DNA from: Synechococcus sp. CBW1002
Lineage (GTDB): Bacteria > Cyanobacteriota > Cyanobacteriia > PCC-6307 > Cyanobiaceae
Assembly: GCF_015840915.1 (NCBI RefSeq)
Contig: NZ_CP060398.1
Coordinates: forward strand, 3,534,001 to 3,598,000
Reading direction: 5' to 3'
Length of the DNA stretch: 64,000 nucleotides
The notes under the pieces were generated by a model. That model did not search any database and was not told the DNA's origin. It worked only from the letters and a program-made list of their open reading frames with translations. Below, one piece after another: positions 1-64,000 of this stretch (positions within the stretch are counted from its first letter, which is position 1; the number at the start of each line of letters is the position of its first letter). The translations under genes were made by a program, and so were the position numbers.

Positions 1-2737
1 TGAGCTCCTCCGAATCCAAGGAATTCAGAATCTCTTGCATCAAGGATGGGGACCAGCAGAGGATCTCCGTGGCATGGTGGAACAGCTTCTCCCGTGCAAG
101 ACGCTTGAGCAGACCACGGGCGGCTTCCTCCGGTAGATTTGGATTGCGTAATGGTGATCGGCCCTGCAATGCCCTAAACGTGGACACACGGCAGCTCGGG
201 TTCTGAACGGCAGCCTTGCTCAGAAGGTTATTTGGATCAGCTGAGAGCTTTTCCAGGATAGGTGCTGGGCATGGACGTAGCAAAGCCAAAGCAAAGCGCA
301 CCTCCTCCCGTGGATCACTCGCCAAGGCCTCCATCTGCGCGTCATTGAGAACGCCGAAGCATGCCGCTACCAGACGTTGATTAACGTTGCGACTGGAGAT
401 CAGCTTTTTGGTTTCCTTAGCCGAGAGGACGCCGGGCCAAACTTCCACAGGTGTCTTCAGATACTCGTTCCGATAGCCATCGACAAACACCTGGCCGGCA
501 TGATCAGCCACCAACTGAATCAACCAGGACCGAAGTCCATCGGAGATACCATCCTGGCCCAAGGATTTCCCAGTGATTCTCAAGTGATTGAGTCCATGAT
601 CGCTACCATCAATAAATGTATAGCCATCTGCAGCCTTATTTAGGGCGTAGCCAGGAAAGTAGCCTTTAACGATCTCGTGTCGCTCATCTTTGCGATCGTC
701 GAGTGCCTGGCCGAGATGGCGCCGCAAGTCAATAGAGATACCGGGATGCAATAGAAGCTTCAACAATTCGATCGTATGGAGTAGCCTCACGTCAGCAGGG
801 TCGTAAAAGCCCATCACGAAGAAGGCCATTTCATGGGGCTCCAGTTCGGCCCATGTTTCTTTCTCGAGTTCGGCTTGGGAACAGCGCAACAACTCCGTCC
901 TGGTCTGTTGGTGATGGGACGCCGCGGTACTGGCAACAAGATCAGCCAGGTTTCCCTGTTCATTATCTGGCAGCGGGCAGACCAGGATGTCACTGAGCGC
1001 GTCGTAGCGCACCAGTTGATCAAGGGCCTCTTGGGGGACCTGACGGTTCATCAGCAGCCGTAGCTGCTCGCGCTCGCTGAGGTGGCTCAGTTGCCAGCAG
1101 AAATACGCAGCTGGCAGATTCCCTGCCTCCAGGATCGTGCGGTGCTGCTTGCGCAGCAGTGATGCCACAAGATCGGGCTGCTGATCAAGCCAGTCGGCAA
1201 AGCGCGGGTGGCGCACGCAGCCAACAGGATCAGCGGTAGCCAATGCCGCGAGCTGCTCCATCCAGCCTCCAGCCGTGAGTGCCGATACAGAGCGACGTGG
1301 CTGTAGAGCCGCATGGCGGATGAATGGCAGCCCATCGCCCTGTAGTTTCGCCAGTGCCGTGGCCGGAGCGAGAGGGGAGCTGGCCACCGCCAGGCGTTCC
1401 ATCCAGTGCCAGCTCCAGGCCGCTGCCTGCATCAGTTCGTCGCTGGCCCAGCCCTTCTGGATCATTCGAAGGCGCAGTGTCGATGGCTCGAGCCGCCAGC
1501 TGGCCCAGAGCGACGCATTGAGCAGGATGCGCAGGCTATCCAGAGGATCGGGCTCGCTGGCCAGCAGGTCGAGGCAGGCAAGCAACACGTCCTTCTTGCG
1601 CTGATCCGTCTGGAGCTGCAATCGGCCCATCTCCATCAACTGCCAGGTTTCACCACCGACATAGGCAGGGTTGTCTTGCACATAGCGCTGAACTGTCTTG
1701 GCACCCCAGCCAGACCAATGCATCAGTTGCTGCAACACCGAGACTGGTGTCATTGGGTTGCAAGCCAAGGGATAGATGATCTCCTTGCTGGTGGACTGAG
1801 CAAGCTCCTCAAAGACCTCGGCAGGTGTATGAAGGCAACTCGCCACCTCTGATTGTGGACCACTGTTGCGGTGTCGGGACAGCCGCTCGTAGATTTCAGC
1901 CGGCAGCAACGTGTCGGTATCTACGCGAATACCGCGCTTCACCAGCTGCGTCTTCGCCAGGGAGAGCAACTGATCCGCCACAGGGGACGCATCCAGAAAT
2001 GCGCTCTGATGTCCCCAGTGACGCCTGAACATCAGATCAAACAGCTCTTCATCATTCACAAAAACTGGTGACAGGGAAAGCAGCACATCATCGATTCTTT
2101 CTGCTTGTAGGGCTCCTGGCAATGAATACTCGACCTCACTCGGAGATTGCAGTGCCTCCCAGACTGGCTGGAGCATTTCCGAGCCATAATCAAGCTTGTT
2201 CGTCTGCGATTCGAGAAACTTCAGATCCGCAGCAGAGAGGGTATCACCGGCTTCATAGAGCGCGCGAATCAGGGCATGCTCTCGAAAAGGATGCTTCGAA
2301 AGGGGCAGTAGAGCGGTGTAGCTGAGCAGCAACTTGTCATAATAGTCTTCAGGATATCGCCGCTTTACATCCAGCCAGAGACCCTCTACCTGCGCCAGCG
2401 GGTAGATCTGATCCTCATCGATGTAGTCATCCTTTCCCATCAACCCATCACCACTCAGCAGGAGCAGCGTCCAGATCGAATTGTTGGCCACCCCGCCTGG
2501 GTGGTGGCTTGCCAGCTCCCATAGGCGATCAATGTCAGTGCTTGGATCTGCGGACTCTGTGGCTCTCTTTTGATCGAACGAGGGGGCCGCAGCGGCGAAG
2601 CTGGCCGAATGAAACTCCTGACTCAGCTGCATGACCATCTCGGTATAGAGCTGATTCAGTCGCTGTCGAGAGTCCGCGGCGACAAGGTCGATGGCTTCAA
2701 TGGCCTGCCGCCAGTGACAGAGTTGATTGGGTTCCAT
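1..2737 (-). CDS. Large repeat protein with LRV/HEAT-like helices, partial
   Basis: The frame is open from an ATG at 2737 to the left window edge, at least 912 residues without a stop, so the C-terminus is missing. I do not recognise a named family for the whole protein. Its distal part has leucine-rich-repeat-variant/HEAT-like units, for example 'ALASDPREEVRFALA' followed by 'LEKLSADPNN', a pattern of short helices around a DP.EEVR motif that usually forms a binding solenoid. There is no signal peptide, membrane segment or nucleotide-binding motif in the visible part. It begins 52 bases after the stop of the 334-aa gene at 2789, which carries similar units, so the two are probably one operon and may be partners. 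Function unknown; a protein-interaction scaffold is only a guess from the repeat type. Confidence 0.7.
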   Translation of the reverse strand, partial: MEPNQLCHWRQAIEAIDLVAADSRQRLNQLYTEMVMQLSQEFHSASFAAAAPSFDQKRATESADPSTDIDRLWELASHHPGGVANNSIWTLLLLSGDGLMGKDDYIDEDQIYPLAQVEGLWLDVKRRYPEDYYDKLLLSYTALLPLSKHPFREHALIRALYEAGDTLSAADLKFLESQTNKLDYGSEMLQPVWEALQSPSEVEYSLPGALQAERIDDVLLSLSPVFVNDEELFDLMFRRHWGHQSAFLDASPVADQLLSLAKTQLVKRGIRVDTDTLLPAEIYERLSRHRNSGPQSEVASCLHTPAEVFEELAQSTSKEIIYPLACNPMTPVSVLQQLMHWSGWGAKTVQRYVQDNPAYVGGETWQLMEMGRLQLQTDQRKKDVLLACLDLLASEPDPLDSLRILLNASLWASWRLEPSTLRLRMIQKGWASDELMQAAAWSWHWMERLAVASSPLAPATALAKLQGDGLPFIRHAALQPRRSVSALTAGGWMEQLAALATADPVGCVRHPRFADWLDQQPDLVASLLRKQHRTILEAGNLPAAYFCWQLSHLSEREQLRLLMNRQVPQEALDQLVRYDALSDILVCPLPDNEQGNLADLVASTAASHHQQTRTELLRCSQAELEKETWAELEPHEMAFFVMGFYDPADVRLLHTIELLKLLLHPGISIDLRRHLGQALDDRKDERHEIVKGYFPGYALNKAADGYTFIDGSDHGLNHLRITGKSLGQDGISDGLRSWLIQLVADHAGQVFVDGYRNEYLKTPVEVWPGVLSAKETKKLISSRNVNQRLVAACFGVLNDAQMEALASDPREEVRFALALLRPCPAPILEKLSADPNNLLSKAAVQNPSCRVSTFRALQGRSPLRNPNLPEEAARGLLKRLAREKLFHHATEILCWSPSLMQEILNSLDSEEL

Positions 2738-2788
2738 GGAATGCGTGGATAAGTCCTCGAAAAACTTGCGCGCAGCCTTTGCTGAGAA

Positions 2789-3793
2789 CTATTGGGCTTG
2801 GACTGGATCTGCCTCGCCTCCGCAACTCTGCTTCTCGATGGTGATCACCTGCTGCAGCAACATGGTCAGCTCAGCGGAGGAGAGGAGGTCGGTTTCAAGG
2901 ATGGATCCAACCATGTCTGGGTGTTCTTTCAGCGTGGGATTCAGGAATTCATATTCCTTGTCTGGTGCTTCGACATCAACCACATGCGTCTCACCCTCCG
3001 GGTCTTCAATCTGGATGGTTCCGGATCCATCGATGCTCAGATCTGCATCTACTTGCCAGCCATCCAACTGAGGACTGATGCACTTGATTTCCCAGTATCC
3101 GTAGTCTCCCAGGGACGAGGACTGTTCTTCCCAGCCATGATTCATCAGAGTGTTGAGAAGTTCTTCGCTGGTGTTACAATTAATCAGTTCTTCAAGGACG
3201 CTGAGTGGATCGTCTATGTTGTCAGGAGGGCATAGCATCCATAGGCCATCTTCGGCAATGCAGGAGAAGTCAATGGAGACATCTTGCTGCTTCACGTCGT
3301 TGTGGTTTGGCCCCACGTCCTCCCCCGGGACCCGCTCTCCGCTCTCCGCTTCGTCTTCTTCACCCGAGCTATCCTGCCATTCAATCGTGATCTCCTGAAA
3401 GAAGCTCATGTGCTGCTCCATATTCATCTCGAGTGGGTCCGTTCTGGCTAAGAGGCCCCCGAGTTCATCAAATAAGTCCAGACGCGCCTGTGATGGTGCA
3501 GTGGGTCCCAAGGCCGCCAACAGACGCAGCAAGCTCAGGGGCTCCGTGTCTTTCCACCAACTTTCGGTGCTCATCAGCAAAAGCTGAAAACGAGGGTTTG
3601 CCTTCACCTCATTGGGATATTCAGCGGCCAGACTCAGCAGCAACCGTTCATCGCTGGCGGGATTCGCTGCAATAGCTTGCCTGATTCGGGACCGTTCATC
3701 TTCACCTTCCCATTGACTGAGTGCCTTCAAGTGTTCGGGGTCTGTTTGAGGGTCGCTGGCTTCGATGAGTGCTTTCTCAATGGGCTTTGGCAT
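2789..3793 (-). CDS. Hypothetical acidic protein with N-terminal LRV-like repeats
   Basis: A 334-aa protein starting at an ATG. The first 70 residues hold variant leucine-rich-repeat-like units ('SDPQTDPEHLKALSQ', then 'RQAIAANPASDERLL'), the same style as the larger protein downstream on the same strand. The rest is strongly acidic, with an E/D-rich linker near residues 140-165, and has no motif I recognise. It lies 54 bases after the stop of the ligA 3' part and 52 bases before the next gene, consistent with one transcript ligA - this gene - large repeat protein. No catalytic residues, signal peptide or membrane span are evident. Function unknown. Confidence 0.7.
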   Translation of the reverse strand: MPKPIEKALIEASDPQTDPEHLKALSQWEGEDERSRIRQAIAANPASDERLLLSLAAEYPNEVKANPRFQLLLMSTESWWKDTEPLSLLRLLAALGPTAPSQARLDLFDELGGLLARTDPLEMNMEQHMSFFQEITIEWQDSSGEEDEAESGERVPGEDVGPNHNDVKQQDVSIDFSCIAEDGLWMLCPPDNIDDPLSVLEELINCNTSEELLNTLMNHGWEEQSSSLGDYGYWEIKCISPQLDGWQVDADLSIDGSGTIQIEDPEGETHVVDVEAPDKEYEFLNPTLKEHPDMVGSILETDLLSSAELTMLLQQVITIEKQSCGGEADPVQAQ

Positions 3794-3847
3794 GGATTCA
3801 GTGTGAGTGGTTTCAGAAAAGGATGCCGCAATGGCTATTAATAGCGC

Positions 3848-4498
<651 letters not shown>

Positions 4499-4554
4499 TC
4501 AGGAAAGATGTCACCCCTCTCATCCGTACATCCGGGGGCTTGAGGACATGACCA

Positions 4555-5061
4555 ATGCGTCGTTACAGCGAGGCCGTCAAGGCTGATGTGAGAAGGCGGA
4601 TGAGCCCGCCGCACAGGCAGAGCGTGGCCCGGATTTCAGAAGAGCTGGGCATCCACGTGATCACCCTCTACAAATGGAGGAAGACGTGGCGGTTGCAGGG
4701 AGAGGTGGTGCCGGCATCTCAGAAGGAACCAGATGGCTGGAGTGCTGCCGACAAGTTCACGGTGGTGCTGGAGACGGCCGGGTTGAACGCCACTGAGCTC
4801 AGTGCCTATTGCCGCGAGCGGGGGCTCTTTCCTGAGCAGGTGAGCCGCTGGCGTCAGACCGCTCAGGATGCCAACGCCAAGCCGGTGCTGACGATGGCCG
4901 AGCAAAAGGAGCTCGAAAGGCTCCGTGCCCAGGACCAGCGAGAGATCAAAGCACTCAAGAAGGAGCTGCAGCGCAAGGAGAAGGCCCTGGCGGAGGCGGC
5001 GGCCTTGCTGGTGCTGCGAAAAAAGTGGGATGCCTTCTGCTCGGAGGACGCGGAAGGTTGA
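4555..5061 (+). CDS. IS3-family transposase OrfA
   Basis: A 168-aa protein with an N-terminal helix-turn-helix ('ARISEELGIHVITLYKWR') and a C-terminal leucine-zipper-like helix rich in K/E, the DNA-binding half of an IS3 transposase. A slippery A-AAA-AAG heptamer lies at 5019-5025 in the canonical phase, from which -1 frameshifting would join this frame to orfB and give the active OrfAB fusion. It is similar throughout to the OrfA at 51005-51514, so both elements belong to the same subgroup. The ATG is 64 bases inside the left end. Confidence 0.88.
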   Translation: MRRYSEAVKADVRRRMSPPHRQSVARISEELGIHVITLYKWRKTWRLQGEVVPASQKEPDGWSAADKFTVVLETAGLNATELSAYCRERGLFPEQVSRWRQTAQDANAKPVLTMAEQKELERLRAQDQREIKALKKELQRKEKALAEAAALLVLRKKWDAFCSEDAEG

Positions 5062-6170
5062 CCAGCGCCGCGCACCGGCGGAAGGTGATCGAGCTGATCG
5101 GCGAGGCGCATGCGGCTGGAGCCGGCCTGGTGAGCGCATGCGGTGAGATCGGCATCTGCCTGCGTACCCTCAAACGATGGCGGAAGGCCTTTCTGGGTGA
5201 TGGGGACGGCGAGGACCGCCGTAAAGGAAGTCCTCGCCTGGTCGTTCACCGGCTGACGGAGGAGGAGCGCCAGCGGATCCTGCTGACGTGCAACCAACCG
5301 GAGTACGCCTCGCTTCCGCCCGGGCAGATCGTGCCAGCGCTGGCGGATCAGGGCCTCTATATCGCCTCCGAGAGCAGTTTCTACCGGGTGTTGCACCAGG
5401 CAGGGCAGTGTCACCGACGTGGGCGGGCCCGGTTGCCGCAGGAACCGCGCTCCGTGCCGCGCCTCAGGGCGGATGGCCCAAACCGGGTTTGGAGCTGGGA
5501 CATCACCTATCTGCCGACCACAGTCCGGGGTGTGTGGCTTTACCTCTACCTAGTGGTCGACGTCTGGAGCCGCAAGGTGGTGGCCTGGGATATGGCTGAG
5601 GTGGAATCGGCTGAGATCGCGGCGGATCTGGTGCAGCGAGCCTGTCTCAAGGAGCGTTACCGCCGCCCAAGGGGATGTGGCGCCAACCAGTCCACCCCCC
5701 TGCCGCTGATCCTCCATGCCGACAACGGCAATGCCATGCGCGCCGCCACACTCGAGGCGCGGCTGGAGGAGTTGGGTGTCCTGCGGTCGTTCTCTCGGCC
5801 CAGGGTTTCGAATGACAATCCCTTCTCGGAAGCCTTGTTCCGCACGTTCAAGTACCGGCCCGACTACCCCAGTCGGCCGTTTACCAGCAAAGAAGAGGCG
5901 TGTGAGTGGGTGTCGGCGTTTGTCGACTGGTACAACCATCAACACCGCCACAGCGGCATCAAATTCGTGACGCCTCACCAGCGTCACAGCGGTGCCGCGA
6001 AGGCAATTTGCCAGCAGCGAGCCAATGTCTACGAGAAGGCCCGTCAGGCCCATCCAAGACGCTGGAGCCGAAGCACCCGCTGCTGGCGTCAACCCGAAGA
6101 AGTGTGGATCAACAAGCCACCAGAGGAACCCGATCCGATCCTCGCGCTACCCTTAACCGAGGCCGTCTAA
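5025..6170 (+). CDS. IS3-family transposase OrfB (DDE integrase core)
   Basis: A retroviral-integrase-type catalytic domain of about 380 residues. The DDE residues are seen in 'WDITYLPTT', in 'LHADNGN' and in the Glu of 'NPFSEALFRTFKY'. The frame opens at a GTG directly on the slippery site, which supports production as an OrfAB fusion by -1 frameshifting rather than from its own start. N-terminal HTH-like helices ('RTLKRWRKAF') precede the core. The frame is complete, so this copy could be active. Confidence 0.9.
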   Translation: MGCLLLGGRGRLTSAAHRRKVIELIGEAHAAGAGLVSACGEIGICLRTLKRWRKAFLGDGDGEDRRKGSPRLVVHRLTEEERQRILLTCNQPEYASLPPGQIVPALADQGLYIASESSFYRVLHQAGQCHRRGRARLPQEPRSVPRLRADGPNRVWSWDITYLPTTVRGVWLYLYLVVDVWSRKVVAWDMAEVESAEIAADLVQRACLKERYRRPRGCGANQSTPLPLILHADNGNAMRAATLEARLEELGVLRSFSRPRVSNDNPFSEALFRTFKYRPDYPSRPFTSKEEACEWVSAFVDWYNHQHRHSGIKFVTPHQRHSGAAKAICQQRANVYEKARQAHPRRWSRSTRCWRQPEEVWINKPPEEPDPILALPLTEAV

Positions 6171-6206
6171 ATGGCAGCCAAGGAGTGACACCTTCCCTGA
6201 AAGTTA

Positions 6207-11227
<5,021 letters not shown>

Positions 11228-11286
11228 GAAGAACGTGGCGGTGAGGGTCGAGGCTCCAGGCAGCGATCTGGCGATCGCTGCGACGT

Positions 11287-11757
11287 TCAATCCAGGTCGA
11301 TGGATTCGAGCAGCAGCCGGCTGCGCATCAGCCGGTCGGCATCGATCGACCAGGCGACGATCTGGGAGTGCTTGGCGTCGGCGTCGTCCTGCATCTCCTT
11401 CACCACATCGTCGTGGAAGCTCTCCAGGTGTCGCACGATGGCCAGGGCGATCTGCTGGTCTTCGGCGGCATCGGTGTCGAGCTTCTCGATCAGATCCAGC
11501 ACCTCCTTCACCTTGGCGCTCTGCTGGCGCTCAGGCTTTTCGGGGCGCTCGGGCTTGTTCTGCTGCATGGCGATCAGTTCCTGGGGGCTGTTGGGGATCT
11601 CGGCAGCCACCCGCTCAACCGACTGGTCAGCGACCATCTCGGGATGGACGCCGGCATCAGGGTCGAGGGGCCGGCCGCCCTGGAAGCGGTAGCGGCCGCG
11701 GGGGCGGTGCGGCTCATTCGCCTGGGGACTGGGAGTGGCGTCTGTGGGCTGGGTCAT
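11287..11757 (-). CDS. Hypothetical 156-aa hydrophilic protein
   Basis: An intact frame with an ATG start, ending 60 bases before the helicase/nuclease start on the same strand. The N-terminal 40 residues are proline-rich and look disordered. The C-terminal half is predicted helical and charged ('VKEVLDLIEKLDTDAAE'), with no cysteine or catalytic motif. I do not recognise the family. Its tight position between a kinase gene and a nuclease/helicase gene suggests an accessory subunit or adaptor of that operon, which is inference only. Confidence 0.6.
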   Translation of the reverse strand: MTQPTDATPSPQANEPHRPRGRYRFQGGRPLDPDAGVHPEMVADQSVERVAAEIPNSPQELIAMQQNKPERPEKPERQQSAKVKEVLDLIEKLDTDAAEDQQIALAIVRHLESFHDDVVKEMQDDADAKHSQIVAWSIDADRLMRSRLLLESIDLD

Positions 11758-11864
11758 GGCACCTCCTTCTCGATGTCATCAGCTTCGCGGCGATGGCGCC
11801 TGAAAGCAGCCGCTCTCCTACGAACCACAGCCAGAACCGCTGTCACCACTGGATTCATCACGAT

Positions 11865-13859
11865 TCAGAACAGGGTTTCCAGCCGCTGCAGCTGCTCGTC
11901 CCGTTCGCGGCGGCGTGCCTCCATCCGGCCCCGCAGGCGATCGCTGCCATCCCGCAGGGCCTGCCAGCGCTCCATCAGCGCCTCCAGCTGCTGCAGCCGC
12001 TCGGCCATCGGCAGCTCGACTGCCTGCACCAGCGGTTGCAGATCCTCCAACCGGATGGCCGGCGCCGCTTGCGGCCCCTGTTGCTCCTGATCCAGCTGGC
12101 GCACCACGGCGTTCAGCTGCCGGCGCAGGTTGTTCTGCAGCCCTCGGCCGATGCCAGGCAGGGCGGTGATGCGCTCGATCTGGCGGTAGAGCTGGTCGCC
12201 GCGCACCAGCCCGTGCTGCTCCAGCAGCGCCAGCCGCCCCTCCCCGAACCCCTCCACCCGCCAGCTGCGGATCGTGTGATCGGCAAGGTGCTCCAGCAGC
12301 CATTGCTGCCGCTGCTGCTCCTCAGCGCGCTGCGATGCCAGCGCAACGACCTCAGCGGGATCCTGCTGACTGGCCGTCGCGTCAGCCACGGCGGTGACGT
12401 CCATGCCGGCCAGCTGCTCGAGCAACGCCAGCCGCAGATGCTGCAGCCGCGCTGCCCCCTGGCTGACCTCGCCTGCCGCGGTCTGGGCCAGGGCCGTCAA
12501 TGCCGCCACCAGTGCTTCGCGCTGCTCGACGCGCTCACGGCGGCCCAGCCAGCGACCGAGCCGGTGCCGCAGGGATCCGAGGCGCCGCTGCAGGGCGGCG
12601 GCATCCAGCCAGTCCTGAGCACGGCCATGGCTCTGCTGCAGTGTCAGCAGCTCCGGCTCCAGCTGCAGCAATTGCTCGGCCAGGACGTCGCGGCGGCCCA
12701 GCAGGTCGCGGGCCTGCGCCAGCTGCTCCTCCAGCTGCTCACACAGGGCGGCGGCTGGTGAGGCGGGATCAAGCGGTGGCGTCTGCGGACGCTCCGTGAT
12801 CCGCGTCCGGCGTGTCGCCGGCGAGTAGCGGCAGAACGGCTGGCCGAGCCGCTGTTCCACGGCGCACCACAGGCAAGCCTGGCCGCGGGGATGGTGGTGA
12901 CGGGGATTGCGATGGCAGGGCACCACCTCGCCGTGGAGCTGGCGCAGCAGCAGCACCCATTCCGAGGCCGTGGGCCTGAGCCCAGGAAATGGAGAGAAGC
13001 TGCGGCGGAATGCCTGATCCAGTTCCAGCGACACCTGCCGTGGCGCCGGCCGGAATGGGCTGGCTTGCAACCCATCGGGGACGACTGCGGCATGGGGATA
13101 GAGGCCGCGCCGGATCCGGGCCGTCACCGCCAGATCAGGCTCCTTGCTGTGGATGGCGTTGTCGTAGGGGTGGTCGTGCAGCAGCAGCTGGTGAATCAGC
13201 ACCGCCAGGGAGAAGGCGTCGCTGGCCGGCTGGCGCCAGGTGCGGTTGAAGTCGCAGCCGATCAGCTCGGGGGCGGTGTAGGGGGCGCGGCTGACCGGGC
13301 AGGGATGGCGCCGGCCGCCGGCCGCCTCGATCTGGAAGCTGTCGCTGTCGAGCAGTACCGCCCGGAGGATCGCCGGCTCGGCCGTGCTCTGCCCCTGTTC
13401 GAAGACCACGTTCTCGGGATTGAGATCGCCGATCACAACCCCATGGCGATGCAGCTCCGCCACCGCTTCTGCCAGTCGCAGGGCGGCCAGCACGGCGTCG
13501 TGCCAGCTGTAGCGCCGCAGCCGGCTGATCTCCTCGAAGTTGAACAGCCGCACCGCCGACACGCTGGTGGCGGGCTCGATCAGGCGCATGGCGTAACCCG
13601 CCAGCGGACCGCAACCCGTGGGCAGCTTTTTGTATAGCAGCTGCTGAGGCAGGGCCGCGAAGCCAGCACAGCGGGGCTCCAGCAGCTGCAGCGCCCGCAG
13701 CCGCTCCTCATCGGGTTGGCGCAGCAGTTTCACCGCCACGGTGCGGCCAGCCAGGGCGGCACGGAACACCTGGCCCTGACCGCCGGCGCCGATGCGGCCG
13801 CTGCGGCCGGCGGGGAGTGCCACGGCGTGGCCGCCATCGCTGAGAAAGATGTGCTGCAT
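11865..13859 (-). CDS. Protein kinase with Zn-ribbon-like and HhH C-terminal parts (TerY-P type)
   Basis: A 664-aa protein. The N-terminal ~310 residues are a Ser/Thr kinase-like domain: glycine loop 'GAGGQGQVFRA' (~22-32), lysine in 'VAVKLL', catalytic loop 'GDLNPENVVF' with IGD replacing HRD, 'LLDSDSFQI' with DSD replacing DFG, and 'YTAPELIG'. Near residue 331 a 'CLWC' pair within a His/Cys-rich stretch suggests a zinc ribbon. Coiled-coil helices follow, and near residue 570 there is a helix-hairpin-helix ('LPGIGRGLQNNLRRQ'), which may bind nucleic acid. It is 17 bases after the PP2C gene. Kinase, PP2C and vWA in a row match the TerY-P triad described for Ter-linked stress systems. An upstream in-frame extension to 14132 overlaps PP2C and was rejected. 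Confidence 0.87.
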   Translation of the reverse strand: MQHIFLSDGGHAVALPAGRSGRIGAGGQGQVFRAALAGRTVAVKLLRQPDEERLRALQLLEPRCAGFAALPQQLLYKKLPTGCGPLAGYAMRLIEPATSVSAVRLFNFEEISRLRRYSWHDAVLAALRLAEAVAELHRHGVVIGDLNPENVVFEQGQSTAEPAILRAVLLDSDSFQIEAAGGRRHPCPVSRAPYTAPELIGCDFNRTWRQPASDAFSLAVLIHQLLLHDHPYDNAIHSKEPDLAVTARIRRGLYPHAAVVPDGLQASPFRPAPRQVSLELDQAFRRSFSPFPGLRPTASEWVLLLRQLHGEVVPCHRNPRHHHPRGQACLWCAVEQRLGQPFCRYSPATRRTRITERPQTPPLDPASPAAALCEQLEEQLAQARDLLGRRDVLAEQLLQLEPELLTLQQSHGRAQDWLDAAALQRRLGSLRHRLGRWLGRRERVEQREALVAALTALAQTAAGEVSQGAARLQHLRLALLEQLAGMDVTAVADATASQQDPAEVVALASQRAEEQQRQQWLLEHLADHTIRSWRVEGFGEGRLALLEQHGLVRGDQLYRQIERITALPGIGRGLQNNLRRQLNAVVRQLDQEQQGPQAAPAIRLEDLQPLVQAVELPMAERLQQLEALMERWQALRDGSDRLRGRMEARRRERDEQLQRLETLF

Positions 13860-13876
13860 CGTGGAGTCAGCGCTGA

Positions 13877-14668
13877 TCAGCGGGCGGCCATCACCAACGT
13901 GCGGTCGTCGTCGCTCAACGCCTGGATGGCGGGATCTGCCAGCGATCGGGTCAGCCAGCGCCGGTAGCCACGCCAGCCCTGGCGGCGCTGGTGCTTCCGC
14001 AGCACCAGGTCGGCCAGCTGGTGATTGGGATGCAGCCGTTCCGGCTCTCCTGCGGCGGGGGCCAGGAAGGCCGCTTCCAGGCCATCGGAGAAGCCGATCA
14101 CCGCCTCCACCGATGGCGCCGCCGTGCACCACAGATCAAGATCCGCCGGACCGGTGCTGGGCCGCAGGAAGCAGGTCTCGTTGGCGTAGTCACCCTTGGC
14201 GGGCGGCAGCGGCAACTGCCAACGGCCCTGGCGGCGCAGCAGCAGGCTGGAATCGCCCACCCGCGCCAGCAGCAACAGCTGACGGTCCCACAGGCAACCC
14301 AGAAGGGTGTGATCGGCCCTTGGCCCGCCGGGGCGATGGCCGGCGCTGCTGCGATGGCGGAAGGCAGCCAGAAACCGTGCTTTGAGTCCAGGTGCCACAA
14401 GCGCTGGCGCCAGCACTGCCGGTCCACCGTTGGCCAGCTCACGGCGCAGGGCACGGTGGAGCAGCCGCAGGGCAGCCCCGCCCGCTCGCGCCCCAGCCGC
14501 GGCTGCCCGAGCCACGGTTGCGGAACCACCGGCACCGTCGCAGATCACGAACCCCGCCAGGTCTGAGCGGCGGGGCGGGATCCAGAGGGCATCGCAGCAG
14601 GGTTCGCCCCGGGCGACGTGTCGCTCGCCCCGGATCGTGGCCCCCACGCAGCGGGGCAGCCGGGTCAC
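13877..14668 (-). CDS. PP2C-family protein phosphatase (TerY-P triad)
   Basis: A 263-aa PP2C-like phosphatase. Metal-binding motifs are present: 'VICDGAGGSA' near residue 42, 'LARVGDSSLLLR' near 135, 'GFSDGLEAAF', and the terminal 'DDDRTLVM'. It would remove phosphate from proteins phosphorylated by the adjacent kinase. It begins with GTG overlapping the vWA stop codon (GTGA), so the two are translationally coupled. A 17-base gap leads to the kinase. The N-terminus has two cysteines near the DNA-proximal Met, not known to be functional. Confidence 0.88.
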   Translation of the reverse strand: MTRLPRCVGATIRGERHVARGEPCCDALWIPPRRSDLAGFVICDGAGGSATVARAAAAGARAGGAALRLLHRALRRELANGGPAVLAPALVAPGLKARFLAAFRHRSSAGHRPGGPRADHTLLGCLWDRQLLLLARVGDSSLLLRRQGRWQLPLPPAKGDYANETCFLRPSTGPADLDLWCTAAPSVEAVIGFSDGLEAAFLAPAAGEPERLHPNHQLADLVLRKHQRRQGWRGYRRWLTRSLADPAIQALSDDDRTLVMAAR

Positions 14669-15375
14669 AACACCCAGCCGTCGTAGAGGTCGTCGCCACT
14701 GCGGGGATCCACCAGCTGCACCGCCTCACCCGGTGCCGACTGGGAGACGCGGCTGAGGCTGCCCGAGAGCCACAGGAACATCTCCTCGAACTTCAGGTTG
14801 GCCAGGTCGAGACAGCGGCCGCCGAACGGCCGGCTGAGCTCGCTGAGCACCTCCCGGCCCTGCTCGGAGACGTCGATGCCGATGGTGAACAGCGTGAACT
14901 TCTTCTCCGTCGCCGCCAGCTGCAGGGGCTGCAGAAGCTGGCGGTAGCTGCTGGAGAACCCCCCTTCGTTGTCGGTGGGTTCCCCATCGGTGAGCAGGAA
15001 GATCCAGGGGCGGTAGTAGCTGATGCCGTGCTCGCGGTAGGTCTGCTTGCGCTCGGTGACCTTGAGCATCGCCAGCTCGAGAGCCTGCTTGAGGGGGGTG
15101 ATGCCATCGGCCTCCAGCTGCAGTGGGGCCATCTCGCGCAGCAGGGCGAACTCGCTCTGCACTGTCACTGGCCCGAAGCTGATCACGCAGAGCTCAACGC
15201 TCTGGGCGGCCATGGGGTTGCGCAGGATGTCGTCGCGGAAAGCGCGGAAGCCGGCGTTCAACCGGCTGATCTTCTCGCCCTCCATCGACCAGGAGGTGTC
15301 GAGCAGCAGCACGCAGGGGGTACGGCGGTGACGGTTGGCCAGGAGGCTGCGGGCCTCGGGACTGGAGAAGAGCAT
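14665..15375 (-). CDS. vWA-domain protein, TerY-like
   Basis: A 236-aa von Willebrand factor A domain. The MIDAS metal site is seen as 'DTSWSM' at residues 26-31, a conserved Thr region and 'LLTDGEPTD' near residue 125, the hallmark of TerY-type proteins that bind a divalent ion and assemble protein complexes. The start at 15375 was chosen because it sits just before the fold begins; a longer frame to 15447 adds residues without similarity. It is the first member of the coupled vWA / PP2C / kinase series. In known Ter systems these three work with TerB/C/D in metal- or phage-related stress; no terB, terC or terD genes stand next to it here. Confidence 0.88.
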   Translation of the reverse strand: MLFSSPEARSLLANRHRRTPCVLLLDTSWSMEGEKISRLNAGFRAFRDDILRNPMAAQSVELCVISFGPVTVQSEFALLREMAPLQLEADGITPLKQALELAMLKVTERKQTYREHGISYYRPWIFLLTDGEPTDNEGGFSSSYRQLLQPLQLAATEKKFTLFTIGIDVSEQGREVLSELSRPFGGRCLDLANLKFEEMFLWLSGSLSRVSQSAPGEAVQLVDPRSGDDLYDGWVL

Positions 15376-15453
15376 GGCTGGAAGAACGCTGTGAATCAGA
15401 GCCTGTCGGGGGTGCGCCCGGGGATCGCCGCACCTCCCGCGAAGCACGGGCCC

Positions 15454-15708
15454 TCAGGCCGGGCAGGCCTCCAGCTCCCAGGCGGCGTCATCCGTGCCGT
15501 TCCAGACGGCCTCGGCATCGCTGATGGCGCGGCGCAGGCCGAGGGGCCGCCAGCCGATGCAGCGGGCCTCCAGATCAATGCGCCGTCCGCAGTGGGTCCA
15601 GATCGGCAGGGGCTCGATGGTGGGACCGCAGGGCAGCAGCTCCGCGTCGAAGGCGTCATCGAAGGGGCTGGCGATCGCCAGGATCTGATCGAGCAGGGTG
15701 GTGGTCAT
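15454..15708 (-). CDS. Hypothetical 84-aa protein upstream of the vWA gene
   Basis: A short intact frame with an ATG, 78 bases ahead of the vWA start and on the same strand, probably the leading gene of the triad operon. It is rich in D, E and W and contains four cysteines, but the spacing does not fit a standard zinc finger. No family recognised. The next gene upstream, an M28 peptidase, is divergent, so the promoter should lie in 15709-15867. Confidence 0.5.
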   Translation of the reverse strand: MTTTLLDQILAIASPFDDAFDAELLPCGPTIEPLPIWTHCGRRIDLEARCIGWRPLGLRRAISDAEAVWNGTDDAAWELEACPA

Positions 15709-15867
15709 GGCTGGTGGATCGACGTGATGACACCAGCTTCCGGGCTGAATGGAAAACTTGTGCGCGTGTCATGCGAATGACGAGCGGGCGATCCGTCGTT
15801 CGTGCCTGCACGCCTGCCGGGCAGAGCGGATCGCGGAAGACTCCTTGGGCAGAGAGCCTGTCCAGTG

Positions 15868-16740
15868 ATGTCAGCCACCACCCCAGTCGATTCCGGATCC
15901 TCGGCTGCTGAGTCAGCGTCTCAGCGGGTGCTGGCTGATCTGCAGCTGCTCGCCCGTCCGCGCCATGCCCGCTGGGATGCGCTGGGGCTGATGGCGGTGC
16001 GCAGCGTTGTGCTGGAGCGGCTGCAGGCCTTCGGTCCGGTGGATCAGCACTGCTTCGGGGAGGGGGCAGATGCCGGTGTGAACCTGATCCTGCGGCTGCC
16101 CGGACGGCGCCATGAGCTGCCGCCGCTGCTGGTGGCCGCCCATTACGACGGGCCGCTGGGCTCCCCCGGTGCCGACGACAACGCCACCGGCGTGGCGGCC
16201 CTGCTGGAACTGGGCCGCCGCTGGGCGCTGACGCCACCGCGGCGGCCGGTGTGGCTGGTGGCCTTTGACCAGGAAGAGTGGGGCATGCTCGGCAGCCGTG
16301 CCCTGGCTCGGCAGCTGAGGGACAGCGCTCAGCCTCTGCACCTGATGCTGAGCCTGGAGATGCTGGGTTACACGGCGAAGCAGCAGAACTACCCCCTGAA
16401 GGCGATGCGGGCTGTGTACGGCAGCCGCGGTGACTTCATTGCACTGGTGGCCAACACCGGCGCGGCGGCCTTGCTGCCTGGCCTCAGCCGCGGCATGGGT
16501 GCCCACGTGACGACGAAGGTGCTTCCGGTGCCGTTCAAGGGACGGCTGCTGCCGGATGTGCGCCTGAGCGACCACAGCCCCTTCTGGGATGCGGGCTACA
16601 ACGCTGTGATGGTGACCGACACCTCCTTCCTGCGCAACCCGAATTACCACCGCTCCAGCGACACGATCGACAGCCTCGATCTGCCCTTTCTGCTGGCGGT
16701 GATCGATGGGCTGGAGGCCGCCATTGGCCAAATGGATTAG
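15868..16740 (+). CDS. M28-family zinc aminopeptidase-like protein
   Basis: A 290-aa cytoplasmic protein of the M28 metallopeptidase fold. Metal ligands are in 'AAHYDGP' (His/Asp), 'GADDNATG' (bridging Asp), 'QEEWGMLG' (catalytic and metal Glu) and 'LSDHSPF' (late His). It would remove N-terminal residues from peptides or act on a small amide such as a glutaminyl substrate. No signal peptide is evident. The start at 15868 was selected over upstream frames because it precedes the first conserved helix and avoids a low-complexity lead. It is divergent from the 84-aa gene and not obviously tied to the neighbouring operons. Confidence 0.85.
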   Translation: MSATTPVDSGSSAAESASQRVLADLQLLARPRHARWDALGLMAVRSVVLERLQAFGPVDQHCFGEGADAGVNLILRLPGRRHELPPLLVAAHYDGPLGSPGADDNATGVAALLELGRRWALTPPRRPVWLVAFDQEEWGMLGSRALARQLRDSAQPLHLMLSLEMLGYTAKQQNYPLKAMRAVYGSRGDFIALVANTGAAALLPGLSRGMGAHVTTKVLPVPFKGRLLPDVRLSDHSPFWDAGYNAVMVTDTSFLRNPNYHRSSDTIDSLDLPFLLAVIDGLEAAIGQMD

Positions 16741-16786
16741 TACGCCTCAGCAAAGCCTGAGAGACCGTCGCGGGGAATGTGCGTGT

Positions 16787-16805
16787 TATAATGACAAAGA
16801 TTATT
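16787..16805 (+). promoter_or_regulatory. Fur/Zur-box-like site overlapping a perfect -10 box
   Basis: The 19 bases TATAATGACAAAGATTATT match the classical Fur box GATAATGATAATCATTATC at 14 of 19 positions by my hand count. The first six bases, TATAAT, are also a perfect -10 hexamer, about 45 bases before the ATG at 16837. Overlap of a repressor site with the -10 box would fit metal-dependent repression of the small gene. The -35 region is not convincing. A Zur-type site is an alternative reading. Confidence 0.45.
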
Positions 16806-16836
16806 ATCATCCTGACTACGTCGTCACGGCCGAGCA

Positions 16837-16980
16837 ATGACACAAGAACAGCTTCAGCAGATTGCCGCAAAGGCTCAGGACTCGATTCTTTCATCCATTG
16901 ATACATATGTACAATCCGCTGCAGAAGAGCTCGGGATTGCCGATGAGATCAGCGACTCCGAGTGGGAACAACTTGTCTAA
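16837..16980 (+). CDS. 47-aa acidic small protein
   Basis: The ATG at 16837 opens 47 codons ending in TAA. The product is helical and acidic, with no cysteine, no membrane span and no leader-peptide Gly-Gly. It ends in 'DSEWEQLV'. The gene stands alone in a 292-bp gap between the peptidase and the convergent P-loop/WYL gene, and has its own promoter-like site with a Fur-box-like sequence. The local sequence is less GC-rich than its neighbours. Function unknown; a small regulator of iron or zinc response is only a guess from the promoter. Confidence 0.5.
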   Translation: MTQEQLQQIAAKAQDSILSSIDTYVQSAAEELGIADEISDSEWEQLV

Positions 16981-17032
16981 ATGATCCTGGCTTGATATTC
17001 TACGCCATCGTCATCATCTTTTGGCTTCTGCG

Positions 17033-19327
17033 TTAGTTGGTATAGAGATCCACCACCGCCTGGGCCTGCTGCAGCTGTATCTCCCGCAACTCGATGGGCT
17101 GCTCGATGCGAATGCCGGCGCCCCAGCGGAACAGCCAGGTGCGCAGGTCCCAGTCGTGCTGCAGGGTCCATCGCGGCAGGCGGATCTCCACCGGGTAGGG
17201 GTGGCTGTCACCGGCGGGATTGGGATCCAAGCTGTCTCTCGGCCCGGGCTCCAAGTCGGCTTCACCGCCGAGGGGGCGGGAGTAGGCGGTGTGCTCCGGC
17301 GGGAAGCGGCGCGGCTCCTCGCGGATCAGCCGGAACACCGCTGCGTTGCAGGAGAAACGCAGCAGGCTGTAGGGATCAGCGCCTTCCGGCCGGTGGCCTG
17401 GCTCGGATCGTCGTGTCTGCTGCGGCATCACCGCCAATTGCTCCTCGATGGATTCCCCGAAATACAGCCCACCACAGACGTGCAGCAGGCGCTGCAGGCG
17501 TTCCATCGCCTGGTTGTGCTCGGCCTCGTTGCTGCGGCGGGTGTTGCCGTCTTCGTTGAGCAGCACCAGGCGATCGAGGCGCAGGATGCGGATCAGCCCA
17601 AGACCGTCGCTGCGGCCGAAATGAAAGGTCTCGAAGGCCAGATACCAGCTGATGTTGTGGAACAGCAGCTGCAGCGGCCAGGCGCGGAAACGGCCGTCAT
17701 CCCCCCGCTGTCTGCGGGCCTGATCAACCGGATCGGGCCGGTGACGCAGCCAGACACGGCGGCGGTCACGGATCGCCCGTTCCAGCCGCGGTGTGAGCTG
17801 GGGATCGGCCAGGGAGCCTTGTCGCTCTTCCGTGAAGGAGCGGTTGGCCAGGGCCCGCTTGGGATGGCGTTGGCCAGGCGCCACGCCGGCTGCATCCAGC
17901 AGGCCGGCGCGCCTGAGGCGATCTTCCAGGGTGAGCAGCAAAGGTTTCTGCGACTGATCGCTGAGGCGATCGAGCGAAGCCTTGAGCAGCGCATGGACCT
18001 CCAGCAGCTGATCGGCTGAGAGCAGGGCACTGCCGATCGCATACCCCTGCCGCAGGCTGTGGGGCCTGCCCTTCACCCGGGGCAGAAAGCCGTAGGGCCG
18101 CAGGGCGTGCTCGAGGTCGTAGCGGAGCACGGCCTCATCGTCGGCGGCATAAGCGCCCTCGATCTCCCCCATGCGGCCGAGCAGATGGCGGTAGAGGGGG
18201 CCGTACTCGCTGCTGGATCGCCTGGCGCGCTTGCGGCGCGGTGGCACAGCGGACTCCTTGGCAGGGGCGGAATTCTGGCCAGGGGCAGAATCGGTGGGAT
18301 CGGGCGCGTCGAAGGGTTCCTTGAGGATGTGGCGCAAGAGAGTGAAGACCCGCCGGAAGGTGGCCGCATCAGCCAGGGCTGGACTGCCGCCATGCACGCT
18401 GCTGCCTGCCAGCTCTGCGGCCGGCGCCAACAGGATCGGTCGATCGCCCTGCCAATCGAGGCGGAAGAAGCCGTTGGACTCCAGCCAGGCCAGGTCACCG
18501 CGGATGGCGGCTGCATCGCCATAGCCGTCGCTGTTGCCGCCATGGACCTCCTTCCAGCTGGCCAGGTAGGCGGCGGCCCGTTCGGCCAGATCCCCCCGGG
18601 GCGGGGGATTGCAGATCTGCATCAGCGCCGAGGCCGTGCCCGGGTCGTTCTCGTCGAGGCCGTTGAAGCTGGTGAGCAGGCGGATCAGGAACAGCAGCCG
18701 CTCCAGATCCAGCAGTCGCGAATAGCGATGGCACTGGGAGTCCTTGCTGCGTTGGCGGTTGAGGGAATTGCGGATGCGGCCATCGAGGGCCGCCAGGCGC
18801 CTGCTGAGATCCGCGGTATCCCCCTCGCCCGCTGCCGGGTTGAGGGCGACGATCACCGCAAAACCCTCCGACCGATCGGGCTTGAATGTCTTGTGGTTGA
18901 GGCTGGCGTGGAACTCCTCGATCACCGCCTCGGGCACTGGGCGGTCGCGCCGCAGGGCCCAGGCCTTGCACTGCTCCAGCGGCGTGGTGAGCCACCAGCC
19001 GATCCACTCCACCGGACGGGGCAGCTGCAGCCCCTGGGTGTAGAGCAGCCGCCAGGGCCGGCGGGCGTGGGTGGCATCGATGATCACCGGTGTGCCCGCC
19101 TCCACGGCGCCATGCAACCGCCGCAGCAGCAGGGCGCGGATCTCATCCCAGGGGCCCTGCACGGCCGCATCGCCGAACAGCTCGGCGCGGATCGCATCGG
19201 TGGAGAGCACCAGCCCCGGCTCGCCACCGGCACCTGACAGCAGTGGCGCCAACGCATGGGCCAGGGTGGTCTTGCCACTGCCGGGGGGACCGATCAGCAG
19301 GTGGCAGCGCAGGGGGCTGGTGCTCAT
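17033..19327 (-). CDS. P-loop kinase fused to a C-terminal WYL domain
   Basis: A 764-aa protein. Residues 13-20 are a Walker A ('GPPGSGKT'), followed by features of an AAA_33/polynucleotide-kinase-like domain ('VIIDATHARRPWRLL', 'WWLTTPLEQCKAWALRR'). The middle ~300 residues are helical and unassigned. The last ~200 residues resemble a WYL ligand-sensing domain ('ISWYLAFE', ending 'RWGAGIRIEQPIELRE'). WYL proteins often control defence genes, including BREX (BrxR), but this one lacks an obvious winged helix at its N-terminus. The start at 19327 avoids overlap with the divergent HTH gene; a longer frame reaches 19519. It is about 4 kb upstream of brxA, so a link to BREX is speculative. Confidence 0.75.
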   Translation of the reverse strand: MSTSPLRCHLLIGPPGSGKTTLAHALAPLLSGAGGEPGLVLSTDAIRAELFGDAAVQGPWDEIRALLLRRLHGAVEAGTPVIIDATHARRPWRLLYTQGLQLPRPVEWIGWWLTTPLEQCKAWALRRDRPVPEAVIEEFHASLNHKTFKPDRSEGFAVIVALNPAAGEGDTADLSRRLAALDGRIRNSLNRQRSKDSQCHRYSRLLDLERLLFLIRLLTSFNGLDENDPGTASALMQICNPPPRGDLAERAAAYLASWKEVHGGNSDGYGDAAAIRGDLAWLESNGFFRLDWQGDRPILLAPAAELAGSSVHGGSPALADAATFRRVFTLLRHILKEPFDAPDPTDSAPGQNSAPAKESAVPPRRKRARRSSSEYGPLYRHLLGRMGEIEGAYAADDEAVLRYDLEHALRPYGFLPRVKGRPHSLRQGYAIGSALLSADQLLEVHALLKASLDRLSDQSQKPLLLTLEDRLRRAGLLDAAGVAPGQRHPKRALANRSFTEERQGSLADPQLTPRLERAIRDRRRVWLRHRPDPVDQARRQRGDDGRFRAWPLQLLFHNISWYLAFETFHFGRSDGLGLIRILRLDRLVLLNEDGNTRRSNEAEHNQAMERLQRLLHVCGGLYFGESIEEQLAVMPQQTRRSEPGHRPEGADPYSLLRFSCNAAVFRLIREEPRRFPPEHTAYSRPLGGEADLEPGPRDSLDPNPAGDSHPYPVEIRLPRWTLQHDWDLRTWLFRWGAGIRIEQPIELREIQLQQAQAVVDLYTN

Positions 19328-19502
19328 CGCTCCATCGTGCATGGGTTGCATCACAGTTGCCATCCCCTCCTGCGAAGCACGATGAGCCGGTCGCGATGCA
19401 GGCATCAGGATCAACGGTGGAGACTGCCTGTCGTTCGCAGGATCCACGCGCCGGCGCGGGCCAGGCCGCCGAACACTGGCAGGGCCACCGCGCCGCCGCC
19501 GC

Positions 19503-20063
19503 ATGCCCCGCCATCCCACTGCTGACGCTTACCGGATTCCGGAGATGCTGCGGGATCTGGTGCTGGTGGACATGCTGGAGCTCACCGGCAGCACCCAGGC
19601 GGCAGCCGAGCTGCTGCAGGTGTCGCAGCCGACGGCAAGCCGGAGGTACCGACGGGTGGCCAACGACCTGGGCCTGCAGAGCGACCGCTGCCTTCCCCCT
19701 GGCCGCCGTTACGGCGATGCGCCCTGGCTGCGCCTGCTGCGCCGAGGGGTGAACCATCACCGACTGAGCAGCGGGGTGCTGCGGCTCGGTGGTGCGGCTG
19801 AGCTGGAGCCGCTGCTGCTGCCGCTGCTTCCGCCCCGCTTGGTGGTGCAGTGGATCCGTCTGCCCATGCGCAGCCTGCCCCATCGGCAGCAACTGCTGGA
19901 GGAGGAACTGCTCGATGGCCTGGTGCTGCGCCATGACGAGCTTGACTCCGCCCACTGTTCAGCCGCCCCGATGCAGTTGACGCTCACCTGCGCTGGACCG
20001 CTGTGGCTGCTCTGCCGGCCGGATCCCGTCGTTCTGGCTCTTGCCCGACAGCTGCTGAGCTGA
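19503..20063 (+). CDS. LysR-like HTH transcriptional regulator, short
   Basis: A 186-aa protein with an N-terminal helix-turn-helix ('TGSTQAAAELLQVSQPTASRR', split here as TGSTQAAAELL and VSQPTASRR) like the DNA-binding part of LysR regulators. The remainder is too short for a full LysR effector domain (~300 aa in total is usual), so it may use a reduced sensor part. It is divergent from the P-loop/WYL gene, with a 175-bp gap that should contain both promoters. Confidence 0.6.
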   Translation: MPRHPTADAYRIPEMLRDLVLVDMLELTGSTQAAAELLQVSQPTASRRYRRVANDLGLQSDRCLPPGRRYGDAPWLRLLRRGVNHHRLSSGVLRLGGAAELEPLLLPLLPPRLVVQWIRLPMRSLPHRQQLLEEELLDGLVLRHDELDSAHCSAAPMQLTLTCAGPLWLLCRPDPVVLALARQLLS

Positions 20064-20121
20064 TCGCCGTTGTTGAGGCTGCCAGCAATCGTGCGCAGAA
20101 TCATCGGGCTCCGCCAAGCTG

Positions 20122-20292
20122 TTGAAGTCGGGCCGGAGCCAGGCGGTGCGCCTACCCAAGGACTACCGCTTCAGTGGCAGAGAGGTGGCGGTGAAGCGTT
20201 TCGGCAATGGGGTGCTGCTGCTGCCGATCGACGATCCCTGGCAACTGCTGGAGGCTGGGCTGGAGGCGTTTGAGCCGGGATGCGATCAACCG
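20122..20292 (+). pseudogene. VapB-like antitoxin, truncated and fused in frame to vapC
   Basis: The reading 'KSGRSQAVRLPKDYRFSG' is the typical AbrB-type DNA-binding region of VapB antitoxins, followed by 'LLLPIDDPWQLLEAGLEAFEPG'. The usual C-terminal 15-20 residues that block the toxin are absent. Instead the frame runs without a stop straight into the vapC ATG at 20293. No normal start codon is seen: the first usable one is TTG at 20122, whereas the residues 'AKLL' that normally precede are encoded upstream without an ATG. The gene is probably a deletion derivative. Confidence 0.65.
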
Positions 20293-20693
20293 ATGATCCT
20301 GCTCGATACCAACATCTGCATCTACATCATCAATGCCAAGCCAGCGGCGGTGGTGAAGCGGTTCAAGCAGTTCCGCATGGGTGAGATCGGCCTCTGCAGT
20401 GTGGTGGCTGCTGAATGGCTTTCGGGGTGGCCCAAAGCGGCTCGACCCGTAATCACCAAGCGCTGGAGATGTTTCTCGCCCCCTTGATGATCCTGCCGTT
20501 TGACGAGCCTGCTGTCTGGGCCTATGGCGATCTACGGGCGAATCTGGAACGCCGTGGCACTCCGATCGGCTCGCTCGACACGATGATCGCCGCCCATGCT
20601 CTCAGCCAGCAAGCCACGCTGATCACCAACTACCTGCACGAGCTATCCCAGGTGACTGGCCTGCACGTGGAACACTGGGTACCCGCTGCCTAG
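20293..20693 (+). pseudogene. VapC PIN-domain toxin, broken by a 1-base deletion
   Basis: The N-terminal part reads 'MILLDTNICIYIINAK' with the first PIN acidic residue, and continues to 'SVVAAE'. The frame then shifts near 20415. The other frame resumes 'FGVAQSGSTRNHQALEMF' and contains 'GSLDTMIAAHALSQ' with later PIN acidic residues. Restoring one T (GAATTGGCT instead of GAATGGCT) gives a full ~133-aa VapC. As written the toxin RNase would be inactive, matching the damaged antitoxin upstream. Confidence 0.75.
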
Positions 20694-20962
20694 GTTCAGC
20701 GATTGAGCAGCGCCCTTTGCAGTTGCTTCTCCACCGGCTCCGCAGAAAAGGTCCAGCGGGCTCACCACTCCTGATTGAGAACAGGATGAAGGTCGTAGAT
20801 GCGCGTGGCGATACAAGGCAGTAGGTCTGTTTTGGCCTCTGTGTGATGCCCTGGTTGCGCGGCGACGATTAGATAGGTGTCCTAAGTTGCACTCTATAAA
20901 TCCACGCGGAGGTTGATCGTGACAAGGTGTTCAACCAGGGGATTTTGCTGGTGGGACTCTAA
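20694..20962. other. Gap between vapC remnant and IS5 element
   Basis: 269 bases with no convincing gene on either strand and no clear RNA. The last part (about 20921-20962) reads, on the minus strand, as the end of the small frame interrupted by the IS5 element: joined across the element it would give 'RVPPAKSPG' and a stop. Confidence 0.4.
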
Positions 20963-22331
20963 GAGTTTGCGGAAAAACCGCCTGAGAAGCAGCGTTTTTC
21001 CCTCCTGAGAGCTGGTGCAGCTCATTTCGGTCTGGTTTTCAGAGTTTCAGCGGCTCAGAGCTCCCCTTTTGGTGTGTTTTGCCCCTTTGGGGCTCCCTGA
21101 TCACTGCCGTCTGGGCACACTTCTGGGCAACCACCTGTTCACGCCGCCGCCATCGCCGGTTTGAGCAGGTTGCCCAGGCGGATCAGGTTGTAGGCGATCA
21201 CATTCAGGCCGAACACCGCACTCACCTTCTCGGTGCCGCGCAGCTTGAACTGGCGCAGACCTCCCCACTGTTTGATCCAGCCAAACACCTTCTCGATGCC
21301 GCGGCGGGCATGGATCGACTTGGCGTAGCCCACGTGGCGGGTGGTGCGGCCATCGATGGCGGAACCACCAGATCGGGCGGTGTTCTGCACCACGTGCGGC
21401 GTCACGCCGATGCGGCGCATCTCGGCGACAAAGCCCCTGGTGTCGTAGTGCTTGTCGGCACCGATGGTTTTCTGGTGGGCACCGGGACGATCCGCGGCCA
21501 TGGCTTTGGCGGCATCCCGCTCCCCGGTGCCCGTGGCTTGCGTGACCTTGCAATCGACGATCAGGGCATGGCGGTTGTCCATGAGCACATGACCCCGGTA
21601 GCTCGGTTGAGCCGGGTGGGCGTTGGATTTCCGGGCCAGCAAGGCGTCGGGATCACTGCCGGAGCGGTGGGTCTTGTTGCTGAGCTTGATGCCTCGGAAA
21701 TCCCCTTTCGCTCGCTTCTTGCCGGGCTTTGGAGCGCCAAAACCCTCGCCAGGGCCTGACGGCGGTGGCGGCGGATCGTCCTGCCCATCGATCCGCTCCA
21801 GTGAGGCATGGGAGGCCCAGGCCTGCAGCAAGGTGCCATCGACGGAGAAGTGCTCGTCACTGAGCAGCGGCTTGACCTCCGGAGCACCCATCAGCTTCTC
21901 CAGGAACTTCCCCATCACCTGCTCGTTCAGCAGCCGCTCCCGGTTTTTTGTGAATGTGGTGGGATGCCAGATCGGATCATCTGGGCTCAGCCCCACAAAC
22001 CAGCGGAACAGCAGGTTGTAGTGGAGCTGCTCGAGCAGCAACCGCTCCGAGCGGATGCCGTAGAACGCCTGCAGCAACGAGGCCAGCAGCAGTTGCTCCG
22101 GCGGCACTGATGGCCGGCCTTCTGCGGCGTACAGATCACAGAAGGTGGGATTGAGGCGATCGAGGGCCTGATCGGCCAGCTTGCGGATCCGCCGCAGCGG
22201 ATGGCCGGCCGGGATCCGATCCTCAATCGACACGTAGGAGAACAGGGAGCCGCTGCGCTCCCGTTGACCTCGCATCTGGGCTGGACAGCTGGCCCATTCT
22301 CGCAGAGATGGCCGGGTTTTTCAGCAAACTC
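20963..22331 (-). mobile_element. IS5-family element with CTAA target duplication
   Basis: A 1369-bp element. The left end begins GAGTTTGCGGAAAAACC and the right end, reversed, GAGTTTGCTGAAAAACC, a 17-bp inverted repeat with one mismatch. CTAA flanks it on both sides (20959-20962 and 22332-22335), the type of 4-bp duplication common for IS5 members. One intact transposase gene fills the element. It is inserted in a small minus-strand frame starting at 22528. Confidence 0.88.
21139..22275 (-). CDS. IS5-type DDE transposase
   Basis: A 378-aa transposase with an N-terminal DUF772-like domain ('GRPSVPPEQLLLASLLQAF', shortened here: GRPSVPPEQLLLASLL) and a DDE_Tnp_1 core: Asp in 'FSVDGTLLQAWAS', Asp in 'IGADKHYDTRGF', Glu in 'IEKVFGWIKQWGG'. 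The frame is complete and the ends are intact, so the copy may be mobile. Confidence 0.92.
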   Translation of the reverse strand: MRGQRERSGSLFSYVSIEDRIPAGHPLRRIRKLADQALDRLNPTFCDLYAAEGRPSVPPEQLLLASLLQAFYGIRSERLLLEQLHYNLLFRWFVGLSPDDPIWHPTTFTKNRERLLNEQVMGKFLEKLMGAPEVKPLLSDEHFSVDGTLLQAWASHASLERIDGQDDPPPPPSGPGEGFGAPKPGKKRAKGDFRGIKLSNKTHRSGSDPDALLARKSNAHPAQPSYRGHVLMDNRHALIVDCKVTQATGTGERDAAKAMAADRPGAHQKTIGADKHYDTRGFVAEMRRIGVTPHVVQNTARSGGSAIDGRTTRHVGYAKSIHARRGIEKVFGWIKQWGGLRQFKLRGTEKVSAVFGLNVIAYNLIRLGNLLKPAMAAA

Positions 22332-22528
22332 CTAAGGAGCTTCATAGTGAGTGAACAACGCCGCCCAATCCGATCCAGCACTGCAGTGGCGCTCTGAAGC
22401 CCGGCGGACGCAAAGAGGGTAAGGCTGCTGATCGTCTTGGCGGCATCGAGTTCGCTGCCCATCATCTGCTCCAGGCTCTGGCCGGGCTGGCTGAGCTGGT
22501 CGTCGATCACGCGGATCACCGCCTCCAA
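22332..22528 (-). pseudogene. Small hypothetical frame interrupted by IS5
   Basis: The minus-strand ATG at 22528 opens a helical peptide ('VIDDQLSQPGQSLEQMM', then 'SAGLQSATAVLDRIG') that reads into the IS5 element after 'TMKLL'. Without the element it would continue only 8-9 residues to a stop, giving about 75 aa. No family recognised, so it may be either a small gene or the end of an older decayed one. Confidence 0.35.
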
Positions 22529-22660
22529 GCGCCACGGTGATCAGCCTTGCAGCCGAGACTCCCGGGGACGATCCGATGGTGGAGTTGGTCTACGACGAAG
22601 GCGGCAGCGGCTGGTGGCCGCTCTCCATGTTGGTCTTGGAGCAGACCTGAATGACAGGGC

Positions 22661-23096
22661 TCAGCACCCACCAGAGAGCTGCTGGCGCAGGGCGGCGATG
22701 GCCTTCTTCTGGGCACGCATCACCGACATGGCGCTGATCGCGAGCCGCTCGGCGGCCTGCTGGAGCGACAGGCCTTCCACCTTCCAGGACCGTGAGCCGC
22801 AGGGCGGTGGCCTGGGCTGCCGGCAGCTGATCGAGCAGGCAGGGCTCGCCATCGGCTGTGGCATCCAGGCTGAGGTGCCCCAGCGGGCAGGTGCCCATCT
22901 CGTGCTCCCGGCGAGAGATGCGCACCACTCGCACCCGATCGCGCAGGTGGTGGTGCAGAACCACGGTGATGCAGCGGCGGGGATGGGGCGCTGGCGACTC
23001 GCCATCCCGGCAGCAGGAACAGGTATCGGGCGATGGCTGAGGCGATGGCTGAGGCGATGGCATCAGCAAGGGGGCCTGGCTACAGCACCACGGCAA
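22661..23096 (-). pseudogene. Sigma-70 region-4-like protein, frameshifted by a 7-bp duplication
   Basis: Two overlapping minus-strand frames together give 'HLRDRVRVVRISRREHEMG', then 'LDQLPAAQATALRLTVLEG', then 'LSLQQAAERLAISAMSVM' and 'RAQKKAIAALRQQL'. The last part is a helix-turn-helix like region 4 of sigma-70-family factors, the part that contacts the -35 box. The frame changes at 22773-22786, where CCTTCCA occurs twice in tandem; deleting one copy restores continuity. The N-terminal part is unclear and includes a 12-bp tandem repeat at about 23030-23061. It may be a decayed sigma-like regulator. Confidence 0.5.
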
Positions 23097-23329
23097 GGCT
23101 GCCTCGAGACAGAGCGTCCAGGGGCGAATGGCCTGATCCTTGACACGGCGTGAGGACTGGCCGAGGGATGCGGAGGGTGTGCGCCGCCCCGGAGAGAATC
23201 CGTTATCCAGCCCCTGTTCCGACAGCGCTTCGGCGACCCAAGCAGGCAGGAGGTCGGGCCGTCAGGTACCTCGAAGCAGCGATTCAATGCGCTCTGTGCA
23301 TAGTTTTCCTTGTTCGCATGAGAAATCAA

Positions 23330-23388
23330 TCAGACACGGCCCGCGAGCCATAGGCTCCAGCTAACAAACCCTCACGGAGACAGGCTTC
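23330..23388 (+). promoter_or_regulatory. Leader and ribosome-binding site of brxA
   Basis: The last 60 bases before brxA hold GGAG at about 23376-23379, nine or ten bases before the TTG start. This decides for TTG as the start, since no ATG lies in a suitable place and the following GTG codons have no comparable site. The 290-bp gap 23097-23388 shows no other gene; a promoter is expected in it but I see no convincing -35/-10 pair. Confidence 0.45.
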
Positions 23389-24237
23389 TTGGCTAACACT
23401 GTGCCCTGCGCGGTGCCAGGATTCCCCAGGCGCTGCCAGCTGGTTTCCTTGCCCCGTCCTGTCCCGCAGCCGCCCCGCTACTGCCTGAGCTTCACGGCGG
23501 CAGGGCTCAGGCCTGAGCTGGCGGCTGTGATCGCGGCCATCCACCTGGAGGAGGACGGCGACTGGGGCCGCACCAAAACCGCGGTGCTGGAGCGCAATGC
23601 CCTGCAGGCCCGTTCCGCCAGCTCGGGGAAACGGCTTGAGTCGGAGCTTCGGCAGCGGCTTCAGGGCCTCACCAACCCTCAGTTGCAGCTTCTAGCGCGG
23701 GGGACGAGCGAGGAGCGCAGCGCCATGGCCTGGCTGGCGGTGCTGAAGCGCATCCAGATCGCAGCCGACCTGAGCCGGGATGTGCTGCTGGAGAAGCTCA
23801 GCAGCCTGGATCCGGTGCTGCGTCGCTCGGACATGGCGGCCTTCTATGAGGAGCGTGAGCGTGATCACCCCGAGCTGGGAGCCCTGGCACCCTCATCCCA
23901 GCAGAAGGTGCGATCCGCGCTGCTGCAGATGTTCAGGGAAGCAGGGCTCTTGGCCGGCAAGGCGGGCAAGAGCGGAACCCTTGGCACCGTGCAGCGACCG
24001 CTCCTATCGCCGCAAGTTCAGGAGCTGGTGGCCAGCGACGATCCAGCGTTGCTGGTTGGATTCCTGGTCCACGGACCGGCCAAACCCGCCAAGAGCATGA
24101 GCGCGTCTACCGCGGCGAAGGCATCTCCCAGGACAACGGCAAAACCAGGACCCAGGTCTGCAGCCAAGTCCGCAGCGAAGGGGACCAGCAAGCCTGGAGC
24201 CAAGAAGGCTTCTCCGAGCAGGAGGAAGGCGGCATGA
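23389..24237 (+). CDS. brxA: BREX protein BrxA (DUF1819)
   Basis: A 282-aa protein. Residues ~30-225 match the BrxA family: 'YCLSFTAAGL', 'NALQARSASSGKRLESELR', 'ERERDHPELGALAPSSQ', 'REAGLL'. BrxA is a small helical, DNA-binding component of BREX that is required in some type I systems. The family is usually ~200 aa; here an extra C-terminal tail of ~50 residues rich in Lys/Ala/Ser/Pro (about 230-282) resembles histone-H1-like tails and could add unspecific DNA binding. TTG is the probable start. The stop overlaps brxB (ATGA), so the two are translated together. It is the first gene of the defence operon. Confidence 0.88.
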   Translation: MANTVPCAVPGFPRRCQLVSLPRPVPQPPRYCLSFTAAGLRPELAAVIAAIHLEEDGDWGRTKTAVLERNALQARSASSGKRLESELRQRLQGLTNPQLQLLARGTSEERSAMAWLAVLKRIQIAADLSRDVLLEKLSSLDPVLRRSDMAAFYEERERDHPELGALAPSSQQKVRSALLQMFREAGLLAGKAGKSGTLGTVQRPLLSPQVQELVASDDPALLVGFLVHGPAKPAKSMSASTAAKASPRTTAKPGPRSAAKSAAKGTSKPGAKKASPSRRKAA

Positions 24238-24845
24238 GCAGCGTCAGCGGCCTCGACAAGCGCCTGCAGGAGGTGCTCACCCGTCCCGAGTTTCTCGAGA
24301 TGCGGGGCGTGGCCAAGGAGGTGCCGATCTTCATCCAGACCTACAGCCCCGCCGACGAAGACCAGCTGCGGGTGGTGGTGAAGGGGGCAGAGCAGTACCT
24401 GCGCAAGCAGGGCCTGCGGGTGAAGCACGTCGACTTGTTTGAGCTGGTGCTGCAGCTGCTGGAGGCGGAGGGGTGGCTCCAAAAGGTGTTGCAACGGGAG
24501 CCGAGCTGGAGCAAGGGCGATCTGTTCGACACTCTGCAGAACGTGGCAGAGCCCACTGAAGCGTTGGTGCCGAAGTTGATGGAGGCGCTGGGGAAGGACA
24601 CCCAGGTCAGCCTGATCACGGGGTCAGGCCGGATCTATCCCTTCCTGCGTACCCACACGATTCTCGAGGCGCTGCAGCCAGCGATGGTGCGCCATCCAGT
24701 GGTTGTCTTTTTCCCCGGTGAATACTCCCAGGATGCTGACGGCGGTTCCTACCTACGGCTCTTCGGCACCACGACAGCCAGCAAGATCGAAAACCCGCAC
24801 TACCGCGCCACCAACCTCGATTACTTCGACATCAAGAGCTCATGA
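24234..24845 (+). CDS. brxB: BREX protein BrxB (DUF1788)
   Basis: A 203-aa protein of the usual length for BrxB. Family-like segments: 'IFIQTYSPADE', 'LFELVLQLLEAEGWL', 'LITGSGRIYPFLRTHTILE' and 'VVFFPGEYSQ'. Its molecular role is not known; it is needed for BREX defence in characterised type I systems and may link BrxC with PglX/PglZ. The ATG overlaps the brxA stop and its own stop overlaps the brxC start (ATGA at 24842), which implies coupled translation and fixed stoichiometry. Confidence 0.93.
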   Translation: MSSVSGLDKRLQEVLTRPEFLEMRGVAKEVPIFIQTYSPADEDQLRVVVKGAEQYLRKQGLRVKHVDLFELVLQLLEAEGWLQKVLQREPSWSKGDLFDTLQNVAEPTEALVPKLMEALGKDTQVSLITGSGRIYPFLRTHTILEALQPAMVRHPVVVFFPGEYSQDADGGSYLRLFGTTTASKIENPHYRATNLDYFDIKSS

Positions 24846-27800
24846 CTTTCAAAGCCATCCGCGAGCTCTTCGCCAAGCCGGTTGATCGCCCGATCGATGG
24901 GGTGATCAAGGCTGATGACGAGCGCCATCTCCAGGTTGAACTCGACGAGTACGTCGTCACCCGCGAGGTGAGCAAGGGCCTGGGTGCCTTCACCGACGCC
25001 TACCTGCACAACCCCACGGCCAATGGCGTGTGGATCTCGGGCTTCTTTGGTTCGGGCAAATCGCACCTGCTGAAGATGCTCTCGCTGATGCTCGACAGCG
25101 AGAAACGCGTGGGAGAACAGGGACACCGCCCAGCCGAAATCCTTCTGCCCAAGGTGGGCGACGAAATCCTCCGGGCGGACCTAAAGAAAGCTACGGCAAT
25201 CCCAGCTCGCAGCATCCTGTTCAACATTGACCAGAAGTTCGACACCAAGGGCGGAGACAAGGAATCTCCGATTCTGGATGTTTTCTTCAAGGTTCTCAAC
25301 GAACTACAGGGCTATTATGGCAAGCAAGGCTACATCGCCCAGTTTGAATATGATCTCGACAAGCGAGGGAAGCTTGACTCTTTCAAGAAGACCTACCGTG
25401 AAATCATAGGGTCTGACTGGGAAAACGACAGAAAAGCTGTTCTAACGGCCACAAAAAGCGAGTTCGCCAAGGCCTACTCCATCCACTCTGGGGTGAGCGA
25501 GAGTGATGCGATCAGGATTATTGACGATGCCAAAGACAGCTTCAAGTTGTCGATCGAGGACTTTGGTCAACGTGTGAAGGAGTACCTCGACAGCCAGCCC
25601 CCTGGTTTTCGGCTCAACTTCTTCGTGGATGAGGCTGGTCAGTTTATTGGCCAGGAACGCAGTCGCCTGCTCAACCTCCAGACCGTTGTGGAGAGCCTGG
25701 CCACCGCCACGAACGGTCGGGCCACCGTGTTCATCACCTCCCAGGCTGACCTAGAGGGCGTTCTGGGCCAGGTAAAGTTTGAGCAAGCAGACGATCTCAG
25801 CCGCATTCAAGGTCGCTTCAAGACGAAGATGAACCTTGCAAGTGCCGACGTTCAGGAGGTGATTCAGCGGCGCCTTCTTGAAAAAGACCCACAGGAACCA
25901 GAGCAGCTGATCAGCATTTACGAGCAGGAGAAGGAGAACTTCACTACCCTGTTCCGATTCGGTGACGGTTCAATCCAACTCAAGGGCTGGAGTGATTGCC
26001 AAGGTTTCTGCGGCCTTTACCCCTTCCATCCCTACCAGCTGAGCCTGTTCCAGCAGGCGATCCAGAGTCTGGCCACCCACAGCATCTTTGAAGGTCGGAA
26101 CATGGCGGTCGGAGAGCGCTCGATGCTCTCGGTGTTTCAGGAGGTGGCCAAGGCAATCAAGGAGATGCCTGTGGGGCGGCTGGCCAGCTTCGATCAGCTC
26201 TATGACGGCATCAATGATGTGATCCGAAGCGATAAGAAGCAGACCATGGTGACCGCCCAGAACCAGGTGGGCGAGCTGGAGCTGCGCATCCTCAAGGCCC
26301 TATTCCTGCTCAAGTGGGTGCCGCAGTTCAAAAGCACGGCACGCAATATCGCGATCCTGCTGATCAATGAGCCCAACTTTGATATCCGCGCCCATGAGCA
26401 GGCGGTGAAGGATGCGCTGATCAACCTGGAGAGCCAGAGCTACCTGCAGCGCAGTGGTGAGGTCTATGAATTCCTCACCGACAAAGAAAAGGACGTTGAA
26501 CAGGAGATCAAGCGCACGGAGGTGTCCGACTCAGAAGTGATCAAGGCCCTGCACCGGATTGTGTTTGACGACGTGCTGCGCAGCAACAAGATCCGTTTTG
26601 AGGACAACGGCAATGACTACTCATTTTCCCAGAAGATCGACGACGGTCTGATCAAGGGCAAGGACACCGATGTGGCCGTGAACCTGGTGACGCCGGAGCA
26701 CCCCAACTACGGCAATGAGGCGATCCTGCACAGCCGCAACATGGGCGGCACCGAACTGATGGCGGTGTTACCGGGCAAGGAGCGGCTGCTGGAGCAGATC
26801 CGCAGCCAGCTGAAAACCGACCTCTACGTGCGCCAGAACAGCGGCAGCGAAGACGAAGCCTTGAACGCCATCCTGGCGATTCGCGCCAAGCAGAGCGGTG
26901 CACGCCGCCAGGAGATCACCCGCCTGGCCGAAGAGCAACTGCGAACGGCTGCGCTCGTGGTGAACGGCCAGACCCTCTCGGTTGGGGAAGGCGATCCGAG
27001 AACCCGGTTCAGCAAGGCCTACCAGGAGCTGATCCGCTCGGCGTTCTCCAAGCTGAAGATGGTGCACGGGGCGTTCAGTGAAACCACCGTGGCTGCGGTG
27101 GTGAAAGATCAGGACGATTTGCTCGATGGCCTGGCGGTGCAGCTGTCGGAGGCTGAGCAGGAGGTGCTGGTGGAGGTGGAGCGCCAGCAGAAGCTGGGCG
27201 AGCGCCTGAGCGCAGACGACTTGGTGCGCAGGTTTGAGGCGCGGCCTTACGGCTGGAGCAACTGGGCCACGCTCACCTTCATCGCGCGGTTGTATCGGCT
27301 CGGGAAGCTGGAGCTGCGGGAGAAGGAACTGCTGAGCAGCGTGGAGGTGATCGATGCGCTCACCAACAGCCGCAAGCTGGGCGGCGTGAGCGTGCGCAAA
27401 CAGGAGGTGTACGACACCAGCACGATCAATGCTCTCAAGAGGTTCCACCAGGACCTGTTCAACGTGCAGAGCCCCGGCACCGATGCGCGCAGCACCTGCG
27501 AAGCCTTTCGGATGGCGATGCGCGAGGAAGCGCAGAACCTACGCGATCTGGCCTCTCAGGCCGGCACCTATGGATTCCTTGCTGCGCTGAAGCCCTGGGC
27601 CGAGCAGGCTGAGGCGATGACCAAGAAGGACGACGGCTACCTGCTCAACCAGCTGGACACCTTCAAGGACAGCTGGCTCGATGCCGAAGAAGACCTACTC
27701 ACCCCCCTGAAGCAGTTCCTCAATGGCAACCAGAAGGTGGTGTACGACCAGGTGAAGGCATTCGAGACCCGCTACAGCGATGAGTTCGCCGATCTTCCGG

Positions 27801-28327
27801 CTGATCTGGTGCAACCACTACGGGCCTTGCTCAGCAGCGAGACGCCCTATGCCGGCGGCCTGATCCCCCAGGCCAATAGCGCCATGGCCGACCTGCAGAA
27901 GCAGTTGGAGCAACGGCTGCAACAGGCCCAGGCTGATGCCCTGCAGCAGATCGCTGAGCAGGAAGCACGGCTCAAGGCCGATACCGATTTCCAGAAGCTC
28001 GATGAGGAGCAGCAATCTCAGGTGCTCGCCCCCACAGCTCAGGCCAAGGCTGAAGTGCAAGGCGCCAGCAAGCCGGGTACTGCGCTGTTGAGGCTGAACC
28101 GCTACCGGGCGGACGAGGTGCCCAAACAGCTGCAACACATGGCGGCTCTGGCAGCTCCTAAGGACGCCCCGGCGCCTGCAGCGATCACGGTGGTAGCGGC
28201 CTTATCCCTCAAGGTGATCTGCCCGATGAGCCAGATCACCAACAGCGCCGAGCTACAGCAATGGCTCGATGCCTTGCGCGCAGCCGCCCAGGCCGAGCTG
28301 GATCAGGGCCACCGGATCAGCCTCTGA
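24842..28327 (+). CDS. brxC: BREX ATPase BrxC
   Basis: A 1161-aa P-loop ATPase, close to the usual BrxC/PglY length (~1200). Walker A 'GFFGSGKSHLLKML' lies near residues 62-75, Walker B 'FFVDEAGQFIG' near 260, followed by 'VFITSQADLEGVLG'. The C-terminal third is rich in coiled coil ('QKQLEQRLQQAQADALQQ', 'EQQSQVLAPTAQA'). BrxC is required for both methylation and phage exclusion in type I BREX. It is translationally coupled to brxB; pglX follows after 50 bases. Confidence 0.93.
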   Translation: MTFKAIRELFAKPVDRPIDGVIKADDERHLQVELDEYVVTREVSKGLGAFTDAYLHNPTANGVWISGFFGSGKSHLLKMLSLMLDSEKRVGEQGHRPAEILLPKVGDEILRADLKKATAIPARSILFNIDQKFDTKGGDKESPILDVFFKVLNELQGYYGKQGYIAQFEYDLDKRGKLDSFKKTYREIIGSDWENDRKAVLTATKSEFAKAYSIHSGVSESDAIRIIDDAKDSFKLSIEDFGQRVKEYLDSQPPGFRLNFFVDEAGQFIGQERSRLLNLQTVVESLATATNGRATVFITSQADLEGVLGQVKFEQADDLSRIQGRFKTKMNLASADVQEVIQRRLLEKDPQEPEQLISIYEQEKENFTTLFRFGDGSIQLKGWSDCQGFCGLYPFHPYQLSLFQQAIQSLATHSIFEGRNMAVGERSMLSVFQEVAKAIKEMPVGRLASFDQLYDGINDVIRSDKKQTMVTAQNQVGELELRILKALFLLKWVPQFKSTARNIAILLINEPNFDIRAHEQAVKDALINLESQSYLQRSGEVYEFLTDKEKDVEQEIKRTEVSDSEVIKALHRIVFDDVLRSNKIRFEDNGNDYSFSQKIDDGLIKGKDTDVAVNLVTPEHPNYGNEAILHSRNMGGTELMAVLPGKERLLEQIRSQLKTDLYVRQNSGSEDEALNAILAIRAKQSGARRQEITRLAEEQLRTAALVVNGQTLSVGEGDPRTRFSKAYQELIRSAFSKLKMVHGAFSETTVAAVVKDQDDLLDGLAVQLSEAEQEVLVEVERQQKLGERLSADDLVRRFEARPYGWSNWATLTFIARLYRLGKLELREKELLSSVEVIDALTNSRKLGGVSVRKQEVYDTSTINALKRFHQDLFNVQSPGTDARSTCEAFRMAMREEAQNLRDLASQAGTYGFLAALKPWAEQAEAMTKKDDGYLLNQLDTFKDSWLDAEEDLLTPLKQFLNGNQKVVYDQVKAFETRYSDEFADLPADLVQPLRALLSSETPYAGGLIPQANSAMADLQKQLEQRLQQAQADALQQIAEQEARLKADTDFQKLDEEQQSQVLAPTAQAKAEVQGASKPGTALLRLNRYRADEVPKQLQHMAALAAPKDAPAPAAITVVAALSLKVICPMSQITNSAELQQWLDALRAAAQAELDQGHRISL

Positions 28328-28377
28328 TCGCGGACGCAGTTTTTCCTTCAAACCACCCACCGATCTACTCCCAGTCC

Positions 28378-31300
28378 ATGCCCGTCAACACCGCTGCCCT
28401 GAAGACCTTTGCCCCGGCAATGCGGCGGCAATTGCTGGAGGCGGTGGGCCGCAAGCTCGATCTACTCCTGAACAGCCAGACGCCTGACACGCTCAGTACC
28501 TACGCCAGGCAAATCGCTGAACTGCGCGCGCAGGAAGGGGAGAACCGAGATCAACTGCTGGAACGGGTGGCCTACACCTGGTTCAACCGGCTGTGTGCGC
28601 TGCGCTATCTCGATGCCCGGGGCTGGCACCCGTTTGGCTGCAAGGTGTTGATGCCAGCAGCCGAAGGTGAAACGCAGCCGGAACTGCTCAAGCTGATGCG
28701 GGCGGGGAGCCTGCCTGCGGCTCTGAAAGGCCACACCAACGAAAGCCGTTTACATGGGCTGCTCGATGAACAGATCCAAACCGCGATCGCTGGTGCCGAC
28801 CCGCAGGGCGAGGTGTATCGCGAGCTTGTGCTGTCAACGTGTCGCTTCTATCACGAGCTGCTGCACAATCTTTTTGAAGGTCTCGATGATGCCAGCGAGT
28901 TATTGCTCCCCGACGACCTGCTGAGCGAGGGATCGATTGCAGGTGGCTTCCGACGTGAGATCAGCGATGACGACTGCCAGGATGTGGAGATTCTGGGCTG
29001 GCTGTATCAGTTCTATATCGCCGAGAAGAAAGATGAGGTCATGGCCCGCAAGAAGGCGGTGCCCACTGAAGACATCCCAGCTGTCACCCAGCTGTTCACG
29101 CCCCACTGGATCGTGCGCTACCTGGTGGAGAACTCCCTTGGCCGACTCTGGCTGCTGAACCGACCTGGTTCCAAGCTGCGCGAGCAGATGCCCTACTACA
29201 TCGAAGGCGAGACAGAAACCGAATTCCTGAAGATCAGCAAGCCTGAGGAAATCAAGCTGCTGGATCCTGCCTGCGGCAGTGGACACATTCTCACCTACGC
29301 CTTCGACTTGCTCACACTCATCTACGAGGAGGAAGGCTACGCCCCCAGCGAAATCCCTGGATTGATTCTCCAGCACAATCTCTCCGGACTGGAGATATGT
29401 CCTCGCGCCGCCCAGCTTGCCGAACTAGCCCTTGTCTTGAAGGGTCGTGAAAAGTCCCGTCGATTTCTCCAGCCGGAGCAGCTGGTGCGCCCTCGAATTA
29501 TTGAGCTTCAGAATCTTCGGTTTCAAGCACACGAGCTCAATAACTATATCGAGGCCCTAGATCTCGGAGAGCTGTTCGATCACACCCTGTTCAAGCTACT
29601 TCGTCAGTTTGAGGAGGCACAGGCCTTCGGCTCTCTCATACAGCCCTGCCTGAACGAACAGGAGGTTGCCAGCGTGCGCCTAGCTATGGAGAGGAAAAAC
29701 TTAGACGATCAGATCTTCTTGCGTGAAACGCACCGCAAAGTTCTACGTGTTCTTAATCAAGCCGAGACGCTTACCCAGAAGTACCACGTCATTGCCGCCA
29801 ATCCACCTTACATGGGCGGGAAGGGAATGAATCCTGTTGTCAAGCAGTTCCTGCAAGAGAACTTTGCAGACTACAAATCGGACTTGTTTGCCGGTTTCAT
29901 TGCTCGGTCGTTAACGCTAACGCTCTCCAAGGGATTCCTTGGGTTCATGACGCCATTCGTCTGGATGTTTATCTCTTCGTATGAAAAGTTGAGGGCCAGG
30001 CTCATTGTTCATGCAACAATTACGTCTTTGGTGCAACTAGAATACTCGGGATTTGATGGGGCTACAGTTCCAATCTGTGCATTTTCTCTTCAGAACAGCC
30101 GCCAAAAGGGCTTCCTTGGTGGATATGTCCGCTTGTCGGACTTTCGAGGCAGTGAAAACCAAGGTCCACGGACTCTGGAAGCCATCTCAAATCCCCAGTG
30201 CGGCTGGTTTTTTCGGGCAGACTCAGATAACTTCAGAAGGATTCCCGGATCCCCTATTGCATATTGGGCAACTGCAAGCATCAGGGAAGTTTTTGAGGCA
30301 GGAACTCCTCTCGGCTCAAAATCAGAGCCACGGGTTGGGCTTCAGACAGGCGAAAATGCAAGATTTGTCAGGTGCTGGCATGAAGTCGATAGCGAAAAAA
30401 TGGGATTTCTTATTCCAAGCAGGGAAGAGGCCGCCAAGAGCCTCAGAAAGTGGTTTCCCTATAATAAAGGTGGTGACTTTAGGCGATGGTACGGTAATCA
30501 GGAATTCGTTGTTGACTGGGAAAGGGACGGATCTCGCGTTCGCAATTTCAAGTTTCAGGACGGAAGCCCTAGATCGTACATCAGGAATTCTGACCGCTAC
30601 TTTAGCCCCTCTATATCATGGTCAAAAATAAGTAGTGGCCTTCCGGCTTTTAGGTTTTTCCCGCAAGGTTTTATCTTTGATGTTGCTGGGACTTCTGTCT
30701 TCAGCAACTCTCACGGAGAGAGCCTAGACGTGCTTGGTTTTGCCAATAGTCTCGTTGCCCAAGTAATCCTTAAGACTATTTCTCCGACTCTAAACTTTGA
30801 GGTCGGGCATATTGCGTCGCTGCCACTCTTGCCTGACCCTCGGCCTTCAAGCCACAGAGATCTAATTGAAAGTCTGGTATCCCTCGCCCGCATCGACTGG
30901 AATAACTTCGAGGCGTCCTGGGACTTCGCGCGCTTGCCTTTGCTGAACTCGGAGTTGAAGGGACAGACTTTGGCCACAAGTTGGCGGAACTGGGAGTTGC
31001 AGAGCGCCGCCGCCATTCGCCGGATGCAGGAGCTGGAGACGGAGAATAACAGTCTCTATATCGCAGCTTACGGCCTTAACGGTGAGCTGAAGCCCGAAGT
31101 ACCGGAGGACCAGATCACTCTTGCATGCGCCGAACAACGAAAGGATATTGGGGCCTTTCTCTCATACGCCATCGGCTGCATGATGGGCCGCTACAGCCTC
31201 GATCAGCCGGGCCTGATCCTGGCCGACTCCCGCGACAGCCAGGCCGCCCAACTTGCTGCCTACGAAGAAAAAGTCGGCAAGCCCCTGAGTGAAGTCGAAT

Positions 31301-31896
31301 TCAGGCCCGATGCCGATGCCATCATCCCTGTGCTCGACGGCGAGTGGTTCGAAGACGACATCGTCGCCCGCACCCGCGAGTTCCTGGAGGTCACCTTCCC
31401 CGAAAGCACCGTCACCGATAATCTACGCTTCATCGAAGAGTCTCTTGGCAAAGATATCCGCAAATATTTCTGCAGCGACTTCTACAAAGATCACCTGCAG
31501 ACCTACAAGAAGCGGCCGATCTACTGGATGGTGCAGAGCCCCAAGAAGGGCTTCGCTTGCCTGATCTACCTGCACCGCTACACCAAGGACACCCTTAACC
31601 AGGTGCTCAACAACTACTTCCGGCCCTACCTGCAGAAGCTGGAAGCTCGGCTGGCCCAGCTCGGTCTCGACCAACTCAACGATGGGCTCCCCACCCGCGA
31701 ACGCACGGCAGCCCGCAAGGAGGCAGAGAAGATCACCAAGGTGCTTAAGGAATGCGAGGCCTGGGAGCAAGACGCCCTCCTGCCCCTGGCCCAGCAGCGC
31801 ATCGAGCTCGATCTCGATGACGGGGTGAAGGTGAACTACCTCAAGCTGCAGGACGTGCTGGCACCGATCCCTGGGCTGGCGGCGAAGGAGGACTGA
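28378..31896 (+). CDS. pglX: BREX adenine DNA methyltransferase PglX
   Basis: A 1172-aa N6-adenine methyltransferase. The SAM motif 'LDPACGSGHILTYAFDLL' is near residue 295 and the catalytic 'NPPY' motif in 'AANPPYMGGKGM' near 473. The C-terminal half holds the target-recognition part, whose sequence around 30050-30700 is more AT-rich than its flanks, as is common for a variable specificity domain exchanged by recombination. PglX marks host DNA at a non-palindromic site; BREX excludes phage lacking the mark. The start at 28378 was chosen because the longer frame to 28261 overlaps brxC. The frame is intact. The first GTPase starts 3 bases after its stop. Confidence 0.93.
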   Translation: MPVNTAALKTFAPAMRRQLLEAVGRKLDLLLNSQTPDTLSTYARQIAELRAQEGENRDQLLERVAYTWFNRLCALRYLDARGWHPFGCKVLMPAAEGETQPELLKLMRAGSLPAALKGHTNESRLHGLLDEQIQTAIAGADPQGEVYRELVLSTCRFYHELLHNLFEGLDDASELLLPDDLLSEGSIAGGFRREISDDDCQDVEILGWLYQFYIAEKKDEVMARKKAVPTEDIPAVTQLFTPHWIVRYLVENSLGRLWLLNRPGSKLREQMPYYIEGETETEFLKISKPEEIKLLDPACGSGHILTYAFDLLTLIYEEEGYAPSEIPGLILQHNLSGLEICPRAAQLAELALVLKGREKSRRFLQPEQLVRPRIIELQNLRFQAHELNNYIEALDLGELFDHTLFKLLRQFEEAQAFGSLIQPCLNEQEVASVRLAMERKNLDDQIFLRETHRKVLRVLNQAETLTQKYHVIAANPPYMGGKGMNPVVKQFLQENFADYKSDLFAGFIARSLTLTLSKGFLGFMTPFVWMFISSYEKLRARLIVHATITSLVQLEYSGFDGATVPICAFSLQNSRQKGFLGGYVRLSDFRGSENQGPRTLEAISNPQCGWFFRADSDNFRRIPGSPIAYWATASIREVFEAGTPLGSKSEPRVGLQTGENARFVRCWHEVDSEKMGFLIPSREEAAKSLRKWFPYNKGGDFRRWYGNQEFVVDWERDGSRVRNFKFQDGSPRSYIRNSDRYFSPSISWSKISSGLPAFRFFPQGFIFDVAGTSVFSNSHGESLDVLGFANSLVAQVILKTISPTLNFEVGHIASLPLLPDPRPSSHRDLIESLVSLARIDWNNFEASWDFARLPLLNSELKGQTLATSWRNWELQSAAAIRRMQELETENNSLYIAAYGLNGELKPEVPEDQITLACAEQRKDIGAFLSYAIGCMMGRYSLDQPGLILADSRDSQAAQLAAYEEKVGKPLSEVEFRPDADAIIPVLDGEWFEDDIVARTREFLEVTFPESTVTDNLRFIEESLGKDIRKYFCSDFYKDHLQTYKKRPIYWMVQSPKKGFACLIYLHRYTKDTLNQVLNNYFRPYLQKLEARLAQLGLDQLNDGLPTRERTAARKEAEKITKVLKECEAWEQDALLPLAQQRIELDLDDGVKVNYLKLQDVLAPIPGLAAKED

Positions 31897-31899
31897 GTC

Positions 31900-34224
31900 A
31901 TGCCTGATCCCGTCCAGGAAGCCGTTGCTGAGCTGGTGTTCGCTGATCAGCTGGTGGACGTCCATGAGCTCGAAGTGCTCGCAGAGCACCCCTGGTTCCT
32001 CAGCTACCAGCAGCGACGGGAACTCGATCCCGATGTGTTCAGCAGCCGGCTGATGACAGCCCACGACGATCCCGCCGTGGACCTGCAGGCCCTCCGGAGG
32101 CTCACCAGCGATGAGCAGGAATCCCTGCTGTGCCTCATGGCCGACCTTGCCGCCATTGATGACCACACCGATCCCCGCGAGGAGCAGGTGCTTGCCCGCC
32201 TGGCCCAGGGACTGCAGCGGCTCCCCCCCTCGGTTGCCACCCGGTTGAACGAGGCTCGCGAACGCACAACAGCCCTGCGGGACAAGCTCAACCAGCCGAA
32301 GTCTGCCCCCAGGAAACGGGTGCGACTGCTCCGCTTTGCGGAGCGCGCTCTGGGACTGGCGACCGTGGATGCCGTGACCTCCAGGGCTGGCCAGGGGGAG
32401 CGGGTGAAGCTCTGGCGCCGCCAGACCCTCTTCAACCACCGTGCCTACAGATCCAGCCTGGAGCAGATGCGCCAGCTCACGGCGGAGCTGATGCCTCAGA
32501 CGCAGGCAACCCTGGAGAGCGCTGCGCAATCCCTGCAATCCCTTCAGGACAGTTTCGCTGGTATCACCAGCGATCTGTTGGCCTCTGACCTGCCGAAAGA
32601 CAGCCAAGAGCAATTGGAGGCCTTGCTCACCACGGTGCAGGAACGCCTGGAGCGCATCGTTCAGCGGGATCTAGACGGTCTCCGCAACGACCTTCTCGCT
32701 AAGCAGCGCAGCCTGAAACAGTTCTGCATGGCCGTCATCGGCCGGACCATGGCGGGCAAAAGCACCCTGATCGCCTCTCTCACGGGCCGGGATCAGGGGG
32801 CCATCGGCAACGGGCAGCAGGGCTTCACCCGCTACAACCGCGCCTACAACTTCCATGGTATCCGTCTGATCGATACCCCTGGCATCGGTGCAGCGGGGGG
32901 CCAGGGTGAAAACTTCGAGCAAGCCGCCCTCCGCGATACGGAAGTGGCCCGCGCCATCTTCCCCGAAACCGATCTCGTCTGCTTCGTGATCGACAGTGAT
33001 TCCAACGTGCCCTGCACCAGAGAGCTGATGCAGCAGCTCCATCGGCGCGGCAAGGCGTTTCTCGTGCTGCTCAACGTGAAGGTGGGCCTTCAGGGGGGAA
33101 TCGATCGGCTGCGCAGCCGTCTTGATGCCAAGTTCGCCAAGCAGGGTGAGCAATCGATCAGCGGCAACATCGCGGCCATTCGGCGTGATCTCGCCCAGGC
33201 CATCGGGGAAGAAGAGGCCGCCAGGGTACCGATCCTTCCCATCCATGCCAAGGCAGCCTTCAAGGCCACGCAGGCTGAAGACCCCATCGAAGCGGAGGCT
33301 TGGCGAGAGCTCAGCCGTCTCGATCAGGTGCTCGAACACATCGATGGGTTGATCACACGCCAAGCACCGGAGCTGCGGCGTCGGACCCTTCGTGCCAACC
33401 CGCGCCAGGAGTTGGAACGCATCGTCCACGACCTGGCCGCGCTGGAGGCGTCCCTCGCGAACCAGGCGCGGGTTTTCCAGGAGACCCAGGACAGCACGGC
33501 CAAGCAGGTGCAGGAGATCTTCGCCGACCTGAAGCGTGAGGTGCGCAACCGCATCCAAGCCATCTTTCAGGCGCTCGATGTGCGTGCAACGAGCTTCAGT
33601 GCTGACAACTACCGGCGGAACGGGAAGGAGATCGAGCGGCGCTGGAAAGCCGAATTGGAACGATTTGGACTGACCAGCCAGGTGGATGATCTGACGGCCT
33701 GGCTGAAGGAGGAACTGGCCATGCGCCTCGATGCCCTTCAGAACGACATACGCGATCGGTTGCTATTTCAGGTGGGTGCGGCAACACTCCACAGCCGATT
33801 GGAGTTTGACCTGGATATTGGCTTCGAGGAAGCCCTGCGTAGCAACGTCAAACTTGGGTTCAAGATTTTGTCCGGAGTCTTTGCGGTCTTCATGTTTGTC
33901 CCAAGCCCGATTCAGCCATTTGCCTGGCTGGGGAGTCTGCTAGCTGGTTTTGCGCCGATGCTGATGGATTGGCTCATTCCCGGTGGTGATCAACGCCGCA
34001 GAGAGGCCCAGAGAGCTCTGAAAGACAAACTGCTCGAAAGCCTCCAGAACCCTAGGGCCAACATGGCCCAGCAATTTGATGAGGCCATCTCAAACCAGCG
34101 AGATCAGGTAGCCGCAGCCATTGCCCAGGCGTTAGGTGGCAGCAGCGCAGCCCTCTTGGCCTTTCGTGAGCAACTCCTGATCACACAAGCCGAGCTATTG
34201 CAAAGCATCACTTCCCTCGACTGA
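31900..34224 (+). CDS. Dynamin-like GTPase 1 with TerB-like N-terminus, embedded in BREX
   Basis: A 774-aa protein. Residues ~5-110 look like a TerB-type helical domain ('ESLLCLMADLAAIDDHTDP', 'REEQVLARLAQGL'). The GTPase part has G1 'GRTMAGKSTL' near 281-290, G3 'DTPGIG' near 324 and a G4-like 'LLNVKVGL' without the usual NKxD. After long coiled-coil helices a hydrophobic hairpin ('GVFAVFMFVPSPIQPFAWL', then 'LAGFAPMLMDWLI') near 650-695 could insert in membrane, as in bacterial dynamin-like proteins. It is only 3 bases after pglX, so it is in the BREX transcript. Paired dynamin-like GTPases form the Eleos (LeoA/LeoBC) phage-defence system; equating this gene with LeoBC is inference. Confidence 0.8.
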   Translation: MPDPVQEAVAELVFADQLVDVHELEVLAEHPWFLSYQQRRELDPDVFSSRLMTAHDDPAVDLQALRRLTSDEQESLLCLMADLAAIDDHTDPREEQVLARLAQGLQRLPPSVATRLNEARERTTALRDKLNQPKSAPRKRVRLLRFAERALGLATVDAVTSRAGQGERVKLWRRQTLFNHRAYRSSLEQMRQLTAELMPQTQATLESAAQSLQSLQDSFAGITSDLLASDLPKDSQEQLEALLTTVQERLERIVQRDLDGLRNDLLAKQRSLKQFCMAVIGRTMAGKSTLIASLTGRDQGAIGNGQQGFTRYNRAYNFHGIRLIDTPGIGAAGGQGENFEQAALRDTEVARAIFPETDLVCFVIDSDSNVPCTRELMQQLHRRGKAFLVLLNVKVGLQGGIDRLRSRLDAKFAKQGEQSISGNIAAIRRDLAQAIGEEEAARVPILPIHAKAAFKATQAEDPIEAEAWRELSRLDQVLEHIDGLITRQAPELRRRTLRANPRQELERIVHDLAALEASLANQARVFQETQDSTAKQVQEIFADLKREVRNRIQAIFQALDVRATSFSADNYRRNGKEIERRWKAELERFGLTSQVDDLTAWLKEELAMRLDALQNDIRDRLLFQVGAATLHSRLEFDLDIGFEEALRSNVKLGFKILSGVFAVFMFVPSPIQPFAWLGSLLAGFAPMLMDWLIPGGDQRRREAQRALKDKLLESLQNPRANMAQQFDEAISNQRDQVAAAIAQALGGSSAALLAFREQLLITQAELLQSITSLD

Positions 34225-34249
34225 CATCTCCCCCTTCTCTTTCTCTGCA

Positions 34250-35965
34250 ATGGCCACCTTCCAACTTCCAGAACTGCAACGCCGGATTCAATCCAGCCTT
34301 GATAGCCTTCAGGCCTTCTTACTAGCCCGTGGCGAACATTCTCTTCAGGAGAAAGCCAACGCCCTGGAACAGCAGCGTCTTGCCTTAGGCGAGAGGGCGC
34401 TGCTCAGCCTTGCCTTCAGCGGCCAGTACAGCGCAGGGAAATCCACCATCATCTCGGCTCTCACCGGCCGCAGCGACATCCACATCTCCGCCGATGTGGC
34501 AACCGATGAGGTGCAGGCCTACCGCTGGCGTGAGATCGAGCTCTGGGACACACCAGGCCTGTTTGCCGATCGTCCGGATCACACCGCTAAGGCTGAGCAA
34601 GCACTGCGTGATGCTGATCTGATCGTCTATTGCCTCACCACCAACTTGTTCGACACCGTCACCGCGGCTGACTTCCGGCGGTTGGCCTTTGAGAATGGCT
34701 TCGCGCCCAAGATCTTCCTGGTGATTAACAAACTCTCGATGGCAGATGTGGAGGACACTGACGACTACATCAACAACCTGACCGTCTCCATCGATCGTAC
34801 CCTCGCCCCCCATCACCTCAACGGCTTCAACCATGCCTTCATCGATGCTCAGGACTTTCGCGAGGGGGTGGCGGATGGCGACGACATCCTGGTGCAGTTC
34901 AGTCGTTTCGAGGGATTCATTCAGCAGCTCAATGGGTGGGTAAAACAACAGGGTCTGCTGGCGCGGCTTGACCCACCTATTCGCCTCGGACTGACCACCA
35001 TCGACGAGGCCCTTGGCACCCTACCGGATGGAACCTTTCAGCAGAACCCGGAACTCTTTCTGCTCAATCAGCAGCTGCGCATTGTGCAGAGTCAGCAACG
35101 ACGCACCGCCGCCGAAGTGCGCCGAATCTCCACCGGTGTGGTGCAGCACGTGCAATTGCTAGGCGAGCAGCTTCTCAGTGGTGAGCTGGGAGAAGAGGAG
35201 AATCAGGCCACATCGAGCTTCCGGGTCAAATGTGAAGAGATCAACAAGTCGGCATTTGACGATCTCAATGGCACTCTCCAAGAAGCCTATGCACAACTCC
35301 AGAGCAAGCTCGACGACTTCGCCCGCGAACCCTTCGTGGCGGAGTACTTCGCCAGCGTTGAAGCCGGCATGGAAGGGACTGTCCCTAGACGAGGCGAAGA
35401 AAGTGGCGCGAAGGTCAATCCCATCAAAGATATTGCAAAGAATCTCCTTGACAGGGGAGCAGAAAACTTTGCTTTTCCTGGTGGAATCATGACCACCTCG
35501 AGCCAGGTTGCAGGCACGGCTGGGCATCAACTTGTCTATACCGTTGGAAAGTTCCTTGGTAAGGATTTCCGGCCGTGGGAAGCGGTGAACATTGCCAAGG
35601 GTCTTGGGCAGGCCGTTGGGATTCTGAGCATCGCCATGGCTGCCTATTCGGTTTATGACCATGTTAATGAGGAGGCCAAAGTCGTGGAGAAGCAGCGCCA
35701 GGCAGATCAGCAGCTCAGTGAGGCCCGGTCGCAGATCCGCAAGCTCGCCGAGGCCATGGCTGCCCAGGTCCAGGACATCTATCAACAGGAGTACGACCTG
35801 CCGGTGGTTGGGGTCATCGTGGAACGCCTCAACGCAGCTCGTGACGTGGTTCTCGCCCGCGAAGCCAGCAACAAGGAGCTAGTGGAAGGCCTCTCGAGTT
35901 ACCGCTTTGAGCTCAAGAGTTGTCTCCAGCAGCTCTACGCCACTGATCGTGAGGGTGGGGTCTGA
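34250..35965 (+). CDS. Dynamin-like GTPase 2 (LeoA-like in size), embedded in BREX
   Basis: A 571-aa GTPase. G1 is 'GQYSAGKSTI' near 57-66, G3 'WDTPGLFAD' near 98-106 and G4 'VINKLSMAD' near 159-167. The middle region is helical and coiled coil. A glycine-rich apolar stretch 'LGQAVGILSIAMAAYSVYD' near 455-473 may touch membrane, followed by another amphipathic helix. It lies 25 bases after GTPase 1. A ~570-aa dynamin-like protein next to a larger GTPase recalls LeoA with LeoBC. The two probably act as a hetero-oligomer on membranes during infection (inference). It converges with the ATPase gene, with 62 bases between the stops. Confidence 0.8.
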   Translation: MATFQLPELQRRIQSSLDSLQAFLLARGEHSLQEKANALEQQRLALGERALLSLAFSGQYSAGKSTIISALTGRSDIHISADVATDEVQAYRWREIELWDTPGLFADRPDHTAKAEQALRDADLIVYCLTTNLFDTVTAADFRRLAFENGFAPKIFLVINKLSMADVEDTDDYINNLTVSIDRTLAPHHLNGFNHAFIDAQDFREGVADGDDILVQFSRFEGFIQQLNGWVKQQGLLARLDPPIRLGLTTIDEALGTLPDGTFQQNPELFLLNQQLRIVQSQQRRTAAEVRRISTGVVQHVQLLGEQLLSGELGEEENQATSSFRVKCEEINKSAFDDLNGTLQEAYAQLQSKLDDFAREPFVAEYFASVEAGMEGTVPRRGEESGAKVNPIKDIAKNLLDRGAENFAFPGGIMTTSSQVAGTAGHQLVYTVGKFLGKDFRPWEAVNIAKGLGQAVGILSIAMAAYSVYDHVNEEAKVVEKQRQADQQLSEARSQIRKLAEAMAAQVQDIYQQEYDLPVVGVIVERLNAARDVVLAREASNKELVEGLSSYRFELKSCLQQLYATDREGGV

Positions 35966-36027
35966 ACGTCATGCTCCATCGTTCAGTTTCGACATCCGTC
36001 GCTGAGATCGGCACATCTCACGACTGC

Positions 36028-37293
36028 CTACAGCGCCAGCCTGGCCGTACCAGTCATCAGGTACTGAATGGCCTCTCGTCCACGACGCGGCAAAGCCTCA
36101 ACGGCACCGGCCTCGATCAGCTGCTGCAGGGTCTGCGACACCGAGGGCTGCTTCACAGCCCACAGCCCCACCAACTCGGCCTGCGTCTGAATCGAGGCGG
36201 GATCCACCTGTGCCCAGGCCACCAACCGCTCCCAGGCTGTATCGCCCAGCTGCTCCTGCAGCTCCGCCTGGTTGCGTTGTCGCAGGCTGAGCAGCAGATC
36301 GCCCAGCCCCACCGGCGCCACTTCGGCGCCGGCACTCGTGAGGCCCAGCAAGGCCGTGATGCCATCTTCCAGGGCCTTCAACAGGCCGCGCAGATCCCCT
36401 CGGAACAGCTCGTAAAGCTTCTGCACCACGGCATCAGTCACGGGGGGCCGCCATGGCTTGGCGGGATCCTGCTGCAGGGCCTCGTAGCGATTGGCCAGCA
36501 GTTGCTTCACCTCAGTCAGATCCAGAGGCTCCAGCACCAGGGGATTGCTGAACACCGAGCGGATCTGGGTGTGGCTCTGCACCACCGTGCGCACCGCATC
36601 GGTGGTGCCCACCACGATCAGATGCAGGCCGTCGTGCAGCAGGGCCTGATCGCGGATCCCCCGCAGCAGATCCGCCGCCCGCGACGCGTCTGCCTCGCTG
36701 AGATTTTCGAGGTTGTTGAGGTGCAGCACGATGCCGCGTGCGCCACGGGCGATGGCGTAACGCAACAGATCACGCAACACCCGCGGTCCATCCAGCAGCA
36801 AGGCCCCTGGTGGCGTGGCCACGATTTCGCTCTGGCTACCGCCAAGCCCCACACCAAAGGCCGACACCGTGAGTCCGCCGCCCCGCAGGCGAATACTGCG
36901 GACCAGTTGCTGGGCGGCTTCCACTTCAGGCCCCGCTGCCGTGGGGCAGTTGGCCAGAACAGCGTCATACACACCCGAGAGGAGCTGCCCCAACAACTGC
37001 TCGCTGGCCCCCTCTGCGCTGATGGGGATGATCTCGTCGGAACTCCAGTACCCCTCCGCCTGGGCATCGGCCTTCACCGTCTGCACCAGGGTGGTTTTGC
37101 CGATCCCCGGCCGGCCGGCCACGGCCTGGCGGGAGCTGGCACTGCTGCCGATCGTGGTGAGCAGCAGCTGCCGCTCCCGTTGCCGGCCCACAAACAGCCG
37201 CAGCGGCGTCGCCTCCGAATCCGCCCGCAACGTGGCCTGGAAGAAGGGCGACGAGCGCAGGTTGTACAGGCCCCAGAGGTTGGGCAGCGCCAT
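36028..37293 (-). CDS. AAA+/Orc1-Cdc6-like ATPase on the reverse strand inside BREX
   Basis: A 421-aa ATPase. Walker A 'GRPGIGKTTLVQTV' is preceded by 'FVGRQRERQLLL', the usual lead of Orc/Cdc6- or STAND-type ATPases. A Walker B-like 'GIVLHLNNLENLSEADASR' has Asn where Asp is usual, and 'LIVVGTTDAVRTV' resembles sensor 1. The C-terminal ~100 residues look like a winged helix ('LVGLWAVKQPSVSQTLQQL', 'IEAGAVEALPRRGREAI'), so it may bind DNA. It converges with GTPase 2 and diverges from pglZ, sharing a 74-bp control region with repeats. It is not a standard type I BREX gene; it may regulate the locus or be part of the GTPase module. The start at 37293 was chosen; an upstream TTG at 37311 would overlap the repeats. 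Confidence 0.78.
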   Translation of the reverse strand: MALPNLWGLYNLRSSPFFQATLRADSEATPLRLFVGRQRERQLLLTTIGSSASSRQAVAGRPGIGKTTLVQTVKADAQAEGYWSSDEIIPISAEGASEQLLGQLLSGVYDAVLANCPTAAGPEVEAAQQLVRSIRLRGGGLTVSAFGVGLGGSQSEIVATPPGALLLDGPRVLRDLLRYAIARGARGIVLHLNNLENLSEADASRAADLLRGIRDQALLHDGLHLIVVGTTDAVRTVVQSHTQIRSVFSNPLVLEPLDLTEVKQLLANRYEALQQDPAKPWRPPVTDAVVQKLYELFRGDLRGLLKALEDGITALLGLTSAGAEVAPVGLGDLLLSLRQRNQAELQEQLGDTAWERLVAWAQVDPASIQTQAELVGLWAVKQPSVSQTLQQLIEAGAVEALPRRGREAIQYLMTGTARLAL

Positions 37294-37301
37294 GGCTCGA
37301 C

Positions 37302-37361
37302 GTATTGGCAACGGGCGTCAGCCAGCCAATACTGGTCATGTATTGGCCGATCTGGCAATAC
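37302..37361. promoter_or_regulatory. Operator-like GTATTGGC repeats between ATPase and pglZ
   Basis: Four copies of one 8-base motif in alternating orientation: GTATTGGC at 37302-37309, GCCAATAC at 37325-37332, GTATTGGC at 37340-37347 and GGCAATAC at 37354-37361 (one mismatch). They fill the gap between the divergent ATPase start (37293) and the pglZ start (37368). Such paired inverted repeats are typical of a dimeric regulator binding twice, here able to control both genes. Confidence 0.65.
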
Positions 37362-37367
37362 CTGCCC

Positions 37368-39911
37368 ATGACCCGCTCCCCTGCCGCCACCAGCCGCATC
37401 CACGAGAGCCTCGAAGCAGCTCTCGCCCGCAAGCGCGTGGTGCTCTGGTACGACCCCAACGGTGAGTGGGCCTCCGAATTCGACGACTACCAGCCCGGAC
37501 AAGCCGAGAAGCTGCGGGTGGAGAACAACGAGTTCTCCGTGAAAGTGCAGGTCAGCCGCGCCCCCCTCGACCAGCGCTTCCTGCTCTACATCCCTTCGCC
37601 CAAACCAGCCGAACCCGATAACTGGCTGCTGGATCTGCTGCTGGCGGGCCATGAGTTCACGGCTGATCGCGCCTCCCTCGACATCCAGGAAGCGGGGCTG
37701 ACACTGGAGTTCAAAGAGCTGGCCCAGGAGCACAAGGCCTTCTTCCGCTCATCGGTGCGCACCACCAAGCTCAAGGAACTGCGGCGTCCCAACGACGACA
37801 AGGCCGCCGTTCGGCTCAAGATGCTCGCCGTGCTGGCCAAGCAGCCGCCCGATATCGACAAGCTCTTGCTGCATGCCTTCGGGCAGCTGGCTCCGGCCAA
37901 CCCCGATGGCGACGACCCGGTGGAGACCCTCTATGGAAACCACCAGCTGAGCAGCTATTTCTGGAAGGCGGTTGGCGAGAAGTTCGGCTACGCCAGCCCC
38001 GAGCCCAACCTGCGCGACTTCGCCGTTGCCCTGTTCAACAGCGTGAGCTCGATCGGGCCCGATGGCGGCCTGCTGCCCCACGCCCGGGTGTTCCTGAGCA
38101 TCTGGAAGGACAGCCTCAGCGCAAGGAGTGCCTTTCAGCAGTGGAGCGATCACCTCGCCGGTGTGCTGCGCGTGGAGGAGCAGCTCAACGACGCGCCAGA
38201 CAGCTACGACCCAGACGACGACGACAGCTATGAGCTGATCGAGCGTTTTGTGCTCAGCCGCCTGCTGCAGCGTTTCCAGAGCGACGCCTCAGACGCCGAG
38301 CTGCTGGATGCGATCCGCAACCGCAGCAGCTCCTGCTGGTTTGACAAGCACCTGCACGGCTACCGTGCCCTGGAGCAGGCGATCAGCTTCCGCCAACTGC
38401 TGGCGAAGGCTGATCTGCAGGTGCCCGGTTTCGAGGAGGGTCTGCAGCGCTATTGCAATGGCTGGTGGCGGCTGGATCAGGCTTACCGGCGCTGCATCTT
38501 CCATGCCCGCACCTACCAGCAGCCCACCCTCTTCAAGCCGCTGCGGGAATGGTTGGAGAACCAGTACGTGAACAACGTGCTGCTGCCGCTCACCAACCGC
38601 TGGAGCGATCAGGTGAGTCAGCTCAGCAGCTGGAGCTCCACGGCCTTGCCGCGGCAGAAGGAGTTCCACATGCGCTACTTGCATGCACCGCTGGGCGCCA
38701 AGAGTCTCAAGCGCCTGTTTGTGGTGATCTCCGATGCCCTGCGCTACGAGGCCGCCCGCGACTACGCCGAGCGCCTCAACGCTCAGGCGGGCAAGGGGTG
38801 GAAGGCCGAGGTGGAAGCTCTGTTGGGGGTGCTGCCCAGTTACACCCAGCTGGGCATGGCAGCCCTGCTGCCCGGTGCTCAGCTCGGCATCAATATCCAC
38901 GACCCGCAGGCCAAGGCCTTGCTAGACGGCCAGAGCGCAGCCGGCACCGACAACCGCGACAAGATCCTCAAGGCCTACGCCAATGGCCGTGCGAAGGCGA
39001 TCCAGGCGGAAGACTTCCTCAACCTACCCACCACTAAGGAAGGGGCCGAGCTGATCAAAGAGCACGATCTGATCGTGGTGTTTCACAACCGGATCGACCG
39101 GATCGGCGACAAGCGCGACACAGAAGCCGACACCTGCCAGGCGGTGGAGCAGGCCTTCGAGGAGCTGGACGCGATCCTGCGCAAGATCAGCAGCCTCAAG
39201 GGCAGCCAGGCCGTGATCACCGCCGACCACGGCTTCCTCTTCCAGCAGGAACCGGTGGATGCCAACGACCGCTCGGAGTTCCCCGCGGCCAAAGAGCTCA
39301 CCTTCAAGAACCGCCGCTTTGCCCTGGGCAGTGGCATCAAGCCCAGTGCCGGGCAGAAGGTGTTCACCGCCGCGGAGCTGGGTCTGACCGGCAGCTGGGA
39401 AGCGGTGTTCCCGCTGGGCCTCGATCGCTATCCCCGTTCGGGCTCCGGTTCACGCTTCGTGCACGGCGGCACTTCCCTGCAGGAGGTGGTGGTGCCGGTG
39501 ATCCGGCTCAAGCGGGAACGCAAGGACGAGAGCCGCGTGGTGGAGGCCGAGCTGCTGCGGGTGCCCGCCAAGATCACCATGGGCAAGCTGAGCTTCGGGC
39601 TGTTCCAGCTGGAGCCCGTGGAACCCCGCAAGCGGTTGCCGCTGCAGCTGCGCATCGGCCTGTACGCCAAGGCCGATGGGGCCCTGCTCTGTGCCCACCG
39701 CACCGTGCTGCTCGATTCCGCCGCCAGCGAAGCCCGCGAGCGGGAGCAGCAGGTGGTGCTGGAGCTGTCCAACGCGGCCGGGGACTACAACAACCAGACC
39801 CTGGAGCTGCGACTAGAGCAGCTGCTGGAGGGTGTCAGCCAGCCCCAGGCCTACAAGACTGTGGACCTGAAGCTGCAGCGGCCCTTCGGCAGCGACTTCG
39901 ACGACTTTTGA
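37368..39911 (+). CDS. pglZ: BREX alkaline-phosphatase-superfamily protein PglZ
   Basis: An 847-aa protein of the PglZ family. The alkaline-phosphatase-like metal motifs are 'VVISDALRYEAARDYAERL' near 450 and 'AVITADHGFLFQ' near 615. The N-terminal part begins 'LARKRVVLWYDPNGEW', a frequent PglZ opening. PglZ is required for BREX methylation and defence and interacts with PglX. The start at 37368 lies just after the repeat cluster; the longer frame from TTG at 37305 would read through the operator-like repeats and was rejected. It is separated from pglX by the GTPase pair and the reverse ATPase, so it needs its own promoter. Confidence 0.92.
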   Translation: MTRSPAATSRIHESLEAALARKRVVLWYDPNGEWASEFDDYQPGQAEKLRVENNEFSVKVQVSRAPLDQRFLLYIPSPKPAEPDNWLLDLLLAGHEFTADRASLDIQEAGLTLEFKELAQEHKAFFRSSVRTTKLKELRRPNDDKAAVRLKMLAVLAKQPPDIDKLLLHAFGQLAPANPDGDDPVETLYGNHQLSSYFWKAVGEKFGYASPEPNLRDFAVALFNSVSSIGPDGGLLPHARVFLSIWKDSLSARSAFQQWSDHLAGVLRVEEQLNDAPDSYDPDDDDSYELIERFVLSRLLQRFQSDASDAELLDAIRNRSSSCWFDKHLHGYRALEQAISFRQLLAKADLQVPGFEEGLQRYCNGWWRLDQAYRRCIFHARTYQQPTLFKPLREWLENQYVNNVLLPLTNRWSDQVSQLSSWSSTALPRQKEFHMRYLHAPLGAKSLKRLFVVISDALRYEAARDYAERLNAQAGKGWKAEVEALLGVLPSYTQLGMAALLPGAQLGINIHDPQAKALLDGQSAAGTDNRDKILKAYANGRAKAIQAEDFLNLPTTKEGAELIKEHDLIVVFHNRIDRIGDKRDTEADTCQAVEQAFEELDAILRKISSLKGSQAVITADHGFLFQQEPVDANDRSEFPAAKELTFKNRRFALGSGIKPSAGQKVFTAAELGLTGSWEAVFPLGLDRYPRSGSGSRFVHGGTSLQEVVVPVIRLKRERKDESRVVEAELLRVPAKITMGKLSFGLFQLEPVEPRKRLPLQLRIGLYAKADGALLCAHRTVLLDSAASEAREREQQVVLELSNAAGDYNNQTLELRLEQLLEGVSQPQAYKTVDLKLQRPFGSDFDDF

Positions 39912-39923
39912 TGGCCTTAGTCC

Positions 39924-40262
39924 ATGCCTAAACTAAGTGAGTCGTCTGCTGATGGCGCCATGGAATCGCTCCCGCCCACGCAGCACGTGGCGCCCCGCGT
40001 CGTGAACGTGCACCAGGCCAAGACCCACCTCTCCCGCCTGATCGATGACGCCCATGCCGGTGAGACGATCCTGCTGGCCAAGGCCGGCAAGCCCTGGGCG
40101 CGATTGATGCCCCTGGCTCCGCCCGTTCCCCAGCGCATCCCGGGGCGCTTGCGCAGCCAGGGGCCCCTCGCCCAGCCCAACGTGCTGCTCGAACCCATGG
40201 ACCCAAGCGAACTGGAGCGCTGGGAGTCCAGCCCCCTGCTGCCGGAGGCGCCGCTGCCATGA
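39924..40262 (+). CDS. Phd/YefM-like antitoxin within the BREX operon
   Basis: A 112-aa protein. 'RVVNVHQAKTHLSRLIDDA' followed by 'GETILLAKAGKPWARLMPL' is the classical DNA-binding and dimer region of Phd/YefM antitoxins; the C-terminus would cover the toxin. It starts 12 bases after the pglZ stop and overlaps the toxin start (ATGA). A shorter start at 39960 is possible, since the first 12 residues are not part of the fold. Confidence 0.88.
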   Translation: MPKLSESSADGAMESLPPTQHVAPRVVNVHQAKTHLSRLIDDAHAGETILLAKAGKPWARLMPLAPPVPQRIPGRLRSQGPLAQPNVLLEPMDPSELERWESSPLLPEAPLP

Positions 40263-40657
40263 GCAGTGGTGCCGCCTACCTGCTCGACAGCCACGCTCTG
40301 CTGTGGTGGTGGTTCGATCCCGATCGTCTCTCCACCGCCGTGCGTGAGCTGCTCGGCGACCCCGCTACGCCAGTGCTGGTGAGCGCAGCCTCGGTGTGGG
40401 AGCTCAGCCTCAAGCACCACCAGGGCAAGCTGCCCGAACTGAGCGGTGCCATTGCCGATCTGCCGGGGTTGCTGCAAGCCGATGGCTTCGAGGCGCTGCC
40501 GATCTCCCTGGCCCATGGGCTGCGGGCGGGCGGTTACAGCCAGCCCCATCGCGATCCCTTTGATCGCATGCTGGCTGCCCAGGCAGAACTGGATCGCCTG
40601 GTGCTGCTCACCGCCGATCCCCAGCTCTCCACCTTCCCCTGCCGCACCTTCTGGTGA
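40259..40657 (+). CDS. VapC-type PIN-domain toxin within the BREX operon
   Basis: A 132-aa PIN-domain protein, a Mg-dependent RNase toxin in such pairs. Acidic site residues are in 'YLLDSHALLWWW', 'ASVWELSLK' and 'HRDPFDRMLAAQA', with 'LLTADPQL' near the end. It is intact, as is its antitoxin. It overlaps the antitoxin stop and its TGA overlaps the GTG of brxL, so toxin and BrxL translation are coupled. An addiction or backup-suicide role for the BREX locus is inference. Confidence 0.9.
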   Translation: MSSGAAYLLDSHALLWWWFDPDRLSTAVRELLGDPATPVLVSAASVWELSLKHHQGKLPELSGAIADLPGLLQADGFEALPISLAHGLRAGGYSQPHRDPFDRMLAAQAELDRLVLLTADPQLSTFPCRTFW

Positions 40658-42816
40658 CCGCCATGGCCCCTGCCGCCCATACCCCTCTGGATCAGAAGAT
40701 CCTTGAGCACTTCCCTGGCCTGGTGGTGCGCAAGGACTTGACCACCGAGCTCAAGCAGAACGCGGTGGTACCCACCTATGTGCTCGAGTACCTGCTCGGC
40801 CAGCACTGCGCCACCGACGATCCAACCCTGATCGCCGAAGGACTGGAATCGGTGCGACGGATCCTGGCCAAGCACTACGTGCACCGCAACCAGGCGGAGC
40901 TGGTTCGCTCAACAATCAGCGACCGTGGCAGTCACAAGGTGATCGATAAAGTTACTGTCACTTTCAATGACAAGGGCGGATTTCACGAGGCCGAATTCAC
41001 GAATCTTGGGCTCAAGAAAGTGCCCATCGATGATTCGTATGTCAAGCGATTCCCCAAAATGCTGGTCGGTGGTGTCTGGGCGATCACCGATGTGGAATAT
41101 GAGTTGCCAGTCGAGACCAATGCAAGCCCTTGGCAGATCGCAGGTCTCAAGCCAATCCAGGTGGCCAGCGTCGACCACGATGAGTTTCTGTCAGCCCGTG
41201 CCAAGTTCACTACCGACGAGTGGATTGACGTGCTCATGCAGAGCGTGGGCTTCAATCCACAGCAGTTCACACGCCGAGGCAAGCTCCTCACCCTGATCCG
41301 GCTGATCCCATTCTGCGAGCGCAACTACAACTTGCTTGAGCTGGGCCCGAAAGGTACTGGTAAGTCCCACGTCTACGCTGAGTTCTCGCCCCACGGCATG
41401 TTGATCTCGGGTTCAGAGGTCACTGCCCCCAAGCTTTTTGTGAGCAACGCCAACGGCAAGATCGGCCTAGTGGGCTACTGGGATTGCATCTGCTTCGACG
41501 AGTTCGCCGGCAAGGACAAGAAAGTCGACAAGACGCTGGTGGACATCATGAAGAACTACATGGCCAACCGCACTTTCTCGCGGGGCATCGAGCAGCTTTC
41601 TGCCGAGGCCTCGATGGTGTTCATGGGCAATACCCAGAAGTCGGTGGCCTACATGCTTAAGCACTCCCACTTCTACGAACCACTGCCCGACAAGTACATC
41701 GACTCGGCCTTTCTTGATCGCATCCACGCTTTCAATCCCGGCTGGGAGGTGCAGCCGGTGCGGAATGAACTGTACTGCACGGGCTATGGGTTTGTGGTGG
41801 ATTACATCGCCGAAGTTCTCAAGCACCTGCGCACTGAGGACTACACTGGCCTCTACAAGCCACATTTCGAGATCAGCTCGGAGGTGTCGATTCGCGATCA
41901 GACCGGCTTTGAGAAGACCTTCTCCGGGCTGATGAAGATCATTCACCCCGATAGCAAGGCCACGCCGGAGGAGATCGCTGAGCTCTTGGAGTTCGCCATG
42001 GAGTGCCGGCGTCGGGTGCGGGAGCAGATCCTGCGGATTGATGACACTTTCAAGCCCCATGACTTCGCCTATCGGCCCCTGGCTGGTGGTGCTGTGGTCA
42101 CGGTGCTGACGCCCGAGGAGCAGCAGTATCAAGCTTTTGCGAGTCTGCGCCCCCTCAGTAGCGAGGCGGCGCCAGTTTCGGCAGAAGCTCCCGGTGCAGG
42201 AGGCGAGCACCCAGGTGCCCGCTCCCCTGAGGCCCAGGGTAAGCCCCAACCGGACGCCGCACCTGTGGAAGCTGTCGTCACCGAGGTCAGTGGAGCTCCG
42301 TCAGCCACTGCTGCCCAGCCCAAGGAGCAGCACCTCGTGGTGCCTGAAAACACCAAGGGCTGGAGCTACCGGCGCCTTTTTGCCGACTATCTCCAGGGCT
42401 GCAGCGGCATCATCATTCGCGATCCCTACATTCGTGCCTTCCATCAGATACGCAATCTGGTGGAGTTTCTGCGGCTGGTAAATGATATCACTCCCATCGG
42501 TGATGAGGTGACTGTCCATCTCATTACCGGTCCAGAGACTGACAGCAAGGAAAAGCTTGAGAAGCAGGTGGAGAACCTCGGCCAGGTTCAGGACTCCTTC
42601 GCCAGCACGAGCACGCCCTTTACCTGGGAGTTCGACTCCAGTCCCAATTTCCACGCCCGTAGCATCACCACAGACCACGGCTGGAAGATCACTATTGACC
42701 GGGGCCTCGATCTGTTCCAGTGGTTTGAGTTCTCTCCTTTCAATGCTGCTGCCGTGATGCAGGAAGCACGGATGGTAAAGGGGTGCGAGGTCAGCTACAT
42801 CCGCGCCGACGCCTGA
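40654..42816 (+). CDS. brxL: BREX Lon-like ATPase BrxL with extra C-terminal domain
   Basis: A 720-aa BrxL. Family signatures: 'GLVVRKDLTTELKQNAVVP' near the N-terminus, Walker A 'LGPKGTGKSHVYAEFSPHG' near 229, 'CICFDEFAGKDKK', and 'VFMGNTQKSVAYMLKHSH'. BrxL is an AAA+ DNA-binding ring needed for phage exclusion but not methylation in type I BREX. After a Pro/Ala/Glu-rich linker (~500-555) comes an extra domain (~562-720) with 'SGIIIRDPYIRAFHQIRNL' and 'HGWKITIDRGLDLFQWF', resembling the phospholipase-D-like MIT_C domain; the fusion is noteworthy. The GTG start overlaps the toxin stop; the ATG at 40663 is an alternative. Confidence 0.92.
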   Translation: MTAMAPAAHTPLDQKILEHFPGLVVRKDLTTELKQNAVVPTYVLEYLLGQHCATDDPTLIAEGLESVRRILAKHYVHRNQAELVRSTISDRGSHKVIDKVTVTFNDKGGFHEAEFTNLGLKKVPIDDSYVKRFPKMLVGGVWAITDVEYELPVETNASPWQIAGLKPIQVASVDHDEFLSARAKFTTDEWIDVLMQSVGFNPQQFTRRGKLLTLIRLIPFCERNYNLLELGPKGTGKSHVYAEFSPHGMLISGSEVTAPKLFVSNANGKIGLVGYWDCICFDEFAGKDKKVDKTLVDIMKNYMANRTFSRGIEQLSAEASMVFMGNTQKSVAYMLKHSHFYEPLPDKYIDSAFLDRIHAFNPGWEVQPVRNELYCTGYGFVVDYIAEVLKHLRTEDYTGLYKPHFEISSEVSIRDQTGFEKTFSGLMKIIHPDSKATPEEIAELLEFAMECRRRVREQILRIDDTFKPHDFAYRPLAGGAVVTVLTPEEQQYQAFASLRPLSSEAAPVSAEAPGAGGEHPGARSPEAQGKPQPDAAPVEAVVTEVSGAPSATAAQPKEQHLVVPENTKGWSYRRLFADYLQGCSGIIIRDPYIRAFHQIRNLVEFLRLVNDITPIGDEVTVHLITGPETDSKEKLEKQVENLGQVQDSFASTSTPFTWEFDSSPNFHARSITTDHGWKITIDRGLDLFQWFEFSPFNAAAVMQEARMVKGCEVSYIRADA

Positions 42817-42819
42817 CGT

Positions 42820-43875
42820 TCAGTCGTCCTCCTGAACCACCATCCAGACTCGTTTCAGGGGCAGGGCAAGCCGGATTTCCTCGGGAAGCTCGGAGTAGTT
42901 GGAAAGCAGCTTCTCCAGCAGCTCCTTGCGACTCCAGAGGCTCACACGGAAGAAATCCCGTGCGAACTCCTTCTGGACATTGGGCCTGAAGCCACCCCAG
43001 CTCACGAACAGGCAGGTCTCTGCATCGAACTTCTGCCCTGCGCCGATCAGCTTGTCGACCGTGGTCCGATCCACCGGATCCGTGCCTGACTTCACCTCAA
43101 CGCAGATCTGCGGCTTCCCGAAGCCCAGCTCACCCCCGCCGGCCAGGATGTCGGCGCCGCCATCCGCTCTTTCTGGGCCGCGATAGGTCGTGTACTCCTC
43201 CGCCTGCAAGATTGCTTCCACCATCAAGGCCAGCTCGTGGCCCTTGAAGCGGGCCCCGATCAGTCGCTCGATGCGATCGGCCGCCAGTTCTTCGAGGTTG
43301 ACGTTCGCTGCATCTGCCGCCTCTTCACTGCCGGCACTCCCTTGGGGGCCTGCCAGCGTGCGCGGCGCGGAATCCTTCACGCCTTCGGCTTTCCAATGGC
43401 GAGCGGGCATCGCCTTGACCCGCGCCTCAGCGTCGTTGCGCTGGATCCGGCAGATCGTCATGAACGCCCCGAAGGAATAGAGCATGCCCTGGGGGGAGAC
43501 GGTGCGGGGGATCAGGCCGCTGAACCAGTTGATCTCGCGCCAGTGGTAGTAGGAGTTCGGACCGGTCGCCTCAATGCGGCAGTCGCCGGTGAACTCGCCG
43601 AAATACAGGCCGGACTGGAGCTTCGAGGGCATCACCACCCAGTCGCCGATGGCCATCTCCTTCACGAACGGCCAGACCTGAGAGGAAAAATTCAGCAGAG
43701 CTTTGGCCTTCTCTTCGGGGAAGCGCTCCTCTAGGGCCAGGATCAATGCCTTTCGATCAGGAAGATCCTCCAGATCAACGTCCAGTCCGTCCCAGGTCAC
43801 ATACACCCGATCCTCATCGAGGAACTTATGCTCTTGCTCGCCGCGGGAACCGGCGCGGATCAACAAGAGGGTCAT
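42820..43875 (-). CDS. Mrr-type restriction endonuclease
   Basis: A 351-aa protein with a PD-(D/E)xK nuclease core in the C-terminal half: 'DGGADILAGG' and 'QICVEVKSG' near residues 238-262, then a conserved 'TCLFVSWGGF'. The N-terminal half ('GDWVVMPSKLQSGLYFGEF') may recognise modified or foreign DNA, a layout seen in the Mrr-cat group (COG4127-like, from memory). It ends 3 bases from the brxL stop, tail to tail. BREX loci elsewhere carry extra modification-dependent nucleases such as BrxU in Escherichia fergusonii, so a companion defence role is plausible. Confidence 0.85.
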   Translation of the reverse strand: MTLLLIRAGSRGEQEHKFLDEDRVYVTWDGLDVDLEDLPDRKALILALEERFPEEKAKALLNFSSQVWPFVKEMAIGDWVVMPSKLQSGLYFGEFTGDCRIEATGPNSYYHWREINWFSGLIPRTVSPQGMLYSFGAFMTICRIQRNDAEARVKAMPARHWKAEGVKDSAPRTLAGPQGSAGSEEAADAANVNLEELAADRIERLIGARFKGHELALMVEAILQAEEYTTYRGPERADGGADILAGGGELGFGKPQICVEVKSGTDPVDRTTVDKLIGAGQKFDAETCLFVSWGGFRPNVQKEFARDFFRVSLWSRKELLEKLLSNYSELPEEIRLALPLKRVWMVVQEDD

Positions 43876-44150
43876 GGCTTGCTCCCTCCAGCTCTATGCA
43901 ACCGCACCGCCTCCTGGTACTCCGCCTCGATCCCTAGCCCTGAGTCCTCATCCGGCGTCAGCCGTTTCATGCCCACATGGATCAGGTGGGCCAACGCCCG
44001 GTCGCTCCAAGTGCCCGGCAGGCTTTGTAAGCAGCAGCTGGTAGTGGGGTCGTTGATCTGCAAACTGCTCGGGCCCAGAGCTTGGCAGCGCCAGCGGGAT
44101 TCAGCCCTGCGGCTTGACCATGGATCGCTCCCCCTCCCCCGCTCAGGCAT
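43872..44150 (-). CDS. Hypothetical 92-aa protein coupled to the Mrr-type nuclease
   Basis: An ATG-initiated frame whose TGA overlaps the nuclease ATG (ATGA), so the two are translationally coupled. The C-terminal half ('RALAHLIHVGMKRLTPDED', then 'LGIEAEYQEAVRLHRAGG') looks like conserved helical protein. The N-terminal half is arginine- and serine-rich and may be non-conserved, so the true start could be internal. No family recognised; probably a partner or inhibitor of the nuclease. Confidence 0.5.
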   Translation of the reverse strand: MPERGRGSDPWSSRRAESRWRCQALGPSSLQINDPTTSCCLQSLPGTWSDRALAHLIHVGMKRLTPDEDSGLGIEAEYQEAVRLHRAGGSKP

Positions 44151-44449
44151 AAACCCCTATTGCCCTGCACCGCCAGTCGTCCGATCGTGTCTCCATCAAC
44201 ACCCGGGAGGCTCCACCGCATGGAAGACACCCCACCTGAGCAACCGTCAGGAGTGAGCTGACGATCCGGCCCCTGCTCCAACACTCTCAACGGATGACTG
44301 ACGTTCCTGGCGTGTCGCGGCTGTTTTGCTGAAACAACCCTGGTGCCGTCCATTGCACCGCCTCAGGTGCCCCGGACCCAACGGAACGTCCCGATAGACC
44401 CCTGGCCCCAGATGCCGGCGTCAGCAGCTCCGCCCACCACACCATGATC
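44151..44449. other. Gap upstream of the nuclease pair, no gene seen
   Basis: 299 bases without a convincing coding frame on either strand. The promoter of the nuclease pair should be here. The second half (about 44330-44478) is GC-rich with several short complementary stretches and ends in a strong terminator, so a small RNA is possible, but I recognise none. Confidence 0.35.
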
Positions 44450-44478
44450 AAAGCCCGGTGGCCTCGTCACCGGGCTTT
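44450..44478. terminator. Rho-independent-type hairpin
   Basis: Perfect 11-bp stem AAAGCCCGGTG / CACCGGGCTTT with a 7-base loop. The T run follows only as TTTGT on the plus strand and, because of the AAA start, TTTGATCAT on the minus strand, so it may work in both directions. It separates the defence island from the following small genes. Confidence 0.75.
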
Positions 44479-44497
44479 GTCGTGCAACCCCTTGGCC

Positions 44498-44971
44498 ATG
44501 GCTGACCTCGCTCAGATCCACCAGGCCCTGGTCGAGGACTACCTACCGCGAGTCCTTCCAGATCGCCGCCAGCAAGCTGCTCGCCCACCCCAGCTGGAAC
44601 CTGGAAGCCAACGTGGTGCTGATGCACCTCAACAGCGGTGAAGTCACGATCGGGCCGGTGCAGAACTTGCCCTATGGCTGGAGCAGCTCCCGCCTGAACT
44701 GGATGTCTTCGTGCGGCTGCAGGAGCAGGGAATGCCCTTTGAGGAGGCCTACGCCCAGTGCCTGGCCGAACAGGGAGAGGAGTTCGTCGCTGCCTGCGAT
44801 GCCGCCAAGCGCAGCAAGCCCCTGGTCACCCACGACAACCTGGCCGAGCTCACCGCTCTCTCCCAGAAGGGGTTTGCCAGGGAGCCCCGCGAGCTGCTGG
44901 CGCTGGCCCAGTGGTTCGACCATGTCAGCGGCTTCCTGGTGTCGTGCGAGCCCTTCCTTCCGTTGCCCTGA
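44498..44971 (+). pseudogene. Unknown ~155-aa cyanobacterial protein with two frameshifts
   Basis: Three consecutive frames on one strand join into one protein-like reading: 'MADLAQIHQALVEDY', then 'RESFQIAASKLLAHPSWNL' with 'VVLMHLNSGEVTIGPVQ', then 'LEQLPPELDVFVRLQEQG' to 'FDHVSGFLVSCEPFLPLP'. The first break is a tandem CTACCTAC within about 44540-44548, where removing one CTAC restores the frame. The second break is near 44675-44690. I do not recognise the family. It is either decayed or affected by sequence error. Confidence 0.6.
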
Positions 44972-44997
44972 GAGCGACGGCCCCGCAGGCGCCTGGC

Positions 44998-45209
44998 TCA
45001 CTCCTCGTCGTCAGCTCCACCCACGGGCGCCAGGCGAATCTGCTTGCGCCCCAGCTTGATCTCGAACTCATCGCCGGGCTTGAGATCGAGCAAGGCGGTG
45101 TAGGCCTTGCCCACCAGCAGGTTGCCGTTGTAGCCGATGGCTTCCGCGCAACGGCAGTGCACCTTGGCCACATAGCTCAAGCTGCGGCCAGCCTTCGCTT
45201 TCGCCTCAC
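44998..45209 (-). pseudogene. Cyanobacterial AbrB C-terminal fragment
   Basis: The frame ends with 'GNLLVGKAYTALLDLKPGD' and 'EFEIKLGRKQIRLAPV', a near-signature of the C-terminal AbrB-type DNA-binding domain of cyAbrB regulators, with the typical preceding linker 'AKAGRSLSY'. Normal cyAbrB is about 130 aa with an N-terminal domain that is missing here: the frame closes with a stop at 45250 and overlaps the end of the neighbouring gene. Possible starts are TTG at 45180 or none. It may be a remnant. Confidence 0.65.
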
Positions 45210-45599
45210 TCAGGGGCGCGGCTCCAGCCCCTCCAGCGCCGTGCGCAGCTCACCGATGAACTCTTCATCCACCTCAGTGCCGGTGAGTTCCTCGTCCACC
45301 AGGTCCTGGATCAGGGGGTAGAAGCGCACCTCGAACCATTTGCGGAACACCTCGTAGGTGCGCTCTGCCGGCCAGGTGCCGGTGTCGCGATGCCAGTAGT
45401 CGAGCTCCGCCTCAAAAATTGCCTCGTAGACCTCCTCGAGGATCTCCTCGGCCTCTTCCTGGGTGTCGTGGTCAGGGATCAGGTACAGGCAGGGCTCTCT
45501 GGCTCCAGCAGCGTCCACATGCAGCTCAAGTCCCCGTGCCCAGTCGAGCAGTTGCCCGCTGGGGTAGATCCCCACCGCGCAGCGGTTCACCACGGCCAT
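45210..45599 (-). CDS. Hypothetical 129-aa acidic protein
   Basis: An intact frame; ATG at 45599 is preferred over TTG at 45623 because the extension is only a short Ala/Val lead. The centre is rich in acidic residues ('DTQEEAEEILEEVYEAIFE') and aromatic positions ('VFRKWFEVRFYPLIQDLVD'), giving a helical acidic protein. I do not recognise a family. It directly precedes the AbrB fragment on the same strand. Confidence 0.6.
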   Translation of the reverse strand: MAVVNRCAVGIYPSGQLLDWARGLELHVDAAGAREPCLYLIPDHDTQEEAEEILEEVYEAIFEAELDYWHRDTGTWPAERTYEVFRKWFEVRFYPLIQDLVDEELTGTEVDEEFIGELRTALEGLEPRP

Positions 45600-45623
45600 G
45601 GCCCACACTGCGGCATTGACCAA

Positions 45624-45927
45624 ACGCTAGGTCTGCCCATCTGAGCAGGCATGGCACGGCCGTGGAAGACACAGGAGAGGCCTTCTCGACGAAGAGCAAA
45701 AGGCCTGCATCGCATCGCTGCTGCAGGAAGGCAGAGGAGGTCACCAATGGGAAGGGCGCCCCGTGTCGGACGCCCTTGGGCCGGTTGCAGGGAACTGGTT
45801 GGAACCGCCCTGGTCGAGGCCTCTGATCCATGGATAGATCCGCTGGACCTTCGTGTCAGTACGGCATGCCGTTCCCTCCCGGCGAAGGCAGCAGACTGGG
45901 TTCATCGGTACGGAGCAATGAGAGGCC
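45624..45927. other. Gap before the metallothionein gene
   Basis: 304 bases without a supported gene. A hairpin AAGGGCG / CGCCCTT lies at 45752-45777 without a T run. The metallothionein promoter should be in the last 100 bases, but I do not see a clear SmtB-type 12-2-12 inverted repeat. Confidence 0.35.
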
Positions 45928-46110
45928 ATGACCACGACCCTGGAGAAACCCGCCACGCTGCAGTGCGCCTGCCCGGGCTGCCACTGCACGGTGCAAGAGG
46001 ACAGCCCGTTCCGCAACGGCGCCCTGCTGTTCTGCAGCGAGGTCTGCGCCAAAGGGCACCCCAACGGTGAGCCTTGCCACGCCGGCTGTGGCTGTGAATG
46101 CCATGGCTGA
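45928..46110 (+). CDS. bmtA: Bacterial metallothionein (SmtA/BmtA family)
   Basis: A 60-aa cysteine-rich protein with ten cysteines in the bacterial metallothionein order: 'CACPGCHC' near the N-terminus, 'LLFCSEVCAKGHPNG' in the middle and 'CHAGCGCECHG' at the end, with His ligands. It matches the layout of SmtA of Synechococcus (four-metal Zn/Cd cluster with a zinc-finger-like portion). It binds zinc and cadmium in the cytoplasm and buffers excess metal. The usual divergent smtB repressor is not adjacent, so control may differ. Confidence 0.93.
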   Translation: MTTTLEKPATLQCACPGCHCTVQEDSPFRNGALLFCSEVCAKGHPNGEPCHAGCGCECHG

Positions 46111-46154
46111 ATCGGCTCCACCCTCTGCGGGGCCGATTCCCCTGGGGCTGCCGC

Positions 46155-48003
46155 TCATTGGAGCCACTCAGCGAGCTTGGTGTAACGCCTGCGGCCCAGG
46201 TGGTTCTTCACGGCCATCGCCAGCGCTTTCTTCTGGCCCACCAGCACCACCAGCTACTTGCCTCTGGTGATGCCGGTGTACACCAGATTGCGTTGCAGCA
46301 TCGCGTAGTGCTGGGTGAGCAGAGGGATCACCACGGCGGGGTATTCGCTGCCCTGGCTCTTGTGGATCGTGCAGGCGTAGGCGGGCACCAGGTTGTCGAG
46401 TTCCCCCCAGCCATAGGTCACCTCGCGGCCGTCAAATCGCACCGTCAGTTCACTGGCATCGGCGTCGATCGTTTCCACCGTGCCCACATCGCCGTTGAAC
46501 ACCTCCTTCTCGTAGTCGTTGGCCACCTGCATCACCTTGTCGGCCGCGGCAAAGCGCCAGCCGAAACGCTCCACCTGCTCTGTGGGATCGGGGTTGAGCA
46601 GTTGCTGCAGCTCGATGTTGAGCGACCTTGACCCGCAACCACCGCGCGCCATCGGACACAGCACCTGCACCTGGGCGATCGGATCGAGGCCAAAGCGGGC
46701 CGGGATGCGCTCACCCACCACCTTGAGGATCAGGGCCACCGCCTGCTCGGGTGTCTCGGCGGGAAGGAAATAGAAGTCGGTGGTGGCCTCAGCCGGCGGC
46801 GGTCGCAGATCGGGGATGGTGCCGGCATTGATGGCGTGGGCGGTGGTGATGATGCGGCTGGAGGCCGCCTGGCGGAACACCTCCGTAAGCCGCGCCACTG
46901 TTGATCAGATCAGCCAGCACCTGGCCGGGCCCCACCGAGGGCAGCTGGTCCACATCGCCCACCAACAGCAATCCCGCCTCCGGTGGGAGGGCCTCCAGCA
47001 GGGAGGCCATCAGGGGCACATCCACCATCGAGGTTTCATCCACCACCAGCAGATCGCACTCCAGTGGCAGTTCGGCGTTGCGCTTGAACCCGAAGGCCGC
47101 CGGGTCGAACTCAAGCAGCCGGTGGATCGTCTTGGCTTCCAGCCCGGTGGTTTCGCCCATCCGCTTGGCGGCCCGGCCGGTGGGGGCGCAGAGCAGGATG
47201 CGCAGCTTCTTGGCGGCCAGGATGCGCAGGATGGCGTTGATCAAGGTGGTCTTGCCTACCCCAGGGCCGCCGGTGATCACCAGCACCTTGCTGGAGAGGG
47301 CCTGCTCGACCGCCTGCTGCTGGCTAGCGGCCAGCTCCAGGCCCAGGCGTTGCTCCACCCAGGGAACAGCCTTGGCCACGTCGATCGCTCCCCAGGGCGG
47401 TGTGCCCACCGCCAGCGCCTGAAGGGACGTCGCGATGCGGCGTTCATCGCGGTGCAGGTTCGACAGGAAGATCGCCGGCTCAGCGCCCAGGGTGTCGGCC
47501 ACCACGGAGCCCTCGCTCAGCTCCAGATCCAGGGCGCTCTCGATCAGGCCGCTTTCCAGGGGCACCCGGGAGGTGGCGCCGGTCTCATCGAGGGGTCCAC
47601 TGGGCCGCTCCACCGCCAGCAGCTCACCGGCCAGTTGGAGCAGCTCGGCGCTGGGCAGGCCGCAGTGGCCATCTCCGCTGGCCTCCAGCAGCGCGTAGCT
47701 GATGCCGGCGCGCAGGCGGATCATCGCCTCGGGCTTGATGCCCAGCCGCGCGGCGATCGCATCGGCAGTGCGGAAGCCGATGCCGCGGATGTCGCGGGCC
47801 AGGCGGTAAGGGTTCTCCGCCATCACCTGCACGGCGCCGTTCCCGTACGTCTTGAAGATCCGAACTGCCCGTGCGGTGCCGATGCCATGGCTGTGCAGGA
47901 ACACCATGATTTCGCGCACCACCTTCTGATCGGCCCAGGCCTGGGCGATGCGGCCGGCCCGCACCTGGCCGATGCCGGGCACCTCCCGCAGGCGCTCGGG
48001 GGC
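46155..48003 (-). pseudogene. recD2: RecD2-like DNA helicase, broken three times
   Basis: Two frames together give most of a RecD2-type 5'-3' helicase. N-terminal HhH repeats ('PGIGQVRAGRIAQAW', 'IRGIGFRTADAIAA') are followed by Walker A 'GGPGVGKTTLINAI', Walker B 'LLVVDETSMVDV', 'GDVDQLPSVGPGQVLADLI', then in another frame 'VARLTEVFRQAASSRI' and 'ACTIHKSQGSEYPAVV'. Damage: the 5' end is cut by the IS3 unit at 48004; a small deletion at about 46898-46902 removes residues between 'DLIN' and 'VARL' and shifts the frame; and a TAG at 46254-46256 stops translation before 'LVVLVGQKKALAMAVKNHL' and the natural end at 46155. It is not functional as written. Confidence 0.9.
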
Positions 48004-48018
48004 TGAGGTGGGTGCCTT

Positions 48019-49041
48019 TTATTGGACAGTTCCGGCCCCTGACATCGTTAACCCAGGACGGGTGGAACATGGTTCGGCCTCAGTGTAGACCGCGTGGGGA
48101 GTTTTGCCTCCAAGGGAACTGTGAGGTCTTACATGGCAATACCGCCACAGGAAGCGGGCCAGGCTGATTTCAGCGTCCCAGCCATCGCTGTATGCCCGTA
48201 GGTAGACCTCCTCGTACTTGACAGTCCTCCACAGCCGTTCAACAAGGATGTTGTCGTAGCACCGCTTTCTGCCGGACCAGCTGATCTGGATCCGCTCCCC
48301 TTTGAGTCTGGCCACAAAGTCAGCGGACGTGAACTGACAGCCTTGATCGGAGTGGAAGATCTCTGGCCTACGGCCGCCTCCCAAGGCCATCTCCAGGGCC
48401 TCCAGACAGAACTTCGTGTCAAGGCTGTTGGAGAGCCTCCAGCTGAGCACATGCCTGGAATGGAGATCCATGATCGCCACCAGATAGAGGAACCCTTTCT
48501 GCAGAGGGATGTAGGTGATGTCGGTCGCCCAGACCTGATCCACCGACGTGACCTGCGTGAGGTCCACCAGGCAGGGGAACCGCACGGACGGATCACCTGG
48601 AACCGTCGTCCGGGGCTTCTGGTAGATCGCCCGTAATCCCATGCGCCGCATGAGGTTTCGCACTCGATCTCGGCTGATCGGGATACCATCTTGGGCCAGA
48701 TAGTCCACCATCCGGCGGCTGCCGCTGCAGGGATCCTCCAGGTAGAGAGCATCGATCCTGGCCATGATCCGCAGCGTCGATACACGGACCGGTGTCGGCC
48801 GGTAGTACAGCGTGGATCGAGGCAGCCCCAGCAGCGCACACTGCCTGCTGATGCTGAGCTCGGGGTGGTCGTGATCGACCAGCTTGCGCAGTTCACGGGC
48901 ATCAGAGCAGTTGAGACTTTTTTTTGAGCCACTCCAGCTCCATCTGCAGCCGTCCGATCTGCTGGAACAGCTCCGCCTCCTTGGCCTGCCCCTCCTCCTT
49001 GTCCTTGGTCTTCTTGCCTCGGGTGAAGAGCTCGCTGGCAC
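48019..49041 (-). CDS. IS3-family transposase OrfB (copy 1)
   Basis: A DDE integrase-type transposase: 'WATDITYIPLQKGFLYL', 'FHSDQGCQFTS' and 'DNILVERLWRTVKYEE' supply the catalytic acids, and the C-terminus contains 'RPHSSLGGKTPHAVY'. It is produced by -1 frameshifting from orfA at the A8 run (48918-48925, minus strand), so the first ~50 residues of the listed frame are not native. Identical to the copy at 61287-62309 as far as I can compare. Confidence 0.92.
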   Translation of the reverse strand: MPASSSPEARRPRTRRRGRPRRRSCSSRSDGCRWSWSGSKKSLNCSDARELRKLVDHDHPELSISRQCALLGLPRSTLYYRPTPVRVSTLRIMARIDALYLEDPCSGSRRMVDYLAQDGIPISRDRVRNLMRRMGLRAIYQKPRTTVPGDPSVRFPCLVDLTQVTSVDQVWATDITYIPLQKGFLYLVAIMDLHSRHVLSWRLSNSLDTKFCLEALEMALGGGRRPEIFHSDQGCQFTSADFVARLKGERIQISWSGRKRCYDNILVERLWRTVKYEEVYLRAYSDGWDAEISLARFLWRYCHVRPHSSLGGKTPHAVYTEAEPCSTRPGLTMSGAGTVQ

Positions 49042-49189
49042 CGTCCAGGAGCTGCCGCTTCCACTGGCTCACCTGGATCGGGTGGATGGCGTGGTCGGCG
49101 GCGATCTCCTGGATCGTCTTGCGGCCACTGATCGCCTCCATGGCGACCCTGGCCTTGAACTCGGGGCTGTGGGTGCGGCGCTTGCTCAT
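48902..49189 (-). CDS. IS3-family transposase OrfA (copy 1)
   Basis: A 95-aa HTH protein ('ISGRKTIQEIAADHAIHP', 'IQVSQWKRQLL') with a Lys/Glu-rich zipper and the slippery run at its end ('WLKKKSQLL'). It is the DNA-binding half of the OrfAB transposase. Confidence 0.92.
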   Translation of the reverse strand: MSKRRTHSPEFKARVAMEAISGRKTIQEIAADHAIHPIQVSQWKRQLLDGASELFTRGKKTKDKEEGQAKEAELFQQIGRLQMELEWLKKKSQLL

Positions 49190-49269
49190 CGGTGGGAGCC
49201 CCTTTCAGGGGCGGTACCCCGCCTCAGAGGTTAACGATGGGGCCTGTCCAGAAAAGCCAGACCACCTCA

Positions 49270-49582
49270 ATCTGCTGGAACAGCTCCGCCTCCTTGGCCT
49301 GCCCCTCCTCCTTGTCCTTGGTCTTCTTGCCTCGGGTGAAGAGCTCGCTGGCACCGTCCAGGAGCTGCCGCTTCCACTGGCTCACCTGGATCGGGTGGAT
49401 GGCGTGGTCGGCGGCGATCTCCTGGATCGTCTTGCGGCCACTGATCGCCTCCATGGCGACCCTGGCCTTGAACTCGGGGCTGTGGGCGCGGCGCTTGCTC
49501 ATCGGTGGGAGCCCCTTTCAGGGGCGGTACCCCGCCTCAGAGGTTAACGATGGGGCCTGTCCAGAAAAGCCAGACCACCTCA
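49270..49582 (-). mobile_element. Truncated copy of the same IS3 element, joined end to end
   Basis: Starting right after the end of copy 1, the sequence repeats the orfA part and right end of the same element but lacks orfB and the left end. The residual orfA (49224-49502) reads through the join into the end sequence of copy 1. One amino acid differs (MSKRRA against MSKRRT). The join resembles the abutted ends of IS3 tandem dimers or circles followed by deletion. Confidence 0.88.
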
Positions 49583-49743
49583 CCGCAGGCCTTGGCCTGT
49601 AGTTCTCCATTGGGCAGTTGAACAGGTGCTTCAAGCCAACGCCGCAGATAAAGCAGCACCCAGCGCTCTTGGATGTGAGCCTGGAGAGCCTTGAACAAGA
49701 GATCATGATCGATCGAGTCGAAAAATCCGGCGCCTATCAGCAA
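49583..49743 (-). pseudogene. Group II intron reverse transcriptase, middle fragment
   Basis: The minus-strand reading 'FFDSIDHDLLFKALQAHIQ', 'ERWVLLYLRRWLEAPVQLP' and 'NGELQAKACG' continues exactly the RT fragment that ends 'DLDIKG' at 53258. The two were one gene before IS3b and IS110 entered between them. The remainder of the RT, including the YADD box, is lost at the IS3 unit. Confidence 0.85.
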
Positions 49744-49949
49744 AGATGTCCGCTCAGGGTACTGATCTGAGTACCTCAGAAAGCCTACTCCGGATGGAGG
49801 ATCATGGGCTTCGAGATCGGATGTTGATCGTCATCGCGCGTTGATCAGGAGCGCAGGCTTGAGCGGCCGGCCCCCGGTCGGAGGCTGAGGCCGGCCCGCC
49901 TCTTGCGGGCGGTCCAACCACAACCCCCTGGGGCCTGGGTTTCTGATCT

Positions 49950-51008
49950 TCAAGCAGCGACAGTGTCCTGCGGTCTGGGATGGTTGACCCGCACGACTGT
50001 TGGCTGAGCCCAATCGCGAGGTGGCCTGGCCCAGCGGCGTGGATGTTGCGCACGCGCCTGCTCATAGGTCTGCTGACGGACTCTGCAGATCGCGTCAGCT
50101 TCTCCGTAGTGACGTTGATTGGGCGTCACATACTTGATGCCGCTGTGACGATGCTCAGCGTTGTACCAGTCAACAAAACCATCGACCCAGGCACGCACTG
50201 AGAGAAGATCCCGGAAACGACGCACTGGATAGCTCTGGTGATATTTCATGGTTCGGAACCATGACTCAACGTAGGCGTTGTCATTGCTCACCCGCGGCCG
50301 CGAGAATGACAGGGAGATGCCGAGCTCGGCCAGCTTGGCGGCCAAGGTGTAGGAGCGCATGGGTGCTCCGTTATCGGCGTGCAGGATCGTGGTCGACCCC
50401 GAGCTGATCCCTTCATCACGGCAGACACGATCAAAGAAGTGCTTGGCCAGTTCGCCGCATTCACGATCGTGCACCTCAACGCCAAGGATGCGCCGGCTCC
50501 ACACATCCATCACCATATAAAGGTAGTAGAATTGACCCTTCACAGGCCCCGGCAACAGGGTGATATCCCAGGCCAGCACTTGATGGATGCCCGTTGCCTC
50601 CAGCACGGGTGGCTCTCTTGGCTCCCGCGGTGGGCGGCTCCTGCCGCGATGATTTAACAGGCCTTCCTGGCGCATGATGCGGTAAATCGTTGACTCCGAT
50701 CCCACGTAGACTCCCTCCTCGGCAAGGATCGCCACGATCTGACCAGGCGTGAGATCGGCAAAGCGTGGATCGTTGACAGTGGACAACACCTGTTGGCGCT
50801 CCTCCTCGCTGAAACGATGCATGACATGCCTGGACGCTCCCTTGCGTTGATCGCAGCTGAATCCCTGGGTCCGAATCATCAAGCCCCATCGCCTCAGCGT
50901 GCGTGTCGCCAGGCCGAAAAGATCAGCAATGGCCTTGGCCGAAAGGCCACGACTGATGCCTTCCTGTAGAAGCGCGACGATCGCACCGCGATCGCCAGAC
51001 GGAATCAA
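49950..51008 (-). CDS. IS3b transposase OrfB
   Basis: A 352-aa integrase core: 'AWDITLLPGPVKGQFYYLY', 'LHADNGAPMRS', 'NDNAYVESWFRTMKYHQSY' hold the DDE acids. Similar over its length to the OrfB at 5025-6170. Expression should need -1 frameshifting at the AAAAAAG run at 51041-51047. The frame is intact. Confidence 0.9.
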   Translation of the reverse strand: MIPSGDRGAIVALLQEGISRGLSAKAIADLFGLATRTLRRWGLMIRTQGFSCDQRKGASRHVMHRFSEEERQQVLSTVNDPRFADLTPGQIVAILAEEGVYVGSESTIYRIMRQEGLLNHRGRSRPPREPREPPVLEATGIHQVLAWDITLLPGPVKGQFYYLYMVMDVWSRRILGVEVHDRECGELAKHFFDRVCRDEGISSGSTTILHADNGAPMRSYTLAAKLAELGISLSFSRPRVSNDNAYVESWFRTMKYHQSYPVRRFRDLLSVRAWVDGFVDWYNAEHRHSGIKYVTPNQRHYGEADAICRVRQQTYEQARAQHPRRWARPPRDWAQPTVVRVNHPRPQDTVAA

Positions 51009-51514
51009 GGATCCTCGTCCGGTTGAAAGATCTGGTTGAACTTTTTTGAGAGCATCAACAACGTCGCCGCTTCTGTCAGTGCTTTTTCTTTCTTCTGCAA
51101 TTCACGCTCCAGCTGGCGATTCCGCCGGACCAGTTCCTGATTCTTGCGTTGCAGTTCCCGCTGATCAGCCATGCTCGGCGCGCTGGGGCCATTGGCATCC
51201 TCGGCGGCCTGGCGCCAACGGGCAACCTGCTTGGGGTACAGCCCCCGCTCCCTGCAGAACGACCCGAGCTCGCTTCCGTTCAGTCCTGCGGCCTGGATCA
51301 CGGCTGCCAGCTTGTCGGCAGCGCTCCACTGCTCCGGCGGCCGGTTCGTGGCAGGCACCAGCTGGCCCTGCTTCTGCCACTGGCTCCGCCAGTTGTAGAT
51401 GGTCTGCGCCGTGATCCCGGTGTCGCGGGCGATCTCAGCCACGCTCTCAAGGTTCGGAGGGCTCATCCGCAGGCGGACGGCTTCCCGCAGAGCGGCGTCA
51501 TAGGGCGGTTGCAT
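51005..51514 (-). CDS. IS3b transposase OrfA
   Basis: A 169-aa HTH protein ('AEIARDTGITAQTIYNWR') with a second helical part ('FCRERGLYPKQVARWRQAA') and a long coiled coil. Homologous to the OrfA at 4555-5061. The slippery A-AAA-AAG lies at 51041-51047 on the minus strand. Confidence 0.9.
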   Translation of the reverse strand: MQPPYDAALREAVRLRMSPPNLESVAEIARDTGITAQTIYNWRSQWQKQGQLVPATNRPPEQWSAADKLAAVIQAAGLNGSELGSFCRERGLYPKQVARWRQAAEDANGPSAPSMADQRELQRKNQELVRRNRQLERELQKKEKALTEAATLLMLSKKFNQIFQPDEDP

Positions 51515-51613
51515 AGTCGTCGGTTGGGCCCCCAGGTGGACGGGTCAAACCGAGCGGACTTCTTCCTAAGAAACACCAACGGCCAACAGGGATCTCGGCT
51601 GACTGACCACACC

Positions 51614-52957
51614 TCAAGCAGAGGCAACAAGTTGAAAACCAAGGGCAATGGCGCGTCGCTGGAGACCACGAATCTGACGATCCCTTGATTCCTCCTGATA
51701 TGCGGCAGCACCGGGATCCTGATATACCAAACCATCACGGAGCGTCTTGTAGTAAAGAATGGCAAGCTTTCGGGCAGTAGCAATTAATGCTTTACTCTTT
51801 CCGGCACGTGCTGCCAGACGACGTTGAAAAGCACCCAGTGCAGTATTCGTTCTTCCCAGCGGTACGGCAGCCATCCAAAAGGCACTACCTGCTCGCGTAG
51901 TGCCCTGTCGTGTTCGTGAAGAAAGTACCTTTCCCCCTGAGATCCTGTTCTGAGGACTGAGTCCCAGCCATGACACAAAATGCTGGGCACTGGGCCAGCG
52001 CTTCATGTCCAACCCACACTCACTAATGAGCGTGAGAACTGTTGTTGGTCCTAATCCCGGAAGCCTTAGAAGATTGTGGCCTGACAAGGCTTGAATTAGG
52101 TGGGTTGGGTTAAATGCAAAGCCATGTCCGCATATCTTCCAATCCCCAGGTTGACTGCCTGGATCTTGATAGTCCGAGCCGGCAAGCTCTGTCATCAATG
52201 ATTGTGCCGCAAGCTCGCAGGCCCTGATCTTCTCTGAATAGGTGTCAAAGAGCTCAACTGCGATCTTCAAAGAGAACAAGTGATCGTCTTGGTAGTTCCC
52301 CTCAAGAGCAGCCGCAATTGTTGCCGCGCTCTCCTTGCAGCGTCTGTCTCGGAGAGAAGCGAGTCTTTCGGGGTCCCTCTCACCTGAAAGTATGGCATCG
52401 ATGATTCGCCTACCGGTTAGTCCGCTGATATCTCTGACAACATGATGAAGCTGAAGATTCATAAGCATCAGCGCCTTCTGGATGTGTTTCTGATGAGACG
52501 AGCGGTATCGAACAAGTTGATCACGCTGCCGCAGATATGAGCGTAGTTCTGTGATTTTTTGGTCTGGACGAAAGCTTGCTCTCACCAGGCCGTAGCTGTG
52601 GAGCTGCTGAAGCCATTGTGCATCGTTGATATCCGTCTTGCGGCCCGGAACATTCTTGGCGTGCCTGGCATTAACAAGAAAGACGTCAATGCCTTTGCCA
52701 GAGAGAATCTCGTAAAGCGGAACCCAGTAGATTCCAGTGGACTCCATGGCAGTGGTGCTAATTCCAACTGCCAGCAGCCATTCGGCGAGTGCGATTAGAT
52801 CCTTTGTGAAGCTTGAAAACTTGCGGACGGGATTCGGATCAAGCTCGACAGGAACAGCAACAACGTGGAATCTACTGCCGACATCAATTCCAGCGGAACG
52901 AGGGTTAATGACTTTCAGACGAGCTCGGCGCTTGCCTGCTGAAATTGGTTCTCCCAT
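51614..52957 (-). CDS. IS110-family transposase (DEDD plus Transposase_20)
   Basis: A 447-aa protein. The RuvC-like N-terminal domain has 'AGIDVGSRFHVVAVP', 'TTAMESTGIYWVPLYEIL' and 'KTDINDAQWLQQLHSYG', giving the DEDD acids. The C-terminal domain has 'LPGLGPTTVLTLISECG' and the conserved serine region 'WLGLSPQNRISGGK'. IS110 recombinases are guided by a structured RNA made from the element end. The frame is intact. Confidence 0.93.
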   Translation of the reverse strand: MGEPISAGKRRARLKVINPRSAGIDVGSRFHVVAVPVELDPNPVRKFSSFTKDLIALAEWLLAVGISTTAMESTGIYWVPLYEILSGKGIDVFLVNARHAKNVPGRKTDINDAQWLQQLHSYGLVRASFRPDQKITELRSYLRQRDQLVRYRSSHQKHIQKALMLMNLQLHHVVRDISGLTGRRIIDAILSGERDPERLASLRDRRCKESAATIAAALEGNYQDDHLFSLKIAVELFDTYSEKIRACELAAQSLMTELAGSDYQDPGSQPGDWKICGHGFAFNPTHLIQALSGHNLLRLPGLGPTTVLTLISECGLDMKRWPSAQHFVSWLGLSPQNRISGGKVLSSRTRQGTTRAGSAFWMAAVPLGRTNTALGAFQRRLAARAGKSKALIATARKLAILYYKTLRDGLVYQDPGAAAYQEESRDRQIRGLQRRAIALGFQLVASA

Positions 52958-53257
52958 GGCTTAAGGACTCACTAGGTGATCGGGAGGGCATCAGGCAGGA
53001 TTCGCGCACTAAAATCAGCAAATTCCTAATCGGGATCGGCCGACTAACTCATTGGTCAGTCGAGCCGTCGCCAGGGCAGGGAGCGCAATTCGAATCCCAG
53101 GCCACGTTTGCTTTCGGGGTCAGGCCTCCAAAGATGTCATCGGCCATGGCCCGATGTCCTCATGACCAGAGTGGCAAGGGCGCTCTGGCTTGGCCGTGGG
53201 TGTTTCGGGCGCGAGGGCGTACGCGCGTACTGGTTCGTTTGCTGACACTGGGGGATC
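52958..53257 (-). ncRNA. Candidate IS110 bridge RNA region
   Basis: 300 bases without a gene, directly upstream of the IS110 transposase and inside the element. IS110-group elements described in 2024 express their bridge RNA from such noncoding ends. I see several short inverted stretches here but did not fold the sequence, so the call rests on position alone. Confidence 0.3.
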
Positions 53258-53681
53258 CCTTGATATCAAGGTCCAATACCCAGTCTCGTTGCCAGCAACG
53301 CTTGCGACACAATTCCACGGCTTGATGAGCAGATCGACCGGGTCGATATCCAAATGAATCCGAATCAAAGATTGGCTCCAATCTGGGTTCGATGATCTGT
53401 CTGACCACCATCTGTGCGATGCGATCGGAAACTGTTGGAATGCTCAGTGGCCTCATGCCTCCCCCTTTGGACTTAGGAATCTCTACACGGCGGACCGGAG
53501 GCGGGAAGTAACTCCCTGATGCCAAACGATTCCAGATCCTGTAGAGGTTGTTCTTTAAGTCCTTGGAGAAGTCATCGAGGCTCTGACCATCCACGCCAGC
53601 AGCCTTTCCGTTCCTGGAGATAGCCTGATAGGCTTGCCACACCATCTTCTTGGTAATTGGCAAAGGCTTGTCTGTGTTCAT
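53258..53681 (-). pseudogene. ltrA: Group II intron reverse transcriptase/maturase, 5' fragment
   Basis: The frame starting at ATG 53681 reads 'VWQAYQAISRNGKAAGVDG', 'PPVRRVEIPKSKGGGMRPL', 'SIPTVSDRIAQMVVRQIIE' and 'FGYRPGRSAHQAV', the RT0-RT3 blocks of group II intron proteins, and breaks after 'DLDIKG' where foreign DNA begins. It resumes at 49743. The maturase and YADD blocks are missing. Confidence 0.9.
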
Positions 53682-54225
53682 CTGATTCCTCCCAGGCAAC
53701 CTGGTTGATCTAATTTATCAGACTGGATGACGCAGTTCCTTCGCTCCAAGGCGATTACAGCCTCTTCATCGCTACTACGAACTGCTCCGCCCCTGACAAG
53801 GTCATTGGTATTCAGACTCATGATTGTAGCCACTTGATCTTTTCCCTTGGCATCCCATGTCAGGTTCCCACGTTCCGTATCGAGGCCTGTGATGAGCTCG
53901 TGCCGTCTATACACCGGCTGCCATGTGGTCCGTATACAGGTGTCGCCCACACTGATCCGAGCTGTACATGCCTCAGCTCGTTTTGACAGCAACTGGAACG
54001 CATTTCGATGTGTCATCGACGGTTCGCTTGCGCTCACCTTCTCATCACTCACCTGACGGATCAACTCCGCCTTTTCCCCATCGCTCACCACCACGGCTTT
54101 TGACCGCAACAGCATGGGGTGGTTTGAAGCCAGCCCCTGCAGGCAGACATCGGGAGGCCACACTCCCATCCTCGATACAGTTACGACATAGTTCATGAAG
54201 AATCTATGCCTCGTGGCACACGCAC
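53682..54225 (-). ncRNA. Group II intron RNA, 5' part (domains I-IV)
   Basis: The sequence starts GTGCG at 54225 (minus strand), the canonical 5' end of group II introns, exactly where the transposase exon at 54226 stops matching its homologue. Inside are typical intron stretches such as ATACGGAACGTGGGAACC. The RT start codon follows at 53681, as in domain IV. A 172-aa frame across this region is not regarded as a gene. Domains V and VI are missing together with the RT end. Confidence 0.75.
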
Positions 54226-54492
54226 ATAGGCGTTCTCTATGATCTGATGGACTGTCTCTTCGTCGGTGAGCCTTAACTTCTGTTTAATGTAGAGAGCACC
54301 AAAGGCAATTCTCACTGATTTGGCTGGAGCGCCAATTGTGGCGCTGAATTGAGGGGCATAGGTTTCTTCCAGTTCATCCCATGGGATCAGCCCCTCCAGT
54401 TGAACCCAGCGATTCTCGGGATCAAGTGTGCCGCCAAATGGCAGGTGGAACTCCTTGATTGAGATCTGACCGTTATTGTGCCTCCTGTACAT
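54226..54492 (-). pseudogene. DUF772-type DDE transposase, 5' exon interrupted by a group II intron
   Basis: From ATG 54492 the reading 'NNGQISIKEFHLPFGGTL' to 'DEETVHQIIENAY' matches the first 88 residues of the transposase at 57265, with few changes. It ends at the intron 5' boundary. The rest of this copy is absent from the window. About 60 bases of its upstream end also match, up to the IS66 left end at 54553. Confidence 0.88.
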
Positions 54493-54552
54493 ATGGAGCG
54501 ATCAGGAGTAAAGGCAATCACGGATTGCCCGATTCACGGCCACTCTAGCGGT

Positions 54553-55428
54553 GTATCCGTTCAGGGGCCGTGACGCAGCCGCGCAGCATTCACCGCCCTT
54601 GATCGCTGATCACCAAGCGACCACAGACACCACGATCGATGACGGCCGGCTCAGGGATTCGGCAACATTGATGGCATCTCACCGCCGCGATGATGGGCGA
54701 TCAAGGCCTGCTCCAGGAACTGCCAGATATCACGGCCCTGTTGCCGCAGGCTGGTGGTGACCGTGAGCAACCTGCTGCGGCAGATTGCACCCTGGCGGGA
54801 TTGGACGCCATGGCTGATCTTGCGCTGAATCACCGAATGGCGCAGGGCACGCTCGGCTGCGTTGTTGGTGGGCTCGATCCCTTCAATCTCCAGGAAGGTC
54901 CAGAGGCCATCGCTCACTTGCAGCAACTGATGGCAGGTACGCACCGTCTTGGCCCACGGCGTTCGCTCGCCGCGCTGGCAGCCCAGCTCCACAACCCGCT
55001 GCAGCGTGCCCACAAACGCCTGGCGGATCGGCCGACAGCCCTGCTGCAACGTGGACCAGTCGATCGTTCCGTCTTTGTAGCGGTGCCACTGGGCAAACAG
55101 CTGCTGCTGCAGGCCCAGCAGCTCCGCTCCAATCTCACCGCTGGCGCCCTGACGGTCAGCGATGGCAGTGAGATCGCGGATCACGTGCGCCCAGCACAGC
55201 TGGCGCTGCTCCAGCGGGAGATGGTTGTAGGCGGAGAAGCGATCGCTCACCACAATTCCGCCAAAGGCATTCCCGAGCAGGTCGATCGCGGCGGCAGCCG
55301 AGCGGCTCAGGCTCTGCAAGAACACTGTCACCCCCATGGCGGTCACCATGACCCACTCCCAGCCGCGCCGGCCATCGGGGTTGCCCCCATCGGCATTACC
55401 GGTGGGGGCACCGGTTTCATCGACATAG
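54553..55428 (-). mobile_element. IS66 copy 1, left half (ISBst12-like)
   Basis: The end begins GTATCCGTTCAGGGGCCGTG, and the element reads in minus orientation into the 3' part of a TnpC gene. It breaks at CGACATAG (55421-55428), where the DUF772 element is inserted; the other half resumes at 60619. The TnpC C-terminal part runs from 54651 with 'FGGIVVSDRFSAYNHLPLE' and 'GIEPTNNAAERALRH', which carries catalytic acids. Confidence 0.9.
54651..55425 (-). pseudogene. IS66 TnpC copy 1, C-terminal part
   Basis: The 3' part of an IS66-family TnpC, beginning at 'DETGAPTGNADGG' and ending at 54651. It contains the later DDE acids but lacks the N-terminal zinc-finger and leucine-zipper parts, which stand at 60627-61141 beyond the inserted element. 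One residue at the C-terminus ('SMLPNP' against 'SLLPNP') differs from copies 2 and 3. Confidence 0.88.
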
Positions 55429-55447
55429 GGACTCCTGAACAATCCAG

Positions 55448-57161
55448 GTATCCGTTCAGGGGCCGTGACGCAGCAGCGCAGCATTCCACCCCTGATCGTT
55501 GATCAACGAGCAACCACAGACACCACGATCGATGACGGCCGGCTCAGGGATTCGGCAACAGCGATGGCATCTCACCGCCGCGATGATGGGCGATCAAGGC
55601 CTGCTCCAGGAACTGCCAGATATCACGGCCCTGTTGCCGCAGGCTGGTGGTGACCGTGAGCAGCCTGCTGCGGCAGATCGCACCCTGGCGGGATTGGACG
55701 CCATGGCTGATCTTGCGCTGAATCACCGAATGGCGCAGGGCACGCTCGGCTGCGTTGTTGGTGGGCTCGATCCCTTCAATCTCCAGGAAGGTCCAGAGGC
55801 CATCGCTCACTTGCAGCAACTGATGGCAGGTACGCACCGTCTTGGCCCACGGCGTTCGCTCGCCGCGCTGGCAGCCCAGCTCCACAACCCGCTGCAGCGT
55901 GCCCACAAACGCCTGGCGGATCGGCCGACAGCCCTGCTGCAACGTGGACCAGTCGATCGTTCCGTCTTTGTAGCGGTGCCACTGGGCAAACAGCTGCTGC
56001 TGCAGGCCCAGCAGCTCCGCTCCAATCTCACCGCTGGCGCCCTGACGGTCAGCGATGGCAGTGAGATCGCGGATCACGTGCGCCCAGCACAGCTGGCGCT
56101 GCTCCAGCGGGAGATGGTTGTAGGCGGAGAAGCGATCGCTCACCACAATTCCGCCAAAGGCATTCCCGAGCAGGTCGATCGCGGCGGCAGCCGAGCGGCT
56201 CAGGCTCTGCAAGAACACTGTCACCCCCATGGCGGTCACCATGACCCACTCCCAGCCGCGCCGGCCATCGGGGTTGCCCCCATCGGCATTACCGGTGGGG
56301 GCACCGGTTTCATCGACATAGACCACCGACTGCTGACGGGCAAACGCAAGGGCCTCCTGCATGGGCTGCTCCAGTGCTGCACTCAAGCGCTGGCGGATAG
56401 TGGCCATCGCTCCCCGGCTGATCTGTACCCCCAGCAGCTGATCCAGCAGCGCCTGGGTCTTGCTGAAACTCAACGGGAAGGCACTACCCAGCAGACCCAC
56501 CAGAGCACTGAGCCGGGGACCGTAATGGCTTACTTCCACCTCCGCCGGTAACGAGGCACAGGTGCTGGTGGTACAGCAGGGGCAGACCAGGCGGTGCAGC
56601 CGGTGCTCGATCACCAGAGGCGTGATCGGTGGAATCTCGATCACCTGGTGCCTCAAGGGCTCGGGATCCTGACCCTGTAGCAACGTGCCGCAGCGGCGGC
56701 AGGCCTGGGGGTGGTGCTCGACCACCTCATCCACCCGCTCGATCGGCAGCAGCTCCGGCCCAGATCCGGGATGGCCCGGCTGGCCGCCGCGCTTGCGGCC
56801 ACTGCCCTTGCGTCGTTCGGGCGGCTTAAACCCCTGGCCATCACTGGAGGGAGGCTTGGAAGAATTGCGGGAGCTGCGGCCGATCCGCTCGCGCAGATGG
56901 GCCAGTTCGGTCGCCAGGGCGGTGAGCTGGATGCGGAGCTGCTCGATCTCCTGTTGCTGCCTCTGGCACTGACTGACCAGCTCAAGAAATCCAGCCTTCA
57001 CTCCCACCGGGGTGGCGGCCCAATCGGCTTCTGAAATCCCGGCCGGTGGGGTGGTCATCGCAAGGAGTCTCTTACTGAGATGCAACCAGGAATCAAGCCA
57101 CCGTCAAGGGTTCAGCAAGCCCGATGTTCGTTGCGAGCTGTCCCGACTCCTGAACGGGTAC
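55448..57161 (-). mobile_element. IS66 copy 2, complete, with 8-bp duplication
   Basis: A 1714-bp element with ends GTATCCGTTCAGG and GTACCCGTTCAGG (reversed right end). CAATCCAG is repeated at 55440-55447 and 57162-57169, the 8-bp duplication expected for IS66. It contains only tnpC and no tnpA/tnpB, like the ISBst12 subgroup. Confidence 0.95.
55544..57085 (-). CDS. tnpC: IS66-family transposase TnpC (copy 2)
   Basis: A 513-aa complete TnpC. An N-terminal coiled coil ('QRQQQEIEQLRIQLTALA') is followed by a Ser/Lys-rich region with 'SSKPPSSDGQGFKPPERRKG', a zinc-finger part ('CRRCGTLLQG' and 'CPCC'), and the DDE core with 'VYVDETGAPTG', 'VVSDRFSAYNHLP' and 'EPTNNAAERALRHSV'. The N-terminal 45 residues differ from copy 3. 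Confidence 0.95.
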   Translation of the reverse strand: MHLSKRLLAMTTPPAGISEADWAATPVGVKAGFLELVSQCQRQQQEIEQLRIQLTALATELAHLRERIGRSSRNSSKPPSSDGQGFKPPERRKGSGRKRGGQPGHPGSGPELLPIERVDEVVEHHPQACRRCGTLLQGQDPEPLRHQVIEIPPITPLVIEHRLHRLVCPCCTTSTCASLPAEVEVSHYGPRLSALVGLLGSAFPLSFSKTQALLDQLLGVQISRGAMATIRQRLSAALEQPMQEALAFARQQSVVYVDETGAPTGNADGGNPDGRRGWEWVMVTAMGVTVFLQSLSRSAAAAIDLLGNAFGGIVVSDRFSAYNHLPLEQRQLCWAHVIRDLTAIADRQGASGEIGAELLGLQQQLFAQWHRYKDGTIDWSTLQQGCRPIRQAFVGTLQRVVELGCQRGERTPWAKTVRTCHQLLQVSDGLWTFLEIEGIEPTNNAAERALRHSVIQRKISHGVQSRQGAICRSRLLTVTTSLRQQGRDIWQFLEQALIAHHRGGEMPSLLPNP

Positions 57162-57264
57162 CAATCCAGATCCATTGCGCCGCAGCTGGTCTCAAGCATG
57201 AGAAACCGCTAAAGTGGCCGTGAATCAGGCAATCCGTGATTGCCTTTACTCCTGATCGTTCCAT

Positions 57265-57551
57265 ATGTACCGGAGGCACAATAACGGTCAGATCTCAATC
57301 AAGGAGTTCCACCTGCCATTTGGCGGCACACTTGATCCCGAGAATCGCTGGGTTCAACTGGAGGGGCTGATCCCATGGGATGAGCTGGAAGAAACCTATG
57401 CCCCTCAATTCAGCGCCACAATTGGCGCTCCAGCCAAATCAGTGAGAATGGCCTTTGGTGCTCTCTACATCAAACAGAAGTTAGGGCTCACCGACGAAGA
57501 GACAGTCCATCAGATCAGAGAGAACGCCTATATTCAGTTCTTTCTCGGCTT
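57265..57551 (+). pseudogene. DUF772-type transposase, N-terminal part, cut by IS66 copy 3
   Basis: ATG 57265 opens a DUF772 domain ('LIPWDELEETYAPQFSATI', 'FGALYIKQKLGLTDEETV') running to 'IQFFLG', where IS66 copy 3 enters. Joined to 59255-60518 it would give a 516-aa transposase. Read through, the frame continues into the IS66 end and stops there. Confidence 0.9.
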
Positions 57552-59246
57552 GTATCCGTTCAGGGGCCGTGACGCAGCCGCGCAGCATTCACCGCCCTTG
57601 ATCGCTGATCACCAAGCGACCACAGACACCACGATCGATGACGGCCGGCTCAGGGATTCGGCAACAGCGATGGCATCTCACCGCCGCGATGATGGGCGAT
57701 CAAGGCCTGCTCCAGGAACTGCCAGATATCACGGCCCTGTTGCCGCAGGCTGGTGGTGACCGTGAGCAACCTGCTGCGGCAGATTGCACCCTGGCGGGAT
57801 TGGACGCCATGGCTGATCTTGCGCTGAATCACCGAATGGCGCAGGGCACGCTCGGCTGCGTTGTTGGTGGGCTCGATCCCTTCAATCTCCAGGAAGGTCC
57901 AGAGGCCATCGCTCACTTGCAGCAACTGATGGCAGGTACGCACCGTCTTGGCCCACGGCGTTCGCTCGCCGCGCTGGCAGCCCAGCTCCACAACCCGCTG
58001 CAGCGTGCCCACAAACGCCTGGCGGATCGGCCGACAGCCCTGCTGCAACGTGGACCAGTCGATCGTTCCGTCTTTGTAGCGGTGCCACTGGGCAAACAGC
58101 TGCTGCTGCAGGCCCAGCAGCTCCGCTCCAATCTCACCGCTGGCGCCCTGACGGTCAGCGATGGCAGTGAGATCGCGGATCACGTGCGCCCAGCACAGCT
58201 GGCGCTGCTCCAGCGGGAGATGGTTGTAGGCGGAGAAGCGATCGCTCACCACAATTCCGCCAAAGGCATTCCCGAGCAGGTCGATCGCGGCGGCAGCCGA
58301 GCGGCTCAGGCTCTGCAAGAACACTGTCACCCCCATGGCGGTCACCATGACCCACTCCCAGCCGCGCCGGCCATCGGGGTTGCCCCCATCGGCATTACCG
58401 GTGGGGGCACCGGTTTCATCGACATAGACCACCGACTGCTGACGGGCAAACGCAAGGGCCTCCTGCATGGGCTGCTCCAGTGCTGCACTCAAGCGCTGGC
58501 GGATAGTGGCCATCGCTCCCCGGCTGATCTGTACCCCCAGCAGCTGATCCAGCAGCGCCTGGGTCTTGCTGAAACTCAACGGGAAGGCACTACCCAGCAG
58601 ACCCACCAGAGCACTGAGCCGGGGACCGTAATGGCTTACTTCCACCTCCGCCGGTAACGAGGCACAGGTGCTGGTGGAACAGCAGGGGCAGACCAGGCGG
58701 TGCAGCCGGTGCTCGATCACCAGAGGCGTGATCGGTGGAATCTCGATCACCTGGTGCCTCAAGGGCTCGGGATCCTGACCCTGTAGCAACGTGCCGCAGC
58801 GGCGGCAGGCCTGGGGGTGGTGCTCGACCACCTCATCCACCCGCTCGATCGGCAGCAGCTCCGGCCCAGATCCGGGATGGCCCGGCTGGCCGCCGCGCTT
58901 GCGGCCACTGCCCTTGCGTCGTTCGGGCGGCCTAAACCCCTGGCCATCACTGGAGGGAGGCTTGGAAGAATTGCGGGAGCTGCGGCCGATCCGCTCGCGC
59001 AGATGGGCCAGTTCGGTCGCCAGGGCGGTGAGCTGGACGCGGAGCTGCACCATCTCCTCCTGTTGAGCCAGAATGAACTCCCTGGCACCAGCTGGCCACG
59101 ACAACCAGTCCACCTCGGAAATGCCAGCAGGAGGGGCGCCCATCTCAAGCAGTCTCTGCCTGAGATGCAAACGGGAATCAGGACGCCGTCAAGGGTTCAG
59201 CAGAGACGATGTTCGCCGCGTGCTGTCCCGACCCCTGAATGCTTAC
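57552..59246 (-). mobile_element. IS66 copy 3, complete, with 8-bp duplication
   Basis: A 1695-bp element with ends GTATCCGTTCAGGGGCC and GTAAGCATTCAGGGGTC (reversed right end). CTCGGCTT is repeated at 57544-57551 and 59247-59254. It lies within the transposase gene of the DUF772 element. Confidence 0.95.
57650..59170 (-). CDS. tnpC: IS66-family transposase TnpC (copy 3)
   Basis: A 506-aa complete TnpC, almost identical to copy 2 from about residue 45 onward but with a different N-terminus ('AGAREFILAQQEEMVQLRV'). The same zinc-finger and DDE motifs are present. The different N-terminus shows that copies 2 and 3 arrived independently rather than by one duplication. Confidence 0.95.
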   Translation of the reverse strand: MHLRQRLLEMGAPPAGISEVDWLSWPAGAREFILAQQEEMVQLRVQLTALATELAHLRERIGRSSRNSSKPPSSDGQGFRPPERRKGSGRKRGGQPGHPGSGPELLPIERVDEVVEHHPQACRRCGTLLQGQDPEPLRHQVIEIPPITPLVIEHRLHRLVCPCCSTSTCASLPAEVEVSHYGPRLSALVGLLGSAFPLSFSKTQALLDQLLGVQISRGAMATIRQRLSAALEQPMQEALAFARQQSVVYVDETGAPTGNADGGNPDGRRGWEWVMVTAMGVTVFLQSLSRSAAAAIDLLGNAFGGIVVSDRFSAYNHLPLEQRQLCWAHVIRDLTAIADRQGASGEIGAELLGLQQQLFAQWHRYKDGTIDWSTLQQGCRPIRQAFVGTLQRVVELGCQRGERTPWAKTVRTCHQLLQVSDGLWTFLEIEGIEPTNNAAERALRHSVIQRKISHGVQSRQGAICRSRLLTVTTSLRQQGRDIWQFLEQALIAHHRGGEMPSLLPNP

Positions 59247-59254
59247 CTCGGCTT

Positions 59255-60518
59255 TGCGGGCTACACAGCTAAGGCACCGTTTGATGCCTCGATGATGGTG
59301 CACTTTCGCAAGCGTTTTTCTGACGAGGATCTGCGCCGTATCAACGAGCTGGTGGTGCAGCGCGGCAAAGAGATCCTTCTGGAAGCACTTGCTCAGGCAG
59401 CAGACGATGACGACCATGATGATCGTGATTCCAGTGGAGGAGGCGCTCAGCTAGAACTTGATGCGTTGATCAAGCCTGCTGACTGGCCAGAAGGAAAGAA
59501 TTGGGGCACTCTCACGATTGATGCCAGTTGCACTCCAGCCGACATCACCTATCCCAGAGACCTCAAGCTCCTCAACGAGGCTCGCACAACGACCGAGCGA
59601 GTCATTGATGATCTGTGCAGTCAGTCATCGGGATTCAGGAGACATCGACCTCGCTACGACCGTGGCCTTGCTCGTGCTCATTTCCTGAGAGTGGCGAAGC
59701 AAAAACGACCACGTCGCCGCAAAGTGAAGGCTGCCATTAAACATCAGCTTGGCTATGTGCGGCAGAATCTCAAGGCCATTGATGCTCTGATCGGCTGCGG
59801 GGCAAGGCTTTCCGAGCTTAAGAGGCATTGGTGGCAGAAGTTGTTGGCCTGCAGCGAGTTGGAGCGGCAACAGGGCCTTCTGCTCGCCTCTCAGACCAAC
59901 AGCATTCCAGACCGCCTGGTGAATCTTGTGCAGACCCATATCCGCCCAATGGTGCGAGGCAAAGCACGTGCTGCGGTGGAGTTTGGAGCCAAAATCAGTG
60001 TTTCGGTTCAAAACGGCTTTCCGTTCTTGCACCGCATAAGCTGGAACCCCTACAACGAAGGAGAAGACCTTATCGCTCAGGCGGAAAAATACAAGCTGGA
60101 TACAGGATCTTACCCAGAGCGAATCTGCGCCGACCGGATTTATATCACGGCCAAGAATAGGCATTTCTGCACGAGGAACGGTATTCGCCTCTCCGGCAAG
60201 CGATTGGGTCGCCCGCCCAAGGATCCTGATGTCACCACTGCACACAAGCACCAGCTCCGATCTGATCAAGCTCGACGCAATGAAGTGGAAGGCGTCTTTG
60301 GCTCTGGAAAGCGCAAGTATTCCCTGGATCTGATCATGGCTCGTCTACCAGCTGGTGCCGAATCCTCCATCTCGATGGCCTTTGTCGTGATGTGCGCGGA
60401 AAAGGTCTTGAGGCTGCTGCGCCTCTTTTTTGTCCTTCTTTTTGGGTGGATCTACAGCTTTTTTATGGCCTGGTCAGCGATCAGAGCGCCTGAGGGCATC
60501 TGCAAGCCATGCTTTTGA
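59255..60518 (+). pseudogene. DUF772-type DDE transposase, C-terminal part
   Basis: The continuation 'AGYTAKAPFDASMMVHFRK' after the second TSD copy, with Asp in 'LTIDASCTPADI', Asp in 'ICADRIYITAKN' and Glu in 'RRNEVEGVFGSGKRKY'. A hydrophobic end ('LFFVLLFGWIYSFFMAW') is unusual for a transposase and may be a readthrough tail. A frame from a start at 59073 covers it but begins inside IS66. Confidence 0.88.
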
Positions 60519-60618
60519 GATCTGGCCGACTTGATGTCACCGCGCTTGCCAGCCTGATTAACGCGAAGCAAACGGACGAATCCGGCGCCGATGGGCCGAG
60601 AATCTTTTTCAGGAGTCC

Positions 60619-61141
60619 CGACATAGACCACCGACTGCTGACGGGCAAACGCAAGGGCCTCCTGCATGGGCTGCTCCAGTGCTGCACTCAAGCGCTGGCG
60701 GATAGTGGCCATCGCTCCCCGGCTGATCTGTACCCCCAGCAGCTGATCCAGCAGCGCCTGGGTCTTGCTGAAACTCAACGGGAAGGCACTACCCAGCAGA
60801 CCCACCAGAGCACTGAGCCGGGGACCGTAATGGCTTACTTCCACCTCCGCCGGTAACGAGGCACAGGTGCTGGTGGAACAGCAGGGGCAGACCAGGCGGT
60901 GCAGCCGGTGCTCGATCACCAGAGGCGTGATCGGTGGAATCTCGATCACCTGGTGCCTCAAGGGCTCGGGATCCTGACCCTGTAGCAACGTGCCGCAGCG
61001 GCGGCAGGCCTGGGGGTGGTGCTCGACCACCTCATCCACCCGCTCGATCGGCAGCAGCTCCGGCCCAGATCCGGGATGGCCCGGCTGGCCGCCGCGCTTG
61101 CGGCCACTGCCCTTGCGTCGTTCGGGCGGCCTAAACCCCTG
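60619..61141 (-). mobile_element. IS66 copy 1, right half, truncated by IS21
   Basis: It starts at the second CGACATAG and continues the TnpC gene of copy 1 toward its N-terminus ('LDQLLGVQISRGAMATIRQ', 'VDEVVEHHPQACRRCG') until 'RRKGSGRKRG'. It ends abruptly at 61141 where IS21 end sequence begins, so the right end of IS66 copy 1 is missing. Confidence 0.9.
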
Positions 61142-61286
61142 TGTCCCGTGTCAATCAGGTTGATGGCTTGTGCCAATCAGGTTGACCGGTGAGCCGGTTG
61201 AATTTTGCTGCGGCACCAGGCCTGAAATCCTGATGGGGCCTCGATCGTGCCCATGGCTGTCGTGGCGCGTCTGAGGTGGGTGCCTT

Positions 61287-62309
61287 TTATTGGACAGTTC
61301 CGGCCCCTGACATCGTTAACCCAGGACGGGTGGAACATGGTTCGGCCTCAGTGTAGACCGCGTGGGGAGTTTTGCCTCCAAGGGAACTGTGAGGTCTTAC
61401 ATGGCAATACCGCCACAGGAAGCGGGCCAGGCTGATTTCAGCGTCCCAGCCATCGCTGTATGCCCGTAGGTAGACCTCCTCGTACTTGACAGTCCTCCAC
61501 AGCCGTTCAACAAGGATGTTGTCGTAGCACCGCTTTCTGCCGGACCAGCTGATCTGGATCCGCTCCCCTTTGAGTCTGGCCACAAAGTCAGCGGACGTGA
61601 ACTGACAGCCTTGATCGGAGTGGAAGATCTCTGGCCTACGGCCGCCTCCCAAGGCCATCTCCAGGGCCTCCAGACAGAACTTCGTGTCAAGGCTGTTGGA
61701 GAGCCTCCAGCTGAGCACATGCCTGGAATGGAGATCCATGATCGCCACCAGATAGAGGAACCCTTTCTGCAGAGGGATGTAGGTGATGTCGGTCGCCCAG
61801 ACCTGATCCACCGACGTGACCTGCGTGAGGTCCACCAGGCAGGGGAACCGCACGGACGGATCACCTGGAACCGTCGTCCGGGGCTTCTGGTAGATCGCCC
61901 GTAATCCCATGCGCCGCATGAGGTTTCGCACTCGATCTCGGCTGATCGGGATACCATCTTGGGCCAGATAGTCCACCATCCGGCGGCTGCCGCTGCAGGG
62001 ATCCTCCAGGTAGAGAGCATCGATCCTGGCCATGATCCGCAGCGTCGATACACGGACCGGTGTCGGCCGGTAGTACAGCGTGGATCGAGGCAGCCCCAGC
62101 AGCGCACACTGCCTGCTGATGCTGAGCTCGGGGTGGTCGTGATCGACCAGCTTGCGCAGTTCACGGGCATCAGAGCAGTTGAGACTTTTTTTTGAGCCAC
62201 TCCAGCTCCATCTGCAGCCGTCCGATCTGCTGGAACAGCTCCGCCTCCTTGGCCTGCCCCTCCTCCTTGTCCTTGGTCTTCTTGCCTCGGGTGAAGAGCT
62301 CGCTGGCAC
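61287..62309 (-). CDS. IS3-family transposase OrfB (copy 2)
   Basis: Same protein as at 48019-49041, with the DDE acids in 'WATDITYIPLQKGFLYL', 'FHSDQGCQFTS' and 'NILVERLWRTVKYEE'. It is expressed by -1 frameshifting at the A8 run at 62186-62193. Confidence 0.92.
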   Translation of the reverse strand: MPASSSPEARRPRTRRRGRPRRRSCSSRSDGCRWSWSGSKKSLNCSDARELRKLVDHDHPELSISRQCALLGLPRSTLYYRPTPVRVSTLRIMARIDALYLEDPCSGSRRMVDYLAQDGIPISRDRVRNLMRRMGLRAIYQKPRTTVPGDPSVRFPCLVDLTQVTSVDQVWATDITYIPLQKGFLYLVAIMDLHSRHVLSWRLSNSLDTKFCLEALEMALGGGRRPEIFHSDQGCQFTSADFVARLKGERIQISWSGRKRCYDNILVERLWRTVKYEEVYLRAYSDGWDAEISLARFLWRYCHVRPHSSLGGKTPHAVYTEAEPCSTRPGLTMSGAGTVQ

Positions 62310-62457
62310 CGTCCAGGAGCTGCCGCTTCCACTGGCTCACCTGGATCGGGTGGATGGCGTGGTCGGCGGCGATCTCCTGGATCGTCTTGCGGCCACTGAT
62401 CGCCTCCATGGCGACCCTGGCCTTGAACTCGGGGCTGTGGGTGCGGCGCTTGCTCAT
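62170..62457 (-). CDS. IS3-family transposase OrfA (copy 2)
   Basis: A 95-aa HTH protein with the same sequence as copy 1 (48902-49189), ending in the slippery region. The truncated orfA next to it (62492-62770) reads through the join and is not functional alone. Confidence 0.92.
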   Translation of the reverse strand: MSKRRTHSPEFKARVAMEAISGRKTIQEIAADHAIHPIQVSQWKRQLLDGASELFTRGKKTKDKEEGQAKEAELFQQIGRLQMELEWLKKKSQLL

Positions 62458-62976
62458 CGGTGGGAGCCCCTTTCAGGGGCGGTACCCCGCCTCAGAGGTT
62501 AACGATGGGGCCTGTCCAGAAAAGCCAGACCACCTCAATCTGCTGGAACAGCTCCGCCTCCTTGGCCTGCCCCTCCTCCTTGTCCTTGGTCTTCTTGCCT
62601 CGGGTGAAGAGCTCGCTGGCACCGTCCAGGAGCTGCCGCTTCCACTGGCTCACCTGGATCGGGTGGATGGCGTGGTCGGCGGCGATCTCCTGGATCGTCT
62701 TGCGGCCACTGATCGCCTCCATGGCGACCCTGGCCTTGAACTCGGGGCTGTGGGTGCGGCGCTTGCTCATCGGTGGGAGCCCCTTTCAGGGGCGGTACCC
62801 CGCCTCAGAGGTTAACGATGGGGCCTGTCCAGAAAAGCCAGACCACCTCAGTCAATCAAGTTGTGGTTCTGGCCTCAATCTCATGGCGAGAGGGCCAGTT
62901 TTCGTGTCGCCGCCTTGGTTTTGCCGGGCTGGGCCGGTGTTGCCGTTGATCGTGGCGGCCATGACGTCCGCGTCAA

Positions 62977-63780
62977 TTACGTTGGCGGGTTGCTGGAATC
63001 CTTGGAAACCCTTGCGGCAGCTGCCTTCTGCCGGTAGCTCTCGCCCTTGATCCCGATGATGTGGCAGTGGTGCACCAACCGGTCCACCGCGGCCACGGTC
63101 ATCGATCCGCTCGGGAAGATGTCGTCCCACTCCCGGAACGGCTGGTTGCTGGTCACCAGCAGGGATTTCCGCTCGTAGCGGTGGCAGATCAGCTCAAACA
63201 GCACCGAGGTCTCCAGTTCGCTGCGGCGCACGTAGGAGATGTCGTCGATCACCAGCAGGGCATAGCGATCGAGCTTCTGGAGCATCGCCGGCAGGTCGTA
63301 GGCCGCCTTGGCCTTCTGCAGCAGCTGCACCAGCGTGGTGGCCGGGAAGAAGCGGCAGGCCTGGTCCTGCGCCGCCATCGCCATCGTGATGGCAATGGCC
63401 AGGTGGGTCTTGCCCACACCGCTGGGACCAAACAGCAGCAGGTTCTCCGCCTGCAGGAGCCAGGTGGTCTGCCGCGTCAGGCCTTGGAGCTCCTGCCAGT
63501 GGTGGGGCTCGAGGTGCTGGTGGTCAAAGCCATCGAGACCTTTCTGCCACGGGAGATGGGCACCGCGCAGCAGGCGTTGCTGGCGGGCAATCTGCCGTTG
63601 TTCCAGTTCCTGCTCACAGAGGGCGTAGAGGAACTGGCCCGGGCTCCAGCCCTGGGCATCAGCCTGATCGGCCAGCGGCTGCCAGTGACTGCGGAAGCGC
63701 GCCAGTTTCAGCTGTTTGAGCAGGAGCGGCAGCGCCGCTTCCACCGCCGCAGAGCGCGGGCATGGGGACGAGGTGGTCAT
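62977..63780 (-). CDS. istB: IS21 helper ATPase IstB
   Basis: A 267-aa DnaC-like AAA+ ATPase. Walker A 'FGPSGVGKTHLAIAI', Walker B 'ALLVIDDISYVRR', sensor 'LLVTSNQPFREWDDIF'. It directs target choice for the IstA transposase. The ATG at 63780 was chosen because upstream residues belong to the overlapping istA end; a longer frame to 63945 is spurious. Confidence 0.93.
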   Translation of the reverse strand: MTTSSPCPRSAAVEAALPLLLKQLKLARFRSHWQPLADQADAQGWSPGQFLYALCEQELEQRQIARQQRLLRGAHLPWQKGLDGFDHQHLEPHHWQELQGLTRQTTWLLQAENLLLFGPSGVGKTHLAIAITMAMAAQDQACRFFPATTLVQLLQKAKAAYDLPAMLQKLDRYALLVIDDISYVRRSELETSVLFELICHRYERKSLLVTSNQPFREWDDIFPSGSMTVAAVDRLVHHCHIIGIKGESYRQKAAAARVSKDSSNPPT

Positions 63781-64000
63781 AGGTAGCCAGCAGGTGTTGG
63801 GGGATGGCGGGATCGGGGAGGCTCTGGCAACGGGGAGGAACGCGGAATCGCTGCTGCAGAGCCGACAGCGAAAGGGTCTGGCGGCGTTGGGCCTGCTCCA
63901 GGAAGGCGAGCACCAGCGCATAGGAGGCCACCCGCACCGCCACATACAGGGCCTCGACCATCAGCCGGGCAGCGGCGTCACGGTCACCGCCGACCAGGAG
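63659..64000 (-). CDS. istA: IS21 transposase IstA, C-terminal end, partial
   Basis: The frame is open to the right edge and reads 'GGDRDAAARLMVEALYVAV', 'RVASYALVLAFLEQAQRR' and 'LPDPAIPQHLLATYDHL', typical of the C-terminus of IstA. It overlaps istB by about 120 bases in another frame, more than usual, so the last ~35 residues may be extra readthrough. The catalytic DDE domain lies outside the window. Confidence 0.8.
   Translation of the reverse strand, partial: LLVGGDRDAAARLMVEALYVAVRVASYALVLAFLEQAQRRQTLSLSALQQRFRVPPRCQSLPDPAIPQHLLATYDHLVPMPALCGGGSGAAAPAQTAETGALPQSLAAAGRSG

What the first reader, a model, noticed from the sequence alone, without database searches (positions are those of the whole stretch)
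37294..37367. GTATTGGC repeat cluster as a possible switch between the ATPase and pglZ
Four alternating copies of an 8-base motif fill the 74-bp divergent gap. This is seen directly. Such spacing fits a dimeric regulator controlling both genes. The ATPase has a winged-helix-like C-terminus and could be that regulator itself. No such motif appears upstream of brxA, so the second half of the BREX locus may be regulated separately from the first.
Basis: partly seen in the sequence, partly recalled or inferred. Interest (0 to 1): 0.62.

Follow-up and report, generated by a model that had tools for sequence, protein, structure and literature searches.

The report
Mobile ATPase's four-box DNA switch
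A 60-base cluster of four mirrored DNA boxes in front of an Orc1-like ATPase gene is a real, strongly conserved control element; it moved into this phage-defence (BREX) locus together with that gene, and the same element also occurs in cyanobacterial phages.

Summary
The repeats are real: three exact GTATTGGC copies plus one with a single change lie at 37302-37361, and the window has no other exact copy. They form one 60-nt unit, box-6-box-7-box-15-box. All 24 full-length relatives of the ATPase with at least 66% identity carry it 7-9 nt before the start codon. Boxes are 89% identical between loci, spacers 50%. Five more distant copies lack it.

The unit belongs to the ATPase, not to pglZ. Where relatives lack the ATPase between pglX and pglZ, pglZ follows pglX directly, without boxes. 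The ATPase with its boxes is mobile: it sits in BREX, McrBC, core-gene and helicase/primase loci, and some copies have a second unit after the stop codon. The same unit occurs in cyanophages, including cultured S-EIV1, next to start codons.

The ATPase model matches Orc1/Cdc6 and TnsC and ends in a winged helix. The only promoter-like site in the region is built from the boxes.

Best reading: a bidirectional promoter-operator that travels with, and is probably bound by, an Orc1-like regulator, and that gave pglZ-brxL a new promoter. Binding and function are untested. Recombination-site and phage-decoy readings remain open.

The parts
37302..37361 (.). Four-box element (60 nt): box-15-box-7-box-6-box on the + strand; in ATPase orientation M1-6-M2-7-M3-15-M4
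   Evidence: same spacing in 24 ATPase relatives and in cyanophage contigs
37302..37309 (+). Box GTATTGGC (M4 in ATPase orientation), exact
37325..37332 (-). Box GTATTGGC (M3 in ATPase orientation), exact
37340..37347 (+). Box GTATTGGC (M2 in ATPase orientation), exact
37354..37361 (-). Box GTATTGCC (M1 in ATPase orientation), one mismatch
37305..37333 (+). Promoter-like TTGGCA-17-AATACT reading towards pglZ, built from two boxes; the palindrome puts a weaker mirror version (TTGGCT-17-AATACG) on the other strand reading towards the ATPase
   Evidence: 9/12 on +; 0.0 in shuffles; mirror version read
36028..37293 (-). Orc1/Cdc6- or TnsC-like AAA+ ATPase gene, 421 aa, the proposed binder and mobile passenger
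36031..36183 (-). C-terminal winged-helix part of the ATPase (residues 371-421) with the helix KQPSVSQTLQQL
37368..39911 (+). pglZ, divergent neighbour, cut off from the pglX operon by the ATPase
28261..31896 (+). pglX, which directly precedes pglZ in relatives without the ATPase

Best explanation
The 60-nt four-box unit is a promoter-operator that travels with the mobile ATPase gene. Two inverted pairs of the half-site GTATTGGC, at fixed spacings of 6, 7 and 15 nt, are most likely bound by the ATPase's own winged helix as dimers or higher oligomers. The M3-15-M4 pair is also a nearly symmetric -35/-10 pair (TTGGC-17-AATAC) on both strands, so the bound protein would set its own transcription and, in this locus, that of pglZ-brxL. 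The module inserted antisense between pglX and pglZ, replacing the short pglX-pglZ operon junction and giving pglZ and brxL a new, separately controlled promoter. Shown: conservation, fixed spacing, association with the ATPase, mobility, altered pglZ context, presence in phages. Predicted: winged helix, Orc1/TnsC-like fold, promoter-like site. Inferred: protein binding, identity of the binder, control in both directions.
For: Boxes are 0.89 identical against 0.50 for spacers over 24 loci (0.86 against 0.46 in the 13 divergent ones), and M4 stands 7-9 nt from the ATG in all 24. The five copies of 59% identity or less lack the element; the two of these aligned to the main group also have a different recognition helix, LDIEEVSETMEKL against KQPSVSQTLQQL. 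AlphaFold model: confident C-terminal helix-helix-strand-strand, full-length match to Orc1/Cdc6 on origin DNA (2qby Z 16.2, 2v1u Z 15.5) and to TnsC (7ufi Z 15.6). The only promoter-like site in 37150-37500 is made of the boxes. In BREX relatives without an inserted ATPase (L295, L299, L308, L309, L317) pglZ follows pglX with an AAGGAGG ribosome site and no boxes. Phage copies also sit next to start codons on either side. A Gemmatimonas relative (46%) has two perfect inverted repeats of another sequence before its start. Precedent: archaeal Orc1-2, a non-initiator Orc1, binds a motif on its own promoter (PMC9738581).
Against: Single units persist in genomes with no ATPase and lie between two convergent gene ends in locus A, where a promoter makes little sense. 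Some copies carry a second, even perfect, unit after the stop codon. Phages carry the unit without the ATPase. The TTGGCA/AATACT hexamers match the consensus only 9 of 12. No binding or expression data exist.
Confidence: 0.5

Rival explanations
1. The unit is mainly a recombination or insertion site: the end repeat of a one-gene cassette, with exchange between boxes M1 and M2, rather like an integron cassette.
For: In locus A three genomes have unit-ATPase-unit while two have one unit, continuous flanks, and a hybrid unit: M1 as in the 5' copy, M2-M4 as in the 3' copy. Other genomes of the genus have neither. In five copies the 3' unit starts exactly 8 nt after the stop codon, mirroring the 7-9 nt at the 5' end. 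Locus B shows a similar pattern.
Against: No gene other than the ATPase was seen between two units. The 5' unit is kept in all 24 copies while the 3' unit is missing or decayed in most. The 6-nt spacer of M1-M2 is not conserved. Phage copies are single and abut start codons. No recombinase was identified. Deletion between direct repeats explains the hybrid single units equally well.
Confidence: 0.2
2. The unit is a phage-type operator bound by a phage or host factor; the host module and a helicase/primase locus carry it so that they respond to infection. The ATPase is only its output.
For: The same spacing occurs in at least 13 IMG/VR contigs and in phage S-EIV1, in at least two cyanophage groups. 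Two S-EIV1-like contigs have it 10-18 nt from the gene of a small protein predicted to have winged-helix topology. Single units are conserved in genomes without the ATPase.
Against: No common phage factor was identified; the phage protein shows no sequence relation to the ATPase. The unit tracks ATPase clades and, in the copies compared, their recognition helix.
Confidence: 0.18
3. Phage copies are decoy or immunity DNA against the ATPase, as aba DNA is against BstA; the boxes before the ATPase are the cognate DNA.
For: Like aba (63 bp overlapping the bstA start, DNA-based; PMC8585504) the unit is about 60 bp at the start of the gene and also lies in phages. Cyanophage contig L186 carries exactly the unit plus the first 38 pglZ codons.
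Against: No defence activity of the ATPase is known; phage copies sit next to start codons as promoters do.
Confidence: 0.08
4. The unit acts as a hairpin-forming RNA or single-stranded DNA element.
For: Two stems with some double-sided changes (8 cells, above all shuffles); folding z -2.75 in the window and -5.04 in the L131 3' copy.
Against: Box letters themselves are conserved and most pairs show no compensating change; the window, G306, G264 and others keep a C-C mismatch in M1-M2.
Confidence: 0.04

Closest known systems
Archaeal Orc1-2 (non-initiator Orc1/Cdc6 regulator, PMC9738581)
   Same: AAA+ plus C-terminal winged helix; binds a short motif on its own promoter; predicted fold match
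   Different: Bacterial and mobile; below the curated cut-off of the orc1/cdc6 family; usual acidic Walker B residues replaced by HLNN; other DNA motif
BrxR regulator of type I BREX (PMC9122589)
   Same: Regulator in a BREX locus with a pseudo-palindromic site overlapping a promoter
   Different: BrxR is a winged-helix/WYL protein in front of the whole operon; here an AAA+ protein with four boxes in mid-locus
BstA and its aba DNA element (PMC8585504)
   Same: About 60 bp of DNA at the gene start, also found in phages
   Different: Unrelated protein; no immunity shown
TnsC of Tn7-like transposons
   Same: Fold match Z 15.6; module is mobile
   Different: No transposase genes beside it in the neighbours checked; winged-helix C-terminus and own promoter-like boxes
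Integron gene cassette with attC
   Same: One gene, compact, flanked by palindromic units; hybrid single site
   Different: Box letters do not fit the attC R-box consensus GTTRRRY; asymmetric spacing; no array seen

Membership tests
Orc1/Cdc6 family | Curated family score (TIGR02928) | tested here: not met
   12.0 bits against a cut-off of 181.3
Orc1/Cdc6 family | AAA+ domain followed by a C-terminal winged helix | tested here: met
   AAA_16 in Pfam; predicted winged helix and full-length structural match
Orc1/Cdc6 family | Walker A and acidic Walker B | tested here: inconclusive
   Walker A GRPGIGKT conserved (I or L in the middle); the strand expected to carry Walker B reads HLNN-LE, without the usual acidic pair, E196 invariant
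Orc1-2-type regulators | Binds a motif on its own promoter | not testable with these tools
   Conserved boxes 7-9 nt before the start codon are only circumstantial
BrxR | Winged helix plus WYL domain | tested here: not met
   Only AAA-type families found in Pfam for the ATPase
BrxC/BrxD ATPases | Curated family scores | tested here: inconclusive
   PF10923 23.3 bits against 22.2 over residues 33-131 only; NCBIfam BrxD 15.6 against 350
BstA-aba | BstA protein with KilA-N-like domain | tested here: not met
   No such domain reported for the ATPase in Pfam
BstA-aba | Element protects a replicating phage carrying it | not testable with these tools
   Presence in phages shown, effect unknown
TnsC | Accompanied by TnsA/TnsB-type transposase genes | tested here: inconclusive
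   No transposase among immediate neighbours checked except an IS605 OrfB near one copy; neighbours were sampled only
Integron attC site | R boxes RYYYAAC / GTTRRRY | tested here: not met
   Boxes are GCCAATAC / GTATTGGC; the attC consensus is from general knowledge
Integron attC site | IntI integrase acting on it | not tested
   No search for integrases was made

The most novel reading that the evidence does not exclude
A mobile Orc1-like ATPase carries a four-box operator that it shares with cyanophages, so that BREX genes placed next to it (pglZ-brxL) are switched by, or titrated through, a phage-type control element during infection.
Probability: 0.22. Interest if true: 0.85.

Novelty: new variant of a known kind. 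Interest (0 to 1): 0.6.

Why it matters
It shows a BREX operon cut in two by a mobile regulatory module, so its two halves can be controlled apart, and it ties a host defence locus and cyanophages to one and the same DNA element. If the ATPase binds it, this is a bacterial Orc1-like protein acting as a mobile transcription regulator. If phages use or exploit the element, it gives a directly testable route by which defence genes sense infection or phages disarm them. The four-box pattern also lets such modules be found by simple search.

Tried and rejected
Chance: rejected. Tandem repeat array: none found. Known RNA family: Rfam reports only a group II intron elsewhere in the window. A pglZ-specific operator: rejected, since pglZ lacks it where the ATPase is absent. 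Alternative pairing M1-M4 with M2-M3: weaker than M1-M2 with M3-M4. ATPase relatives in phages, plasmids or IMG/VR: none found at the sensitivity used. Solved sequence relatives of the ATPase: only weak, short matches. Similar boxes before the ATPases of 59% identity or less: none. Sequence relation between the phage winged-helix-like protein and the ATPase: none. Order of events in locus A (insertion into a single unit, or loss from a double one): not resolved; the tree node that decides it has support 0.225.

Full report
THE OBSERVATION. The gap between the ATPase (36028-37293, minus) and pglZ (37368-39911, plus) holds GTATTGGC at 37302 (+), 37325 (-) and 37340 (+), and GTATTGCC at 37354 (-). 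These are the only exact copies in the window; the genome has 37 in 3.85 Mb, so three in 74 bp is far beyond chance (about 6e-11). Upstream of brxA there is nothing comparable. The locus is a BREX locus: brxA 23389, brxB 24234, brxC 24842, pglX 28261, two dynamin-like (Leo-like) genes 31900 and 34250, ATPase, pglZ, a small antisense gene, brxL 40654.

ONE UNIT WITH FIXED ANATOMY. A search of 400 genomes of the family found ATPase matches in 46. All 24 full-length copies with at least 66% identity that were examined have four boxes in the order GTATTGGC-6-GCCAATAC-7-GTATTGGC-15-GCCAATAC ending 7-9 nt before the start codon; one of them (L034) is decayed to 8 mismatches, the rest have 4 or fewer out of 32. 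Box columns are 0.89 identical and spacers 0.50; among the 13 divergent copies 0.86 and 0.46. Five copies with 59% identity or less have no such unit. In the two of these included in the alignment the helix KQPSVSQTLQQL of the C-terminal domain is replaced by LDIEEVSETMEKL. Conservation of letters, with lengths but not letters of the spacers kept, points to a protein that reads the boxes. Double-sided changes in the stems exist but are few.

IT TRAVELS WITH THE ATPASE. Neighbours differ from copy to copy: BREX loci (window, L079-L082, L085, L087), between an McrB-like AAA_5 gene and a probable mcrC in L078 (the latter judged by eye from its start IPVRNIWWLMLYASDL; no Pfam match), beside a DSHCT helicase core gene (L092, L093, L096), in a helicase/primase module (L089), and others. 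In BREX relatives that lack the ATPase at this place, pglX is followed within about 12-15 nt by pglZ with an AAGGAGG ribosome site and no boxes (L295, L299, L308, L309, L317). Boxes abut pglZ only in the window and in G306, G264 and G094, all with the ATPase. Some other BREX loci have a single unit between pglX and pglZ without an intact ATPase (L097, L099, L112). So the module inserted into the pglX-pglZ junction, in antisense, and pglZ-brxL were cut off from the upstream operon.

SECOND UNITS AND EMPTY SITES. Seven copies have a second unit in the same orientation after the stop codon, in five of them exactly 8 nt after it. In locus A three genomes have unit-ATPase-unit, two have a single unit with flanks that are continuous and about 92-96% identical, and many others of the genus have no unit. 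The single unit is a hybrid, M1 like the 5' copy and M2-M4 like the 3' copy. This fits either recombination into a single unit or deletion between two; the flank tree does not decide. Genomes with single units (G219, G047, G276, G162, G185, G231, G189, G151) have no ATPase, and in locus B single units keep their boxes over diverged flanks. The element thus has, or had, a value beyond the ATPase.

CYANOPHAGES. Of 31 IMG/VR stretches with an exact M2-7-M3 core, 13 have the full unit with 5 or fewer of 32 mismatches; L184 is perfect. Cultured Synechococcus phage S-EIV1 (KJ410740) has it with 3 mismatches. The contigs that could be placed belong to S-EIV1-like phages and to phages sharing genes with S-CBS2, S-RIP1 or KBS-S-2A. 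The unit lies next to start codons on either side, for instance 6 nt (L208), 18 nt (L183) and 26 nt (L184). In L183 and L189 the neighbour is a small protein with predicted winged-helix topology, a modest-confidence model.

THE PROTEIN. The AlphaFold model (mean pLDDT 74; C-terminal domain mostly 87-95) matches archaeal Orc1/Cdc6 bound to origin DNA over its full length and TnsC nearly as well. It is not a curated Orc1/Cdc6 family member, and the strand expected to carry Walker B reads HLNN. Archaeal Orc1-2 is a precedent for such a protein acting as a regulator on its own promoter (PMC9738581). Relatives are nearly confined to the picocyanobacterial family, with one Gemmatimonas outlier.

HOW IT LIKELY WORKS. 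The region's only promoter-like site, TTGGCA-17-AATACT towards pglZ, is made of two boxes, and their symmetry gives a weaker version towards the ATPase. The likeliest mechanism is that winged-helix dimers on the two inverted pairs set transcription both ways, with the ATPase as autoregulator. What is shown is the anatomy, conservation, mobility and phage occurrence; binding, the identity of the binder and regulation are inferred. The recombination-site reading and the phage-operator or decoy readings are kept as rivals, and they are not mutually exclusive with it.

Noticed in passing
L186:8359-8542 (IMGVR_UViG_3300034073_001392; same contig as L320): A cyanophage contig with a portal gene carries a 184-bp, 86% identical copy of exactly the four-box unit plus the first 38 codons of pglZ, without the ATPase; the frame stays open for an 83-aa peptide starting with the PglZ N-terminus. 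It could be an anti-BREX peptide, an operator decoy, or captured host DNA.
   Followed up: partly
window 31900-35965: Two dynamin-like (LeoBC/LeoA-like) genes sit inside the BREX locus between pglX and the ATPase; they are present in some relatives (L081, L085) and absent in others.
   Followed up: no
window 39917-40549: Small antisense gene of unknown function between pglZ and brxL, present in some BREX relatives and absent in others.
   Followed up: no
L081:8732-9154 and L082:7310-7636: Remnants of a pglX 3' end next to the unit, as if pglX had been exchanged together with the ATPase module.
   Followed up: partly
L082, L084 and L097, upstream of the four-box unit: A different inverted-repeat pair (GGATTCCCAATGAATGGC / TTTATTGGGAATCC) lies before another gene beside the module.
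   Followed up: no
L144:5892-5945: The Gemmatimonas relative of the ATPase has two perfect inverted repeats of another sequence before its start (TTTGTCGAT-11-ATCGACAAA, GTAGATAT-7-ATATCTAC).
   Followed up: partly
window 36028-37293: The ATPase family has HLNN where an acidic Walker B would be expected, so ATP hydrolysis may be weak or absent.
   Followed up: no
locus B: L089, L100, L102, L103, L106: A helicase/primase module with a variable slot beside the unit that holds toxin-antitoxin-like genes (judged by eye) or the ATPase.
   Followed up: partly
window 54051-54167: Group II intron fragment on the minus strand (Rfam RF01999).
   Followed up: no
G372, G375, G378, G154, G257: Many broken or internally deleted ATPase copies, so the gene is often lost.
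   Followed up: no
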